Below, one piece after another: positions 1 through 64,000 of a stretch of 64,000 nucleotides of DNA. The translations under genes were made by a program, and so were the position numbers. How positions within the stretch are numbered: the stretch's first letter is position 1; every line of letters begins with the position of its first letter. The notes beneath the pieces were generated by a model that saw nothing but the letters and a program-made list of their open reading frames with translations, was not told the DNA's origin and ran no database searches. Source of the stretch: Tieghemostelium lacteum (lineage: Eukaryota; Evosea; Eumycetozoa; Dictyosteliales; Raperosteliaceae); assembly GCA_001606155.1 (NCBI GenBank), contig LODT01000051.1, forward strand, positions 1-64,000, read 5' to 3'.

Positions 1-227
1 AAAAAAATAAAAAAAAAAAAATAAAATAAAAAAAAAATTAAAAAAAATATCAACCTCATAACACCAGGTTGCATATTTTATAAATATAATAAATTTTATA
101 TAAAATTATTTATTTAATTATTCTATAGAATAGATATGATTTTTGATTTATAATTTAATTTAAAAAATAATTTTAATTTTATATTTTTTTTTTTTTTAAA
201 TTGGATTCGTTCGGTTCTAATTTAAAT
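1..227. other. A/T-rich leader before the PPR gene
   Basis: No gene is visible. The stretch is dominated by A homopolymers and T-rich DNA. The only structure seen is a small inverted repeat at 51-71 with 6-base arms (CAACCT / AGGTTG) around a 9-base loop. It is probably the proximal promoter and 5' leader of the gene starting at 228. Confidence 0.5.
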
Positions 228-1909
228 ATGATTAGGATTTCAATTATATTAAATTCAAATATTACAAAAAGAACTTTTAGTAACATTAATAATCATAATG
301 TCATATCAACACCAACAATATTAAATATAAAAAAAAAAACCAAATCTAAAAAACAATTAAACAACAAAAGAAAACATCAGAGGTAATTTTAGATGATGAA
401 GAAGAAAAGAAAGATAAATCAAAAATTAAGAAATATATAAATAAATCACTATTTGAAAGAGAACCAGAAGATAGATCATTATCACAAAAACAATATTTTG
501 AAAAACTATGCAAGAATGGTAAATTTTCAGAGGCATCACAATTGGTCAGAACAATGTCACAAAGAAAGACATTATATGCCTATGAAAATCTATTGTTGGC
601 CTGTGCCAATAAAGGTTTATTTAATCAATCATGGAAGACCTATAATGATATGAAAAAAGATGGGATTACACCAAGTATCTATACAATGGGACATTTAGCT
701 AATGTTTGTTCAACTTGTACTACTGTTCAACCTGATATCGTTCAAGAACGAATCAACAAGATCATTGAGGAATTGGATAAATATCAAATTAAACCATCAT
801 TGACATTTTTTAATATTCTAATGAAAACTCTCATTAGAATTGGTAAATATCAAAACTCTATGGATTTTATTGATAAAATTAAATCAGTAGGTTTGAGACC
901 TGATATAGCATCCTATAGTACCTACATCACTGCAAAATCAGAATTATACAAACAACAAAACAACTATTCACAAAATCATAGAACTCTATTGAAAACACTA
1001 AATCTCTCAGCCAACTCACAGGAATTGGATCAACTAAAATCAGAAGGTATGAAACTAATTGATGATTATCTTTTAGTTATCAAAGATCTAAAGAAACAAC
1101 AAATCCATCTTGATAGATATTTTGTAAATACACTATTACATTGTTGTAAACAAACCAACTATCCAGAAGGTGTCTTTAAAGTTTGGGATCAAATTAAAGA
1201 AATGAGATTTTCAAGAGATTCTATAAATGCTGATACTAGAACCTATGATATTTTTATTTCAACTTGTAATTATACAAATAATGTATGTATATTAGAATCA
1301 TATACAGATAACATAAAATATTAATATTTTATTTTATATAGATAAGTAAAGCTATAGAATTTTTAAATGAAATAATTTATAAAGATATTAGACCAGATGT
1401 TGGTTTAATTAATCAATTATTTAGAATTACAAATAGAATTGTAAATTCTAAACAAACTGAAGAATATAATGTAAATGATTTGGTAAACAGAATAATATCC
1501 TATCAAGAAAGATTTAAAGTCTTACCAAATCATGAATCATTTAGTATTTTAATTTCAACATTTTCAAGATTAAATCAAATGAACAGAGTTTATGAATTAT
1601 TTTTAGAAATGAATCAATTAAATTTAATGTTTGTATATTTGGTACTAAAATTATTATATACTAATATATATATACTAACCTATAAACTATTAATAATATT
1701 ATAGACCTAATATTTATGATTATACTGGTTTAATTAAAGGTTTTGAAAATGATATTGAAAAAGTTTTAAATATATTTAGAGTTATAGTTCAACAAAATCA
1801 AAAATTAACACCTGAATTTACACAATTAATTTTATCAATTGTTAGAAAAAAGGGTACTGGTGATATGGTTGATGAAATTAGTCAAGGTATAAGAAAATTA
1901 GAATCATAA
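228..1909 (+). CDS. Mitochondrial-type pentatricopeptide repeat (PPR) protein, spliced
   Basis: PPR proteins bind organellar RNA through helical-hairpin repeats. Several repeats are readable, for example around 560-700, 800-930 and 1530-1760, with the family pattern of a helix pair followed by G-x-x-P-[DS]-[IV]-x-[ST]-Y. The start at 228 gives an R/K/S/N-rich N-terminus (MIRISIILNSNITKR) fitting a mitochondrial presequence. Introns are seen at 1283-1341 (GTATGT..TAG) and 1629-1704 (GTTTGT..TAG); the second splits a codon and restores the motif N-L-I-P-N-I-Y-D-Y. The 5' end is unsettled: the frame must change between about 280 and 383. Either an intron (280-380, GTAACA..CAG, gives a continuous frame) or a miscounted A-run would do it. 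The stop is at 1907-1909. The PPR assignment is secure; the exact RNA target cannot be read. Confidence 0.82.
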
Positions 1910-2050
1910 TTTGATGTTCATTTTCATTTTGCGTTTTTACAAAAAATAAAATATCTGATGATTTGATATAAATTTGAATAAATATATTTCCAATGAATTT
2001 TTGTTTTTCAATTTTTTTTTTTTTTCATAAATATTTTTAGATTATTTTTG

Positions 2051-3172
2051 ATGATAATGATTGAAAATAATAGACAATATTACAATAATAATAATAATAT
2101 GAGTGAACCAAAGAAACCACAAATAAATAATACAGAATATCAAGAAATTTTTAAAGAAGTACAAGAATTGCAAAATAAACAAAAAGAATTAGAAGAGAAT
2201 GGATTAAAATTTAGGGAACAATACAATGAAGGGTATAGAGAGTTGGGTGGAATTATTAGTTCACTAGATAAAAATGAAAAATCAACTAAAGCACTGTCAT
2301 CAAGATTATCATCATTGATAAAATCAGACAAGAGTATTGCATCAATGGAGGAGACTAAAGAATTGAGTAAACAATTACAACAAATCAATTTAAAGATCAA
2401 AGATAGCAAAAGTAAATTTATTCCAGAGACTGGTTCGATATTTGTTCGTCTGTTTCTAGGACAAGTAAATGTTAAACACTATAGAGAATCTGAGAAATTT
2501 CGTCTCAAACAAGAATATGAGAAATTCAAAATGAAAACCAATCCCCAGTTCCTATTGTTTGTCGTACTACTTTATTTGTATCCAGATAGATCATTTGTCA
2601 CTACCAGTTGGCAAATATGGTTACTCTACTACTATGTAACATTGGCACTTCGTGAAAATATTCTATTGGTAAATGGCAGTAAAATTAGAAATTGGTGGAT
2701 TATGCATCATTACATTAGTATAGTTGGATCACTTACCAATCTCCTTTGGCCAACTGGTGGTTCATTTTCATATTTTCTTCCACAGATTACCTACTTTTCT
2801 GGTTGTCAAGGTATTGTTCAAATGTTGTCATCACGTTATCAACAAGGTCAACTCTATAAACAAGTGGCAATGGGTAAGGCTTCTGTTATAGATGTAACTG
2901 GTGAATCTGATGGTTGGACTCCTTCAGCTCTCTTTTTATTACCTTTCCTTTTATTTGTACAATTGTTCCAATTATACAATAGTTTCTGTTTCTTTGCCTA
3001 CAGTTATCGTAATAATTTTGATCTTCATGATTGGCAAGTTATCTCTAGTGGTTTAATCTTTTTATTATTAGGTTCTGGTAATTTATATACAACAATTACA
3101 ACTTATTATTATAAATATTTTAAATCTCCTCAACAACAGCAACAACAACAAAATGTACAAAAAATTGATTAA
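2051..3172 (+). CDS. tmem120: TMEM120/TMPIT (TACAN) family membrane protein
   Basis: A 373-residue uninterrupted gene. Residues about 20-110 are charged and heptad-like (coiled coil). From about residue 170 there are roughly six hydrophobic segments. Family hallmarks are present: LRENILLVNGSKIRNWW followed by an H-H-Y-[IL]-S core motif, then a W-P-x-G loop and a conserved Y-F-x-G-x-Q-G segment. The family folds around a six-helix barrel that binds coenzyme A and lies in the nuclear envelope or ER. Reported roles include adipocyte differentiation and a disputed mechanosensitive channel activity. A TTG lies just upstream, but ATG at 2051 is the natural start, with another ATG close behind. The tail is Q-rich (CAA repeats). 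It converges on the lyase gene 90 bases downstream. Confidence 0.88.
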   Translation: MIMIENNRQYYNNNNNMSEPKKPQINNTEYQEIFKEVQELQNKQKELEENGLKFREQYNEGYRELGGIISSLDKNEKSTKALSSRLSSLIKSDKSIASMEETKELSKQLQQINLKIKDSKSKFIPETGSIFVRLFLGQVNVKHYRESEKFRLKQEYEKFKMKTNPQFLLFVVLLYLYPDRSFVTTSWQIWLLYYYVTLALRENILLVNGSKIRNWWIMHHYISIVGSLTNLLWPTGGSFSYFLPQITYFSGCQGIVQMLSSRYQQGQLYKQVAMGKASVIDVTGESDGWTPSALFLLPFLLFVQLFQLYNSFCFFAYSYRNNFDLHDWQVISSGLIFLLLGSGNLYTTITTYYYKYFKSPQQQQQQQNVQKID

Positions 3173-3262
3173 CCTATTCAATTATTATAATTTTAAAAAT
3201 AAAATTAAACTTTCCAATTATAGGAATATTAAAAGCAATAAAATTAATTATAATAATTATTT

Positions 3263-4945
3263 TTATTTATCAGAGGATAATATTGAATTTACTAATTTTG
3301 AAATTTCACCAGATTTAATTAAATGACGACAATGTTCAATATCAGGTTGAAAAACTCTATCAGATTCCATAAATGGAATTTTTTGACGTACTAATTTATG
3401 AACAGCTTCTAATGGTGTAGTTGTTGTAAGAGGTCTACGTAAATCTAAAGCTTGACATGCTGCCAATAATTCAATAGCTAGAATATATTCAACATTTCTA
3501 ATGAGTTTAAGTGCTTTTCTTGCACACCAACCACCCATGGATACATGATCTTCTTTTGCACCACTGGTAGAAAGGGTATCTGATGAACCTGGGTGTACTA
3601 AAGTTTTATTTTCAGAGCACAATGCAGCAGAGGTACAATGTGCAATCATAAAACCATTGTTTAGACCAGGGTTCTTTACTAAGAATGCTGGTAATCCTTC
3701 ACTAAGTTGTTTATTTACCATTCTCTCTAGACGTCTTTCAGAGATGTTTGCAAGTTCATGTACAGCAATTGCCAGATAATCTAAAACCTTTGCTGGATAT
3801 TCTCCATGGAAGTTACCTCCTGACATGGTTTGATTGAGCTCTGCAAAAACCATTGGATTATCAGTACCAGAGTTCATTTCAGTTTGAATAATTCTTTCAA
3901 CAAATTCAATGGTATCCCAAACTATACCGTGTACTTGTGGTACACATCTTAGAGTGTAGGGATCTTGTACTTTTTTGGTGTCCTTATTGTGTATACTAAT
4001 CTGAGACTGGAATCTACCAGAACTATGTAAAATTGAGTTTAAGAATGATGCTACTTTATTCTGACCATTATGTGGTCTTGCTGCATGTATTGCTGGATGA
4101 TAGGCTGTTGTAATTCCATTTAAAACCTCAAATGTCAAACCAGTTATAATATTTGCACATTCGAATAAATTCTTTGATCTATATACTGCTTCTGCTCCAA
4201 GTGAGGTTATAAACTGTGTGCCATTAATTAATGCTAATCCCTCTTTAGCTGATAATGATATTGGTTCTAAACCATAATGTTTAATCATTTCCATGGAATC
4301 ACAAAATGTCCATTTTCCTTCTTCCTCCTCATTTCCTGTAGATTTTCTAAAATCATACATTTTAGATTCACCCATCATACCTAATGCTAAATGTGATAGT
4401 GGAGCTAAATCACCACTGGCACCTACTGTACCCAATTCAGGTACCATTGGTAAACAATTATTATTTAACATTGAAATTGCTCTTTTAACAGTCTCCAATG
4501 TTATACCACTAAAACCTTTAGTTAAAACATTAATTCTCAATGCTAATAACATTCTAGTTAATTGTGGTGATAAAGGTTCACCAACACCAGCACAATGTGA
4601 TCTAATTAAATTAACTTGTAATCTTTAATATATAAACACATATTAGAACAACAATTGACACATTTCTCTTTTTTTACTCAAAAATTTATGATTTCAAAGT
4701 ATAACTTACTGTTGTAATTGATCAGGTGGTATAATTATCTCTGATAATAAACCAAAACCAGTATTTACACCATAAACTACTCTATTTGATTCTAAAATAT
4801 CATCAATAACTTTTCTACCAGCATTAATTACTTTTTCAGTTTCATTTGTAATTTCAACTTTATATCCATTATAACCTATATTTATCAAATCATCAATACT
4901 CAAAGTCTCACCATTAAGTTGTATATATTTATCTATAGTTTTCAT
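3263..4945 (-). CDS. hal: Histidine ammonia-lyase
   Basis: Deaminates L-histidine to urocanate, the first step of histidine breakdown. Two exons: 4945-4710 and 4622-3263, with an 87-base intron (GTAAGT..AAG). Splicing rebuilds the family motif [16 protein letters not shown] and gives 531 residues, the usual length. The MIO cofactor tripeptide Ala-Ser-Gly is at about residues 147-149, inside G-A-S-G-D-L-A-P-L. Other landmarks are V-N-T-G-F-G near residue 60, N-G-T-Q near 200 and R-C-V-P-Q-V-H-G. All residues needed for autocatalytic MIO formation appear intact, so an active enzyme is expected. It shares a 1.4-kb divergent upstream region with mrfA. Confidence 0.96.
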
Positions 4946-6332
4946 TATCTGTATTGTGTTATGTTTAATATTATAGAAGTATAGAAAAAAAAAAAAATTT
5001 TTTGAAATTTATCGAGTGTAGTTTCGGGTTATCTTGATCTTATCTTAAACAGAAAAGAGTTAAATTTTCATATTGTGATAAAAGACATAATTTTTAACAA
5101 AAAATGAGAATATTATAGATATAAAAATAATGACTTTCACACTACTGTCTCTTCACATCTAAACTATAATATATAAAAAATTCTTATCAAAATAGAATTA
5201 AAGAAGATCATATATCAAATTAACAAAGGTATATAAAATATTTATTTAGGTTTATAATTATTACTTAAAAAATTTTAACAATATATTTTATAATACATTG
5301 AATATACTTAAAAAAGAGTTAAAAGTCTGAATTTAGAAACTAACTCAATATGTATAAAATGTGAAATGAATGATTTTATATCATCGCAATCAAAAAATCA
5401 TCAACAATAATAATTATTATGAATATTGTTAAAAATAACATAAAACACCACCAGTTTTTTTATTATACAGATTTAATAAAATAAATAAAATGTAAATCCA
5501 TATCTCTATCATTACTATAAATGTGTTATTCCAAATAAAGTTGAACAATATGTTTTTCTTGAAAAAACACCTGTCAAAGTGGTAGAAAAGACATGTCTTT
5601 CTCAATTTATATTATTGGTAACAGTGTTTAAGATGGGGTTAAAGTGGTGATGATTGGGGGTGATTATGAATGTGTGGTGTTCATTTTAAACAAAAAAATC
5701 TTAATCTAGATCCAATATATTTAATAGAATCTAAATTAAATCACTGGAGAGTTATGTTTATTTTGCAATTCATTTCACTCCCTAACCAACTTTTGCCATA
5801 TTTCCCTAATGTAACCTTGCTGAAGGTTACATTCATTTTTAAATAATAAAAAACTTCAAAAAAAAAATTTTAATTTTTATTTTTTTTAATTTAATTAATT
5901 TACTAGTTGTGTATGAGGTTATTTTAACGTCGTCCTCAGATTTCTTTTTTCAGTGTTCTTTAAAAACTAGGACTCATTTATAAAACCTATCAGTCAGAAG
6001 TTGAATCATTTTTGTTTTTAGCAACAGTTACACCAACTAAATTTAATATTTACAGATTCCAAAATAGATATTTGTTTTTGGATATTTTTTTTTTTTACTA
6101 CCTGCCCTTATAGTTCTCACCCCACAACTGTGTTTTGTCCTTATTTTTCATTTTACAATTTTTTTTCCTTTGTCTTGTTCTTCATAGTAGTTTTTTTCCA
6201 CTACAATAAAACCTTATATTAAAAACTCATTAAAGCACTACAGTGTACAAATAACCCTATAATACCTATAACAACAAAACAGATAAAAAAAAAAATCTCT
6301 CACCATCGCATCAAAAATTACAAAAAAAAAAA
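4946..6332. promoter_or_regulatory. Divergent promoter region between hal and mrfA
   Basis: A 1.4-kb gene-free stretch between oppositely oriented genes. It is A/T-rich, with a few G/T-rich islands on the plus strand at about 5633-5685 (repeated GGTG, GGGGGTG and GTGTGGTG). These resemble the G-rich boxes bound by the dictyostelid developmental factor GBF; that match is only by eye. A C/A-rich patch (CACCCCACAACTGTG) lies at about 6118-6132. A perfect palindromic element at 5808-5833 is listed separately. No ORF of convincing content or tRNA was seen. Confidence 0.5.
5808..5833. repeat. Perfect 11-bp inverted repeat, 4-base loop
   Basis: Arms AATGTAACCTT and AAGGTTACATT flank GCTG. All 11 positions pair. 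It lies roughly 500 bases upstream of the mrfA ATG and 860 upstream of hal. It could be a dimeric transcription-factor site or a short hairpin; the sequence does not decide which. Confidence 0.75.
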
Positions 6333-6431
6333 ATGGATCAACAGAATTACAATGAGACTTCTGAAACTTATAACGAGCCAATTCTAAAAATGAGTGGTTG
6401 TCTTCTAACTTCATATAATCAATTACAATTT

Positions 6432-6472
<41 letters not shown>

Positions 6473-6956
6473 TCAACAACAGCAATCACAACAACACCAA
6501 CAATCATTACCAAGTAATCAACCATCACAACTTACACTTTCCTATGAAAGTCTATTTAATAATTTATATAACGATCCAAATAAGTCCATTAGTGAGTTGG
6601 CAATCAAAAGTGAATCTTATCCAAATTTAATTATTCAACAATTACAACAACATCAACAATCCAACAACGCAAATCAATCTAATAATTCAGTTCCATCAAT
6701 AATGATTAATAATAATAATCAAAATTCAATTCAAAATCAATTATTACAACAACAATTATTACAACAACATTCCCAACAAGGTCAACCATCACAAACTCAA
6801 CAAACATATATAATTGTAACACCAAGTAGTGATATATCATCACCATCACCAACATCTTCAAATCATTTATCATCATCACCTTTACATTCTCCAATGTCAC
6901 CAAATGAAATTCCAACCACTTTACCATTTCCAAATCAACAATCTTATTATCAACAT

Positions 6957-6988
<32 letters not shown>

Positions 6989-9900
6989 ACATCAACAACA
7001 ACAACAATATATTAATAATAACGGTGAAATGAATATACCAATGAGTATTGTAACATCACCAGTATTAAATTCAACAACAACAACTACAACAACCTCCAAC
7101 AATAATAGTAATAATAAAAAATTAAAAAGAGGATACGGACAATCAATTCAAAGAGATGAATGGGATAATTATTATCCACCTTATAAAACATTTAAATTAT
7201 TTAATAATTCTAAACATGATTTGTATGTATAAATATTTAATTTAAAATTTTCATAAAACAATATATTAATATATTAAAAATATCTAAAAATATTAAAGAA
7301 CTGGATCATTTAATTTCAAAGTTAAAAGAATTGATAAAAATATTCAATTTTCTGATTTGGATTCAGCATGGATTCTTTATAGACAAAATAGATTTCAAGT
7401 TGATTGTGATTTATCTGGATCACTAGAATCTTGGAGTAATAGTGATAGAGCACAAGGTTTAATATTTGTAAATTCACTTGATAGTAATGGCGCTACCAAA
7501 CTAAAAGAAGTTAGTGGTTTATTCTTTACTCTATATGTTTTAAAATTTGGAAATAGTCAAAGTATTGTATCACCAAACGATCAAAGTGAGAGAGTATCCA
7601 TTCATCAATTGGGCGGTAGTTCTGGTAAGAAAGATGGAAGATTACCAGTTGAACCATGTCCAGTTGTTAAAGGAAAAGCAAATTGGACAAAATTACAATT
7701 TGGATCGGCAACAGCCAACAATGCTCGTGTTCATCCTGATCAACCAAATCCAAATCAACAATTCTTTAGAATTGTAGTAACTCTAAATGCTATTGTTCAA
7801 GATAATTCAAATAATAGTAATAGTTCATCAACTCCTACTAGTAATGGTTCATTTAGTGCAACTCCAAATTCAACAACACAATTTATTCCAATTCAATCTA
7901 AAATCTCACCACCAATGATTGTGAGAGGTCAAAATCCTGGTCGTTTTTTAAATCAAGATAAATCTAGTAAAAAAGATAATAATTCCTCTCCTAATCATAG
8001 TAAAATTGAAAATAATAATAGTCATACCACTACTACTACAAATAATAATAATAATAATTCTATTTTTTTAGAAATACCAAAAACAAAAAATGAATTAAAA
8101 ATTTCCACTTCTTCAACTTCATCTTCATCTTCAAGTGATATTGAACAACAGCAACAACAATCTCAACATATATCATCATTAAATAATGTACAAAACCAAA
8201 TGAATGTAAATAATAATATTAGTAATAATGAAACACAAATAGGAACTGATAATTGGGTAAATAATAATAATAATCAAATTATAACCAATTTTTTTTAATA
8301 CAACTACAACATCACCATTTGAAAATAAGGAATTTTTTCCATTCGCATCCTTATCTTCAAATTCTTTAAAAATACCATCACAACCAACATCACTATTTAA
8401 TGGTACTGAAGATATTCAAATACCAAATCATCAACAAACAAGTACAACTACAACAACTCAAACTAGTACAACAATGACTTCAAATATATTTAATACACCA
8501 ATACAAGATCAAATAATGCAACAACAACAACAACAACCACAACAACAACCACAACAACCAACAGAACAATTATGGATACGTAATCCATTTTCAAGTAATG
8601 GTCAAGATATAATTTATACTAATGGAAAGGTTGGTATTAATACAACTAATCCAAGTCAGGAATTAACTGTAAATGGTAACATGTTGGTAACTGGTGAACT
8701 TTTTAAACCATCTGATCGTAGAATAAAGAGAAATATAAAAGAGGATCAATCAGATCATTGGGAAAAAATTAATCAATTGAAACTCTATGAATATGATAGA
8801 GTTAAAATGAATGGTTATGATAAACAGTCTGCTGCTGGTGATCAATCTAATGTAGTTGCTGAAAAGGGTTTTATTGCACAAGAAGTACAAAAAGTAATGC
8901 CAAATGCAGTTAAATTAGCTGGTGATGTTCAATTACAAGATGGTACTACCGTTCCAAATCTATTGGTTGTAAATGATCGTGTATTATTGATGGAGAATAT
9001 TGGTGCAACACAACAAATTGGTAGAACTCTAAAAAATGAACAACAACACATTATTCAAATGGACGAAGAAATTAATCGTGTAAAACAAGAGGGTAAAAGG
9101 GATCAACATGTGGTACTGAGTAAAATGCAGGATCTTGTCAGTTTCATGCTCTCTGAAGAATCTAAACAACAACAGAGAGATGTTGATGAATCGTGTATCT
9201 ATTGTTCTATTATGGGATTGGGACCTGCTTGGACATGTTTCTCATTGGGTTTCTTTTTTCCATTGTTCTGGGTTGCAGGATCACTCTTTTTGTTCAGTGG
9301 TTCCAGAGTGAAATGGGTTAGTGGTTTAGCAAATTTCTTGGCATTGGTCATTGAAGTCATTGTCATTAGTCTTTTTACATTTTATCTACCTCGTATTGCT
9401 GCTATTGTATTGGCACCTTCCATTGTGGCTATGGGTATTGTTGTTTGTATATTTGTTGGATTCTTTAGACAAAAGAATGTGGAATCAAAGAAACGTTATC
9501 TACGTGAACGTATGAGATTAATTCAATCTGATGGTTACAAGAATCTAAATGATCACGTTGAATTGATTCGTTCTGATTTAAAAAAATCAAAAACTCAAAG
9601 AGCTCGTCAACAAAGACAACCAATTGTAGTACAACAACAACAACAACAACAACAACCAGTACCAATTCATATTCAAGAGGATATGGATGAAGAAATAGAA
9701 ATTCAACCAAAACAGCCAATCTATCATAGAGAAAATTTAAAATCAGAACCAATTGAATTAAAAGAATTTTATAAGATTTCCAAAGGCAACAATCAAATTT
9801 TACAAGAGACACCTTTACAGGAGATTATTCAAAACTACAGTAAAAAAACTTTAGCATCTCCTCCAGCTGTAAAGAGAACTACTGCAACACTATCTTCTTC

Positions 9901-10048
9901 TCAAACCAGTACCATTGAATCAATCCCTGCCACTGTAATTAAATCTCCAACCTCACCAAAGATTTTAACATCACCAACTGCAGCTGGTGGTACAACTCAA
10001 ACTATTACTACCAGTAGTACTACAACCACAACCACAACTCAATATTAA
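6333..10048 (+). CDS. mrfA: MrfA: myelin-regulatory-factor family, self-cleaving membrane-tethered transcription factor
   Basis: MYRF-family proteins are made in the membrane, trimerise, cut themselves and release an N-terminal NDT80-fold DNA-binding fragment. Exon 1 (6333-7222) is Q/N/S-rich. After an intron at 7223-7298 (GTATGT..AAG) comes the NDT80 domain, from about residue 300: T-G-S-F-N-F-K-V-K-R-I-D, then F-F-R-I-V-V-T-L-N-A. A frame change near 8257-8330 is best explained by a 73-base intron (8257-8329, GTAAAT..AAG, phase 0); an extra T in the T8 run at 8289-8296 is the alternative. The intramolecular-chaperone (S74) domain follows, with the Ser-Lys dyad in S-D-R-R-I-K (Ser codon at 8711), where the family cleaves. 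Hydrophobic segments lie at about 9210-9460, then a Q/P/T-rich tail. Dictyostelium MrfA regulates prestalk genes. Confidence 0.92.
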
Positions 10049-10236
10049 TAAATAACCCACCTCACATACAACTTCAATTCTTTTATTTTAAAAAATTGAT
10101 TTGATGTGTACATTTTTTGAGATTGATTAATTCAGCGAATTTTCTCGCTATAGCTTTTTTTTAAAATTTACAAAGTTTTTCTTTTTAACCAGTCATCATG
10201 TAGAACATATTATTTAGAACATATTATTTATAAAAG

Positions 10237-13200
10237 ATGCAATCAAATAATAATAATAGTATAGATATTGGTATTAATATAGAAACATTAAATAAAAGTG
10301 AAATTTTAGAAAAATTATCTCTTTTATATAAATTCTTTAAAAATGAATTAACAGTTGAAGAGAAAGATCAACATCACTCTTTGATTGATAAAATTAAAGA
10401 TAAACAAAATTGTCTAAAATTAATTGCTGCTTTTAATAAGCAATTATTATCTCTCTCTACAAAATCAAATGTAGAAGATTCTACTAAAATAACTACAACT
10501 ACAACAACAACTAAAAATAATGATGATAATGATAAAATTTTAAAAGATTCAATTACAGAATTGATTAAAAATAAGATATTAGATGGTAGATCTTTAACTT
10601 TGATTCAAATTAATCAAATTTTATCAGATCCACAACAATCAGTTCATTATATTACAATTTATACAATGTTTTTAAATTCAATAGGTAAATGTCAACCACA
10701 GACAATCTTATGAGGATTTAAATATATATTAATTTTAATCCTCTGTTTTTGAATAGATTTACCATCTAGATTAAAAGTCTTCACATTATGTTCAGCATTT
10801 GAAAATAAATTATTTTCATTTGCAATCTCTATATTGTATCACAAAAACTATGGTTTCAAAGAAGTCAGTAAAGTTATTAAAATATTAGATTCAAAGAGAA
10901 AGTTGAAACAATTACGTTTAAAATTAGATAATATAAAAATATCTCATATAAATAGAAAATTAAAATTACATAAAATTACCCCATCACAATTAGATCCTAA
11001 TAATAATAATAGTAGTAGTAATAACAAACAAAAAGTTTATAATAAGAAAAAATATTATAAAAAGAATAAAAAGACTAATAAGGCAATAATTGAAGGTACC
11101 AATCAAAAACAAGAAAAAGTACCAACACAACAACCTTTAGAACAAAATAATAATAATAATAAGATTGAAGAAAAAAAGAAATTTGTTAGTGAAGGTATTA
11201 TTGATCACAGATATGAATATACTGTAAAACAATTGGAGGAAGAAATTAAAGATTTAGAAAAATATAAATGTAATACAGCATTAAATGGTAATATTTCAAA
11301 GATTTTCAAGAAATGGTTTAAATCATTTCCTGAAAAGACATTGGAATATTTTGCATTGGGTCAACCAATGAAAATATGGAGAGAAATGGCTGATTTACTT
11401 CATTTATCACCAAAAGATTTCCAATGTGATTGGTTTTTACCATATTTCTTTGGTAAAGATCCACCTGTTGGTCAAGTGGTATACGAGCTCTCTGAAAAGG
11501 TATTATTGAGAGATAATATAACTCAAGAGGAACTTTTTAATCGTATCATTCAATATCAACCCTCGTACAGTTATATTAGAAAAAAGATTCCACCAAGAGA
11601 GATTAGTGACAATTTAAAATCTGTAATTGCCAAATATGAAGATCTCTCTACTGTATTGTGGTGGTATCACGAATTGTCAACATTTGATGTTGACCAAATC
11701 ATTCAGAATCGTATTCTTTCTGAACCTAATGCCCTATCACAGATGAGTTATGGTTTACTGTTGGAAAAAGCAATGTTATTCCAACGTCAAGGAAATCCTA
11801 TTTTCAATGATTTGTTACCTTTGGTAAGACATTCACTGGATACTCTGTTAGATAGGATTTCATTACCACCACCAATTGCAGTACTTGGTGATGCATCTGC
11901 TAGTATGGATGTTGCCATTAGACTCTCTACAATTATAGGATCACTATTGACACAGTTGACTAAAAACAGTGCTTTGAAATTCTTCAATCATCTACCTATA
12001 TGGGCACCTATAAATGTAAAAAACCTAAATGAGGTATTCCAAGCCTCTAACCTCATCAAAGGCAGTGGTAGTACATGTCCCTCTGCTGGTCTATATCCAT
12101 TCTATGAATCTAAACAATCACTTTCCTACATAATATTAGTAAGTGACATGGAAGAGAATACCTCCTATCATGGTTACAGTTTCTGTCAACTCTATGAGAA
12201 ATATCTCACTGAAGTATCACCACAATGTAAATTAGTTTTTGTTTCATTTGTTGACAGTAATGAATCATCAGAATATCAAGGTAAATTAATTAGAGACATT
12301 GAAAAATCACCAAAATGTCCTAAACCAATAATCTTTAAACTTGACAAGAGATCACCTGATATTAAAAAACTTGACCAAATGGTTACAACTCTCTCTTGTG
12401 AATCTAATAGTTTTCACATTCAAGTCTATTCATTTATAATGATACAACAATTACTGGGTCATAGTTATTTTTCAAAATATCTAAATGATAATCATTCACT
12501 ACTATTTCAAGAATCTCTAACTATAAAATCATTACAATTAATTTTATTACATTTATTTAATAATAATCAACAACAAGAAGATTTAATAGAAATAATATTT
12601 AAAAAATTATTAATTTCAACATCAACAAATTCAAATTATAATAATTTATACAATGAATTAATTGAAATTCAAAAATCCTCTTCTGATCCATCTTCAATGA
12701 AGATTATTCATTATGATAAATTATCTTTTCAATTTAAAAATTTATCAACCAATTTATTTGTTCAACAATCACCACAACAACAACTCATTAATAATATTGA
12801 TAATAATAATAATAATGAAATAACAAATATAACAAATATATCAAAAACTGATATATTAAATGAAATGGAATTGGTAATATTATTTAAATATTTTAGAGAT
12901 CAAAGATCGCTGTTGGCTTGTTCAAGTGTTTCAAAACTTTGGAGAAAAGCCTCATTAAATCCAACACTTTGGATTAGATTCATGTCTAAAAATGAAGAAA
13001 GAAATCTGGATTTGGTATTTTGTATTGATAAGACTCATAGTATGAATGGTGAAATTGAAACTGTAAAAACAAAAGTTACACAGATTATTGACAGTATCAC
13101 TAGATTAAATATATCTGTTAGATTGTCTATGGTATTCTTTTCTGATCATTCAGAAAACTATCAACAAGATAAGAGAAAAGGAAAAAGAGTTACTAGAGTA

Positions 13201-14067
13201 TTCCCATTTACTAGTGACAGTCAGTATATTAAAGAGTCATTGTCTAAAGTACAAGTTGAAGGTGGTTTTGATTTACCAGAGGCTGTTGCTGATGGTTTAA
13301 ATGAGGTTTTAAATCTCCCATTCCGTAGTAATGCAACTAAAGTTTGTATTCTCATTTCTGATGCTGCTGCTCATGGTGGTTTTGATGACGAGAATTTGGA
13401 TAACCATTCTAATGGTTGTCCTTGTGGTTTAGATCTCATCAAAACAGTTAGACAAATGGCTAATAGAGGTATTTCATTACACACTGTCATTTGTAGAGCT
13501 ACTCAATGTACTTTTGATTTTATGTCTGCTTGCTCTGAAATGACTGAAGGAAGATCTGTACTACTCACAAATTTGGAGAATCTAGCTGATTTCATTACCA
13601 ATTGTAGTTTAGAATCTGTATATTTGGATGTTATTGCTCCTCAAGTTCTAAGAACTATTGAATCTATGAAACTACAATTTCCTTCTATAACAATGGAAGA
13701 AATTATCTATCGTACAACTTATTCTCTAAGAAAACAAGGAGTACGTGTACCTATTGCCTACCAATTCAATTTAGTTACCACTAATCTTCCAACTCCATTT
13801 CAAAAAGATCAAATTTATGATTCAATGATTTTATCTGCTGATGACCAACAATTTAGATTTCACCTAAAATCTCTTCGTGAAAGGAATAAGAATTTATTAG
13901 CAAAAAGATTTCAATCTCAATTTCCAAACAATAATAATAACCATAATCAAAAGAAACAATTAAAATTACAACAACCACAGGTTACCAATGCTGAACAAAA
14001 ACCAAAAACTGAATATCTTTCAACTGAGGATATTAGAAAAATTTGTAAACAATTTAAAATATATTAA
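10237..14067 (+). CDS. Large protein with two vWA domains flanking an F-box-like segment
   Basis: Two exons, 10237-10684 and 10757-14067, joined across a 72-base intron (GTAAAT..TAG) that splits an Asp codon; about 1,252 residues. The N-terminal third is helical and K/N-rich. The first vWA-like domain has a MIDAS motif D-A-S-A-S at about residues 528-532, preceded by PPPIAVLG. A short F-box-like segment (L-L-A-C-S-S-V-S-K-L-W-R) follows near residues 855-895. A second vWA domain begins at once, with D-K-T-H-S at about 907-911 and a later D-L-P-E-A-V-A-D-G. The second domain resembles those in dictyostelid vWA/alpha-kinase proteins, but no kinase is present. An F-box would suggest a ubiquitin-ligase adaptor, with the vWA domains gripping partners through a metal ion. 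That function is inference; I know no named orthologue. Confidence 0.8.
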
Positions 14068-14255
14068 ATGATCTATTTTTAATCTTTTAGATTTTTTTTT
14101 TGTTTTATTTCATTTGTGTACATTACTAAAAACAATTTACACTTTTTTATTAAATTTGAAGTTGTATTAGAAACTCTGTTTTCCTAATAATAACAATTTA
14201 TAACATATACAAACTAAAATATACATAGATTTTTTATTAAATTAATAATTGAAAA

Positions 14256-16196
14256 ATGTCTTCTATAGGTATTGATTTAGGTACAACTTATTCATGTGTT
14301 GGTAAGTATTTTATTTATAATACCTAAAAAATTAGGAAATAAAATAAAAAGATAGAATATAAAATATTAATACTAGAAAAAATTAAAATAGGTGTTTGGC
14401 AAAATGGGCGTGGAGTTGAAATTATCTCAAATAATCAAGGTAATAGAACTACACCATCTTATGTTGCATTTACAGATACAGAGCGTCTTATTGGTGAAGC
14501 TGCAAAGAACCAAGTTGAAATGAATCCAACAAATTCTGTATTTGATTCCAAAAGACTTATTGGTCGTAAGTTTTCAGATTCAGTTGTACAAAGTGATATG
14601 AAATATTGGCCATTTAAAGTTATTCAGAAAGAAGGTGATAAACCATACATTCAAGGGTGAAACCAAGTCATTTTCACCAGAGGAAATCAGCTCAATGGTT
14701 TTGATTAAGATGAAGGAGACTGCTGAAGCCTACCTTGGAAAGACAGTTCCAAATGCTGTAATTACTGTACCTGCCTATTTTAATGATTCACAAAGACAGG
14801 CTACAAAGGATGCTGGTACCATTGCTAAATTAAATGTTCAACGTATTATTAATGAACCTACTGCAGCTGCTATTGCCTATGGTTTGGAGAAGAAAGGATC
14901 TGGTGAGAAGAATATATTGATTTTTGATTTGGGCGGTGGTACTTTTGATGTTTCCTTGTTGACTATTGATGATGGTGTATTTGAAGTAAAGGCAACTGCT
15001 GGAGATACTCATTTGGGAGGTGAGGATTTTGATAATCGTATGGTTAATTATTTTGTAGAAGAGTTTAAGAGAAAGCACAAGAAGGATTTGATGTCAAATC
15101 AAAGAGCTTTCAGAAGACTTCATACAGCTTGTGAGAGAGCCAAGAGAACATTGTCATCATCAACTCAGGCATCTATTGAAATTGACTCTTTGTTTGAGGG
15201 TATTGATTTCTATACCTCTATCACCAGAGCCATATTTGAAGAACTCAATTCTGACTTGTTCAGTGGTTGTATAGATCCAGTTGAGCAAGTACTCAGAGAC
15301 TCCAAGTTGGATAAAAAATCAATTCATGAAGTTGTATTGGTTGGTGGTAGTACTCGTATTCCAAAAGTTCAACAATTATTACAAGACTTTTTCAATGGAA
15401 AGGAATTGAATAAATCCATTAATCCTGATGAAGCTGTTGCCTATGGTGCTGCTGTTCAAGCCGCCATTTTGTCTAATAAGGGTGGTAATAAAGTTCCTGA
15501 TTTGTTGCTACTTGATGTTACTCCTCTATCTTTAGGTTTGGAGACTGCTGGTGGTGTTATGACTAGTTTGATTCCAAGAAACACTACTATTCCATGCAAG
15601 AAATCTCAAACTTTCTCTACATATTCTGATAATCAACCAGTGTTTTAATTCAAGTCTATGAAGGAGAACATTCTATGACAAAGGATAACAATCTACTAGT
15701 TAAATTTGAACTCTCAGGTATTCCACCAGTACCACAGATTGAAGTAACTTTTGATAATGATGCAAATGGTATTTTGAATGTATCTGCTGAAGATACGACC
15801 ACTGGTAACAAACAAAAGATTACTATTACCAACGATAAAGGTGGTCTGTCAAAGGAGCAAATCGAAAAGATGGTTGCATATGCAGACAAATACAAAAATA
15901 AAGATGAAGAAAAGAATCTTATTAAATCCAAGAACAAACTTGAAAACTATACCTTCCAAGTTAAGAACTCTATAATGGATGAGAAATTTGCGGGTAAAAT
16001 ATCTGAAGATGACAAATCAACTGTTGAGAAGGCTTGTTTTGATACATTGAAATGGATTCATGGTAATCAAACTGCTACAAATGATGAATTTGATCACAAG
16101 ATGAAATCATTAGAAGAAATTGTTAATCCAATCATGACTAAACTCTATCAACAAGGTGGTGGTATGGCAACTGATACTGTTGAAGAACTTGATTAA
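14256..16196 (+). pseudogene. Cytosolic-type Hsp70, decaying copy
   Basis: Hsp70 chaperones fold proteins using ATP. Exon 1 (14256-14301) gives MSSIGIDLGTTYSCVG; the intron is 14302-14391 (GTAAGT..TAG). The ATPase domain is highly conserved but broken twice. At about 14645-14655, KPYIQ runs into a stop and the chain resumes with TFKGETKSF in another frame. This matches loss of 11 bases between two copies of ACATTCAA expected there. At about 15639 one G is missing from the codon after D-N-Q-P. Three residues (R-G-V in relatives) are also missing before P-Q-I-E-V-T-F. The C-terminus is EELD, not the EEVD that recruits co-chaperones. Neither break lies in a long homopolymer, so true decay is more likely than a read error. 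The rest would encode about 630 residues. Confidence 0.85.
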
Positions 16197-16299
16197 ATTC
16201 TATTTTCAATATAACCAATTTTGTATATTTTTTTAAAATATAAATAAAAATTTTATATCTATTCCTTTATATTGTATACAAAATAACCTATCTAGTCCT

Positions 16300-16753
16300 A
16301 TAATGTTGGCAAAAAATATTCTTTCAGAGTCTGATAAACTTTGTCTATGCCAATCACATTTGATTCCTCATGTATGGTTCTTTGTATTTGATGAGGAAGT
16401 TCTATTACAGACTCAGAACCTATTACCAAATCATATGTCATTGATGAATGCCAAAAATACATTATCAAAACAGAGTTACTTGGCCTAGAATGGACCAAGA
16501 TGTAATGGTTTTCCTTCACAATCATTGCAGTTGTTATAAAGCTAACAAAATTGAAACTCATTCTAATTTCTCTAAACAAGATAAAACCAGTCAATCTAAG
16601 CTCCTAAAGAGACAATTTCAAGATTCCAGAACGGATCTAAATATAGTCATTAATCTTGACACTCCAATGAATATTGTCAATGAAAAAGACTATCATCTTT
16701 TAGATAAATCTGTTACTATAATAAGTTATAATACATATAACATCATAGTATGA
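16300..16753 (+). mobile_element. Fossil of an LTR-retrotransposon integrase region (probable Ty3/gypsy type)
   Basis: A short broken remnant. The readable part resembles the zinc-binding head of a retroelement integrase, with the W-P-x-M-x-x-D-V-x-x-F-[LV] context and a following C-x-x-C pair. No terminal repeats, protease or polymerase portions were found nearby, so only a small piece survives. It carries several breaks and looks old. The family assignment is tentative because so little is left. Confidence 0.4.
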
Positions 16754-16975
16754 AGTATAAAACCTGGTTAAATATAACAACGAATTTGTAGAACAAACAT
16801 TATTACAAATTTGGCAACACACAACAAACAAATATATAAAACATATATTAAATTAAATAAACATCATTCTTAATATATATAATTCTATATATATATTAAT
16901 TATCTCTAGACTATTAGATATAATAGTTACATAAATCACCTCTATTAAAACTTGAAAATAAGAAAGAATTTCATC

Positions 16976-17899
16976 CAATGCCTGAACTTGATAAAATATA
17001 TATTAATAACAACAGACATATAACCTGTAGCAATTACAGTAATTTATTTAAAACCAATAATAATAATAATGAAAATAATATTATAAATGAATTTATAGTT
17101 GAAAATAGTAGTTTAAATATTTAGATATTGATTTAGATTTTCCAAATAAAAAGCCGAGTGTATTGGGGAATTGTATATATAAGATTGGTCAGAATATAGA
17201 AATTTTTAATAATGATAATAGTTTTGATGATACATTTCATTCTATTAGTAATGGATCATCAGATAGTAATTCAGATATTATAATAGAATCACCAATTAAA
17301 CAAATAGAACCACCAGTGATTGTATCATTACAACCACCAAAAACATCGGATATGGATAAAAAGAGAAAGTTTGATCAAATTCAGGATTTACAAACAATCA
17401 CCTCACAGGATGTCTTTAATGTACTCACTAAAAATAATTTTGTATTAATCTTAGAAAGTTTGTCTCCACGGGAATATTACTACTCCTTCTACCCTGAATC
17501 TAAATGAATTAGTGGATGCCTCAATTCTCCTCCAACCATTGAATAGTTCTGTTTTTAGGATCTTAAAAAAATTTTAATAAAATTGGTTTATTGGTTTCGT
17601 TTTCACTTCTAGTGTCTAATATGTCATCTTGATGTCCATTGACTCTCATATAAAAAAGAAGATATTGATTTGAAAACAATTCAATTCGGTGAGTGGGATT
17701 AGCCTTTTTTAATTTCAATTCAAAAAGTCGATTTATCAATAACTCAACTCAGAGGAACAAACTGTGTCGTTTGTAATGTAAAAGTGACTAAAGCTGCACT
17801 ACCAAGTGTAAAAATTGGACAATATGTAACTCTTAAACTATGTAAAAAGGGTCATATTTTAGATATATGTAAAAATAGACTTTTTTGCAAACATTAAAC
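16976..17899 (+). pseudogene. Broken gene of unrecognised family with a Cys/His-rich end
   Basis: Coding-like but interrupted sequence in several frames. The longest open stretch, 17163-17507, is N/S/D-rich with P-P-V-I-V-S-L-Q-P-P-K and a basic K-K-R-K-F. Further on, at about 17719-17897, another frame reads C-V-V-C then C-K-K-G-H, C-K-N-R-L and C-K-H. This Cys/His spacing could bind zinc. Frames change at least twice and short stops separate the parts, so it is most likely a dead host gene. I do not recognise the family. Confidence 0.4.
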
Positions 17900-18059
17900 A
17901 GGATTTACTAATGTTTCATTCAATTAGGATATAGAGCTCTATAAAATATACTGTCCACTGCATCTCATTTTTATACACACACACTCACAGCATTAAATAG
18001 GTGTTTAATTTACAAAAAATTTAAAACATATTAAATTTAACTTTATTTAATGGTTTATA

Positions 18060-19240
18060 TTGTATTATTAGTTACTATTGATACTGGTTGGTCTTTTTCT
18101 TTCTGGTTTTTTAATTGTCCATTATGGATCGACTTCTGCAGATTTCTTATTTGTTGAGTAATATGTTTACAATTTAAACCTTTGATTTTGAAGTTGTATT
18201 CACCTATCATCTGTCTTATGATAGTGACCTAGGTGCATTTGGTGGTTGTGGTTGTTGTTGAATTGGTTGTGTATTGTGGTGATGATGTGGATGATAATTA
18301 TGATTATGATGATGATTGTCATCTTCACTACTACTACTACTACTACCAAAGTCATCAGATCCAGGTGTTATAATACGACTACTTATTGAAGAAGCAGTTT
18401 GGTAAGAGATGAACTTGGTGACATTGTAAATCTAGAACTACCATCAGAACCCAGGAATTTCATCTTCATAGGAACCACAAATCTCTTGATTTCATTATAC
18501 TAATTGAATTTGAACTACTTAAAATAATGTTGGTAGGTTATAAAGGACTGTATTCAAGATCTTGTTCTTCCATCAATGGTAATATAGTAAATCTAGAACC
18601 CAAGAATTTCATCTTCTGTATTCAAGATCTTGTTCTTCTGCCAATGGTAATATAGTAAATCTAGAACCTTTATCTACACCATCAGAATGAGCATAGATGG
18701 GACCTCCATGAATAGATATAATATCCTGTACAATGGATAAACCAATACCCAAACCATTAAAGTTTCTAGTAGTGGTAGTCATAGTTTGACCATATCTATC
18801 AAAAACTTTTGGAATAGGTTGTGGATCAATACCTCTTGGTAAGAGTCAATATCAGAGACAATGATAACTGACCACTACGATCCATCTTCATCTAATTTCA
18901 CTTTTTGATAACTTTTCTCTCGGCTTCTGAACGTACAATATTGTAATATTGTAGATTTTGGTTCATTACATTCATTCTCGGGTTTAATAAATTGCTTGAT
19001 CTTTTTCTTCAGTCTTTCATTATAATCTTTAATCTATTCATTTTTTCTTTTCATTACTATCCCCAACTTTTCCTGTACAATCAATAGCCTCTACAAATCT
19101 TCTAATCTTCTTGAACCTATACTCCAATATACTTTCATCATGACCCTGAGATTTTGATTTCATCTTTGCAATAGATTCTAATCCCGACCACAGATACTAT
19201 AGTATAGCTTTAGATTTAGAGAAAATTGTGGGTTGTGAAA
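18060..19240 (-). pseudogene. Sensor/hybrid histidine kinase, degraded fragment
   Basis: Read on the minus strand, 18660-18800 encodes the ATP-binding end of a histidine kinase: K-V-F-D-R-Y-G-Q, then G-L-G-I-G-L-S-I-V-Q (the G2 box), I-S-I-H-G-G, and G-S-R-F-T-I. Upstream minus-strand sequence (18840-19240) keeps scattered kinase-like coding in changing frames. Downstream (18060-18350) is S/D- and H/Q-rich linker-like sequence. Several frame changes and stops make it non-functional. Dictyostelids carry many hybrid histidine kinases that signal through phosphorelay to control cAMP and development; this is a dead relative. A 68-base tandem duplication lies inside it. Confidence 0.65.
18548..18669. 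repeat. 68-base tandem duplication in the histidine-kinase remnant
   Basis: The block starting CTGTATTCAAGATCTTGTTC at 18548 recurs at 18616 with only a few differences. A third, more diverged partial copy of its tail (TCTAGAAC.. to ..GAATTTCATCTTC) lies at about 18431-18468. The repeat covers the segment encoding the end of the kinase ATPase domain, so the duplication arose inside the dead gene or helped kill it. Confidence 0.75.
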
Positions 19241-19589
19241 TTAATAGGTGTAATGCTATACCACCACAATCACATTTAATAATAATTCATTTTAAGTAAA
19301 GTCTCCTATAATTTCCAATTTTTATACTTCCTTGCCAGTTGGGGTTGGTTAAATGATTTTTTGATTTTTAAAATTGTGACATTCTGACATGCACAAATCA
19401 TGCTTGAAATTTTTTTTTTCCCTCTTCTCATTTATTCAATCAAATAATTAAAATAGAAGCTTTTTCTTTCATTCATATGGATTGAATTAAGATATGAAAC
19501 TCTTTGTAAATAGAGTGGAAATTGTTTGTTAAAAAAAGAAAATGTTAAAATTTATTTTTTTAAACCACAGCCTATAGAGCCACCTTAAT

Positions 19590-22500
19590 TTAACTTGGTA
19601 AGCCTGATAGGTAAAAGACTCCCCATTGCTCTAAAGACCCAACTTCTTTCACTTTTAGGATGGCTTTTTGAAGCGCTTTTATCTTGGACTCAGGGGAAGT
19701 ACTACTAATATGTGTCTCGTAGAATACTTTTGCCATTTCCACGGTTTCCTTCGAATCAGGAAGTGGCCAGTACGTAGCAATTATAGATCTTGCTCCTGCA
19801 GCGAAAAATGACCATACTGGTCCAATACTCCCTTCTTGCATTAGGTTTCCCCTTCCCGAATTACAGGCACTCATAAAAACTAGATCTACTTTTAGGGACA
19901 TTTCTGAAATCTCTTTGGAATCGAGCATTTTACTCCCTGACCCTGTCGGCGTAAAATGAAAAGCCCCATTAAAAATAGAAAATGGGTCACGCTCTGGTTT
20001 TTTTTCAATAGTAGCGTGGGAGGCCAGGTGAATACACTTTGCACCCTTTGCGTACTGCTTAAAACTCTCCACCGTTAAAGCCTCTCTAACCAGCTTTTTT
20101 ATTGCCTTATTTTTATACGCCCAGGTTTTTTCTTTTTTGAATATGCCTTCTATCTCTTTTATCTCAGTCCCAGCATTGAAAATTTTTACTCCCAAGTCAT
20201 CTTTGGGAAATCCAGCAAGTAATACAACACCTTCTATCTTATTTATTTCGCGTTTGTGTTTCTTGTCCAGTTCGAATTCTGTTAAAAGTTTATTGAAGGG
20301 GATAGGTTCCTTCATTCTATGGAGCTGAAAAAGCACGCCAATAGACGGCGCTACTGAAATAGCTTTTTTCTCAATGAGGGGGGGTGAATAGTCTCCATTT
20401 TTCAGCTTTTCATGAATCATCCCAAATGGAATATGCCCTAAAAAGCTGTCCGGGATAAATGTACAACTACTAACTTTGTTTTCACAGAAAAGCTCTGCTT
20501 GTATAGGCTTGATAAAAATCTCATACCAAGTCGCCAATCTTTCACTAAATGTTTCATTAGCAATCTTTTTCGCTTCTGAGGAGCTGGTATCAAGTGGTTT
20601 GTAAGGGAAGTCTTCAAAAACCTTTGTATTTAGGGAAGAGAAGTGTTTTTCATCTCTAATAGGAATCTCAAATGGTTTGATATCTCTACTTGTGACAATC
20701 CATGCCTGAATCTGAGGGTCCTGATTTAACTTATCTATATGATAGAAAGTATCTTGCAGATTGTACAGAGGAGTGACTGAGTACACAACAAAGCTTGTGC
20801 AAAGCTCATCAGCGAGCTTCTGCATATCAATACCCCTTAAAGAAATACTACTTTCCACCTTTTGAGATAGCAGAGACTCAAGAGTAATGGCTCTTCTCCT
20901 ATCAGATATCTCTAAAGCTTGAACAGAATCACCTTGCTTTAGGATGCAGGATTCCAAATATTTATAGAGGAGCGAATATTTCTCAAACAGGTTGATTTTC
21001 CACTCGGTTACAGTCATTTTGCCCAAGACTTCCTTTACAGCTTCAATACCTTTCTCAAAATTCTCTTTTGCTAAAGGATATTTTCCTTCGGCCATATAGG
21101 AGCGCCCTATACATGTATAAGAAATAACTATGCCATCCAGGTTTTCATAATTTAAGCCTTCCTCAAATTTTTCTATCGATTCTGGATATTGAGCTCGTTT
21201 ATATAAGAGCATTCCTAAATTGTGAAGGACATTGCATATATGGATTTTATCATCCAAATCACGAGCAAGACCTAAACTCTTGTTATAATGCTCTTCTGCT
21301 TTGCTGAAACAGTCTTTATTTTCTTTTAGACAATTTTTTGTAGATTCCTTTATCTCTTTTATGTTTTGATTTAAATTCTTTTTTAAATTTTTTTTAAATT
21401 TTTTAATTTTAGCTTTTAATTTTGATATGCCTTCTTTCTCAGTTTCTATATCGATTTGTGTGCTTTTTTTCTGTTTCATAGCAATTTTTAGATTTTTCTT
21501 TTTTACAGCCAGCTCTTCTTTGAACTTTATAAAAAGATCACTTAATTGTGCATCTACTAGGTTTTTTAGATCCTCTATCTGTTTTTGTGAAATCCCCTCT
21601 ACTTGGGGTAATTTCTCTTCATAAGCCACACCTAGATAGCAGTGGGCCTGCATCTGATCCCATTCAGAATCTTTTGCGAGCTCTAAGTACCCCTCTAAAG
21701 TATGTATTGCTAACCAATTGTATCCTAAGCGCAAATAAACCATTCCCAATATCCCTTTAGCCTGTCCAATTAGTCGGTCATTACCTGGCTGACCTTGGTT
21801 CTTAGGATCTTGCCAAATTTCCAAGGCATTTTTGATTGATAGAAATGCTTGTACATAGTTTCCTATTTTTTCAAATGCATCACCTAAGTGCTTTTCGGTA
21901 ACCGCTTTCTGTAGGAAGTCATTCCGTTGCTCTGCAAGATCTTTGCATTTCTGATAAACAATGATTCCTTTTTCGTAATCTCCTTGCAAACAGTAGTCAA
22001 TCCCCAGATCAATATTAAGGTCGAATTTTTCTTCTTCTGGGCACCATTCAAGGTACTCCTGGCGTGCAGTTATCAATTCGATGTGGCCTTTAGTGTAAAG
22101 GGGAATAATTTTCTTAAGAACAACCCTCCTGCGAGGATCACTAGTGGAAAGTTCCTCTAAACATTTTTTAAAGAAAAAGAGAGCAATTCCACTCTGATGA
22201 TACTCCAAGCCTATATTTCCAAGCTCAAAACAATATTCATATAAGTTCGATCTCTGACACCTTTTCACATACTGGTCATAGTATACTTTCACATTCTGTT
22301 CATCATCCAAATTCATGCTAGTTTCTATTAATCGCCTGTAATATTTTTCTTCAGCATACTGATCCTTATTTTCTTTTAGGGCTTTGATTGTATAATCTCT
22401 CTCTTCCTTAGACATTTTTAGAAAATAAAATTGAAGACCTATTTTACCATATAGTAGGCTCCTAATTTGCTGATTGATGGTTTCTTTTCCCTTTTCTATC

Positions 22501-22958
22501 AAGTATTTGCATATAAAATAGTGGAACAGTGTTTTGATACATAGCGCTTTATTTCCAAGCAAGTTAGCTTTCTCGTACAATACCCCAAGCATTTTATGAA
22601 GATTAAACATATTCACTAAGCTTAACTTCGTTTTTATCTTGAGAAGATATTGTTCACCTGAAATTCCCTTGATGAGCGCCTCTTCAAACCCTTCGCAAAC
22701 AAAGTTACTTGTCTTTAACGCATTGACTAGCTCTAAAACTATTTTAGGTGTCATTTTAACCGATTCACCTAAGGAATAGGACATAACCTCATTATCTACG
22801 GAGTTTTGATCAGATACGTGGTCCACGTTTTCTTCATAATCATAAGGAAATTCCATTTTTGTAAATCCTGCTGCATTTAAAATATTCAGATTTTTTAATT
22901 CTATTAATTCACCTTTGTTTAACTCTGAAGGTGTATTATTATTATTTGGTTTGTTCAT
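19590..22958 (-). CDS. TPR-CHAT putative caspase-like protease, intact, G/C-rich, probably acquired
   Basis: A single open frame of 1,122 residues with no intron. Residues about 60-500 and 560-680 form helical TPR-like repeats (e.g. A-x-x-x-L-G-x-x-Y/F with E-K-A/G). A strongly basic coiled coil covers about 500-570. From about 700 to the end is a CHAT domain: H-L-A-S-H-A with the likely catalytic His981, and S-A-C-N-S-G-R-G with Cys1032, then F-F-A-A-G-A-R-S-I-I-A-T-Y-W-P. CHAT domains are caspase/separase-fold proteases common in bacteria; TPR-CHAT is the Craspase architecture. Base use is unlike its surroundings: one line (19801-19860) has 28 G/C of 60, against 11 of 60 at 27001-27060. The extreme N-terminus (M-N-K-P-N-N-N-N-T) uses host-like AAT repeats. 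Substrate is unknown. Confidence 0.88.
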   Translation of the reverse strand: MNKPNNNNTPSELNKGELIELKNLNILNAAGFTKMEFPYDYEENVDHVSDQNSVDNEVMSYSLGESVKMTPKIVLELVNALKTSNFVCEGFEEALIKGISGEQYLLKIKTKLSLVNMFNLHKMLGVLYEKANLLGNKALCIKTLFHYFICKYLIEKGKETINQQIRSLLYGKIGLQFYFLKMSKEERDYTIKALKENKDQYAEEKYYRRLIETSMNLDDEQNVKVYYDQYVKRCQRSNLYEYCFELGNIGLEYHQSGIALFFFKKCLEELSTSDPRRRVVLKKIIPLYTKGHIELITARQEYLEWCPEEEKFDLNIDLGIDYCLQGDYEKGIIVYQKCKDLAEQRNDFLQKAVTEKHLGDAFEKIGNYVQAFLSIKNALEIWQDPKNQGQPGNDRLIGQAKGILGMVYLRLGYNWLAIHTLEGYLELAKDSEWDQMQAHCYLGVAYEEKLPQVEGISQKQIEDLKNLVDAQLSDLFIKFKEELAVKKKNLKIAMKQKKSTQIDIETEKEGISKLKAKIKKFKKNLKKNLNQNIKEIKESTKNCLKENKDCFSKAEEHYNKSLGLARDLDDKIHICNVLHNLGMLLYKRAQYPESIEKFEEGLNYENLDGIVISYTCIGRSYMAEGKYPLAKENFEKGIEAVKEVLGKMTVTEWKINLFEKYSLLYKYLESCILKQGDSVQALEISDRRRAITLESLLSQKVESSISLRGIDMQKLADELCTSFVVYSVTPLYNLQDTFYHIDKLNQDPQIQAWIVTSRDIKPFEIPIRDEKHFSSLNTKVFEDFPYKPLDTSSSEAKKIANETFSERLATWYEIFIKPIQAELFCENKVSSCTFIPDSFLGHIPFGMIHEKLKNGDYSPPLIEKKAISVAPSIGVLFQLHRMKEPIPFNKLLTEFELDKKHKREINKIEGVVLLAGFPKDDLGVKIFNAGTEIKEIEGIFKKEKTWAYKNKAIKKLVREALTVESFKQYAKGAKCIHLASHATIEKKPERDPFSIFNGAFHFTPTGSGSKMLDSKEISEMSLKVDLVFMSACNSGRGNLMQEGSIGPVWSFFAAGARSIIATYWPLPDSKETVEMAKVFYETHISSTSPESKIKALQKAILKVKEVGSLEQWGVFYLSGLPS

Positions 22959-23003
22959 TGTTGAATAAATTTAAATATCAATTTTTTAATAAAAAAAAAA
23001 TGG

Positions 23004-23075
23004 AATATTTCTCAAATGAGGGAATTATAAGTAAAAAAATGTGGGCTTGATTTGCTATTTGTTTTGAGAAATATT
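23004..23075. promoter_or_regulatory. Inverted repeat just upstream of the TPR-CHAT gene
   Basis: Arms AATATTTCTCAAA (23004-23016) and TTTGAGAAATATT (23063-23075) are exact complements, 13 bp each, 46 bases apart. They lie 46-117 bases upstream of the TPR-CHAT ATG on its own strand, inside A/T-rich host-like DNA. A paired protein-binding site or an RNA hairpin in the leader are both possible. Confidence 0.6.
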
Positions 23076-23468
23076 TCAAATATTTCAAAAAATTTTAGAA
23101 GATATTTTATAATTTTTTGACCAATAAAAATTAATTGTAGTTATCGCGTTTGGATTTTAGAAGCAAATACCTCGAGGGGATCCCCTCCCTCATACAACTT
23201 TTTTTTTTATTTTAAATGCAATAAATTAATAATTTTAAAATAATGCTATTTATATCACTTATCTCAATCAACAGATTTTATCACTTCGATTGTGATTACC
23301 ATAATATTAACAAAATATAATACAAATAAATAAATAATAAAAGAAATAAATAATTAATTATTTATTTAGTTTATTTGAAATATCAATGTACCAGCCTCAT
23401 TTAGAATATACAGTGAATAAATCATCTAATAAATAAAGCTAAAATAAAAGAAATATACTAAAAGTCTA
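23076..23468. other. Gene-free spacer with a G/C-rich palindrome
   Basis: About 390 A/T-rich bases with no convincing gene. The exception is a 14-bp perfect palindrome, GAGGGGATCCCCTC, at 23174-23187. It is set in CCTCGAGGGGATCCCCTCCC and stands out sharply from the surrounding A/T. Confidence 0.5.
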
Positions 23469-23472
23469 TTAA

Positions 23473-24034
23473 CCCTTAAAGTGTGACTGTGGTGTACTAC
23501 TAGAAGCAAAAACATTAAATTATCCCTATACAAATCAATAATAATAAAATGATATTCTTTAAAATCTAATAAGAGTAATGATACAATGGAATGTCTTATA
23601 GAAAGCATAGCCTCTCAATAATCAAGTCTGTACATTCAAAATAACTGCCATCTATATTGATAATCCCATTACTTACAACATTGTCAGCACCTGAAAAGAA
23701 GACTTGTAATACTGTAGGTAATAAAACATACCCACAACTGTGTTCATGACATAACTTCCTCCTCAATCCTGTTTGTTCAATAGCTGCTCACAACGAACAT
23801 TTGATCATAAAAACTACTTCACAAATGGACAGTTGTAATAATAATAATGTAGAAAACAATACAGAACATAATAGTGGTGATATTCAATAATATTTAAAAT
23901 AAAATATATACTTTATTCTTTTTTAGCCTTTTTAATCATGATTTTGTATTTTTTGGTCAACGTGTGTGTCTAATTAGACAAAAAAATTGTCGAATTCGAC
24001 CATTTTCACATTTAACAGTTTCACATTTTAAGGG
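23473..24034 (+). mobile_element. Non-autonomous piggyBac-like element, 562 bp, with TTAA target duplication
   Basis: The element begins CCCTTAAAGTGTGACTG and ends, read on the other strand, CCCTTAAAATGTGAAACTG. It is flanked on both sides by TTAA (23469-23472 and 24035-24038). CCC..GGG termini and TTAA duplication are the signature of the piggyBac superfamily. Inside, 23690-23890 on the plus strand preserves a broken Cys-rich C-terminal tail of a transposase (K-K-T-C-N-T, later P-V-C-S-I-A-A-H-N-E-H). It is therefore an internally deleted copy rather than a pure MITE. It cannot move by itself. Confidence 0.8.
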
Positions 24035-24189
24035 TTAAAAAAATTTTTTTTTTTTAATTTTTTAATTGAGTTTTTTAATTTCAAACTTAGAGATATTAAT
24101 ATATAAATTATATGTACACAAAACTTGTAGAAATAAATCATCAAATTTTCAAATATTAGAAAATCATCAACCTATTTACTGTCAGCAGA

Positions 24190-24620
24190 TTCAGATTCTA
24201 ATCAAAATGTATATTAAATAATAGTATAATTAGTAATAGTAGTAGTAGTAGTGGTAATAATACTTCTAGTGATTCTCTATTGGGAGGTAGTGGTTCTAGA
24301 GATCGTACAGGGAGTAACTATAGTAATAGTAGTATTGATATACTTAGTAAATCAATATGGACAACACCATTTATGAACAAGGTGGTAAATTAGGTTAATC
24401 TACAGCAGTACCACTTTCTGAATTATTTTCAAGTCAACAAGATAGCAGTGTAACAGGACTCTATGGTGGAAGTGATGATTTAACACCTCAACAACATCAA
24501 CAACAGTTTATGAATAATATCATACAAAATTCTAATTGTAATCAACCCAATAACAACAACAACAACAATGACTATTGTATCAAAGATGGAAGAGATTGGA
24601 GAGAAAAAAGCAACTAAATG
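24190..24620 (+). pseudogene. Low-complexity Ser/Asn/Gln-rich coding remnant
   Basis: Two frames read S-S-S-S-S-G-N-N-T-S-S-D-S-L-L-G-G-S-G-S and then, after a frame change near 24390, P-L-S-E-L-F-S-S-Q-Q-D-S-S and Q-Q-H-Q-Q-Q. This is typical dictyostelid spacer protein sequence from a larger gene. There is no domain I recognise and no open start-to-stop frame, so it is a broken fragment. Confidence 0.4.
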
Positions 24621-25069
24621 ATTATAGAAAACAGAAGTATGCTATAGATTACTGAAGAATATACGAAGCTGCATACTATTCAAATATACAGGTATTTGTG
24701 GAAATGTTGGTTCAAACTTAAGTTGCACATTGGAGAAAAAAAAAAAAAAACTAAGTGACTAAGTAAGAGTGTTTCACTACAGGTAAGAAATGCTCTTAGT
24801 TGATCACTTTTAATATGAGGATTTGAAATGACACTACATAATAAATAAATTATTTTGTTAATGAGACAGTCTTTTAATTTAAAGTGGTGCACCCTATTTT
24901 ATTTATTTATTTTTTTTAATTCTATTTTTGGAGATTAAAAAGTGATTAATTCACCTGAGCCACCTCCCACTAATAATAATGATCAACTAAGGTTAACCAT
25001 CATCTTTTGAAAATTAGAAAAAATGTTGATAAAGAGATCCAACATTCATCATTATCTTACCTCTTAGGG

Positions 25070-25330
25070 AGTATATAAAATCAATTGCCTCAGACATATT
25101 GTCAACACCTGAATTTGATAACTTCAACCAAAAAAAAGTGTAAATATACTAACTGTGCACAGTTTGGATCAACCAAACACTCCATACCCACCACACAATG
25201 TGTTTGACACAAAGAGAATTATCACACATTATGTTCAGTTGCTGCTCACAACCCTCACCTTCAAATAAAAATAGAAAAAAAACACCACAACGAATAATAA
25301 TAATAATATTATGGATAATAATGAATCAAT
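25070..25330 (+). mobile_element. Second piggyBac-like remnant: transposase Cys-rich tail
   Basis: The plus strand reads K-K-C-K-Y-T-N-C-A-Q-F-G, then Q-C-V, and L-C-S-V-A-A-H-N. This matches the tail inside the 562-bp element (V-C-S-I-A-A-H-N) and the Cys/His ring that ends piggyBac transposases. An in-frame stop follows Q-C-V. The flanking DNA diverges from the other copy, and I could not place terminal repeats, so the ends given cover only the recognisable coding part. Confidence 0.5.
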
Positions 25331-25544
25331 TGAATAATTTCTAATTATAAACATCTAAATAAATTATTTTTCTATTTCTTTTATCAAAGTACTGTTTTGC
25401 TTTATTTTATATTTTTTATCACCCAGTATCCACTTTGGCTGCCCAACAAAAAAGACAGTTTTGGCAGGATTTAATATTTTACTCTCCAGATACAACCACA
25501 TCAACACTATAACATTTTATACTAATATATATAGAATTCACACA

Positions 25545-28500
25545 ATGGATAAATTCAGAAATCCCTATAAAGAGATTAATAAGTTATCTTTTTGTATTGA
25601 ACTCTCCTAAAAGATACTCTAAACATTGTCTATGAAAGATTCTTAGATGATATAGATTTATTTAAGATTATAGGAAAATTGGAAAAAAACTAATGAATTA
25701 TACAGCTACCAACAAACCCAATGAATTTTTAACTTTACCTGTGGTTTTAAAAGTTCTAGAGGGCTTATCTAAAATGACTGATAAGAAGTTACTAAAAAAA
25801 GTGGAATATTATACAATGTTGGCAATGATACCTCCCCATTTCAAGATTCCACTACATCTTTTAATTTCATTATATACAAAACTATCAATTCAGTTGCATA
25901 TTACGTTATCTCCAACTATAACAATAGAAGATATAGATAAATCTAAGCCTATAGATTATTATAACTATATAGTTCGATATTCTGTGGTATGTTATTTTTA
26001 CTTTCCACAACTATCCATCAACCATTTGGTTTTTCATAAAACTAACTAAACACTTTGTTATTCAAATTAAAACCTTCAGAAAAAGAATTTAAATTTATTC
26101 CTGTCATTCTATGAAATGTATAAAAATCATGATTTGTAAAATTACTTGAACAATATGTAGGCCATTGGTTAGATTACAGTGATTTTACACTTGACGATTA
26201 TCATATTCATCCCATCATTTTACATCAAAAATTTTTTAACATACAATTTGATTCAAAAACTGTATCTTATATTGATAAGTATGTATTTTGAAACCAGTTA
26301 TCTTCTTTTTATTCTTATTTTTATTAACCATGACTCCTACAATGTTTTTTAATTAGATTTATAATGGAATTTAAAGTAAACAATCAAAAAGAACCACATT
26401 TATTTTGACTTAGTAATGTACTAAATGATGGAGTTATTGAAAATGTATTGGCTGAGTTTCCAAACTATTCATGGATAGTATTTCACCTTCTACCTAGTAA
26501 TTCAATCACAGTTGAACATAAAAATCTTTTTAGATCTTCTATTCAAAAGAAAAATCAACTATTTACATTACTGTTAATCTTTAAATATATTGAAGATTAC
26601 AGGGAAGCCACCAAATTATTTGTAAGCTATTACACAACCAAACAACCAATTGAGATATTTCCTGGTGTTGTATCACTAGATTATCTAGATTTTATTCTAG
26701 AACAATCACAATCAATCACCACTTTCATTGAAACAAACCAAAAAAGAATGACTGAAAATCATATAACATGTCTCTTGGAGTCTTTAGTATTGGTATGGAA
26801 TGCCTTCTTTGAAACTACACCAATGATGATAAACAATCATCATACTACCAAGATTAAAGAAAAAGCCACTTTGATCATTTCCATTTATAAACAGTACCAA
26901 CAGTTTGGTGGTCATAACAAGGAAATCTTTTCCAAATCCATATCATCTCTATTCGCTTCAAAGATGTACCCACAGGCTCTTTTGGATGGCGATTTGGATA
27001 ATACTAAAGATTTTTATCTTAATGTAATATTATCAGAAATTGATAAGAGGAAACATAATAATGTATTATCAAATCTATTTTTAGTATTACATCCTTATAG
27101 TGATATGGAGGTACTTGCTCTAAATCAATTAAAAAAACTAAATTTAGATTTGTTAGTTAAAATTATCACTGATTTTTCTAAAGGACCAAACGATTGTGGT
27201 TATCAGTTAATTGTTGGTAATCATAGCAATCAAAATCTCTTTGATGAAATATTTGAAATGTTTTATAGTAAGACCAGTACCACCACTAGAGAAAAACCAA
27301 AGTTACCAGAGCATATTCATAAATTCATGGAATTTTGTCTATTTTTAAATTTTGCCCATCCCGGGAACGATTCAGTATCTATTGTAAAGAAATATTACAA
27401 TAATTTAGATGATCTCTATCAAGATGAATCTTTGTTTTTTAAATCTGGTATTGATATTAGAAAGTTAAATCTAATTTTACGATCTAAAGATTATACAAAA
27501 ATGTGCCTATCTTCTAATCTATTTAAACAATTTTATTTTTCTCTACCAAAAATAATAATTGACCATCTAGAATTTACAAAAATAACCTACCAACTTCAAT
27601 TTGAAAAAATTAACTGGTTAAATCAAAATAATAATAATAATAATAATAATAGTAATAGTAATAATAATAATAATAATAATTTTCCAAAATTACCAACATT
27701 AATAATTTCAAAAATAATACATTTTTTCTATTTTGATCCAACAATAGATTCATTAGAGAAGATTTTAATTTCACAAGTTTCAAAACAATGGTTCCAACTA
27801 TGTTCTGATATATTGTCGAATTATTATGATGAAGATTACCAAAGTAACTACATTTTTGTAGATAACTTTTCTGCTATTGATATCAATGCACCCTATTGTC
27901 TCTTTAAGAAATATCCAAAACATTTAAGATACTATGAATTAAAAAGAATGCCTTGGCAACTAATGGAACAATTGTTGTATAAACACACTGAATCAATAGA
28001 AGTGGTCATCGATGATGATGAATTGTTTGGAATCCATTTGAATAATGATACATTATTGACCAGAATAGAAATGAATATTCAAATTAATACATTTAATATT
28101 ACAAACTATATCAGTTTGTTTCAACGATCTCCACTATTGAAAAAAATTGAATTTTACATCTATTCAGATTGGAGTCATCTACTTTGTAAATTAGCATTTC
28201 ACTCTATATTATCTCTCCAGTTACCTCATCTACAAGAAATTGGTATATATTTTGGACATTCTCTAAAAATTGAATCTGGAATACATTTCAATCATTACCA
28301 TTCCATTTTCAAAAAACTACCAAAATTCAAATTGATTTCAATTCCAAATTATGTTAGTTTCTCTGGTTTTGATAGTGCTACTATAAAGGTACTTGATGAA
28401 AACATTAGTCTAACAAAATTGATTGATTTTTATCAACATCCACTGTCCACTTGTGGAGATGAGATAAAATTCTCAGTTAAAGATATCAACCAGATACCTG

Positions 28501-28781
28501 ATCTCATTAATTTTGTCTCACAATATCACCAGACAGATACATTATCTTTTTGTATTTGTCAAATACCATCCACCCCAATATCTGTTGAGTTTGTGCAATC
28601 TATCTTTAATCAATTGAATCAAGGTTCAAGTAATATTAAAGTTCTTTCAATTTATATCAATCTCTATATTCAAACACCAAAATATTCATTACTCTCCCAA
28701 AATGATTGGGAACTAATTGATTTTGGTAAATATAAATATCCAAATAATCTATTTATTAAATTTTATCAAACATTTAAATAA
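25545..28781 (+). pseudogene. F-box-like/LRR-like family protein, 5' half decayed, 3' half open
   Basis: From 26448 to 28781 there is an open frame of 777 residues: a helical N-terminal region, a poly-N run near 27630-27680, an F-box-like segment (F-P-K-L-P-T-L-I-I-S-K-I-I-H-F, then S-K-Q-W-F-Q-L-C) and a leucine-rich C-terminal region. Upstream, coding from ATG 25545 continues the same kind of protein but shifts frame near 25605, 25690, 26050 and 26135. It has an intron at about 26279-26355 (GTATGT..TAG) and a TGA at about 26406-26408. No ATG immediately opens the intact part. Either the gene is losing its 5' end or a shortened product starts at an internal ATG. Dictyostelids hold large lineage-specific families of this kind. 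Confidence 0.6.
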
Positions 28782-28869
28782 AATAGTACTGGTTGATTTT
28801 ATTTACAAAATAATTAATTATAACCTCTCTTTTTTTTTTAAATTAAATTTTTTTTTTTTATTTCATGAG

Positions 28870-30897
28870 ATGGAAGTCAATAGGTTAATTATAACACCGA
28901 AAACTAGCCATATAGACAATAATGACTCACTAAATTATATAAATAATGTTATTTTTGATGATAATATCATTTTTGACCAGAATAGCGAAAATGATAACTG
29001 GGATAATGAAGTAGAGGATGAAACAATTTTGACGGAAAAGACTTACCCTAGTAGTGTATATGATGAAATTGATATATTTAACAGTAATGAAGATAATAAT
29101 AACAAAACCAATCAAAACTCAGAGAATGATAACCTATTTGATGATATAGAATTTGATTCACCAATTATCAATATGGATACATCTGTTAGCACCAATAATG
29201 ATCAAGATTCATCTTCAATTTTTAATAGCCCATCATCTATAAATAGTCAAGTCAAAAGTAATAGTAGTGCTAAAAATTACAAAAAGAATAGTAATAGTGG
29301 CACTAAAACCAAAACATCAAAAGTGAAAAGAATTGTACCATCTTTTAAAGTTATAGAAGGAACTAAATTTATAGTAGATGGCTTTCAATATAAATCAGAG
29401 GATTATAAAGACTATTTCTTGACACATTTCCACTCAGATCATTATGTTGGTATCACTAAGACTTGGAATTTTGGAAATATTTATTGTAGTAAAGAGACTT
29501 CAAATCTCATTGACCTCAGAATTGGGGTTGATAAAAAATGGATTATAGTGATGCCATGGAATACATGGGTTGATGTTGGAGGTGTTCAAGTTGCCTATTT
29601 GGATGCTAATCACTGTCCTGGTGCAGCAATGATTCTGTTTCACATTGGAGATGAATATATTCTACATACTGGTGATTTTAGATATAATCAATCAATGAAT
29701 CACTACTCATTGTTACATGATATCAAAATCAGTAAACTCTATTTAGACAATACCTTCTGTGAACCCACATTTGTCTTTCCACCACAAAAGGAGGTCATAA
29801 ACCAAGTTAAAGAGATTGTAAAACGTGAAAATGATGGTAAAACACTATTCCTCTTTGGAACCTATGTCATTGGAAAAGAAAAACTATTATTGGAAGTATC
29901 CAGACAAGAACACTCTCCTATACATGTCAGTTTAGATAAATTTCAAATTCTCAATTGTCTGGATATTGATATGGACAGTTTCACATTGAATCACAAATTA
30001 ACTAATTTCAGAGCAGTTTCAATGTCAATGTTATCTTTTCATGCTATGGCTGAACAATTAAAACAGTTACAACCTCGTTATGAAAGAGTAATTTCATTTA
30101 GACCCACTGGTTGGACACAATCAAAAAAATCTATAACCTGTCAGAAAAGAGATAATTGTTGGTTTTATAGTGTAGCTTATAGTGAACATTCTTCCTATAA
30201 TGAGCTACGTGATTGTATTGATCATTTTAGACCTACAAAAATTATTCCAACCGTGGATTGTAATACACAAGCTAAAGTAGATGCTATCTTAGAGAGATTC
30301 TCTGATATATATAACAAAAAGAAACAATCTACAATTGCTTCATTTTTTTCAACAATCGATAATCCAATTAATTCCATTGTTTCTTGGCTAAGATCAAAAG
30401 ATAAATCTGAAACTATTTCAAATAGTATTATATCATCATCAACATCATCACAACATAAAGAAAATAATGTAAATAATTCAAATATAGCACCCCAACAAAT
30501 TAAACCCCCCTCCTCTATTACAACCAATACCAACAAAAAATCAGCAATGGTAGTGTCATCCAATAAGAATTCAAATCCTATAGTTGCGGCATCATCATCA
30601 CAAAGCAATAGCATAATTTCAAAAAATGCAATTGTAATTGATGAAAAAGATTTTGTTGAATTTGATGACCCGGTTTTCATAAACCAACAAAAATGGATAG
30701 AAAAAACTATAATTAATCAGTCCAGAGCATTGACCGTAGTTAAAGATGATGGATTAAGTTCTAAATCATCAAAAAAAACCAATACGGTGCTAGGGAAAAA
30801 GAAATCAAACAATACAAAATCTCAAAGTATAAATAAGAAGATAAGAATATCAAGTGACTCTACAACTCAGCAGAGTACTTTGTTTTTACCTTTACCC

Positions 30898-30931
<34 letters not shown>

Positions 30932-30981
30932 GTAATAATTCAAATGTGTTACCATTGATAATCTACCCACAGTCAAAATGA
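28870..30981 (+). CDS. dclre1: SNM1/PSO2-family DNA cross-link repair nuclease (DCLRE1 type)
   Basis: Metallo-beta-lactamase/beta-CASP 5' exonuclease that processes interstrand cross-links in the nucleus. 703 residues, no intron. Residues 1-150 are acidic and N/S-rich. The metal-binding H-F-H-S-D-H motif is at 186-191, followed by D-A-N-H-C-P-G-A-A and H-T-G-D-F-R-Y. The DRMBL part follows, with F-R-P-T-G-W-T and [15 protein letters not shown]-binding-like PIP box Q-S-T-I-A-S-F-F is at 486-493. The C-terminal tail is S/N/K-rich. Upstream in-frame codons to 28717 lack an ATG and look like leader sequence, so ATG 28870 is chosen. All catalytic residues I can check are present. Confidence 0.93.
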
Positions 30982-31162
30982 AAAAAAAAATAAATTCATT
31001 GTATTATACTGTATAGGTTTGGGAATTATTTAAGGTTTTGTGGGTGGTTTACTATTTATTTTTACTTGAAGAAAAATAGAAATTATCGAAGTTGAATTGG
31101 TGAGTTGTTGTGTTATAGTTATTATTGTTGATGTTGTTTTTGTAGTTTGTGTTAATCAAATT

Positions 31163-32442
31163 TTATTTAACAGCTGATAGACCAATACCAAATTTATATT
31201 CAGAAGTCAAATAATTAATCGAAGCTGAATAACTAATTTTCATAAAGTTTGTGATACCTTCTTCATAAGTACCCACAATGTGACCTGTAGAATCACCTTT
31301 CAATCTTAAAATGTTATTTTTGAAGAAATATTTGAAACCTGCTCCAAACTGTGTACCTAATACACCAACCTGAACTGGTCCAACCATAAAATCAGAAACT
31401 GCTTCTAGGTTGTTCTTTTTGTAAGTGCAAGAAAGGTTTAATTGTTGTGATGTATTAATGGTTGCCAAATATGATAATGCATTCTTTTGATATCTTAATG
31501 CAAAATGTTGTACCTCAAATTGTTGTTCTGGAACAATTGTATATTCATATCCAAATGAAAAGTTTTTAGGAAGTGATGTAAGTACACTAAATGATCTTGT
31601 AAATGTTTTATCAGCTTTAAACTATAGTTTACTAACATGTTAATAGCTATCCTATTTCACATTATTTATAATCCTAATACTTACTCCTAAACTAGCGAAT
31701 GGTAATTTGTAATCTGCTTCAATGGATGCATTTGCAGTGAGATCTTTTGGCATCTAATCATTTATATAATATTTCGGGTTGTCAGTCCTCGTTTTTTTTA
31801 AAGTTTTTTTTTTAAGTTTTTTTTTGTGAAGATAATGATGATGTTTTTGATGTTATACATACATGAGCTACAAAATGAAGATTGAGTTTCTTGTTAAATA
31901 ATGAGTGTCCAAACTTACAAAATAGTTTTCTTTCATTATCAATTCTTGCAAAACAAAATGTCTATAAATAGTGTTGTTTGTGTTAATAGGATTTATAACA
32001 ATATAGATTTGAAATGTGGGTGGGGGGGAAAAGTATGCATTTGAACATACGCATACATACATTATCAGAATTATAAAATATATTGTAAAGGTAATGAGGT
32101 GATGTATTTTCACCACGAGGGGTGAAAAGATGAAAGATGTGTGATGAATTATATTTCTCAGAATGGTTGCAGGTCAATTCAGTTCTAAAACCCTCAAATG
32201 AATCGTCAGATAAAATTTCTAAATTTAAAAATTCATATGATTATTATTAATATTCTATTCCCTTTAAACATGTCCTATATGCTAAATTTAATATTCCTAA
32301 AGAACAAACCTTTTCCAGTTGAACCTAAGTCATCATATTTACCAGGGTATGGTAATTTAGCTAAAAGTGGAAAGTGTTTTTTTAAAAAAACACTTCCCTC
32401 AACAGGTTTGATTTCTTCTGATGCGTTTGTAGTTCCTTCCAT
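31163..32442 (-). CDS. tom40: TOM40 mitochondrial import pore
   Basis: Beta-barrel channel of the outer-membrane TOM complex. Five exons on the minus strand, joined by frame and GT/AG sites: 32442-32310, 32218-32061, 31961-31863, 31753-31685 and 31621-31163, giving 305 residues. Evidence is the P-G-K-Y-D-D-L motif near residue 35, S-F-E-G-F-R-T-E-L, F-G-H-S-L-F-N-K-K, Y-K-L-P-F-A, and the C-terminal strands D-S-x-G-x-I-V-G-T-Y-E-E-G with the ending Y-K-F-G-I-G-L-S. Each intron is 60-110 bases and starts GTTTGT, GTATGT or GTAAGT. Porin/VDAC is the other barrel family, but these motifs fit TOM40 better. Confidence 0.85.
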
Positions 32443-32775
32443 TGTTTTCTACAAAATGATCTTGGTTTCAATTTGAAGAAATTACTTCTGTCTGAAAAAC
32501 AAAAATTGATCGAAAAAAAAAAAAAAAATTAAATATTTATCAATTTATTCTTTTTTATTTTTTTATTTCATTTCTAAGATACATTATATTATTGTTTTGT
32601 AGTTTATTAGTAAATTTTTAAATTCTACCTTCTTTAAAAGGAAATTTTTTAAAACAATTGTTTTTAGATATTAATGAAAAAAATCAGAATTCAATGAAAT
32701 TGATACAAAAAAATGATCACCTACACTCATATAAAAATTTTTTTTTTAATTTTATTAACATTTAACTTTGTTTAA
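32443..32775. other. Divergent spacer between tom40 and the STAND gene
   Basis: About 330 bases of A/T-rich DNA with long A and T runs, separating two divergent starts. It presumably holds both promoters. No specific motif stands out. Confidence 0.5.
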
Positions 32776-35700
32776 ATGAATAACACCAACAATATTAAGA
32801 AATACGGTAGAAATAGTAAATCAACAGCAGCAACAACAACAACACCACAGAATGAAGTAGAAGAACAAAATTTGGAAGTAATTAGCAATCTATTTTCAGG
32901 TATAAATTTCTTATTGTTAGGATTTAATCTTAAAGAAAATAGTAAACTAAAGCAATTGATAAAGAGTTATGGTGGGGATGTATGTTTAGTGTTAAATAAA
33001 AATATACATTACCTTATCACTACCAAAGAGGAATTTGAAAAGAATTCTTCAAAAATTCAACAGGCTTTGAAATTGGAGAACTTGGAGATTGTTGATCATG
33101 ATTTTGTCACTACTCTGTGTTTTAAAAAGAGATCTCTAGATTTGACAATTATTGATGACCATAGACTCTATAAAAGATCACCAAAACACTCGTCATCATC
33201 AACATCTTCATCAGCAACATCAATACAAGAATCACTATTTAAATTGGACTTAAAATCAGATAGTACCACCAAAACATTAAAAAAGAAATCACAAAGTTTA
33301 AATGCACTGGAAAATATTAGTAAAGCAAAAAGAACTCTAAAGTTATTTGTTAGTTCTACATTCCTGGATATGACAAAAGAAAGAGAGTACATTAGTAACT
33401 ATTTAATACCACAACTGAAGGAATATTGTAACAATAGAATGATTGAATTAACACATGTTGATATGAGATGGGGTATAACCAATGAAGAAATGAAAAGAAA
33501 GAATACCATTGCCACTTGTCTAAATGAAGTGCAAAATTCAAATTATTTTATTTCTCTACTTGGTCAGAGATATGGTTGGTCACAAGGTGCTGAATATGAT
33601 GAATCATATCAATTGGCAACTACATATTTCCCATGGTTGTCTCAAGATGGCACGATGAAAAATCGATCCATTACAGAACTAGAAATAATTCAAGCTCTAA
33701 AGAATTCAAATAGAAACTGTTTCTTTTATCATAAACAATTACCTAAAGATGGTTCTACTAAACTTTCACAAGAAATGACTGGAGAAGATCAATCACCAGA
33801 ATCTATCGATAAACTTGTATCTCTTAAAAAATCACTATTAGATAAAAATCTTCAAAATTATTTTGAAATTAATGAATTAATATCTGTATGTACTCCCTAC
33901 TCTCAACACTCAATATTTAAAATAATATTAACACATTATTTTTTAAACTAATAGTTAATATATAAAGATATAATTAAAAGAATTGAAAAAGAATATCCAT
34001 TGGAAAGTGATAGTGACCAATCACAATACCAAATTGATAAACATCTATCCTATTCACAATCAATGTTGAAATATTATATTTCAAATAATCCAATAGTTCA
34101 CACTAGATTGAATCAATATGTTGTTAGTAGTCAATTGAGAAGCAGTGTATCATCAGATAATCAGGTTGTCATTTTAACAGGTCCATCTGGTTATGGTAAA
34201 TCAACTTTGATTTCTAATTGGTTACTCAAAGTTAGTCAATCAAAAACTACACTGGATCCAAAGAAATCATTAGTAGTATTACATCACATTGGTATAACAT
34301 CAACCAATCGTTGGGATATACTAAAACAATTGTACCAAATTATTAAAAGCCATTATCAAGTGAATGTACCTATTAGTGATGATCAACCTCAGTCACTATT
34401 AGAAGAGATGAATTATTGGTTTGATGTAGCAACTAGGGATGGAAAGAAACTAGTTTGGATTCTAGATGGTATAGAACACATTGAAAAAAGTTCGAATGAA
34501 AGTATAAGTGAATCAATGTTATGGTTACCTACTAAATTCACTAGTAATATAAAACTAATCTATAGCATTTCCTCTGACCAATCTGATAAATTGGAAGTTC
34601 TTCAAAAGCTCTACCCTAATCACACTACACTGAATCTAAAAGGATTTGATACACCAGAATTGGTTGTAGAATTCTCTAGAGAATATCTAAAATTCTATTC
34701 AAAGGAATTAGATCCAGTTCAATTAGAAATTTTAAAAAAAGTTCACAAACCATGTGAATCACCTCTATTTCTCTCTACAGTATTAGGACAACTGGTTTCT
34801 ATTGGTAATTTTGAAAATCTGAATGAAAAACTAATTCAACTACTTTTAACACAAATGGTTTTGGCATTGTATATTACCATTATTAACCGTTGGGAACAAG
34901 ATGAAAACTATCCTAAAGGTATGTGCTCACAGATTCTAAGTCTTATCTATCTCTCTGAAGTTGGACTCTATGAAAATGAGATTCTTGATATTCTTGCATT
35001 AAAATCGTCATATGGTTTCTTTAGTGCCATTAGAATGCTATTTAGTTCTTCAAGTAATTTCTTTTCAGTACATCAATCACCATGGTTGAAACTAGCAATT
35101 AAATTTAAATATTTTCCACAAGACCAAGATGATCAGAATCCAACTAGTATAAAATTAAAATCTGATATGGCATCTTATTTCTATTCTTCATTAAAAAAGT
35201 CAAATAATGCTAGTACTAAGAGATATATTGACTATATACCTAGACTGTTGGTGAACATTGGTGATAAATCAATGCTAAAAGAGTATCTTTTAGATTTCAG
35301 TGTACTCTCTCATTTGATATCAACAGATTCTCAGAGAAGATCATTGGTAAACTATTGGAAATCTCTAGGCTACCAAAATAAGGAACTTATCAGTTTCTAT
35401 CAAGTAAACTATAGTGAAAGCTATAAGAGATCAAATCCACCAATGGAAGAGTTCTCACAGGTTACATTATATCTAGCTAAACTCTTTGAGTATCTATCAT
35501 TTTATGACCTGGCATTTGAATTCTTGGATACCTCTAAAGACTATCACGTTCAACTCTATGGTGAACTCCATCCCAAAGTTCTAATGGACATTGAACAGTT
35601 ATCCTACCTCTCTATAAAAAGATCAAAATTTGAAACTGCTGAATATCTAGCTGAGAAATCACTATCTATTGCCGAAACACTCTATGGAAAAGAACAAATT

Positions 35701-37239
35701 GGTACATGCGAATCACACAAGTTAAACGGTTTCATCCAAAAAAAACTGACAAACTATAAGTCCGCAAAAGAATTTTATGAAAATGCCATTCTAATATTAT
35801 GTAGATATTTGGGATACACATCATCACCTATCATTGAAAGTAATAATCAACTTGAAAACAATAATAACAATGAAAAATCAAGTAAACTATTTAATTCTAA
35901 ATTGGCAGATTTGTATTATCATCTCGGTGATATCTATAGAAAATTGTCAAATCATGAATTGGCATTAGACTATTACAATAGAACTATTGAAGTCTATAGT
36001 AATCTAAGAGACCACCAACACCCATCATTTGCACCACTCTATAGAAACTTGGGTTTGGTTGAAAAGAAATTAGGTAAATATCAAGATGCTGTAAAATACT
36101 ATCAATTGGCTTTGAATATTATAAAGACAAATGTTGGTGAGGATCACGCTGAATTTGGGTTGTGTCAATGTGATTTGGCAGATACCTATAGAAAGCAAGA
36201 TAACTACAAGGAGGCAGAGTCACTCTATCAGAAATCACTCATTATTTTAAAATCAAAATTGGGTGAAAATGATATTGAGGTGGCTGAAGTTTACAATGAT
36301 CTAGGTCTGATTAGAAAGAAACTCAGTCAGTACAATGAAGCTATTGAATTTTACAAGAAAGCCATTGTAATTGCTGAAGATACCCTCGGTGGTAAACACC
36401 AAAAAGTTTCATTTTACAATCATAATTTGGCTGATTGTTACAGAAAACTAGGTGACTATAAGAAAGCTGAACAATTATTCCTCAAATGTCTATTGATAAC
36501 TCAAGAGCATTTGGGATCTGATCATCCAGAGGTTGCTGAAATTCTAAATTCACTTGGATTGGTATATAAGAAGCAATCGAAATATACTTTTGCAGAGAGA
36601 GAATATAAACGTTCCATTCAGATTGTTCAACGTGCACTTGGCCCTGACCACTACAAAGTTGCAATCTACACTAACAATCTAGCTGATGTCTATAGAAAAA
36701 TGACAAAATATGATCAAGCCAAAATACTCTATCAAAAAGCACTAGTACTCATAGAAAAGGCTTTTGGAAACACTCATTCTGAATATGCTGAGGTACTCTA
36801 TGGTCAAGGTCTGAATAATCTATGTTTACAGGATTTCCCAAATGCCATTCGTTTAATTCAAACTGCTATTGATATTGTAAAAAAGGAATTGGGTGATAAT
36901 CATGCAAAAGTTGGTATCTATATGAATTCTCTTGCTGAGACTTTAATTGCAAAATTAAATTCACAGGCAAATTCAACCAACACACACGAGATTTTAGATG
37001 AATTAGATCAAATTAGATTAATGTATGACCAATCTTATGACATTTTATTGAAAGATTTGGGTCCACATCATCCTGAAATTGCTGATATCCTCACCAATAG
37101 AGCTGAATTTGAATTCAAATGGGGATCTCATCAACTTTCAAAAGAATACTTTGAAAAAGCTCTAGAAATCATTAAAATTGCTTTTGATGAAGAACATATC
37201 AAATATAAAACTATAAGTGATAGAATTAGATATTTCTAA
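32776..37239 (+). CDS. BRCT-DUF4062-NACHT-TPR STAND NTPase (nephrocystin-3-like)
   Basis: Two exons, 32776-33885 and 33955-37239, with a 69-base intron (GTATGT..TAG); 1,464 residues. Residues about 30-125 read as a BRCT domain (L-F-S-G-I-N-F, Y-G-G-D-V, I-V-D-H-D-F-V). Residues about 190-320 are DUF4062 (L-F-V-S-S-T-F-L-D-M, then D-M-R-W-G-I-T and G-Q-R-Y-G-W). A NACHT ATPase follows, with Walker A G-P-S-G-Y-G-K-S-T at 446-454 and Walker B-like L-V-W-I-L-D-G. The last 600 residues are at least ten 42-residue TPRs of the kinesin-light-chain/nephrocystin kind (A-x-x-Y-x-x-A-L, G-x-x-H-P-E-V-A). STAND proteins switch by nucleotide-driven assembly. DUF4062-NACHT-TPR resembles NPHP3, but the BRCT is unusual. 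Confidence 0.88.
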
Positions 37240-37304
37240 ACTAAAAAATAAATATTTTTCTGTTATTGTATTATTATTATTAAATATTTTTTTATAATTT
37301 ATTT

Positions 37305-38312
37305 TTAATCTCTTCTACTAGTGGGCATTTGAATTCTATTATCTAATAGTTTAAATTCAGTTCCATCATCAGTGTGTACAGTTAGAGTTTCAAATTGCCA
37401 GTCAAAGAAATTTGCAGTTTTTTTAGTCATTATAACATCAATGTAACCCCATTGGGCACCACCATCAAAACCTTCAACTTCTTTATCTTCTGGAAGTAAA
37501 TTATCCTCTTCCTCCTCTTTATTGGCAGAGGTAATGGCTTTCTTTTCTTTTTCTTTTCTTTCTTGATCTTTTTGTGTTGGTCTCATGATTGGTATAGACA
37601 AAGTGGCGTAACTTGCCATACCACCTTCTTTATTTGTTACATAACCTTTAATTGGTCTCTCAAAACATTTATACCATTTATTTGCTTGTACTGTACCGCC
37701 AAATTTCTTTCTGATTTCTCTATGATTTAAGACATAATCCATAGTTCTTCTATAAGGAAGTGTAGTACGTAAATGTGATTCATAAAATAAAAATCCAATA
37801 GAACCAACTACTACTGTCAATATACTACCCCATTTCAATCTTGATATTAACTTTTCTTTAAATGTTTTTTCTTTTTCTTGATTATTATTATTATTTTTGT
37901 TATTGTTATCTGTGGTAATATTTTCTATATTTGTTTCAGTTTTTGGTTGTTCTCCTGTGGGTGTATTGGATATTGTTGTTGATGAATTGTTTTCATTTAA
38001 ATCTTTGTTATTGTTTACATCCTCTGTTTTTGTTACTTCAGGTGCATTTTTTGATTGAGTTTCTTCAAGTTTTTGTTCATCTTGTTTTGGTTGTTCTGGT
38101 GTTGGGGAGGGTTGTGGTGTTGTTGTGTTTTGGGTATTACTATTATAAAATCTCTTTGTTAAATTTAAAATGGATATTGATTGACCATCATATATTGATT
38201 GATTTTTAAATATTGAATATATAGATTTACTATGATTGGTTGTAATATATTTATTTTGAGGAGCTAATAATCTTTGAGTTAGTTTAAAGATATTATTGCT
38301 TCTGGTAATCAT
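37305..38312 (-). CDS. Mitochondrial inner-membrane protein, COA1/TIM21-like
   Basis: 335 residues, no intron. The N-terminus (about 1-55) is rich in R, K, S, N and lacks acidic residues, as in mitochondrial presequences. A low-complexity T/P/N/E linker runs to about 150. One membrane segment (W-G-S-I-L-T-V-V-V-G-S-I-G-F-L-F) lies at about 160-180. A compact domain follows, with Y-V-L-N-H-R-E-I-R-K-K-F-G and two later stretches of alternating hydrophobic strands. Presequence, single helix and intermembrane-space domain match COA1 (cytochrome oxidase assembly) and the related TIM21. The internal pattern favours COA1 to my eye, but not decisively. An acidic insertion at about 240-285 is extra. 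Confidence 0.6.
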   Translation of the reverse strand: MITRSNNIFKLTQRLLAPQNKYITTNHSKSIYSIFKNQSIYDGQSISILNLTKRFYNSNTQNTTTPQPSPTPEQPKQDEQKLEETQSKNAPEVTKTEDVNNNKDLNENNSSTTISNTPTGEQPKTETNIENITTDNNNKNNNNNQEKEKTFKEKLISRLKWGSILTVVVGSIGFLFYESHLRTTLPYRRTMDYVLNHREIRKKFGGTVQANKWYKCFERPIKGYVTNKEGGMASYATLSIPIMRPTQKDQERKEKEKKAITSANKEEEEDNLLPEDKEVEGFDGGAQWGYIDVIMTKKTANFFDWQFETLTVHTDDGTEFKLLDNRIQMPTSRRD

Positions 38313-38348
38313 CGTTCGTCAGACTTTTTTAAAAAAATAAAAAAAAAC

Positions 38349-39420
38349 ATGAACATTTTTTGTATCAAAGCAATGACCTACAAATTAGAACATCTACCAA
38401 AATTAAGCGAATTCACAGGTATTTTATTATCATGCTTTTTATCAATATTATTTGTTTTTAGTTTATACATTTTTCATAAATCCAATGATAGAAATAATCC
38501 AATAGTCATAAAAAAAAGATTTCAATCAGTTTTCTCAACATGTCTAATCTCATATATAATTTTATATTTATTGATACCATCCTCATCAGAGGTAAATACC
38601 TAGTTTCTAATTAATTAAAATATTTATATAGTAAACAATGTATTAATATTAAATAGAAAACCTTAATATTTTTACAATTGATTGGAATTTCAAATCTAGG
38701 TATAACATATTTCATTAAAGCTACAATTCCACTAGTTTTGACAATGATACTATTTTTTGGACCAGTTATTATGGAACTCTTAGAAGAGGTCTATGATAGC
38801 TTTGATATTTCATTTAATTTATATTCTCTTAGAGATTTTGTTGTTGTAAGTTAGCTATTATTATCACTTTATATTAAAATGATTTTATTAATAATATTCT
38901 AACTAGGGACCAGCAGTAGAAGAAATAGTATTTAGATCAGTTATATGTCCAATATTATTCTTTAGTGGATTTTCGAGCAAATCAATAATAATATTCTCAC
39001 CATTTTTATTTGGATTTGCACATATACATCATGCATTTACATCATCAGGTGATATTTTAGTAAAAGTTATAAGATGTCTAATTCAAATCGCATATACTAG
39101 TATTTTTGGAATGTTTACAGCTTTTGTATTCTTTAGAACTGGTAATATTTTAGCATGTATACTATCTCATAGTTTTTGCAATATTATGGGCCTACCAAAG
39201 TTTGATCAAATATTTTCACACAAATTTAATTATGGTTAGTAATTTATATCACCCAATTTTCAAAACAATTGCAGTATATTAATATTAATCCATTTTCTGT
39301 ATAAAAGTGTTGATGGCAACTTTTGTTATTGGATTGGTAGGTTTTTATCTACTAATTTTCCCTATGACCGATCCCATTTATTTTGATTCAATTTATTATA
39401 TTTTAGAAAATAATAAATAA
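38349..39420 (+). CDS. rce1: CAAX prenyl protease 2 (RCE1)
   Basis: ER membrane protease that removes the last three residues of prenylated Ras-like proteins. Four exons: 38349-38591, 38657-38845, 38907-39234 and 39308-39420, giving 290 residues. Catalytic and signature motifs lie in exon 3: G-P-A-V-E-E-I-V-F-R (Glu149-Glu150), F-G-F-A-H-I-H-H (His183 onward) and L-S-H-S-F-C-N-I-M-G. Several hydrophobic helices surround them. Intron sites are GTAAAT, GTAAGT and GTTAGT with TAG or AAG acceptors. All residues expected for activity are present. Confidence 0.92.
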
Positions 39421-39720
39421 ATAAGTCACTATTTACTATATGTAAGATTAATCTATAAAAATATCTATATTTTTTTTTTTTATTTTATGGTCTTGTATAT
39501 ATTTTAGTGTATATGTATGTATATATATATATATATGGATATGGTTGAATATTGTATAATAATACTATTATTTATAATAGGTGAAATCTTGTGTATATAT
39601 ATGTTGTTATTATGTTATTTACTATTTTTTTTGTTTTTTAAATATTACTAATTGTATGTAGAAGAAAAGAGGAGGGGGAGGAATTGATTAAAATTGAAGT
39701 TGATATGAACAGAGTAACTA
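39421..39720. other. Convergent spacer with (AT)n tract
   Basis: Three hundred bases between the ends of rce1 and the Mei2-like gene. It holds an (AT)8 run at 39521-39536, TATAT-rich DNA and a purine-rich patch (AAGAGGAGGGGGAGGAA) near 39666. Nothing gene-like. Confidence 0.6.
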
Positions 39721-41631
39721 TTACATAAAAACGTCAACAGAAAAAGTTGCCAAATGAAGTGGCTTTTCACCACTTCCGCTGGTATCAGAAACAAAAACTA
39801 TTGGACTGATTTTTTTTACGTGTGATCCTAAACTGGTATTTCTAAGATGTTGAATCAATGAGATTTTTCCTTGAATTCTTGCATAAGTTATTTCACAAAC
39901 TTTGGAACAAGAGAATTTCTCCCACTTTCTTGAGTTGAATTCCAAGTAAAATGGTATTATATTTTTATAATTTAAAAAGTTTATAAAAGCATAACCATAA
40001 TTAACCTTAGTCTAATATATTAACAGTGTTAGAAATTAAGAATTAAAATAATATTGTTATTCTACTAAAAATACATACTAATGGATCAATTGGAAGATAT
40101 AGGAAATCATATGCACCTTTGAAATGTTCATCGACTATAGACAATAATATTGTCTGTGATAACCTATTGGGAATATTTTTAATCATTATTGAAGTCCTAG
40201 AATCAACACCAGATTTAACATCCTCCAAGTTGAAATTATATTGAATCTTATCCTCTTGACTGGAAATGAGGCTTTGTTGATTACTGTTTCTTGGTGATGT
40301 TTGAGATCTTGGGCTTTTAAGACTGGCAGTTGGGCTATGACTTATTGATGATTTGGATATAGGAGATAATGGTGATAATGGAGGTGATTGATCACTCTCT
40401 AGTGATTGTAAACCAACCAAAAGCGGAATTATTGGTTTGTTAAATCTAGTTGACATTAAAGGTGTTGATGTGCTAGAGTTTGATGATGTAGATGGTGATG
40501 ATATTGGTGATTGTTGTTGTTGTTGTTGTGTAGTATTTGTTGATGGTGATTGTCCGAGTAATAATTTTTGAGAATTTGATAGAGATGAAATTAGTGGATT
40601 ATTTGGTGGTGATATTGAAATTTGATCGTCTGATTGTAAATGATGATATTGATGGCTATTAATTGGAGTGTGAGATCTAGAGTTATTTAAACTATTACCA
40701 TTACTACCATTACCATTATTAGTAGTGTTGGAATGGAATTGTGCCTGTCTATTAAACTGATCCATCATTTCATTCAACTCATCTTCAAATTCCAAATCGT
40801 TGTTATTCTTTTTTGAAGATTTTTGTTGTTGTTGTTGTTTGGATTGTGAGTCATCATCTAAGAAATTAGTTACATTAGAGGAGGAGTCTTCAAACAAATC
40901 TTGATTTGAACCATCTGATGGGAACAAATTCTTGTTGAAACCACCAGGTCTAGAATGTTGAATTCTTAATTTCTTACCACATAACTCAATTTTGTTTAGA
41001 TGTTTAATTGCCTCCAAAGCATGTCTTATATCATAAAATTCGATAAATTTATGATGTGTCTTATTAGGAGTCTCTCTAATCTCTTTTATCTGACCATAGG
41101 TACCAAATAATTGAGTTAAATGCTGATTAGTTATGGATGAATCTAGATTAAATACTACCAGTGTACCCTGATCAGAATAGTCTTTTGAGATACAATAGTG
41201 TATCTTTATCTTCTTTTTCAATAACTCTGAATTTTGAAGATTTCTAAAGGCTTGAGTGGCATGTCTAATATCATAATAGGAAACAATAACAAATCCTCTG
41301 GTCTTACAATTACAATAGATGTGTTTAACTGGACCATAACTACTGAACATTGAGTAGAGATCTTCATCTTCTACCAATGGGTTAACATTACGAACAAATA
41401 GATTTCTAGATGCTGTATCTTTAAATGATACGATAAATGATTCTTTTTTACTATTATTATTATTTTGTGTGGTAATATTACTATGATTAAGAGGTCCTCT
41501 AGGTGATTGTGGTGATATTAAATTACTCATTGATGTAGATGGTGATGCTGTTGGTGAAGCCGTTATTATATTTTGATGATGAATTGGGTGTAAAGTGTTT
41601 GGTGATTGTGCTATTGGTTGTATAGTTGGTG

Positions 41632-41687
<56 letters not shown>

Positions 41688-43159
41688 GGTTGTGGTTGTT
41701 GTGGTTGTGGTTGTTGTTGTTGTTGATTATAATAATTTGAAAGATCATCAGATGAAAAATTATTATCAAAATTATCATAATTTGGTTTTACCAAATCAAA
41801 ACTATCCAATGGGTTATAGGTAGTTGCAACATTAGTTTGTTGTTGTACTTGATAATATTGTTTTTGTTGTTGGAATTGCAATTGTTGTTGTTGTAACTGT
41901 AATTGTTGTAATTGTAATTGAATCTTTTGTTGTTGTTGGTGGTTGAATTGTAGTTGATGTTCTAGTAATTTATTGGATGTAGCTGTGGGTAAAGATGATG
42001 AAGATGTTTGTGATGATGTAGTTGGTAATGTTCTTGACATTAAGTTATTGTTATTATTATTGTTACCATAACTATTGCTGTGGTTAGTTAGACTATTACT
42101 ACTAACAGTAGCTGAGGTTGTTGGTGCTGAACCGTATACACCAGATGGAAGGTTTTGTTGATTAAAAGAGTTATTTTCAGAGTGATACAAACTTCCATTG
42201 GAAGATGTAGATACAATGGCATAATCAAAAGTTGATGGTGATTGATACCATTTTGATTTCAAAGAGAGATCAGAAGAGGTAGATAGAGATGATTGACCAT
42301 ATCTTGGAATTTGTTCATCAGTCAATGGTGATAGTCCATCAATTCCCAGAGAAAATTCTTTAAAACTACCAATTCCTCCTAAACCAGGTGTACTACCACC
42401 AACAATTGGTGATGTAAGAGCTGAGGAATTATTATTAATAGTTGGTGATTTATTAAATGATAATTGTTGGTTAGATGATGATGGTGGTGGCGTATTACTA
42501 GTTGATGGTGTTGTATTATTACTATTTGCCAAAGAAGTAGAAGGTGAAGATAGATTAAAACCAGTAGATTTTATTGGTTTAGCATCCATATTACTAATTA
42601 AACTATTAGAAAAAGTATGAACTTGTGTGGTAGTGGATGGTGAATGTGATAATTTAATTGAAAATGGGTCAGCACCATTACCTCCACCTCCCATCATTGA
42701 TGGTGTTGAGGATGGTGTGTTTAGATTTGAAAAACTACCAAAACTACTGTGTGTGGGTGATGAATACTGACTGTTGCTTTGGTGTGTTGAAAAATGATGA
42801 TGCTGTTGTTGTTGTTGTTGTGGTTGTTGTTGTTGTAGTTGAGAGGTTAACGGTGAGTATATACTATTACTACCACCAAAATTTGGTGATCCGCTACCAC
42901 TTCCATTAGCTAGTCCTGACAATAACCCATTACTTCCTCCACTACTGGCATTACTGAAATTACTTAACATACTATTACCTGTTATTGGTGATGATGTTGG
43001 ATTTTGGAATAGATGGCCACTACTGAGATTACCATTCACACCACCAAACACATTATGATTATTATTATTATTACTATATGGTAAATTGTTTTGTTGTTGC
43101 TCCATTAGTGAACCTGAAATATCACTTAGAGAAAATCTTAAAAATGATTGATTATCCAT
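39721..43159 (-). CDS. Mei2-like RNA-binding protein, three RRMs
   Basis: Mei2-type proteins bind RNA and, in yeast, drive meiosis. Two exons: 43159-40079 and 40011-39721, 67-base intron (GTATGT..TAG), 1,123 residues. The first half is S/N/Q/P-rich with phased S-P motifs. RRM1 is at about 575-655 (N-L-F-V-R-N-V, R-G-F-V-I-V-S-Y) and RRM2 at about 660-740 (T-L-V-V-F-N-L, H-K-F-I-E-F-Y). The diagnostic C-terminal Mei2 RRM is split by the intron: T-S-I-M-I-K-N-I-P-N, then N-Y-G-Y-A-F-I-N-F, and E-F-N-S-R-K-W-E-K-F with Y-A-R-I-Q-G-K. Splicing was essential to see it; the small terminal exon looks like a separate 74-residue gene otherwise. Repeated S-P sites suggest phosphorylation control. Confidence 0.92.
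41634..41687. repeat. (TTG)18 trinucleotide run encoding poly-Gln in the Mei2-like gene
   Basis: Eighteen uninterrupted TTG units on the plus strand, which are CAA glutamine codons on the gene's strand. More interrupted TTG units follow to about 41724. It is a likely length-variable microsatellite. Confidence 0.9.
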
Positions 43160-43906
43160 TTTTTATAATCTTTTTTTTTTCCTTTGGTTATTAGAGAAAA
43201 AAAAGATGAAATGGAATCTTAGGCGTTTTATTTGATTTAAGATAATTGTTGGCTTGATTTTTTTTTTTTTTTATAATATTTTTGAATTTTATATATAGTT
43301 TTGTTGGTATTTAATTGACAACGAAAATTCTTTAATCTATATAAATATGAGATATATATAAAAATAAATAAATTCTAATGGTAAAAACCAATTAGAAATG
43401 ACAGCGCTGTATACAATACTGAAAAAAATATTAAAAAAAAAATCAAGACACTAAAAAAAAAACTAGATATTTATCACTATCACAAAATTAAAAAAAACAA
43501 ATAATCTTAATGAATAAAATGATTGAATAGTATCTCTCTTTACAATTAATATTATATGAATTGAAATAAAAAAAATACTTTTGTTTCAGTGAAAGGTTAT
43601 CGGCTGTTGGAAAAAAAAAAAAAAAAATAAATTACAAAATATCTTGAACGATAATGAGGGCAAATTTACTTTAAAAGGCATTGCCCAATCAAATCTCCAT
43701 TTGAGTGATTGTATATTAATTCTGTTGTAAAATAATTTTGGATTCATAAAGAAAATTGATACCTTTTACTCAATGGCATAATATAAAATCCCACAAATGT
43801 TCATCACTCGATATGTCTATCGATTTTACACAAGTCACACTACACCAACTAAAATGAAAAAAATGAACAACCACACCACCTCATTTCATCACAAATTTAA
43901 ATTAGT
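43160..43906. other. Upstream region of the Mei2-like gene
   Basis: About 750 bases between two genes on the minus strand. A/T-rich with long A and T runs. No coding potential on either strand beyond short chance frames, and no repeat or RNA gene that I can support. It should contain the Mei2-like promoter and the end of the helicase transcript. Confidence 0.5.
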
Positions 43907-46453
43907 TCATTTATTTTTTTTTGATTTTTTCAAAATGACTTCTTTTGCACTGTAATTCTCCACTTCTTCATATTTATAAATGAAATTTATATCTCTTTTT
44001 TTGGATTTTTCTTTCGTGTTTTTCACAGCATGTTCTGTGGTGGTAGTAGTAGTAGTATTATTATTAGGTTGTATTGTATTTATAAAATAATAATTATTTA
44101 ATTTTAAATATTTTAAAAGGTTTAACCAATGTTTATCAGTAGATAGTGTCTGTGAATTACCTACTATGATAAGTGATGATTTTGCACGTGTTAATGATAC
44201 ATTTAATCTTCTCCAATCACTTAGAAAACCTATAGAATGACTAGAATTTGATCTAACGGTTGACAATATAATTATATCTTTTTCACGACCTTGGTAACTA
44301 TCCACTGTAGAACAAAACATTTTAATATCAGATAATGATTCATTTAGTTTTTGTGATTGTGCACCATAGGGTGATATAATACCAATTCTCTTTGGTGATA
44401 TTCTATTGGATGAAGATGAGGAGGAAGTTAGATCTCTTACAATATCACAAACAGTTTGTATTTCCATTGAATTGTAATAGGATTGATGTGTTATTTGATC
44501 TTTACTATTTGGTAAATCTATAAATTGTATTGGGTAATAGTGTTTGGGTGGTAATCTATATTGATCATCGACAGCATTGATAATGGTACCATTATAGAAT
44601 TCATCTGATGAGAATTTTGAGATTGCAGAGTGCATTCTATATTGATTTGTCAATTGTAATGCTTCAACTTTATCTTGAATAATTAGACGTTCGAATAAAC
44701 TAGTAGATAACCCTTGTTTAGATGCTTCTAATGAAACAACTGTTGGTGGAAGTTGGTTATGGTCACCAAACATTATCAATTGTTGTGATGATTTTAGTAA
44801 TGGTATCAATAGTGATGGCTCTGTGGCTTGTGATGCCTCATCAATGAGTACAATAGGAAATATCTGTTGTGATAGAATCTCTCTACCAGAGCTTATACAG
44901 GTTGTGCAAATTACATCGTACTCTTGTAAGATGGAATCAATCTCTTGTCTCTCTTTTTGTTGGTAATTAAATAGTGCGGTGGGTGTGTGGGTTGTTTTTT
45001 TTTGTTTTTGGTGTTGACTAAGAATTCTTGCCATTCTTTTTTCTAAAATGTACTCTAGTGTGTGTTCTTCTAATTCAGATCTAATCTTCGATGGTACCCC
45101 AATTCTTAATACTCTAATACCACTTTGAATTAGTGGTTCCATTATATTATCAACACCAACATTGGTATAAGCAGTAACAAGAATTTTAAAATGCTGACCA
45201 TTACCATGACCAACATTTTCAGTTTTTGAAAATCTATGTAAATGAACTAATAGACGTATCAAATGAATGGCAGTATAAGTTTTACCAGTACCAGGTGGAC
45301 CAACAACCAAAGACAATCTTCTTTGAGCACACTTTTCAATAATATCTCTCTGAGTACTATTTAATTTCCATTGTGAATAGTCTATTGGAAATGATTTTAT
45401 AGTGTGATAACTCTCCATAGCACTGTCATTCATTGTCTTTCCCATCTTACATTGACTCAATAAGATATCATATAATTTAGTATGATAAATTAAATCAGCA
45501 CTAGAAACTTTAATCAAAGCCAACATCATTCTTTCCATAGATATTTTATTATTACCAACATCAATTCTCCATTTACTTCCAGAATTACTAAATAGTGTTC
45601 TAATTGATTTTTCAGTTAATGTCGTTGACTTTATAGATAATAAAAATTCACTCTTTTGAAAGCTAACCAAAGTAGCCTCATATACTTCTGTATCAGTCAA
45701 AGGATTTTCACGACTTATCAACACCAAATCACCTAAAAGTATCTTTGAATATTCATTATTTTGAAATACTTTTAAAATTGGGCAATCAACATCAATTGTT
45801 TTTGTTGTTGTTGATTTTGAAGATATATTTTTCTGATTAAATTGATCAATAGAATTATTAGCATCAATATAGAATCTAATAATATATTCATCTGACATTG
45901 TTTTATTACAATAGGTAGATGATAGATTTAATAATGTTAAACCATTACGTTGTAATTTTTCCAGTGGTGTTGAAATTAACTTTTTTTCAAAGTTTGATTT
46001 CTCAGCTATGGATTCCAATATCAGTAGCTTTTTAAATTTTTCAAAATAACTTTGTTTTTTTTTTAATAGTACACTACTAACAACAATTGGTAATCCAGTA
46101 TTAATACTACTGCTACTACTACTTTTACTGCCACTTTTATTTATATTAGAACTCTTTTCAATTAGATTTTGCTTTTCAATAATTTTTTCAAATTCCAATG
46201 TAAAATTTAATGATTTCCATCCTTTACCAAAATTTATTTTTCCATCTTGATTGATATGATTACTATTTTGATCAATTAAATCTACATCATCTAATTCCAC
46301 AACATCCATTATATTTCGTTTTTTATGAAAAAGTCCAATAAATTTTTTACAAAAAAAACAAGGAGAACCAACTAATTCCTTTAAAATTTTGAATAAAGAG
46401 GATATAGCGGATGTAAAGAGTTTGCTGAGACTATTGGAATCCATTATCATCAT
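43907..46453 (-). CDS. UPF1-like superfamily 1 helicase (IGHMBP2/SMUBP2-related)
   Basis: 848 residues in one exon. Helicase motifs in order: Q motif region near 370, Walker A G-P-P-G-T-G-K-T at 385-392, motif Ia (T-A-Y-T-N-V-G-V-D), Walker B I-D-E-A-S-Q-A-T (Asp538), G-D-H-N-Q-L-P-P, motif IV-V (Q-Y-R-M-H; S-T-V-D-S-Y-Q-G-R-E-K-D) and motif VI (N-V-S-L-T-R-A-K). This is the UPF1/SMUBP2/SETX branch, which unwinds RNA or DNA 5' to 3' with ATP. The N-terminal half has a beta-rich segment at about 180-290 comparable to the family's 1B/stalk part. No zinc-knuckle CH domain is present, so it is not UPF1 itself. An R3H or AN1 domain of IGHMBP2 is also not visible. Confidence 0.9.
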   Translation of the reverse strand: MMIMDSNSLSKLFTSAISSLFKILKELVGSPCFFCKKFIGLFHKKRNIMDVVELDDVDLIDQNSNHINQDGKINFGKGWKSLNFTLEFEKIIEKQNLIEKSSNINKSGSKSSSSSSINTGLPIVVSSVLLKKKQSYFEKFKKLLILESIAEKSNFEKKLISTPLEKLQRNGLTLLNLSSTYCNKTMSDEYIIRFYIDANNSIDQFNQKNISSKSTTTKTIDVDCPILKVFQNNEYSKILLGDLVLISRENPLTDTEVYEATLVSFQKSEFLLSIKSTTLTEKSIRTLFSNSGSKWRIDVGNNKISMERMMLALIKVSSADLIYHTKLYDILLSQCKMGKTMNDSAMESYHTIKSFPIDYSQWKLNSTQRDIIEKCAQRRLSLVVGPPGTGKTYTAIHLIRLLVHLHRFSKTENVGHGNGQHFKILVTAYTNVGVDNIMEPLIQSGIRVLRIGVPSKIRSELEEHTLEYILEKRMARILSQHQKQKKTTHTPTALFNYQQKERQEIDSILQEYDVICTTCISSGREILSQQIFPIVLIDEASQATEPSLLIPLLKSSQQLIMFGDHNQLPPTVVSLEASKQGLSTSLFERLIIQDKVEALQLTNQYRMHSAISKFSSDEFYNGTIINAVDDQYRLPPKHYYPIQFIDLPNSKDQITHQSYYNSMEIQTVCDIVRDLTSSSSSSNRISPKRIGIISPYGAQSQKLNESLSDIKMFCSTVDSYQGREKDIIILSTVRSNSSHSIGFLSDWRRLNVSLTRAKSSLIIVGNSQTLSTDKHWLNLLKYLKLNNYYFINTIQPNNNTTTTTTTEHAVKNTKEKSKKRDINFIYKYEEVENYSAKEVILKKSKKNK

Positions 46454-46519
46454 TCAATTTAGTACAAGTAGAAAGAACAGTTGCAGGGGTTGAGACTGAG
46501 GGTATTGCTCTATGAGGAT

Positions 46520-46590
46520 TAAATTTTTGATATATTTCTTGTCATCTCTTGTCGTGGGTGGGTGATGACAAGAAATATATCAAAAATTTA
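46520..46590. repeat. Perfect hairpin: 27-bp arms, 17-base loop
   Basis: Bases 46520-46546 and 46564-46590 are exact reverse complements across all 27 positions; the arm core is TTTTTGATATATTTCTTGTC. The loop is G/T-rich and contains GTGGGTGGG. It lies 67 bases upstream of the helicase start and about 390 upstream of the piggyBac gene. It could be a tiny palindromic element, an RNA hairpin or a divergent-promoter feature. Confidence 0.85.
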
Positions 46591-46976
46591 GAGAAGGAAA
46601 TTGATGAAAAAGATAATTTATTTAAGGAAAAAGATAATGTAATTGTTACAATATATCTCGAAAAACACATTTAAGGAATGAGTATTAATTAATAGTATTT
46701 AGAGAAAAACTAAGATTAATAGATGGGAAGTATACAATTTTAAGATTTTAGTTTTTTTTTAAAGTTAGTTAACGGGAAATAATAATTATTTTATTTATAA
46801 ATATGCAATTAATCTACTCCATTTATAAAAAATATATAGAAATAGGCAATTTTATTATTAATTATAAAATATTTTTTTATACTTTTTTTCAAGCAAATTA
46901 TAAAAGTTCAACTTTATCGTTAAACGTCAATATAAATTTAGTTGTGATAAAAGAATTTTACAAAGAATACAATTTA

Positions 46977-48709
46977 ATGATAGAAGAGCAGGAGTTTGAT
47001 AACGATGTTTTCTCTGATGGAGAAGCAGAGGCAATATCCCCTTCTGTAGAAGAATATGAGGAAATAGAATGTAAATATTTTGATACTAAATTCAATACAC
47101 CCAAACATTTTTTTAACATTATAATCAGATATAGAGAGTGATTTACAAAAAAAACTCGCCAAAGATTTGAAGGAAATATGTAAAGATAGAGGCTATAGCC
47201 AACAGGGATCAAAAACTGATCTTATTAAACGTATATTAACTAAAGATCAAGGTACAGACAATGATTGGTCACCAGATATCGTAAAATCAGACAAATGTGA
47301 AGTTAAAAAAAATGTAAAAACAGGATTAAGAAATAAGTCACAACCCAAAAGACCCTATGACAGCTTCAGTCTTTTGTTCTCATCAGATATCATAGATTTA
47401 ATAGTGAATCAAACTCGCCTTTATATCAAGCAAAATGATTTGGAGAGTAAAGCTATTAAAATACTTGGTTCGGAGGTCAATTGTTATATGATATATGCAT
47501 TTTTGAGTATCACTATTCAAATGGGTATATGCACTCTACCATCAATTTCCTACTATTGGTCAGAAACGAATGGATATGAACCAGTCCAAAGAATAATGCC
47601 TAGAAGTAAATTTATGTTCCTCCATAGTGTAATACATTTAGCTGATAATAAAGTTGACGACAAAACTGATGCATTTTTTAAAGTAAGAGAATATCTAAAC
47701 TTGCTTTTAAGAAATTATCAGGAGCATTGGTATCCTTCAGAGATTGTTACAATAGATGAAGACATGATACCATCAAACCATCAGCACGACAAGTCGAAAC
47801 AATATCCACCAAATAAACCTAATAAATGGGGGTTCAGAGTTTGGAAATTAGTAGATAGCAATGGTTATATGTATAACATGGATTTCTATCAAGGAAAAAA
47901 CCCAATAAATGAGAACTCTGGTAAAATGATGGGTAGTTTAGGCGAAAGTGTAGTTAAACAGCTCATGGAACCCATAATTTTTAAAAAAAACTGAAAGTCA
48001 CTTATTTTTAGATAACAATTATACCTCTGTAAAATTACTTGAAGATATGAAAAAAAAAAATGTATTCATTACAGGAACCATTAGAGAAACATCATCCCTT
48101 TTTCCTAAATCATCAATTAGAACTATAAACCTTGAGGAAAAAGCTTATTTCACAAGATACAGAAACATGTTAGGGTTTTGGAGAATCTCATACAGTAAAC
48201 CAATTAATTTAATTTCATCATTAATATCAAATGGAGAGACATTTGAGGAAACTAAATTATATCCGAAGCCCTCTGTTACAACTTACCCATTAGAACTTAA
48301 GTGGTTCAAAGAGAATATAGGCCACTGCGACCATCATAACAAAACCATTGGTACTTATTTTAATAAGACTAATTCTAAAAGGTGGTGGCTCATTATTTTT
48401 AAATATCTATTGTATGCTACTTTAGTTAATGGACATTGTATCCATTCACAAAATTCCACAATATCATACCTTGACTATATAACTTATGTTTCGGAGAGTC
48501 TGGAGTTTCTATCAAGGTGTTCGCAAATGGCAATTGCTCAAGAAGTCAGATCCCTCCCAACTTCACATATTTTAGTAAAAATTAAAATTAGAAAAACATG
48601 TCAATGCGGAAATTCTAAATGCAATTCAAGTACAGACCATTTTTGTAAAAAGTGTAATATACACATATCGCCGACCCATTTTGTTGAAACTCAACATTAT
48701 TTAAAATAA
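46977..48709 (+). mobile_element. piggyBac-type transposase gene with N-terminal SAP domain
   Basis: Cut-and-paste transposase of the DDD piggyBac superfamily. Exon 1 starts at ATG 46977; the intron is 47071-47128 (GTAAAT..CAG). Residues after the splice form a SAP DNA-binding motif (D-L-K-E-I-C-K-D-R-G-Y, then G-S-K-T-D-L-I-K-R-I-L). The catalytic core follows: V-T-I-D-E-D-M-I-P, L-F-L-D-N-N-Y-T-S and G-H-C-D-H-H-N, holding the three expected Asp residues. The tail is a Cys/His ring (C-Q-C-G-N-S-K-C, then C-K-K-C). The frame breaks once in an A8 run at about 47985-47992; one fewer A restores it. I found no TTAA-CCC terminal repeats close by, so it may be a domesticated gene, an end-less remnant or a slightly damaged element. 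Confidence 0.85.
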
Positions 48710-48793
48710 ATCTTGTAGTTTTTTATTTGACTTATGCTTTTATTTTGGTAAATCTTAAATTAAAACTAGTTAATAGTTATTTTTTTTTTAACA

Positions 48794-49080
48794 ATGAATT
48801 CAAATAATAATAAACAAACAACATTAACCACAACTACACTTAGTTCAATTGGTACTAATAATGTACAACCTTCACCAGTTACACAGTAGTAAAATGATTT
48901 TAAAACTTGGACTGTAGAAAAAGTTTATGAATGGGCTTTGAAATTAGATTTTGGTGATTCAATAGCACAATTTCTTTCAGAAAATGATTTCTCTGGTAAA
49001 TACTTAGATACCTTAACACATGAAAAATTAATCAATTTATTCAAATTGAAAGGTGGTCGCTTTTTGCAATTGATATATTA
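48794..49080 (+). pseudogene. SAM-domain gene remnant
   Basis: From ATG 48794 the frame reads M-N-S-N-N-N-K-Q-T-T-L, meets TAG TAA at 48887-48892, then continues in the same frame as a clear SAM domain: W-T-V-E-K-V-Y-E-W-A, F-L-S-E-N-D-F-S-G-K-Y-L, L-T-H-E-K-L-I-N-L-F. It stops again at TAA near 49079 where the last helix should end. SAM domains mediate protein-protein binding. With stops at both ends this is most likely a dead fragment. It starts 85 bases after the piggyBac gene. Confidence 0.6.
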
Positions 49081-49119
49081 AAAGGAACTAGTCAAGGTAT
49101 GAAAACTAAACTAAATTAG

Positions 49120-49700
49120 CTAATTTAAACACCTTTGTAAATTGATACTAACATAATTTGTAATATAAACCCTAAACAATTTAAACACCTTGTCGACACA
49201 GCATAAGGAATAAAACAGCCACAATGTCAACAATATTCACTGCATCAGCTCCAACCTTAGTATAATGGGTATAAAGTAATTGTTCTCAATCTCAAGTTGT
49301 ATTCTTGGGAATATTTTCAAACTTTTCCTTAATAAATTTTAATCTGAATTTATCATTTTTATTAGTAATAATAGTTCTCAATTGGTGAATTGTATTTTGA
49401 AGGACATGCCACCTTCATTATAATTGTGGCAACAATTCTTTTCATTCTATAAAATTTAACATCATTCTTTGTTTAATCAATTGAGCCAATGGTAAGATCA
49501 TTCAAATCATTTCTACTGCACCAAATCTTATAGAAGATTTATATTCATTAGCTTCGTCAGTGTTGTATAAAACCAAACTTGTGCATATATTCACGATAGA
49601 ACTGTTCAGTTTTTTCATCTTTAACAACTCTAGAATATCACCTGCCAATGTGATTAGCACTGCATTTATTGCAGTAGTTTAAAATATCTACAAATTATTC
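49120..49700 (-). pseudogene. Helical coding remnant, minus strand, unrecognised
   Basis: The minus strand of about 49240-49680 shows coding-like but broken sequence, e.g. A-V-L-I-T-L-A-G-D-I-L-E-L-L then S-S-I-V-N-I-C-T-S-L-V-L-Y-N and R-F-G-A-V-E-M-I. This resembles armadillo/HEAT-type helices, but too little is intact to name a family. A 14-base direct repeat (AATTTAAACACCTT) occurs at 49122 and 49178 next to it. Confidence 0.3.
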
Positions 49701-49779
49701 AGGTTTTGCAGTAAATAATAAATTTAAAAAAGTATTACTTTTTTTTTTTTATTTTTATATATAAAAAAGTTTCAAAGAA

Positions 49780-50558
49780 ATGACAAATAAAATCACGAAA
49801 GGAATATATAATCTTTATAGAGATTGTAATAATCATGAATCTAATGATAAAAATAGTAATAAATTATGAATATTAATATTAATATTAATATTTTTTTGAT
49901 GATAATAGTTGTACATTTTGATTTTGCTAAACCATTAGAAGAGAAATTATTAGTGAGTTTTGAAACAGCAGAATCATTAAATAAATGGAGATTAATAACA
50001 GATAAAGAAATTGGTGGTTTTTCAACTGCACAATTAAAATATAATGATTCAACAAAGACTATGAAATTTTGTGGTAATATATCTAAAGAGTTACCAAAAG
50101 ATAACGAAAGGATAAAGAATTCAGGATATGCAGGTACCTATCTTAAAGAAATAGATTCAGAGCACACATCAATAGATTGGAATAAATTTAAAAGTTTAGA
50201 AATACGTGTACACTCTAATGATAAACGATGCTATACAATGGGTATTCTAAATAGAGAGGAAAAACAAATAATGTACAAACAACTATTTACAACCACACCC
50301 GGTGTATGGGAAACTCTGGAATTGGATCTAGATGACTTTTTTAAAGTTGTCAAAGGTAATTTACATTTAAACATTGAAAAGATGCCAAGAAACTCTATAT
50401 ACAGTCTGGGTTTTGTTCAATCTGAAAAGACACCCGGTCCATTTGAGTTAGATATTCAATACATCAAATTAATACCACCAGGCAGACAAGCAAACACTCT
50501 TGATCCTAGACTTGTTTCATCAAAAGGTAGAGTTATTAAGTTACCTGAATACGAATAA
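49780..50558 (+). CDS. ndufaf1: NDUFAF1/CIA30, mitochondrial complex I assembly factor
   Basis: CIA30 family proteins chaperone early intermediates of NADH dehydrogenase. Two exons: 49780-49855 and 49909-50558 (53-base intron, GTAATA..TAG), 241 residues. Joining them gives D-K-N-I-V-H-F-D-F at the junction, which enters the conserved domain in frame. Landmarks are W-R-L-I-T-D-K-E-I-G-G-F-S-T-A, then G-Y-A-G-T-Y-L, the W-x-K-F-K-S-L-E-I-R-V strand, and S-I-Y-S-L-G-F near the end. An alternative start at an internal ATG would lose the first 25 residues, which resemble the short N-terminus expected. Confidence 0.88.
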
Positions 50559-50939
50559 TAAAACTATCTGTAATAATTAGAAAAAAAAAATAGCACTAAC
50601 GTTGGTGAAAACATCACCTGATCGGATCGCAAAAAAATCTGATTTTTTTTTTTGATTTTTTTTAATTTAAACTATTTAATTTAACTCAAACAGTCTGCTG
50701 TGAAAGAAAAGAGGAAGAATATCCCTTGTAATATTTTTATTACCTATTTTTTTTTTTTCAAGGTTCTATTTTTTTTTTTTAATTATTACTTACACATAAC
50801 TTAAATTTTGATTTGTTTGTGATATTTTTTGTATATTTTTTTTTTATAAGTTCTCTGTTTGACAAGACTTCTCATTTTTTTGTAAAAATTCTAAGTTATT
50901 TTTTTCTTATATTACTCTTTTCTTTTTGATATCAAAAAA
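50559..50939. other. T-rich upstream region of the DAZ-like gene
   Basis: About 380 bases with many T8-T10 runs and a slightly G/C-richer patch at about 50600-50632 (CACCTGATCGGATCGC). No ORF, tRNA or convincing snoRNA boxes. It should hold the promoter and 5' leader of the following gene. Confidence 0.5.
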
Positions 50940-51543
50940 ATGTTGAATCACCACTACTACACTAATCACCAACAAATACCACAACAGCAACAACAACCTC
51001 CCAATACTATATTTGTAGGTGGAATCAATTGGAGAGCTGATGAAGAAGCTGTAAAAACATATTTTGATAGCTTTGGTAAAGTGTTGGATGTTAAGATCAT
51101 TATGGATAAAAATACTCAAAAATCTAAGGGATATGGTTTTATCACTTTTCAAGATCAAGAATCTGTAAATAAAGTTAAATCTTCACCAAACTTGTTATTC
51201 ATGGGTAAAAATGTAATATCATCATCACTATCAACAACAATATATCAAATATTAACTAACTCAATTTCTACCTTTTTTTTTAACTTTTAGATGAATATTG
51301 GCGAACCAGTTAGAAAATCTAATCCAAATAATCAAATAAATTCACCAATTGTATATCATTCACACCAGTTGATCAATGATCAAATGATTGTTGAAAATCA
51401 ATATATTGATATGAATGATCAACAACAACAGCAACAACAATTACAACAAAATGGTGTTATACCACCATTACTATTATCTTCTTCTGAATCATCACCAGTA
51501 TTAACTTCAAATAATAGCAGTAATATTAATACTACCAATATAC

Positions 51544-51576
<33 letters not shown>

Positions 51577-52037
51577 TTAATAATAATAATAATAATGTAA
51601 ATAATGGAGGTCATTATAAAGTTAATAATCACCATTATCCACCAAATTATTTAGGACAACAATCATCATATGGATATCTAGTGTTTGACCCAATTAGTGG
51701 TTCAACATATCAAATTCCATATCAATACTATCAACAAGCAACACCTCAATTACCACAACAAGCACAACCTCAACAAGCACAACAACTACCACAATCACAA
51801 CCTTCACAACAACCACAACAGCAACAGCAACAACAACAAATTCCTGTACATAGTAATAATAATTGGGGGTACCATTCACCAACACTAATTTATCAATCAT
51901 CACCTCACTACAGTACACATCAGCAATCATATATTCAACCCACATATCATAATAATATTAATACTAAACAACAACAACAACAAAATCAAACTCCAATAAC
52001 AAATAATCAAAATAACAGTAACCTCACAAATAAATAA
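50940..52037 (+). CDS. DAZ/Boule-like single-RRM RNA-binding protein
   Basis: Two exons: 50940-51212 and 51291-52037, 78-base intron (GTAATA..TAG), 339 residues. One RRM spans about residues 20-100, with RNP2 I-F-V-G-G-I and RNP1 K-G-Y-G-F-I-T-F. Splicing joins G-K-N to M-N-I-G-E-P-V-R-K, the ending seen in DAZ/Boule RRMs (K-K-L-N-I-G-P-A-I-R-K). The rest is low-complexity N/Q/P/Y sequence. DAZ proteins bind 3' UTRs and promote translation. The Q/N-rich tail could form condensates; that is inference. Confidence 0.85.
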
Positions 52038-52153
52038 ATTAAAAATTTATCTAAAAATATCTAAAGTATCCCATTTACAATTTTTTTTTTTTTCACTTCA
52101 CATTTAATTTAATTTTTTTCAGGGTTGATCATCAAATAAGTATTTTCCCAAAA

Positions 52154-55085
52154 ATGATAAAGAAAATAGTATTCTATTCTCTATTATTCATTTTGAATTT
52201 GAATTTTTTACATTCACTTACTAGTAATGGTGAAAAGAGAATAGATTTTTTTAGATATCAAGATATAATATCCAAAAAAAGTCAGCTTTACTCTGATGGC
52301 TTTTATATACAAAGTTTTGATGTTATTGGTCCATTTCCAAGTGCCCCAAGAGAAGATGCTGATGTCTTAGAGGCATTTGGTGGCATCACAAATATTCCAA
52401 GAGCTGATAATTCAACTTATCCCTCTGATTTAGTATTTGGTGGACAGTATGTATACAACGGAGGATTTTATAAAGATTAAAAAAATTATTAAAATTTCAA
52501 ATTCATTTAGGACAGGATGGAGTGTAGTTAGTTCATCAGATCAAAGCGGTTATATTGAAATTGGATATTCTAATGATCAGGTAAATTGGACATTAATTGA
52601 AGAATGGGCAGGTAGTAGTGGTAGTTATTTCTCTGGTTGGGCACTTGGTGATTTTCAATTAGAACAACAACAGACTGTAGTTATACAATGTGCTGGTGTA
52701 TCTAAATTCTTTGTTGATGATATTGTAATGCAAGGTGATACCTATGCTAGTGGTATTCAATTTAACTCTATTGATTTATCACCTGGTAATCATACTGTTC
52801 GTGTAAGATTACAAGGTCAAGAAGGTGCCGAATTCTTATGTTTTGTACTATGGAATTCACCAACATCTTCACAATCAATAATGGTAATTGAACAGGATAT
52901 TTTACAACCATCTATTATCCAAGGTCAAGGATTTGTAACTCCATATGTTTCTATTGCCATTTTAAATTTACTATCAGAAACTATTAATGAAATTCAAGTT
53001 ACATCTCAACTAGAGGATATTGAAATTAAGATATTACCCTCTGTAAACTCAAATAACCAATCTTATACCTATTTTGAAGTTGGACAATTAAAACCAATTA
53101 ATATGATCATTTGGGAGGAACAATCATCACCAGCAGCAAATTGCACTGTTGGTCAACTATTTCAAATTCCAATTCAAATTCAAGTAGGTTCAGATTCATT
53201 TTCAGGAACTTCAATAGAAGTTCTACTAAACTTTACCTGCATCCAATGGGGACAACCATATGTTTTCACATTTTTAGATTTTGATGAATCAGTTCAATAT
53301 GCAGCAACCACACCACCAATCAATCCATGTCCAGAAGATGGTTGCCCAGTATTATTAACTTTTCATGGAGCTGATGTTGAAGCTAAATCTCATGCTTGGA
53401 CAAGTGCCTACTCAAGACAAAATAATTCATGGATTCTATTCCCAACAAATGTAAGTTTATAAAACATTAATACTTATATTATAATACATCAATCTAATAT
53501 CTAAACATAACTATAGAGACGAAATTATGGATTTGATTGGCAAGGTCCAGGTATTAAAAATGGATTTACAGCATTGACTATTCTATCTAAACTATTACCA
53601 GGTGTACCACCAACACTAAGAAAGATAAGTGGAGCTAATGAATGGGTTGTTCAATATGCTGGACATTCAATGGGTGGTCATGGTTGTGATGTTGCTAGTA
53701 CTCATAGACCAGATAGAGCATTGAGTGTATCAGTGGCTGCTGGTTGGATTAGTATGGAGTTATATACACCTTTCTTTTTGAAATTAGGTTACTCTTGGGC
53801 TGATCCATATTTAAGATTCCTTCTTGAAGCTTCAATTTCTGAATATAATTCAGATTTGTATTCACCACATTTAATTAATCTGCCATTACTAGTTAGAATG
53901 GGTAGTGTAGATGAAAATGTACCTCCAACTCATTTACGTCGTATGAATAGACTTTATGGTCAACTAAGACACAATAATACTGCTGGTGAGGTTTCTGAAA
54001 TCAGAGGTGAAGGTCATTGGTTTAGCGGTGTTGTTGATGATGAAATTATGCAACAATTCTTTAATCACTATCAACTTTCATCGTTACCAACTCTAACTAA
54101 TAGATTTGTAGTTACTACCCTTAACCCATCATCTTTTGAATCCAAAGGTGGAATTTCAATTCAACAACTCCTTATCCCTTATCGTATTTCTAAAATTCAA
54201 GTTTCCATATCTACTGTAAATTCATCACAATGGACTCTGACTAGTGAAAATGTTGCTAGATTTGGTTTTGTTACAACTTATCCTTACAGACCTGCTACTA
54301 TAATCTTAGATGGTCAACAGTTCCCATATATTCAACTACCTCAACACTATTGTCAAAACACTCAACTAACACAACAAAAAAGAAAAAGTAAAAAAAGAAA
54401 TTCTACGGATGGTCCATGGTCAATTTGTCAAGATTCCAACTGGCAAATATTAGAGAGATCACCATTGAATTATGGTCCTTTGGCTCAGGTTATTGAATAT
54501 CCATTATTGATTGTCTATGGTAGTTTACAATCAGAGACACAAACTAACATCTCTAGAAACTATGGTGTATATCTTTCAAATGTTTTATATTACCAAGAGA
54601 GATATTCAATTCCTGTAGTACCTGATTACCAAGTATCTCTAGACGACATGTCAATGTACAATTTCATCTTAATAGGTGGTCCTCAAAGTAACAAAATCTC
54701 ACAAAGTCTTGAGGATGTTCTACCAGTACAATATTCAGATAACACTGGAAATACAAATTCTTTCCAAATTGGATCTAATGTATTCTCATTACCAAATACT
54801 GGTATTGCATTTTTGTCACCTTGTTATGACCAACAAACTGTAAATACAACATCACAAATTAGACCTGGTTGCATGTTGGCTGTTCTTGATGGAACTGATA
54901 ATGATGGTTTACAACAAGCTATAAATATGTTCCCAACTAAATCAACTATTCAAATGCCTGATTTTGCTGTTGCTGGTCCAACCTATTCCTATGCAAGTTA
55001 TTCTGGTTTATTAGCTGTTGGATTTTGGGATAATAATTGGAATTATAACCCATCCCTTTCTTATATAACTTCAATTGTAAATTAA
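52154..55085 (+). CDS. Secreted alpha/beta-hydrolase (prolyl-oligopeptidase/esterase-like)
   Basis: Three exons: 52154-52446, 52511-53450 and 53517-55085, giving 933 residues. The first intron (GTATGT..TAG) keeps a Gln codon intact; without it the region looks frameshifted. The N-terminus (M-I-K-K-I-V-F-Y-S-L-L-F-I-L-N-L-N-F) is a signal peptide. Residues about 40-400 are beta-rich with many N-x-S/T sites. The hydrolase core has the nucleophile elbow G-H-S-M-G-G (Ser462), a probable acid in G-S-V-D-E-N (Asp543) and His578 in G-E-G-H-W. The C-terminal 300 residues are another beta-rich domain. Triad order and spacing fit esterase or S9 peptidase activity. Substrate unknown; it likely acts outside the cell or in the endolysosomal route. 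Confidence 0.82.
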
Positions 55086-55163
55086 TAAACCTTTAGCAAA
55101 AAATATGGTTTTGCGAATATTATATTAAATTAGAGCTTTTTCTCTACATTACCACCAGGTAAT

Positions 55164-58100
55164 TTATTTATTTTTTAAATCATTTAATTTCTTTAGTTTT
55201 GCTTGTTTTTCATCCTTTTTCTTTTGAATAAATTGATTTTTATCTTTTTGTGTTAGTGGTTGAATATAAGTACCAGTTCTAACAGTGACTTTTGGTTGTA
55301 CTAATTGTTCAAATGCCATTCTAGTATTAAAGTCTCTACCATGTGCAATTGAAAGTGTACTTTCATATTGTTCTTTAGAATTAAAATTGTGTGGTAAATT
55401 ATTTAATACATATTTTCCAATAGCCTATTTTAATTAATTGAGAATGTAAATTAATAACCTATCATTATAATTATTTGAATTAAACTATAGTTTATACATA
55501 CTTCTTTTTGAGAAGATTCATTAATAATAACTCTACTATTTTCATAATCTTGTCTCTTTTTGGCCATTTCCTTTAATTTAATCTGACGTTTTTGGTTAAG
55601 TCTTTTAATTTCATTTTGTTGACGGTTATCATTTATACCCTCGCCAGCCCAACTACCCCAACCTGGAATGAATTTAGCTTGCTCTTCAGGTAGTTCTTCT
55701 TCTAATTCATGATGTTTTTCTTCAGTAAATTCTTCTTCAATATTATCCTTAGCAAAAGCATCTAATAGTAACTGTTTCTGTCTATCAGAAGTTATCAAAG
55801 ACATACTGTGGAATTTGTTTTTCTTTTTAGCTGAACCATCATCTTCATTATCATTTCCAGTAGTAGTCTCTTCAAATTTTCTTTTTACTTTTTCAGATTG
55901 TTGCTGTTTTTGTTTTCCATCACCATTAACAATCTCTTGAATTTCTTTTTGATGTTGGTTTAGTTTATCAATATTATTCATTGATATTAAAAACTGATTA
56001 GATTGTTTTCTCTTTTCTTTTTTACTAGTTTTCTTATTCTTTTTAACTTCTATCCATGGATTGTCTTCTTCTACATCTTCATTTTCTTGTTCTTCTTGAT
56101 CTTCTTCTACCTCTTCTACTTGTTTCTTTTGTGCTTTTTTACTGATGTTATTTATATTACTATCAAAATCATTTGGGGTCTGGACTGAAATGGGTGTAGA
56201 GGTTTTTGAAATATTTTGATTTTTAGATAATTGTTTAATTGGTCTATGAATTTGAATTTTGTTCTTTTCTTGTTGATCTTTTTCTTGTTGAGCTTTTTCT
56301 AGTTGATCAAAGTCATCAGATTGACCTTCTCTCTCTTTTAGTTGTCTATCTAAATCCTTTTCCAAAGATTTTTGCATGAATTTCATTGCATTAATTCCTT
56401 TATCAGGAAGATTAGGTGTTTTACCCAATTTTGATAATTTCAATTTAATTCTATCTTGATCAGATAGTGATCTATCATTTACATCGATATCCAATAGATC
56501 TTCATTCATTGGAGTTCTATTATCAACGTTTTTAGTGGATTCAGTTTCACTGGAATCTGAATCGTCACTGGAAGATTCATCACCATTTTGTTTTTTAAAT
56601 TCATTCATTCTCTTGATTAGAAGTTCATTGGCAATTACATTTTGTTCAGAAATTGATTGACGTTGTTCAGTGTTCATACCAGAACCTTTCATTACATTTT
56701 TCATGAATTTAGATTGATTCTTATGACGAAGAGTCATTCTTTCACGAATACGTTGTTCTTCAGCCATTGCTTGTTTATGTTTAGCATATTCCGGATCCAA
56801 AGCCATCAACTCATCTTCCTTCTTTTTCAAATCCTTTTCCTTTTGTTTTTTTAGAATCTTGTGGTACTTTTTAGATTTAATTTTCTTTTTTCTCTTATCT
56901 CTCTGTTCCTTGTAATACATTAGATTACGAAGTTTAATGATCTCTCTCAGACGTAGTTTATCTTCCAGAGCATTATTAGCAGTACCACTCTCATCTTTTT
57001 GAGAATCTATAAAAGCACCAGAATCCTCTAGAGATTTTTGAATTTCATCATTCAAAGAACCACCACTAAAATTATCAGAAATTCTAGCAGTGCTATTATT
57101 CAATTTAACCCTATTCTCAAAGAGCATTGATGGTTGTTCTCTCTGTTGTTTAATATAAGGTGCCCATTGAGTGAGTATCTTATTCACCTGTTCCAATGTA
57201 ATCTTTCTCTGAATTTGTGAGGATTCTGATTTGGTCATTGGTGTTGATATAGATGGTTTATCTTTAATTCCTTTCAATTGATCTTTAAGTAAATCAAAAC
57301 CATCTCCTTCTGGCATTATATTTAATAGATCATCAATGTCAATTAGATTATCCATATTATCTTGTTGTGATGTTGGTTGAATATTATACTGTGATTCATT
57401 TCCAAATAACTCAGTGACATCTTCCAATTTCTTATTATTTTGCTTATTAATTGGTTTCTTTTCTAAACCTTTTATAATTGATAATAATTGATCTCTAGCT
57501 TTACTATCATTTTCTTCATCTGATTCAGATTCATCATCATCATCTTCATCTTCATCAAAAGATTCTTCTTTGAATATATCATTGTCATCTTCTTTTTCTT
57601 CTTCTTCTTGATCATCATCATCACCATCACCATCCATTTGTATATCATCTTCATCTTCATCATCTTGCTCATATTCAATATCATCTACCTCTTCTTCTTC
57701 ATCGTCATCATATTGAGTTGAGTGTGAAATAGAAGATTTATCATCATCCAATAATTCAGAAATATCCATATATTCATCGTCATCTTCTTGTCCTTCAAAA
57801 TCATCATAATCATCCTTTTTGTTTGATTTCTAAATTTATATTTTAGAATATTAGTATTTATAGTATATTGTGTAATATACATAGATTTAATTACTTTTTT
57901 TTGATTTGATGCCTTGTGAGTATTTTTGTTATTTTTATTAAAGTAATAACTGTACTCTTCTTCATCTTCGGCATTAAAAGCATCGTCTTCATCAATTTCC
58001 TCATCTTCAAAATTTTTAGGTAATTTGTAACCATCTTTATCAAATGGGCTAATTTTACCATCATATGCATCTTGGTTTAGATATCTGAATTTCTTTTCAT

Positions 58101-58311
58101 TTTCCATTTCTTTATCATCTATATCATCATGTTTTTTATAATTCTTTCTATTCTTATTGTTATTATTGCTTTTAAATGGTCTTTTATTATCTTTAGTTGC
58201 CACACCAACATTATTCTTTTTGTTGTTGGATGTTGTTGGTGTTTTCTTGATAGTAGGACTAGATTTTACATTGTTCTTTTTTACATTTGAGTTATCTCTA
58301 TCATTTTTCAT
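55164..58311 (-). CDS. utp14: UTP14, small-subunit processome protein
   Basis: Nucleolar factor that activates the helicase Dhr1 during 18S rRNA maturation. Three exons: 58311-57895, 57829-55502 and 55424-55164; introns GTAATT..TAG and GTATGT..TAG, all phase 0; 1,001 residues. The N-terminal part is K/N-rich, then very acidic D/E blocks (about residues 150-250). The conserved core runs from about residue 330. Signature motifs are W-I-E-V-K-K-N-K and P-G-W-G-S-W-A-G-E-G near the C-terminus, followed by A-I-G-K-Y-V-L-N-N-L-P and H-G-R-D-F-N-T-R in the last exon. It diverges from snf5 across about 245 bases. Confidence 0.93.
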
Positions 58312-58556
58312 TTTATTGCTCTATATATCGATTCAGAAAAACGAACGAAAGAATTTTGTAATTTAAAAAAAAAAAAATTAGAAAATGTTAATTAATTTAG
58401 ATTTTATAGTGTATTAATCTAGAAACCATTTAATTTTGTTTTTTTGATATTTCTTTATCTATTATAAATTAAATGATATTTAACGGTTTAAACTATGTAA
58501 CTTATAATTAAATTTAAATTTTTTTTTTATATTTTTTAAAATTTTGCATTATTACT
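58312..58556. promoter_or_regulatory. Short divergent promoter, utp14 / snf5
   Basis: Only 245 bases separate the two start codons, so the genes must share or abut promoters. The DNA is A/T-rich with A and T runs and no distinctive box that I can name. Confidence 0.5.
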
Positions 58557-59792
58557 ATGGAAGAATCTAATTTAGATGATGAATTTAATGAAGAAAATAA
58601 AACTATAGATTCAACAGAAAATAGTAATCCAGTGACACCAAAAAGAAAAAGACAACCTACAAATGATACAGATGTATTATCACCAGGTGGATACCAATCG
58701 GATATTGATATTGAAGAGGAACAGGAAGATGATGAAGATGAAGTAGAGGAGGAGGAAGATGACTCTGAAGAGGAATCTGATGAAGATTATGTTGATGACA
58801 GAGAAACAAAGCAACCAAGAAAGAAAATTAAAATTGATAGTGATAGCGGAGCAGGTGGTTCTGAAAATGAAGAAGATGAACAAGACGAAGAATCTGAAGA
58901 AGAAGTTGAATCTGAAGAAGAGGAAGAAATACAAGAAGAATCTGAAGAAGAGTTTGATAGTGATGTTGATTCTGTAGACTTAGAATTAAACGATGAATCT
59001 GATCCAAATTATAAAAAACCAGTTATTGAAACTACTTCAAATGGAATAACAACAACAATTACAACTACAGATGAAAATAATATTCAATCTGATGTACAAA
59101 TGACTGATCAACAAAAAACTGAACAACAACAACAACAAGTAGAACAACAACCACAACAAAAAGAATATGATTTCAATACAGGATTACCAGAAGATGACTA
59201 TTTAGTACCTATAAAATTAGAAATACTATCAGGATATTTTAAATTATCAGATTCATTATTATGGAATATTAATGAAAAGAGTTTGACACCACAGCAATAT
59301 GTACATAGACTTTGTGTGGAGTTAGATTATCCTGAATATTTTGAACAAAATGTTATAGATTCAATGACACAACAGATTAATCATCACAAATCAGTAATGA
59401 GAGAATTTGCTAAACTCCTACCACTGTTTGATAACCAAAAAGAGTTTATTATCAGTATTCAATTGGATCTCAATGTGAATGGTCTCTATCTTAAAGATAA
59501 ATTTCAATGGGATATCTTTGGTAGCAATTCACCAGAGATATTTGCACGAACACTCAGTCAGGATTTGGGTCTATCCAGAGAATTTGAGTCTACTATTGTT
59601 TTCTCTATTCACGAACAACTTCAACACCACATACAACAAATTGTAAATCACCCACAACCTATAAAATATATAACTAGACAACCTCTGAAACCTGAACAAG
59701 CTTTCAGACCTGACTATGATCTACCACTATACAGTCCAACTGTTTCTCACAATAAACATCAACAAGCTACTGGAATCCCCCTATACAGATAG
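58557..59792 (+). CDS. snf5: SNF5/SMARCB1 subunit of SWI/SNF chromatin remodeller
   Basis: 411 residues, single exon. Residues 1-150 are unusually acidic (long D/E stretches) with a basic patch P-R-K-K-I-K-I-D near 90. The SNF5 homology domain covers about 215-370 as two imperfect repeats: L-V-P-I-K-L-E-I (repeat 1, with F-K-L-S-D-S-L-L-W-N) and I-I-S-I-Q-L-D-L-N-V (repeat 2, with L-K-D-K-F-Q-W-D). These contact the nucleosome acidic patch region and partner subunits. The ending includes R-P-D-Y-D-L-P. The acidic leader is longer than in animals, as low-complexity leaders often are here. Confidence 0.92.
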   Translation: MEESNLDDEFNEENKTIDSTENSNPVTPKRKRQPTNDTDVLSPGGYQSDIDIEEEQEDDEDEVEEEEDDSEEESDEDYVDDRETKQPRKKIKIDSDSGAGGSENEEDEQDEESEEEVESEEEEEIQEESEEEFDSDVDSVDLELNDESDPNYKKPVIETTSNGITTTITTTDENNIQSDVQMTDQQKTEQQQQQVEQQPQQKEYDFNTGLPEDDYLVPIKLEILSGYFKLSDSLLWNINEKSLTPQQYVHRLCVELDYPEYFEQNVIDSMTQQINHHKSVMREFAKLLPLFDNQKEFIISIQLDLNVNGLYLKDKFQWDIFGSNSPEIFARTLSQDLGLSREFESTIVFSIHEQLQHHIQQIVNHPQPIKYITRQPLKPEQAFRPDYDLPLYSPTVSHNKHQQATGIPLYR

Positions 59793-59862
59793 AAAATATA
59801 ATAAAGTAACAAACTTTAAAATTATTAATTATAATTAATTTTTTCTTTTAATTAAATTGGAC

Positions 59863-60786
59863 TTAAATGTCAGTTGAAAATGTTAAAGATTTATAGTCTT
59901 CTAATTCTTTTGTTAATTTTTCAATATTATTTTTCATGGTTTTGTAGGCATCAGTACCCAAGAAGATATTTGATGGTAAAGCTGTCCAATCTTTCTTTGA
60001 AAGTTCAATTAAAGCCAAAGCAGCTTTATCAGGATCACCAGGTTGATGACCTTCATATTGATTGAACATTGCAATACAATCACTAGTTTTATATTCAGGA
60101 ATTGGATTTTTAACAACTTTCAAGTTGCTACTTATAAACTTTGATTTAAATCCACCTGGTGATATTACAATACACCTTACACCAAAGGGTTTTAGGTCAA
60201 TGTCAAGTGAGTTGGTCAATCCATTCAATGCAAATTTAGAGCTGGTATAAGATGCCAAAGATGGAAAGAGTGCAACTGACCCTACCATAGATGAAATATT
60301 AAATATTAATCCTGATTTTTGATTTCTTAAATAGGGTGATACATATTTTACAATATTCAAAACGGCAAAAAAGTTAACTTCAAAAATTTGTTTAAAATCA
60401 TCAATTGAGCTTTCCTATTGTTTTTTAAAATTAATCTTATTAGTAGGTGGTTTTTAATATTTCTAAATAGATTTACATACTTCCAAGGCACCAAGGTAAC
60501 CATAACCTGCATTATTAACAACAATATCAATTCTTCCAAATTTTTGAATTGATAATTCAATAGCTTCTTTTACACTTGCTTCACTGGTTATATCAGTTTT
60601 AAAAGCAAATAGGTTAACTAGTTTGTTTGAATCAATACTTTTTGTTAATTCATCTGGAGATCTAGTTAGGCCCACAACCAAATTTCCACTTTCAAGAACC
60701 TTCTGAACAATACTCAAACCAATACCTGTTGAGGCTCCTGTTATTAACCAAACTTGTTTATTATTTGTTGTACTTGTTGTTGACAT
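59863..60786 (-). CDS. Classical short-chain dehydrogenase/reductase
   Basis: Two exons: 60786-60481 and 60414-59863, 66-base intron (GTATGT..TAG), 285 residues. Rossmann motif T-G-A-S-T-G-I-G at 16-23, D-I-T near 67, N-N-A-G at about 92-95, Asn116, Ser143/144 and the catalytic Y158-x-x-x-K162. It belongs to the oxidoreductase group that uses NADP or NAD; G-L-T-R-S after beta-2 may favour NADPH. Substrate cannot be told; retinol or steroid-type dehydrogenases are the nearest annotated relatives. All catalytic residues are present. Confidence 0.9.
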
Positions 60787-61821
60787 GAATAGATATCTTT
60801 TAAATAAATAATAAATTGTTATTTTACAAAAAGTTCATTTTACACCTTTTCGTATTTCAAAAGAATAAAAAAAAATATCAACAAATTAAAATCATTTATT
60901 ATGAAACAATTTCTTTTGATGACAAAGTAAAACTTAAGTAATAATCAGATTATAAAGTTGGTGATTTATATTCTTCTAGTATTTTAGTTAACTTTAAACT
61001 TTATTATTTTAAATATAGAAATGTTATTTATAACAATTCACTAGACAATTTTTTTCTCATGAATTTATTTGGTGTATCCACATAATTTCCATTGTAGATT
61101 AATAGGTTTTCTATATCTCTAGAATAAATACCAACTTTTATAGAGTGATAAATAGTATTAAAAGACCCTCACAAAATAAAATAAATTCAACTAGTTAATA
61201 TATATTAACAGGTGGTAAATTTTTTAAATTAAATAGAAATTCACCTAAATATAAACTTTTTTTCAAAGAAATGAAATTCATATCGAGAATGAGATATATA
61301 ATTGCATTAATTAAAATTATTTTATATGAAATGATAAATATCTAGATTTTTAATTTATATTGTGATTAAATCACCAAAGATTAGATTTAGATATAGTTAT
61401 TTTACACAATTTACATATCACAAACTAAAATAGAACCATGAAATCAGAAAATTAATATGTTTTGAAACTATGAATTTCTTCATTTACCTCTTCAAAAATA
61501 TCTTACTATGTATTACATAATAATAACCACTTGTAAAAAATGAAGTCACTAATATCAAGCCCTATTGTTAGAATTTATAATAATTTTATCCTCAATGACA
61601 TTTTAAGAAGAATAGGAAGTAAAACTAAAATAGTACTTTACCCAATAGTCTCACATTTAAGGAATATTACTCATTGACACTGGTACTAAATATAAACATG
61701 GACCCATAATCAACTCCAATATTTACAAAAAAGCAACAAAACAATCAATTATTTTTCAATAATACATAAATATCAATCAAACTACTTTTTTTTTTTTTTA
61801 TCAAAATTATTTCAATTTATT

Positions 61822-61848
61822 TACCCCAGCTTAAAAATACTTGGGGTA
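61822..61848. repeat. Inverted repeat TACCCCA / TGGGGTA
   Basis: Seven-base perfect arms at 61822-61828 and 61842-61848 with a 13-base A/T-rich loop. It is followed at once by CACCCCC. A rare G/C-rich spot in the A/T desert, possibly a paired factor-binding site. Confidence 0.55.
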
Positions 61849-62420
61849 CACCCCCTCACTGTTGATGGTGTAGTAAGATTTAAATTAAAAACAATGAAAT
61901 TTTAGATATTTTATCTTTTATTGGTCTCTAAATTCAACACACATGTTAGTTGCAGTGAGCATCAAAGATGATAAAGGGGAAGTTTGCTTTAATATAAAAC
62001 GATAGATTATCATATAAATCACATTGTAAAAATAGTCACTCGGATATAAATCTCCTGATTATAGTACAATCATCAATAGAGGAGACATGTGATTTAAATT
62101 AATAGAAATCACTATAATCAAAACCTTTAAATAATTATAAATTTCTAAAAGAAAATTTCTTTAGAAATCGATTTTAATTAAACTTTTTTTTTTTTTATTT
62201 TAAATTAGCTAATTAACATTACATCTTTTGTATTACTTTTTTATTTGTATTAATACCAACAGTAAAACTACTATACTTTTTTTTTTTTTTTTTACCAAAA
62301 ATAACATTTTTAATCAACAAACTAAAAAGTAAAGTATTATTTTATTATCTTTAGATTATCATAAATTTTATTTTAAATTTTAGATATTTTAGATATTTTC
62401 CCCTCCAATACCACACATTA

Positions 62421-62449
62421 CCACTGATAAAATGACATTAACAGTGGTG
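62421..62449. repeat. Inverted repeat ACCACTG / CAGTGGT
   Basis: Perfect 7-base arms at 62421-62427 and 62443-62449 around 15 A/T-rich bases, preceded by CCCCTCCAATACCACACA. Candidate regulatory element upstream of the partial gene. Confidence 0.5.
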
Positions 62450-63589
62450 AAATGTTTTAATATTTTAAAATAATGGTGCTCTTTTGAGTAAACTCCAATT
62501 GATTTACCCAATTAACATAATATTATTATTAGTGTTTTGTGTGTGTGTTATTTTTAGTGCTTTCACTATTTTTTTTTAAAAAAATTTTAAATTGTTGTGT
62601 GTCAAACCCTAAGATTAGTTTGATTAAATTTTGATTTCTACTCTTTTTTTTTTTGTTTTTAATTTAATCCTCTAATTGTTAATCAAATAATTTGTAACAC
62701 CACTAAAGGTAAATCATATTTTAGAATGTTTTTGATTTGATGAAATATCCATCCATTGTTTTTTTATAATTTTTATAAATTATTTTGTTTTATTAAATTC
62801 TGTTGTTCAAAAAGAATAGAGATATTTATCAATATTCAGTTAAATTGTAACTCATTTTCATTTAACTTAATTTTCTTTTAAAAGATCTAAAAAAAAAAAA
62901 AGTATTTTAGAACTAAAAATAAGAAGGGTAATTGTCAAATACCAATATAATTAATTAAAGAATACTATCGATCAGTTTCTTTAAAAATAGTATATACATT
63001 CGCCAAAAATAACCTTTTTACATAGATCTATAGATATCATTACACTTCCGGAAGGATTGTGTTTAGATTCCTACTGGTTTTCATAAAAATATTTTTTCAC
63101 AGCGTACACTTTCGAAGATTCGTAAAAAAAAGATCTTCAAAATATCTTTACGACCCGAAGAAGACCAAGTTTTTTTTTTTTTCAACACTTTCGTTTTTGA
63201 TAAATTAAAGCAAAGCACATCTCTTTGTATGTTTAAAAGTATAATTTCACGTGAATTTACAAATTCAATCATCACCCCTTTCTTCAAATTACACTATTCT
63301 TTTAATTTAGTTTTTCATTTTAATCCTTTGTAATTTTCATAAAATATCTTAAAATTCTTTCCCTTTTTGTGCATTTTACTCTTTTTTTCCCCTTCTTCAG
63401 ATATTTTCACAAGAATACCAGAAGATAGTTTTTTTTTTTTTTTTTAATTTAATTTAATTTAACATCACTTCTTTTAACACTAATTTTTACCTGTCACTTA
63501 TTTAGATATTAATTAAATATACACACACAGATATAGAGAGAAACATATTTTTAAATAACAATTAAACAATAAGAATAATAATAATATAA

Positions 63590-64000
63590 ATGAAAATACC
63601 AATAAATTCAATTGAATTGAATCAAGGATTGATGGATAGTGAAATGTATGTTCCAAACATTAAACCATCAGTTTCAAGTAACTCTTCATCACTTTCCAGT
63701 AGCACAGCTAGTTCAAGACCAGATTCACCAATTACTATGTCTACAACTACTACTACTACTACCAGTAGTACTACTACTAGTAACCACCATAGCAACCAAC
63801 ACCAAAACCACAATCGTATTAGTAAAAATACATTATTAAATATCTCCAATTCCACATCCAATTACACTAATATGATGGAACAACTAGAGATTTTTGTAGA
63901 GAAGATTGATCAATGTTCACCATCTACCAGACAATTGGTTTGGAATGCAGTTTTTCAACAATCTATTGAGACTGTTTTCAAGGATAAGAAACCACAACAT
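63590..64000 (+). CDS. N-terminal part of an unrecognised gene, runs off the window
   Basis: ATG 63590 opens a frame that is still open at 64000 (137 codons). Residues 1-90 are S/T/N/H-rich with long T and S runs. From about residue 98 the sequence becomes globular: M-E-Q-L-E-I-F-V-E-K-I-D-Q-C, then R-Q-L-V-W-N-A-V-F-Q-Q-S. I do not recognise the family; the defining domain may lie beyond the edge. The long upstream region suggests a regulated gene. Confidence 0.7.
   Translation, partial: MKIPINSIELNQGLMDSEMYVPNIKPSVSSNSSSLSSSTASSRPDSPITMSTTTTTTTSSTTTSNHHSNQHQNHNRISKNTLLNISNSTSNYTNMMEQLEIFVEKIDQCSPSTRQLVWNAVFQQSIETVFKDKKPQH

Follow-up and report, generated by a model that had tools for sequence, protein, structure and literature searches.

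How did an unbroken protease gene with bacterial relatives come to lie in the chromosome of a social amoeba, among host sequences that are falling apart, and has its new owner put it to use? The gene lies in the window analysed here, positions 1 to 64,000 of contig C40 (1,033,787 bases) in the Tieghemostelium lacteum assembly (23,333,832 bases, 43 contigs).

An intact TPR-CHAT gene

The 1,122-codon intronless frame described in the first-pass annotation is present as an open reading frame on the minus strand at 19590-22958, running from ATG to stop and encoding 1,122 amino acids. Its parts are as follows.

19590..22958, minus strand: intact TPR-CHAT gene, very probably of rhabdochlamydial origin (ORF, Pfam, nearest relative, trees)
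22887..22958, minus strand: codons 1-24, a leader with an Asn run, preceding the family N-terminal motif (weak, few codons)
21675..22472, minus strand: first helical-repeat (TPR-type) array, residues ~163-428 (model helices, TPR matches)
21315..21596, minus strand: Lys-rich coiled coil, residues ~455-548 (alignment, structure model)
20865..21320, minus strand: second TPR array and linker, residues ~547-698 (Pfam, structure model)
19602..20534, minus strand: CHAT caspase-like protease domain, residues 809-1119 (Pfam, predicted fold)
20016..20018, minus strand: codon of the predicted catalytic His981, in HLASHATIE (alignment)
19863..19865, minus strand: codon of the predicted catalytic Cys1032, in MSACNSGRG (alignment)

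The CHAT domain (PF12770) matches at residues 809-1119 with an E-value of 5e-30 and 105.4 bits against a curated Pfam cut-off of 24, and it is the only CHAT match in the amoeba genome. Three TPR models exceed their Pfam cut-offs, and 26 Lys occur in 95 residues of the coiled coil; the TPR arrays and the basic coil had both been proposed from the sequence, and both hold. The same is true of the His981/Cys1032 dyad. Neither column varies in any of the 36 rows of alignment A3, which holds 36 of the 107 proteins pooled from both protein searches, and both residues are predicted to be catalytic. The residue that follows the predicted catalytic His (window 20013-20018) is Ala, not Gly, as it also is in P0002 and P0007 among the 36 rows; P0024 has Thr at this position. 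The product would be built to act as a cysteine protease.

In the structure model, the predicted fold is similar to those of Csx29 and of separase, the eukaryotic cohesin protease. When solved structures were searched with the full profile, the list was filled by TPR proteins. A CHAT-only profile (14 rows) found DdvA (8rot, 2.6e-11), separase (0.087) and Craspase (0.66). A PADLOC search produced two matches, both weak (E 0.015 and 0.022).

Nearest relatives and phylogeny

In a search with the window protein, 8,000 candidates were scored and at least 23 matches were obtained. The best non-self match among those listed is P0002, from a Candidatus Rhabdochlamydia sp. MAG, which is also 1,122 aa long and is 41% identical over 98%. 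The next listed match is 22% identical, and two cnidarian TPR-CHAT proteins (P0008, P0010) were matched as well. A search with the last 463 residues of P0002 returned 86 proteins, query and window protein included. By source name, 20 of these belong to Rhabdochlamydia, 10 to a Rhabdochlamydiaceae symbiont of Dictyostelium giganteum and 25 to Protochlamydia, and the other 30 are mostly unnamed. The D. giganteum symbiont has at least ten TPR-CHAT proteins (P0026, P0027, P0029, P0031, P0034, P0038, P0040, P0041, P0048, P0051).

The seed profile was matched by 105 of the 107 pooled proteins. A first tree was built from the 79 with at least 150 bits and a more careful one from 46 hand-chosen members of those 79, with group labels being the names given by the sources. 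The CHAT phylogeny, proposed earlier as a check on bacterial origin, points to one group. In the 79-row tree the window gene pairs with P0002 as its sister (SH-aLRT 99), then joins P0024 (100), and lies inside 30 rhabdochlamydial rows (99); in the 46-row tree, support is 100/99 on each of the same three branches. P0024 is a long branch in both trees, and the Protochlamydia TPR-CHAT proteins are neighbours. Constraining 24 rhabdochlamydial rows together without the window gene cost 134 log units (AU p 1.8e-5). As evidence separate from the trees, a Lys-rich coil of ~94-102 residues between the TPRs occurs in only two of the 36 aligned proteins, those of the window and P0002.

Because the window gene is nested in chlamydial rows, the direction of transfer would be from bacterium to amoeba. 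Since it is only 41% like P0002, the true donor is likely to be unsampled. Acquisition from an amoeba-associated bacterium had been suggested from the sequence, and the nearest relative, the trees and the AU test now name the lineage as Rhabdochlamydiaceae. We are confident, short of certainty, in the whole statement that a rhabdochlamydial TPR-CHAT gene was captured horizontally into the amoeba chromosome, with its junctions known from the assembly.

Searches of other collections reached more distant relatives. A profile scan of genome contigs with P0002 alone gave no relative, and a scan with alignment A2 gave three loci, all in one MAG labelled Verrucomicrobia. In the phylum of that MAG, 6 of 232 genomes match at E 1e-20, the best being 46-49% identical over ~168 residues. 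One genome of the phylum of G001 has six CHAT matches within 46 kb (G100:C1:61814-107983), an arrangement resembling the published PEX2 array. A plasmid search gave 35 records, all below 60% identity; 15 are listed at 24-27%, and all 15 are cyanobacterial by name.

Base composition and codon usage

The first-pass annotation had put the G+C content of the gene at about twice that of neighbouring coding DNA, a count made on one line. Over its full length the difference is much smaller, 36.2% against 30.4% in the 17 pooled host ORFs of the window, or 21.7 against 18.3 G+C per 60 bases, and the flanks stand at 27.3%. Third-position G+C is 34.1% in the CHAT gene; it ranges over 15-24% among the window's 17 host ORFs and over 17-31.5% among 18 more (48 kb, six contigs).

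The foreign signal is nevertheless real and lies in codon choice: in the comparison with host genes that had been called for, the CHAT gene falls on the chlamydial side, and none of the 35 host ORFs does. On a log-ratio scale that sets host against chlamydial codon preference (host over chlamydial), the CHAT gene stands at -0.109, the 17 host ORFs, each scored with itself left out, at +0.096 to +0.217, and seven chlamydial CHAT genes on which the model was not trained at -0.133 to -0.253. All of the 18 additional host ORFs score above zero (minimum 0.001). When the chlamydial model is built from all 13 genes, the window gene scores -0.14 and those 13, being the training set, -0.17 to -0.30; the model comes from genomes other than the donor's, whose codon usage may differ. 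The 13 were taken from the 18 loci of the phylum-wide genome search, and 13 also went into the CHAT profile. In 60-codon windows, the ratio is negative in 33 of 36 along the CHAT gene compared with 2.9% of 310 in host ORFs; the three host-like ones are codons 1-60, 481-540 and 511-570. CGC and CGG together occur six times in the CHAT gene and not once in 10,055 host codons.

Surroundings of the gene

The neighbours of the CHAT gene look amoebal. The following features lie around it.

14256..16196, plus strand: broken Hsp70 copy, ~95% to an unbroken copy (642-codon open stretch) on C11
16296..19196, no strand given: fragments of degraded host duplicates, ~90-97% to copies on C4 and C19
19341..19495, no strand given: host repeat, 98.7% to a place on C11; 94 bases from the stop codon
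23149..24991, no strand given: host transposon-like repeat, contiguous at C30:652710-653975; 190 bases from the start codon
23473..24034, no strand given: TTAA-flanked element with terminal inverted repeats, which splits the host transposon-like repeat

The description of the region as a gene graveyard is apt locally, from 14.26 to 25.0 kb, where the sequence around the CHAT gene is broken, and does not extend to the long open frames found before 14.1 kb and from 26.4 kb. Searches found no other copy of the unique strips adjoining the CHAT gene. The TTAA-flanked element is probably a MITE; with up to one mismatch allowed, its end sequence occurs at nine sites in the genome, of which the window contains two. 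At 47167-48709 the window holds a transposase with a DDE_Tnp_1_7 domain, in two frames, which we take to be of the piggyBac type and which may be related to this element. At 32776-37239 lies a host gene that resembles an NLR-type receptor: it has a NACHT match as well as numerous nephrocystin-type TPRs, and its open frames meet at 33951.

Age, selection and fate

The decayed Hsp70 copy is usable as a local clock for neutral decay. It differs from its unbroken source at 107 of 1,851 bases (37/31/39 by codon position) and has eight gaps, four of them frame-shifting, although some gaps could be 454 errors. The even spread over codon positions and the frame-shifting gaps indicate that it decays as if neutral. 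Calibrated on the Hsp70 rate, with ~7% of substitutions giving a stop under an assumed twofold bias to A/T, an unconstrained frame of the size of the CHAT gene would be whole with probability 0.48 at 0.2% divergence, 0.16 at 0.5% and 0.025 at 1%. By this calibration, either the CHAT gene is constrained or its arrival long postdates the Hsp70 duplication. Its whole frame had been taken to argue for selection or recent arrival. The second is favoured, since codon usage is not host-like, and the arrival looks recent. The first does not follow from an open frame alone, which a neutral insert at 0.2-0.5% divergence would keep with probability 0.48-0.16. Residue conservation bears on the same point. 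The window protein keeps every one of the 23 residues that the other 35 rows all share; of the 78 that do not vary among 19 rhabdochlamydial rows it keeps 74, departing at four. Most of that history would have been written in the donor lineage.

The start of the gene may have a different history. The leader contains four consecutive Asn and is followed, from residue 26, by ILNAAGFTK, which by eye is the N-terminal ILTxAGxxK-type motif; many rhabdochlamydial relatives start a few residues ahead of a motif such as LLTTAGLIKI. In the structure model, residues 1-22 have a pLDDT below 50. Codons 1-36 are host-like, with a score of +5.06 that is equalled in 0.4% of windows elsewhere in the gene and reached by 0.26% of 8,423 chlamydial windows; the test covers 36 codons, and the maximum, 5.77, falls in a stretch further along the gene. 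Thin as they are, these values hint at a host-derived or host-adapted start in place of a bacterial secretion signal.

With the origin as given above, two fates have to be weighed. The gene may be a recent neutral passenger that was inserted lately, is neither expressed nor used, and will decay like its neighbours. Codons that have not been ameliorated, a position within a zone of decaying host gene duplicates, and the calibrated probability of an intact frame at 0.2-0.5% neutral divergence all fit, and we put the chance of this outcome a little short of even. The retained invariant residues speak against it, though they were mostly written in the donor, as does the host-like leader, a weak hint at a host 5' end. 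Alternatively, the amoeba may express the captured gene as a domesticated protease, for example in resisting or managing chlamydial symbionts or in regulated cell death. The whole frame, the intact predicted dyad and the predicted separase- and Csx29-like fold are in keeping with such a role. In addition, a fungal TPR-bearing CHAT protease activates a gasdermin, according to the account in PMC12881547, so such enzymes can serve eukaryotes. A recent arrival would, however, give selection little time to show, and we regard domestication as possible though on balance unlikely.

Contamination, viral carriage and vertical inheritance

Other explanations would change the origin itself. The gene could be an artefact, either a chimeric join in the assembly or contaminating DNA from a chlamydial symbiont of the strain that was sequenced, as its unameliorated codons would allow; its junctions are read from the assembly alone, which is described as 454-based in parts of PMC4931340. 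A chimera, however, would require a wrong join on either side of this single gene, with host repeats as near as 94 and 190 bases, in a contig of 1.03 Mb. The 23.3-Mb assembly has no match to bacterial 16S (control positive in 9 of 14 genomes), to TLC nucleotide transporters or to the export protein FHIPEP (control positive in 4 of 14). As none of the 14 standard controls was positive for TLC, three chlamydial-phylum genomes, chosen from the six of 232 with CHAT matches, were run as a control, and all three were positive. Passages of PMC4931340 also describe nuclei being prepared and fosmid ends being mapped for this genome. Contamination as a simple answer is rejected by the host repeats at both sides and the lack of 16S, TLC and FHIPEP matches, and we consider this class of artefact very improbable.

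Amoeba viruses carry cellular genes, and one could have acted as the carrier. Two scans of viral contigs gave no encoded relative, which argues weakly against a virus since the search patterns reach only relatives that share them; we hold viral carriage to be barely credible. Least credible is an old host family inherited vertically, for which some eukaryotes with TPR-CHAT proteins (cnidarian P0008 and P0010) could be cited: the genome has a single CHAT match, the window gene is nested inside chlamydial rows, and when the dictyostelid orthologues that would mark such a family were looked for, none of the 23 matches listed was named as dictyostelid except the window's own, many being without a name, though for a neighbouring gene the same database holds two other dictyostelid relatives, from Heterostelium album and Dictyostelium purpureum.

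Proposed origin and action

A gene of the expanded Rhabdochlamydiaceae TPR-CHAT family would have reached the amoeba's nuclear chromosome not long ago, its site of insertion lying among host repeats. By analogy, it is most likely an effector-type gene, because the related PEX2 family of Protochlamydia is a putative pool of effectors for type III export into amoebae (Domman et al. 2014, PMC4209131, in the parts that treat this family). The donor protein may, on the same analogy with PEX2, have been secreted. The TPR superhelices and the basic coiled coil would bind a partner or substrate, which the C-terminal CHAT domain would cut by means of His981/Cys1032, as in separase and Csx29. If the gene is expressed, as we infer, the amoeba's own protein could dispense with secretion and would work in the cytosol, to which the bacterial version would be sent. 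Taken as a whole, we offer only tentatively, and think doubtful, the proposal that the amoeba makes a symbiont effector protease itself, with a host-style leader replacing the secretion end, for symbiont control or resistance or for its own cell death, and that it has been caught soon after capture.

Comparison with known systems

Rhabdochlamydiaceae are presented in PMC9723776, in the portion relevant here, as bacteria with an intracellular life whose hosts include social amoebae. P0002, together with its rhabdochlamydial paralogues, is the closest comparison; P0002 shares the length, the domain order, the inserted coiled coil and a similar N-terminal motif with the window gene, which differs from them in lying in a eukaryotic chromosome between host repeats and in its longer, Asn-rich leader. 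PEX2 proteins also have TPRs followed by a C-terminal CHAT domain and form an expanded family with a tandem array, but they belong to another clade, and the passages available in PMC4209131 report a type III signal for a tested PEX2 member, not for the subfamily of the window.

Separase is 14% identical to the window protein and alike in predicted fold. Csx29, the TPR-CHAT protein of type III-E CRISPR (Craspase), is 10% identical. The link to Craspase made in the first-pass annotation survives as a resemblance of predicted fold and fails as membership: at E 0.01 neither the window protein nor P0002 matches the model for Csx29, NCBIfam NF041237, whose cut-off is 300 bits. P0026 reaches 30 bits, far below the cut-off.

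Among genes of bacterial origin in social amoebae, PMC4931340 discusses iptA, dgcA and chlA, for which its relevant passages name bacterial prey as the source and place dgcA in all dictyostelids. The window gene resembles them as a bacterial gene in a social amoeba and differs in keeping donor-like codons and in its descent from a lineage of intracellular symbionts. PMC10733785, as far as its summary goes, deals with prokaryote-like enzymes in social amoebae. Our literature search, which covered titles and the starts of abstracts with few subscription papers, found no report of a chlamydial CHAT gene in a dictyostelid. While the published account (PMC4931340, same passages) concerns transfers from bacterial prey, the present case would add an intracellular lineage and an effector-type family.

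If the domesticated reading is true, a host has turned a symbiont effector into a gene of its own. The CHAT gene is young enough for donor-like codons to be visible and whole enough to make protein, so host reuse of symbiont effectors could be tested directly, and genome editing has been announced for social amoebae (PMC13046832, in its opening statements). The locus is also a place from which domestication or decay can be followed, next to neighbours in which decay is under way.
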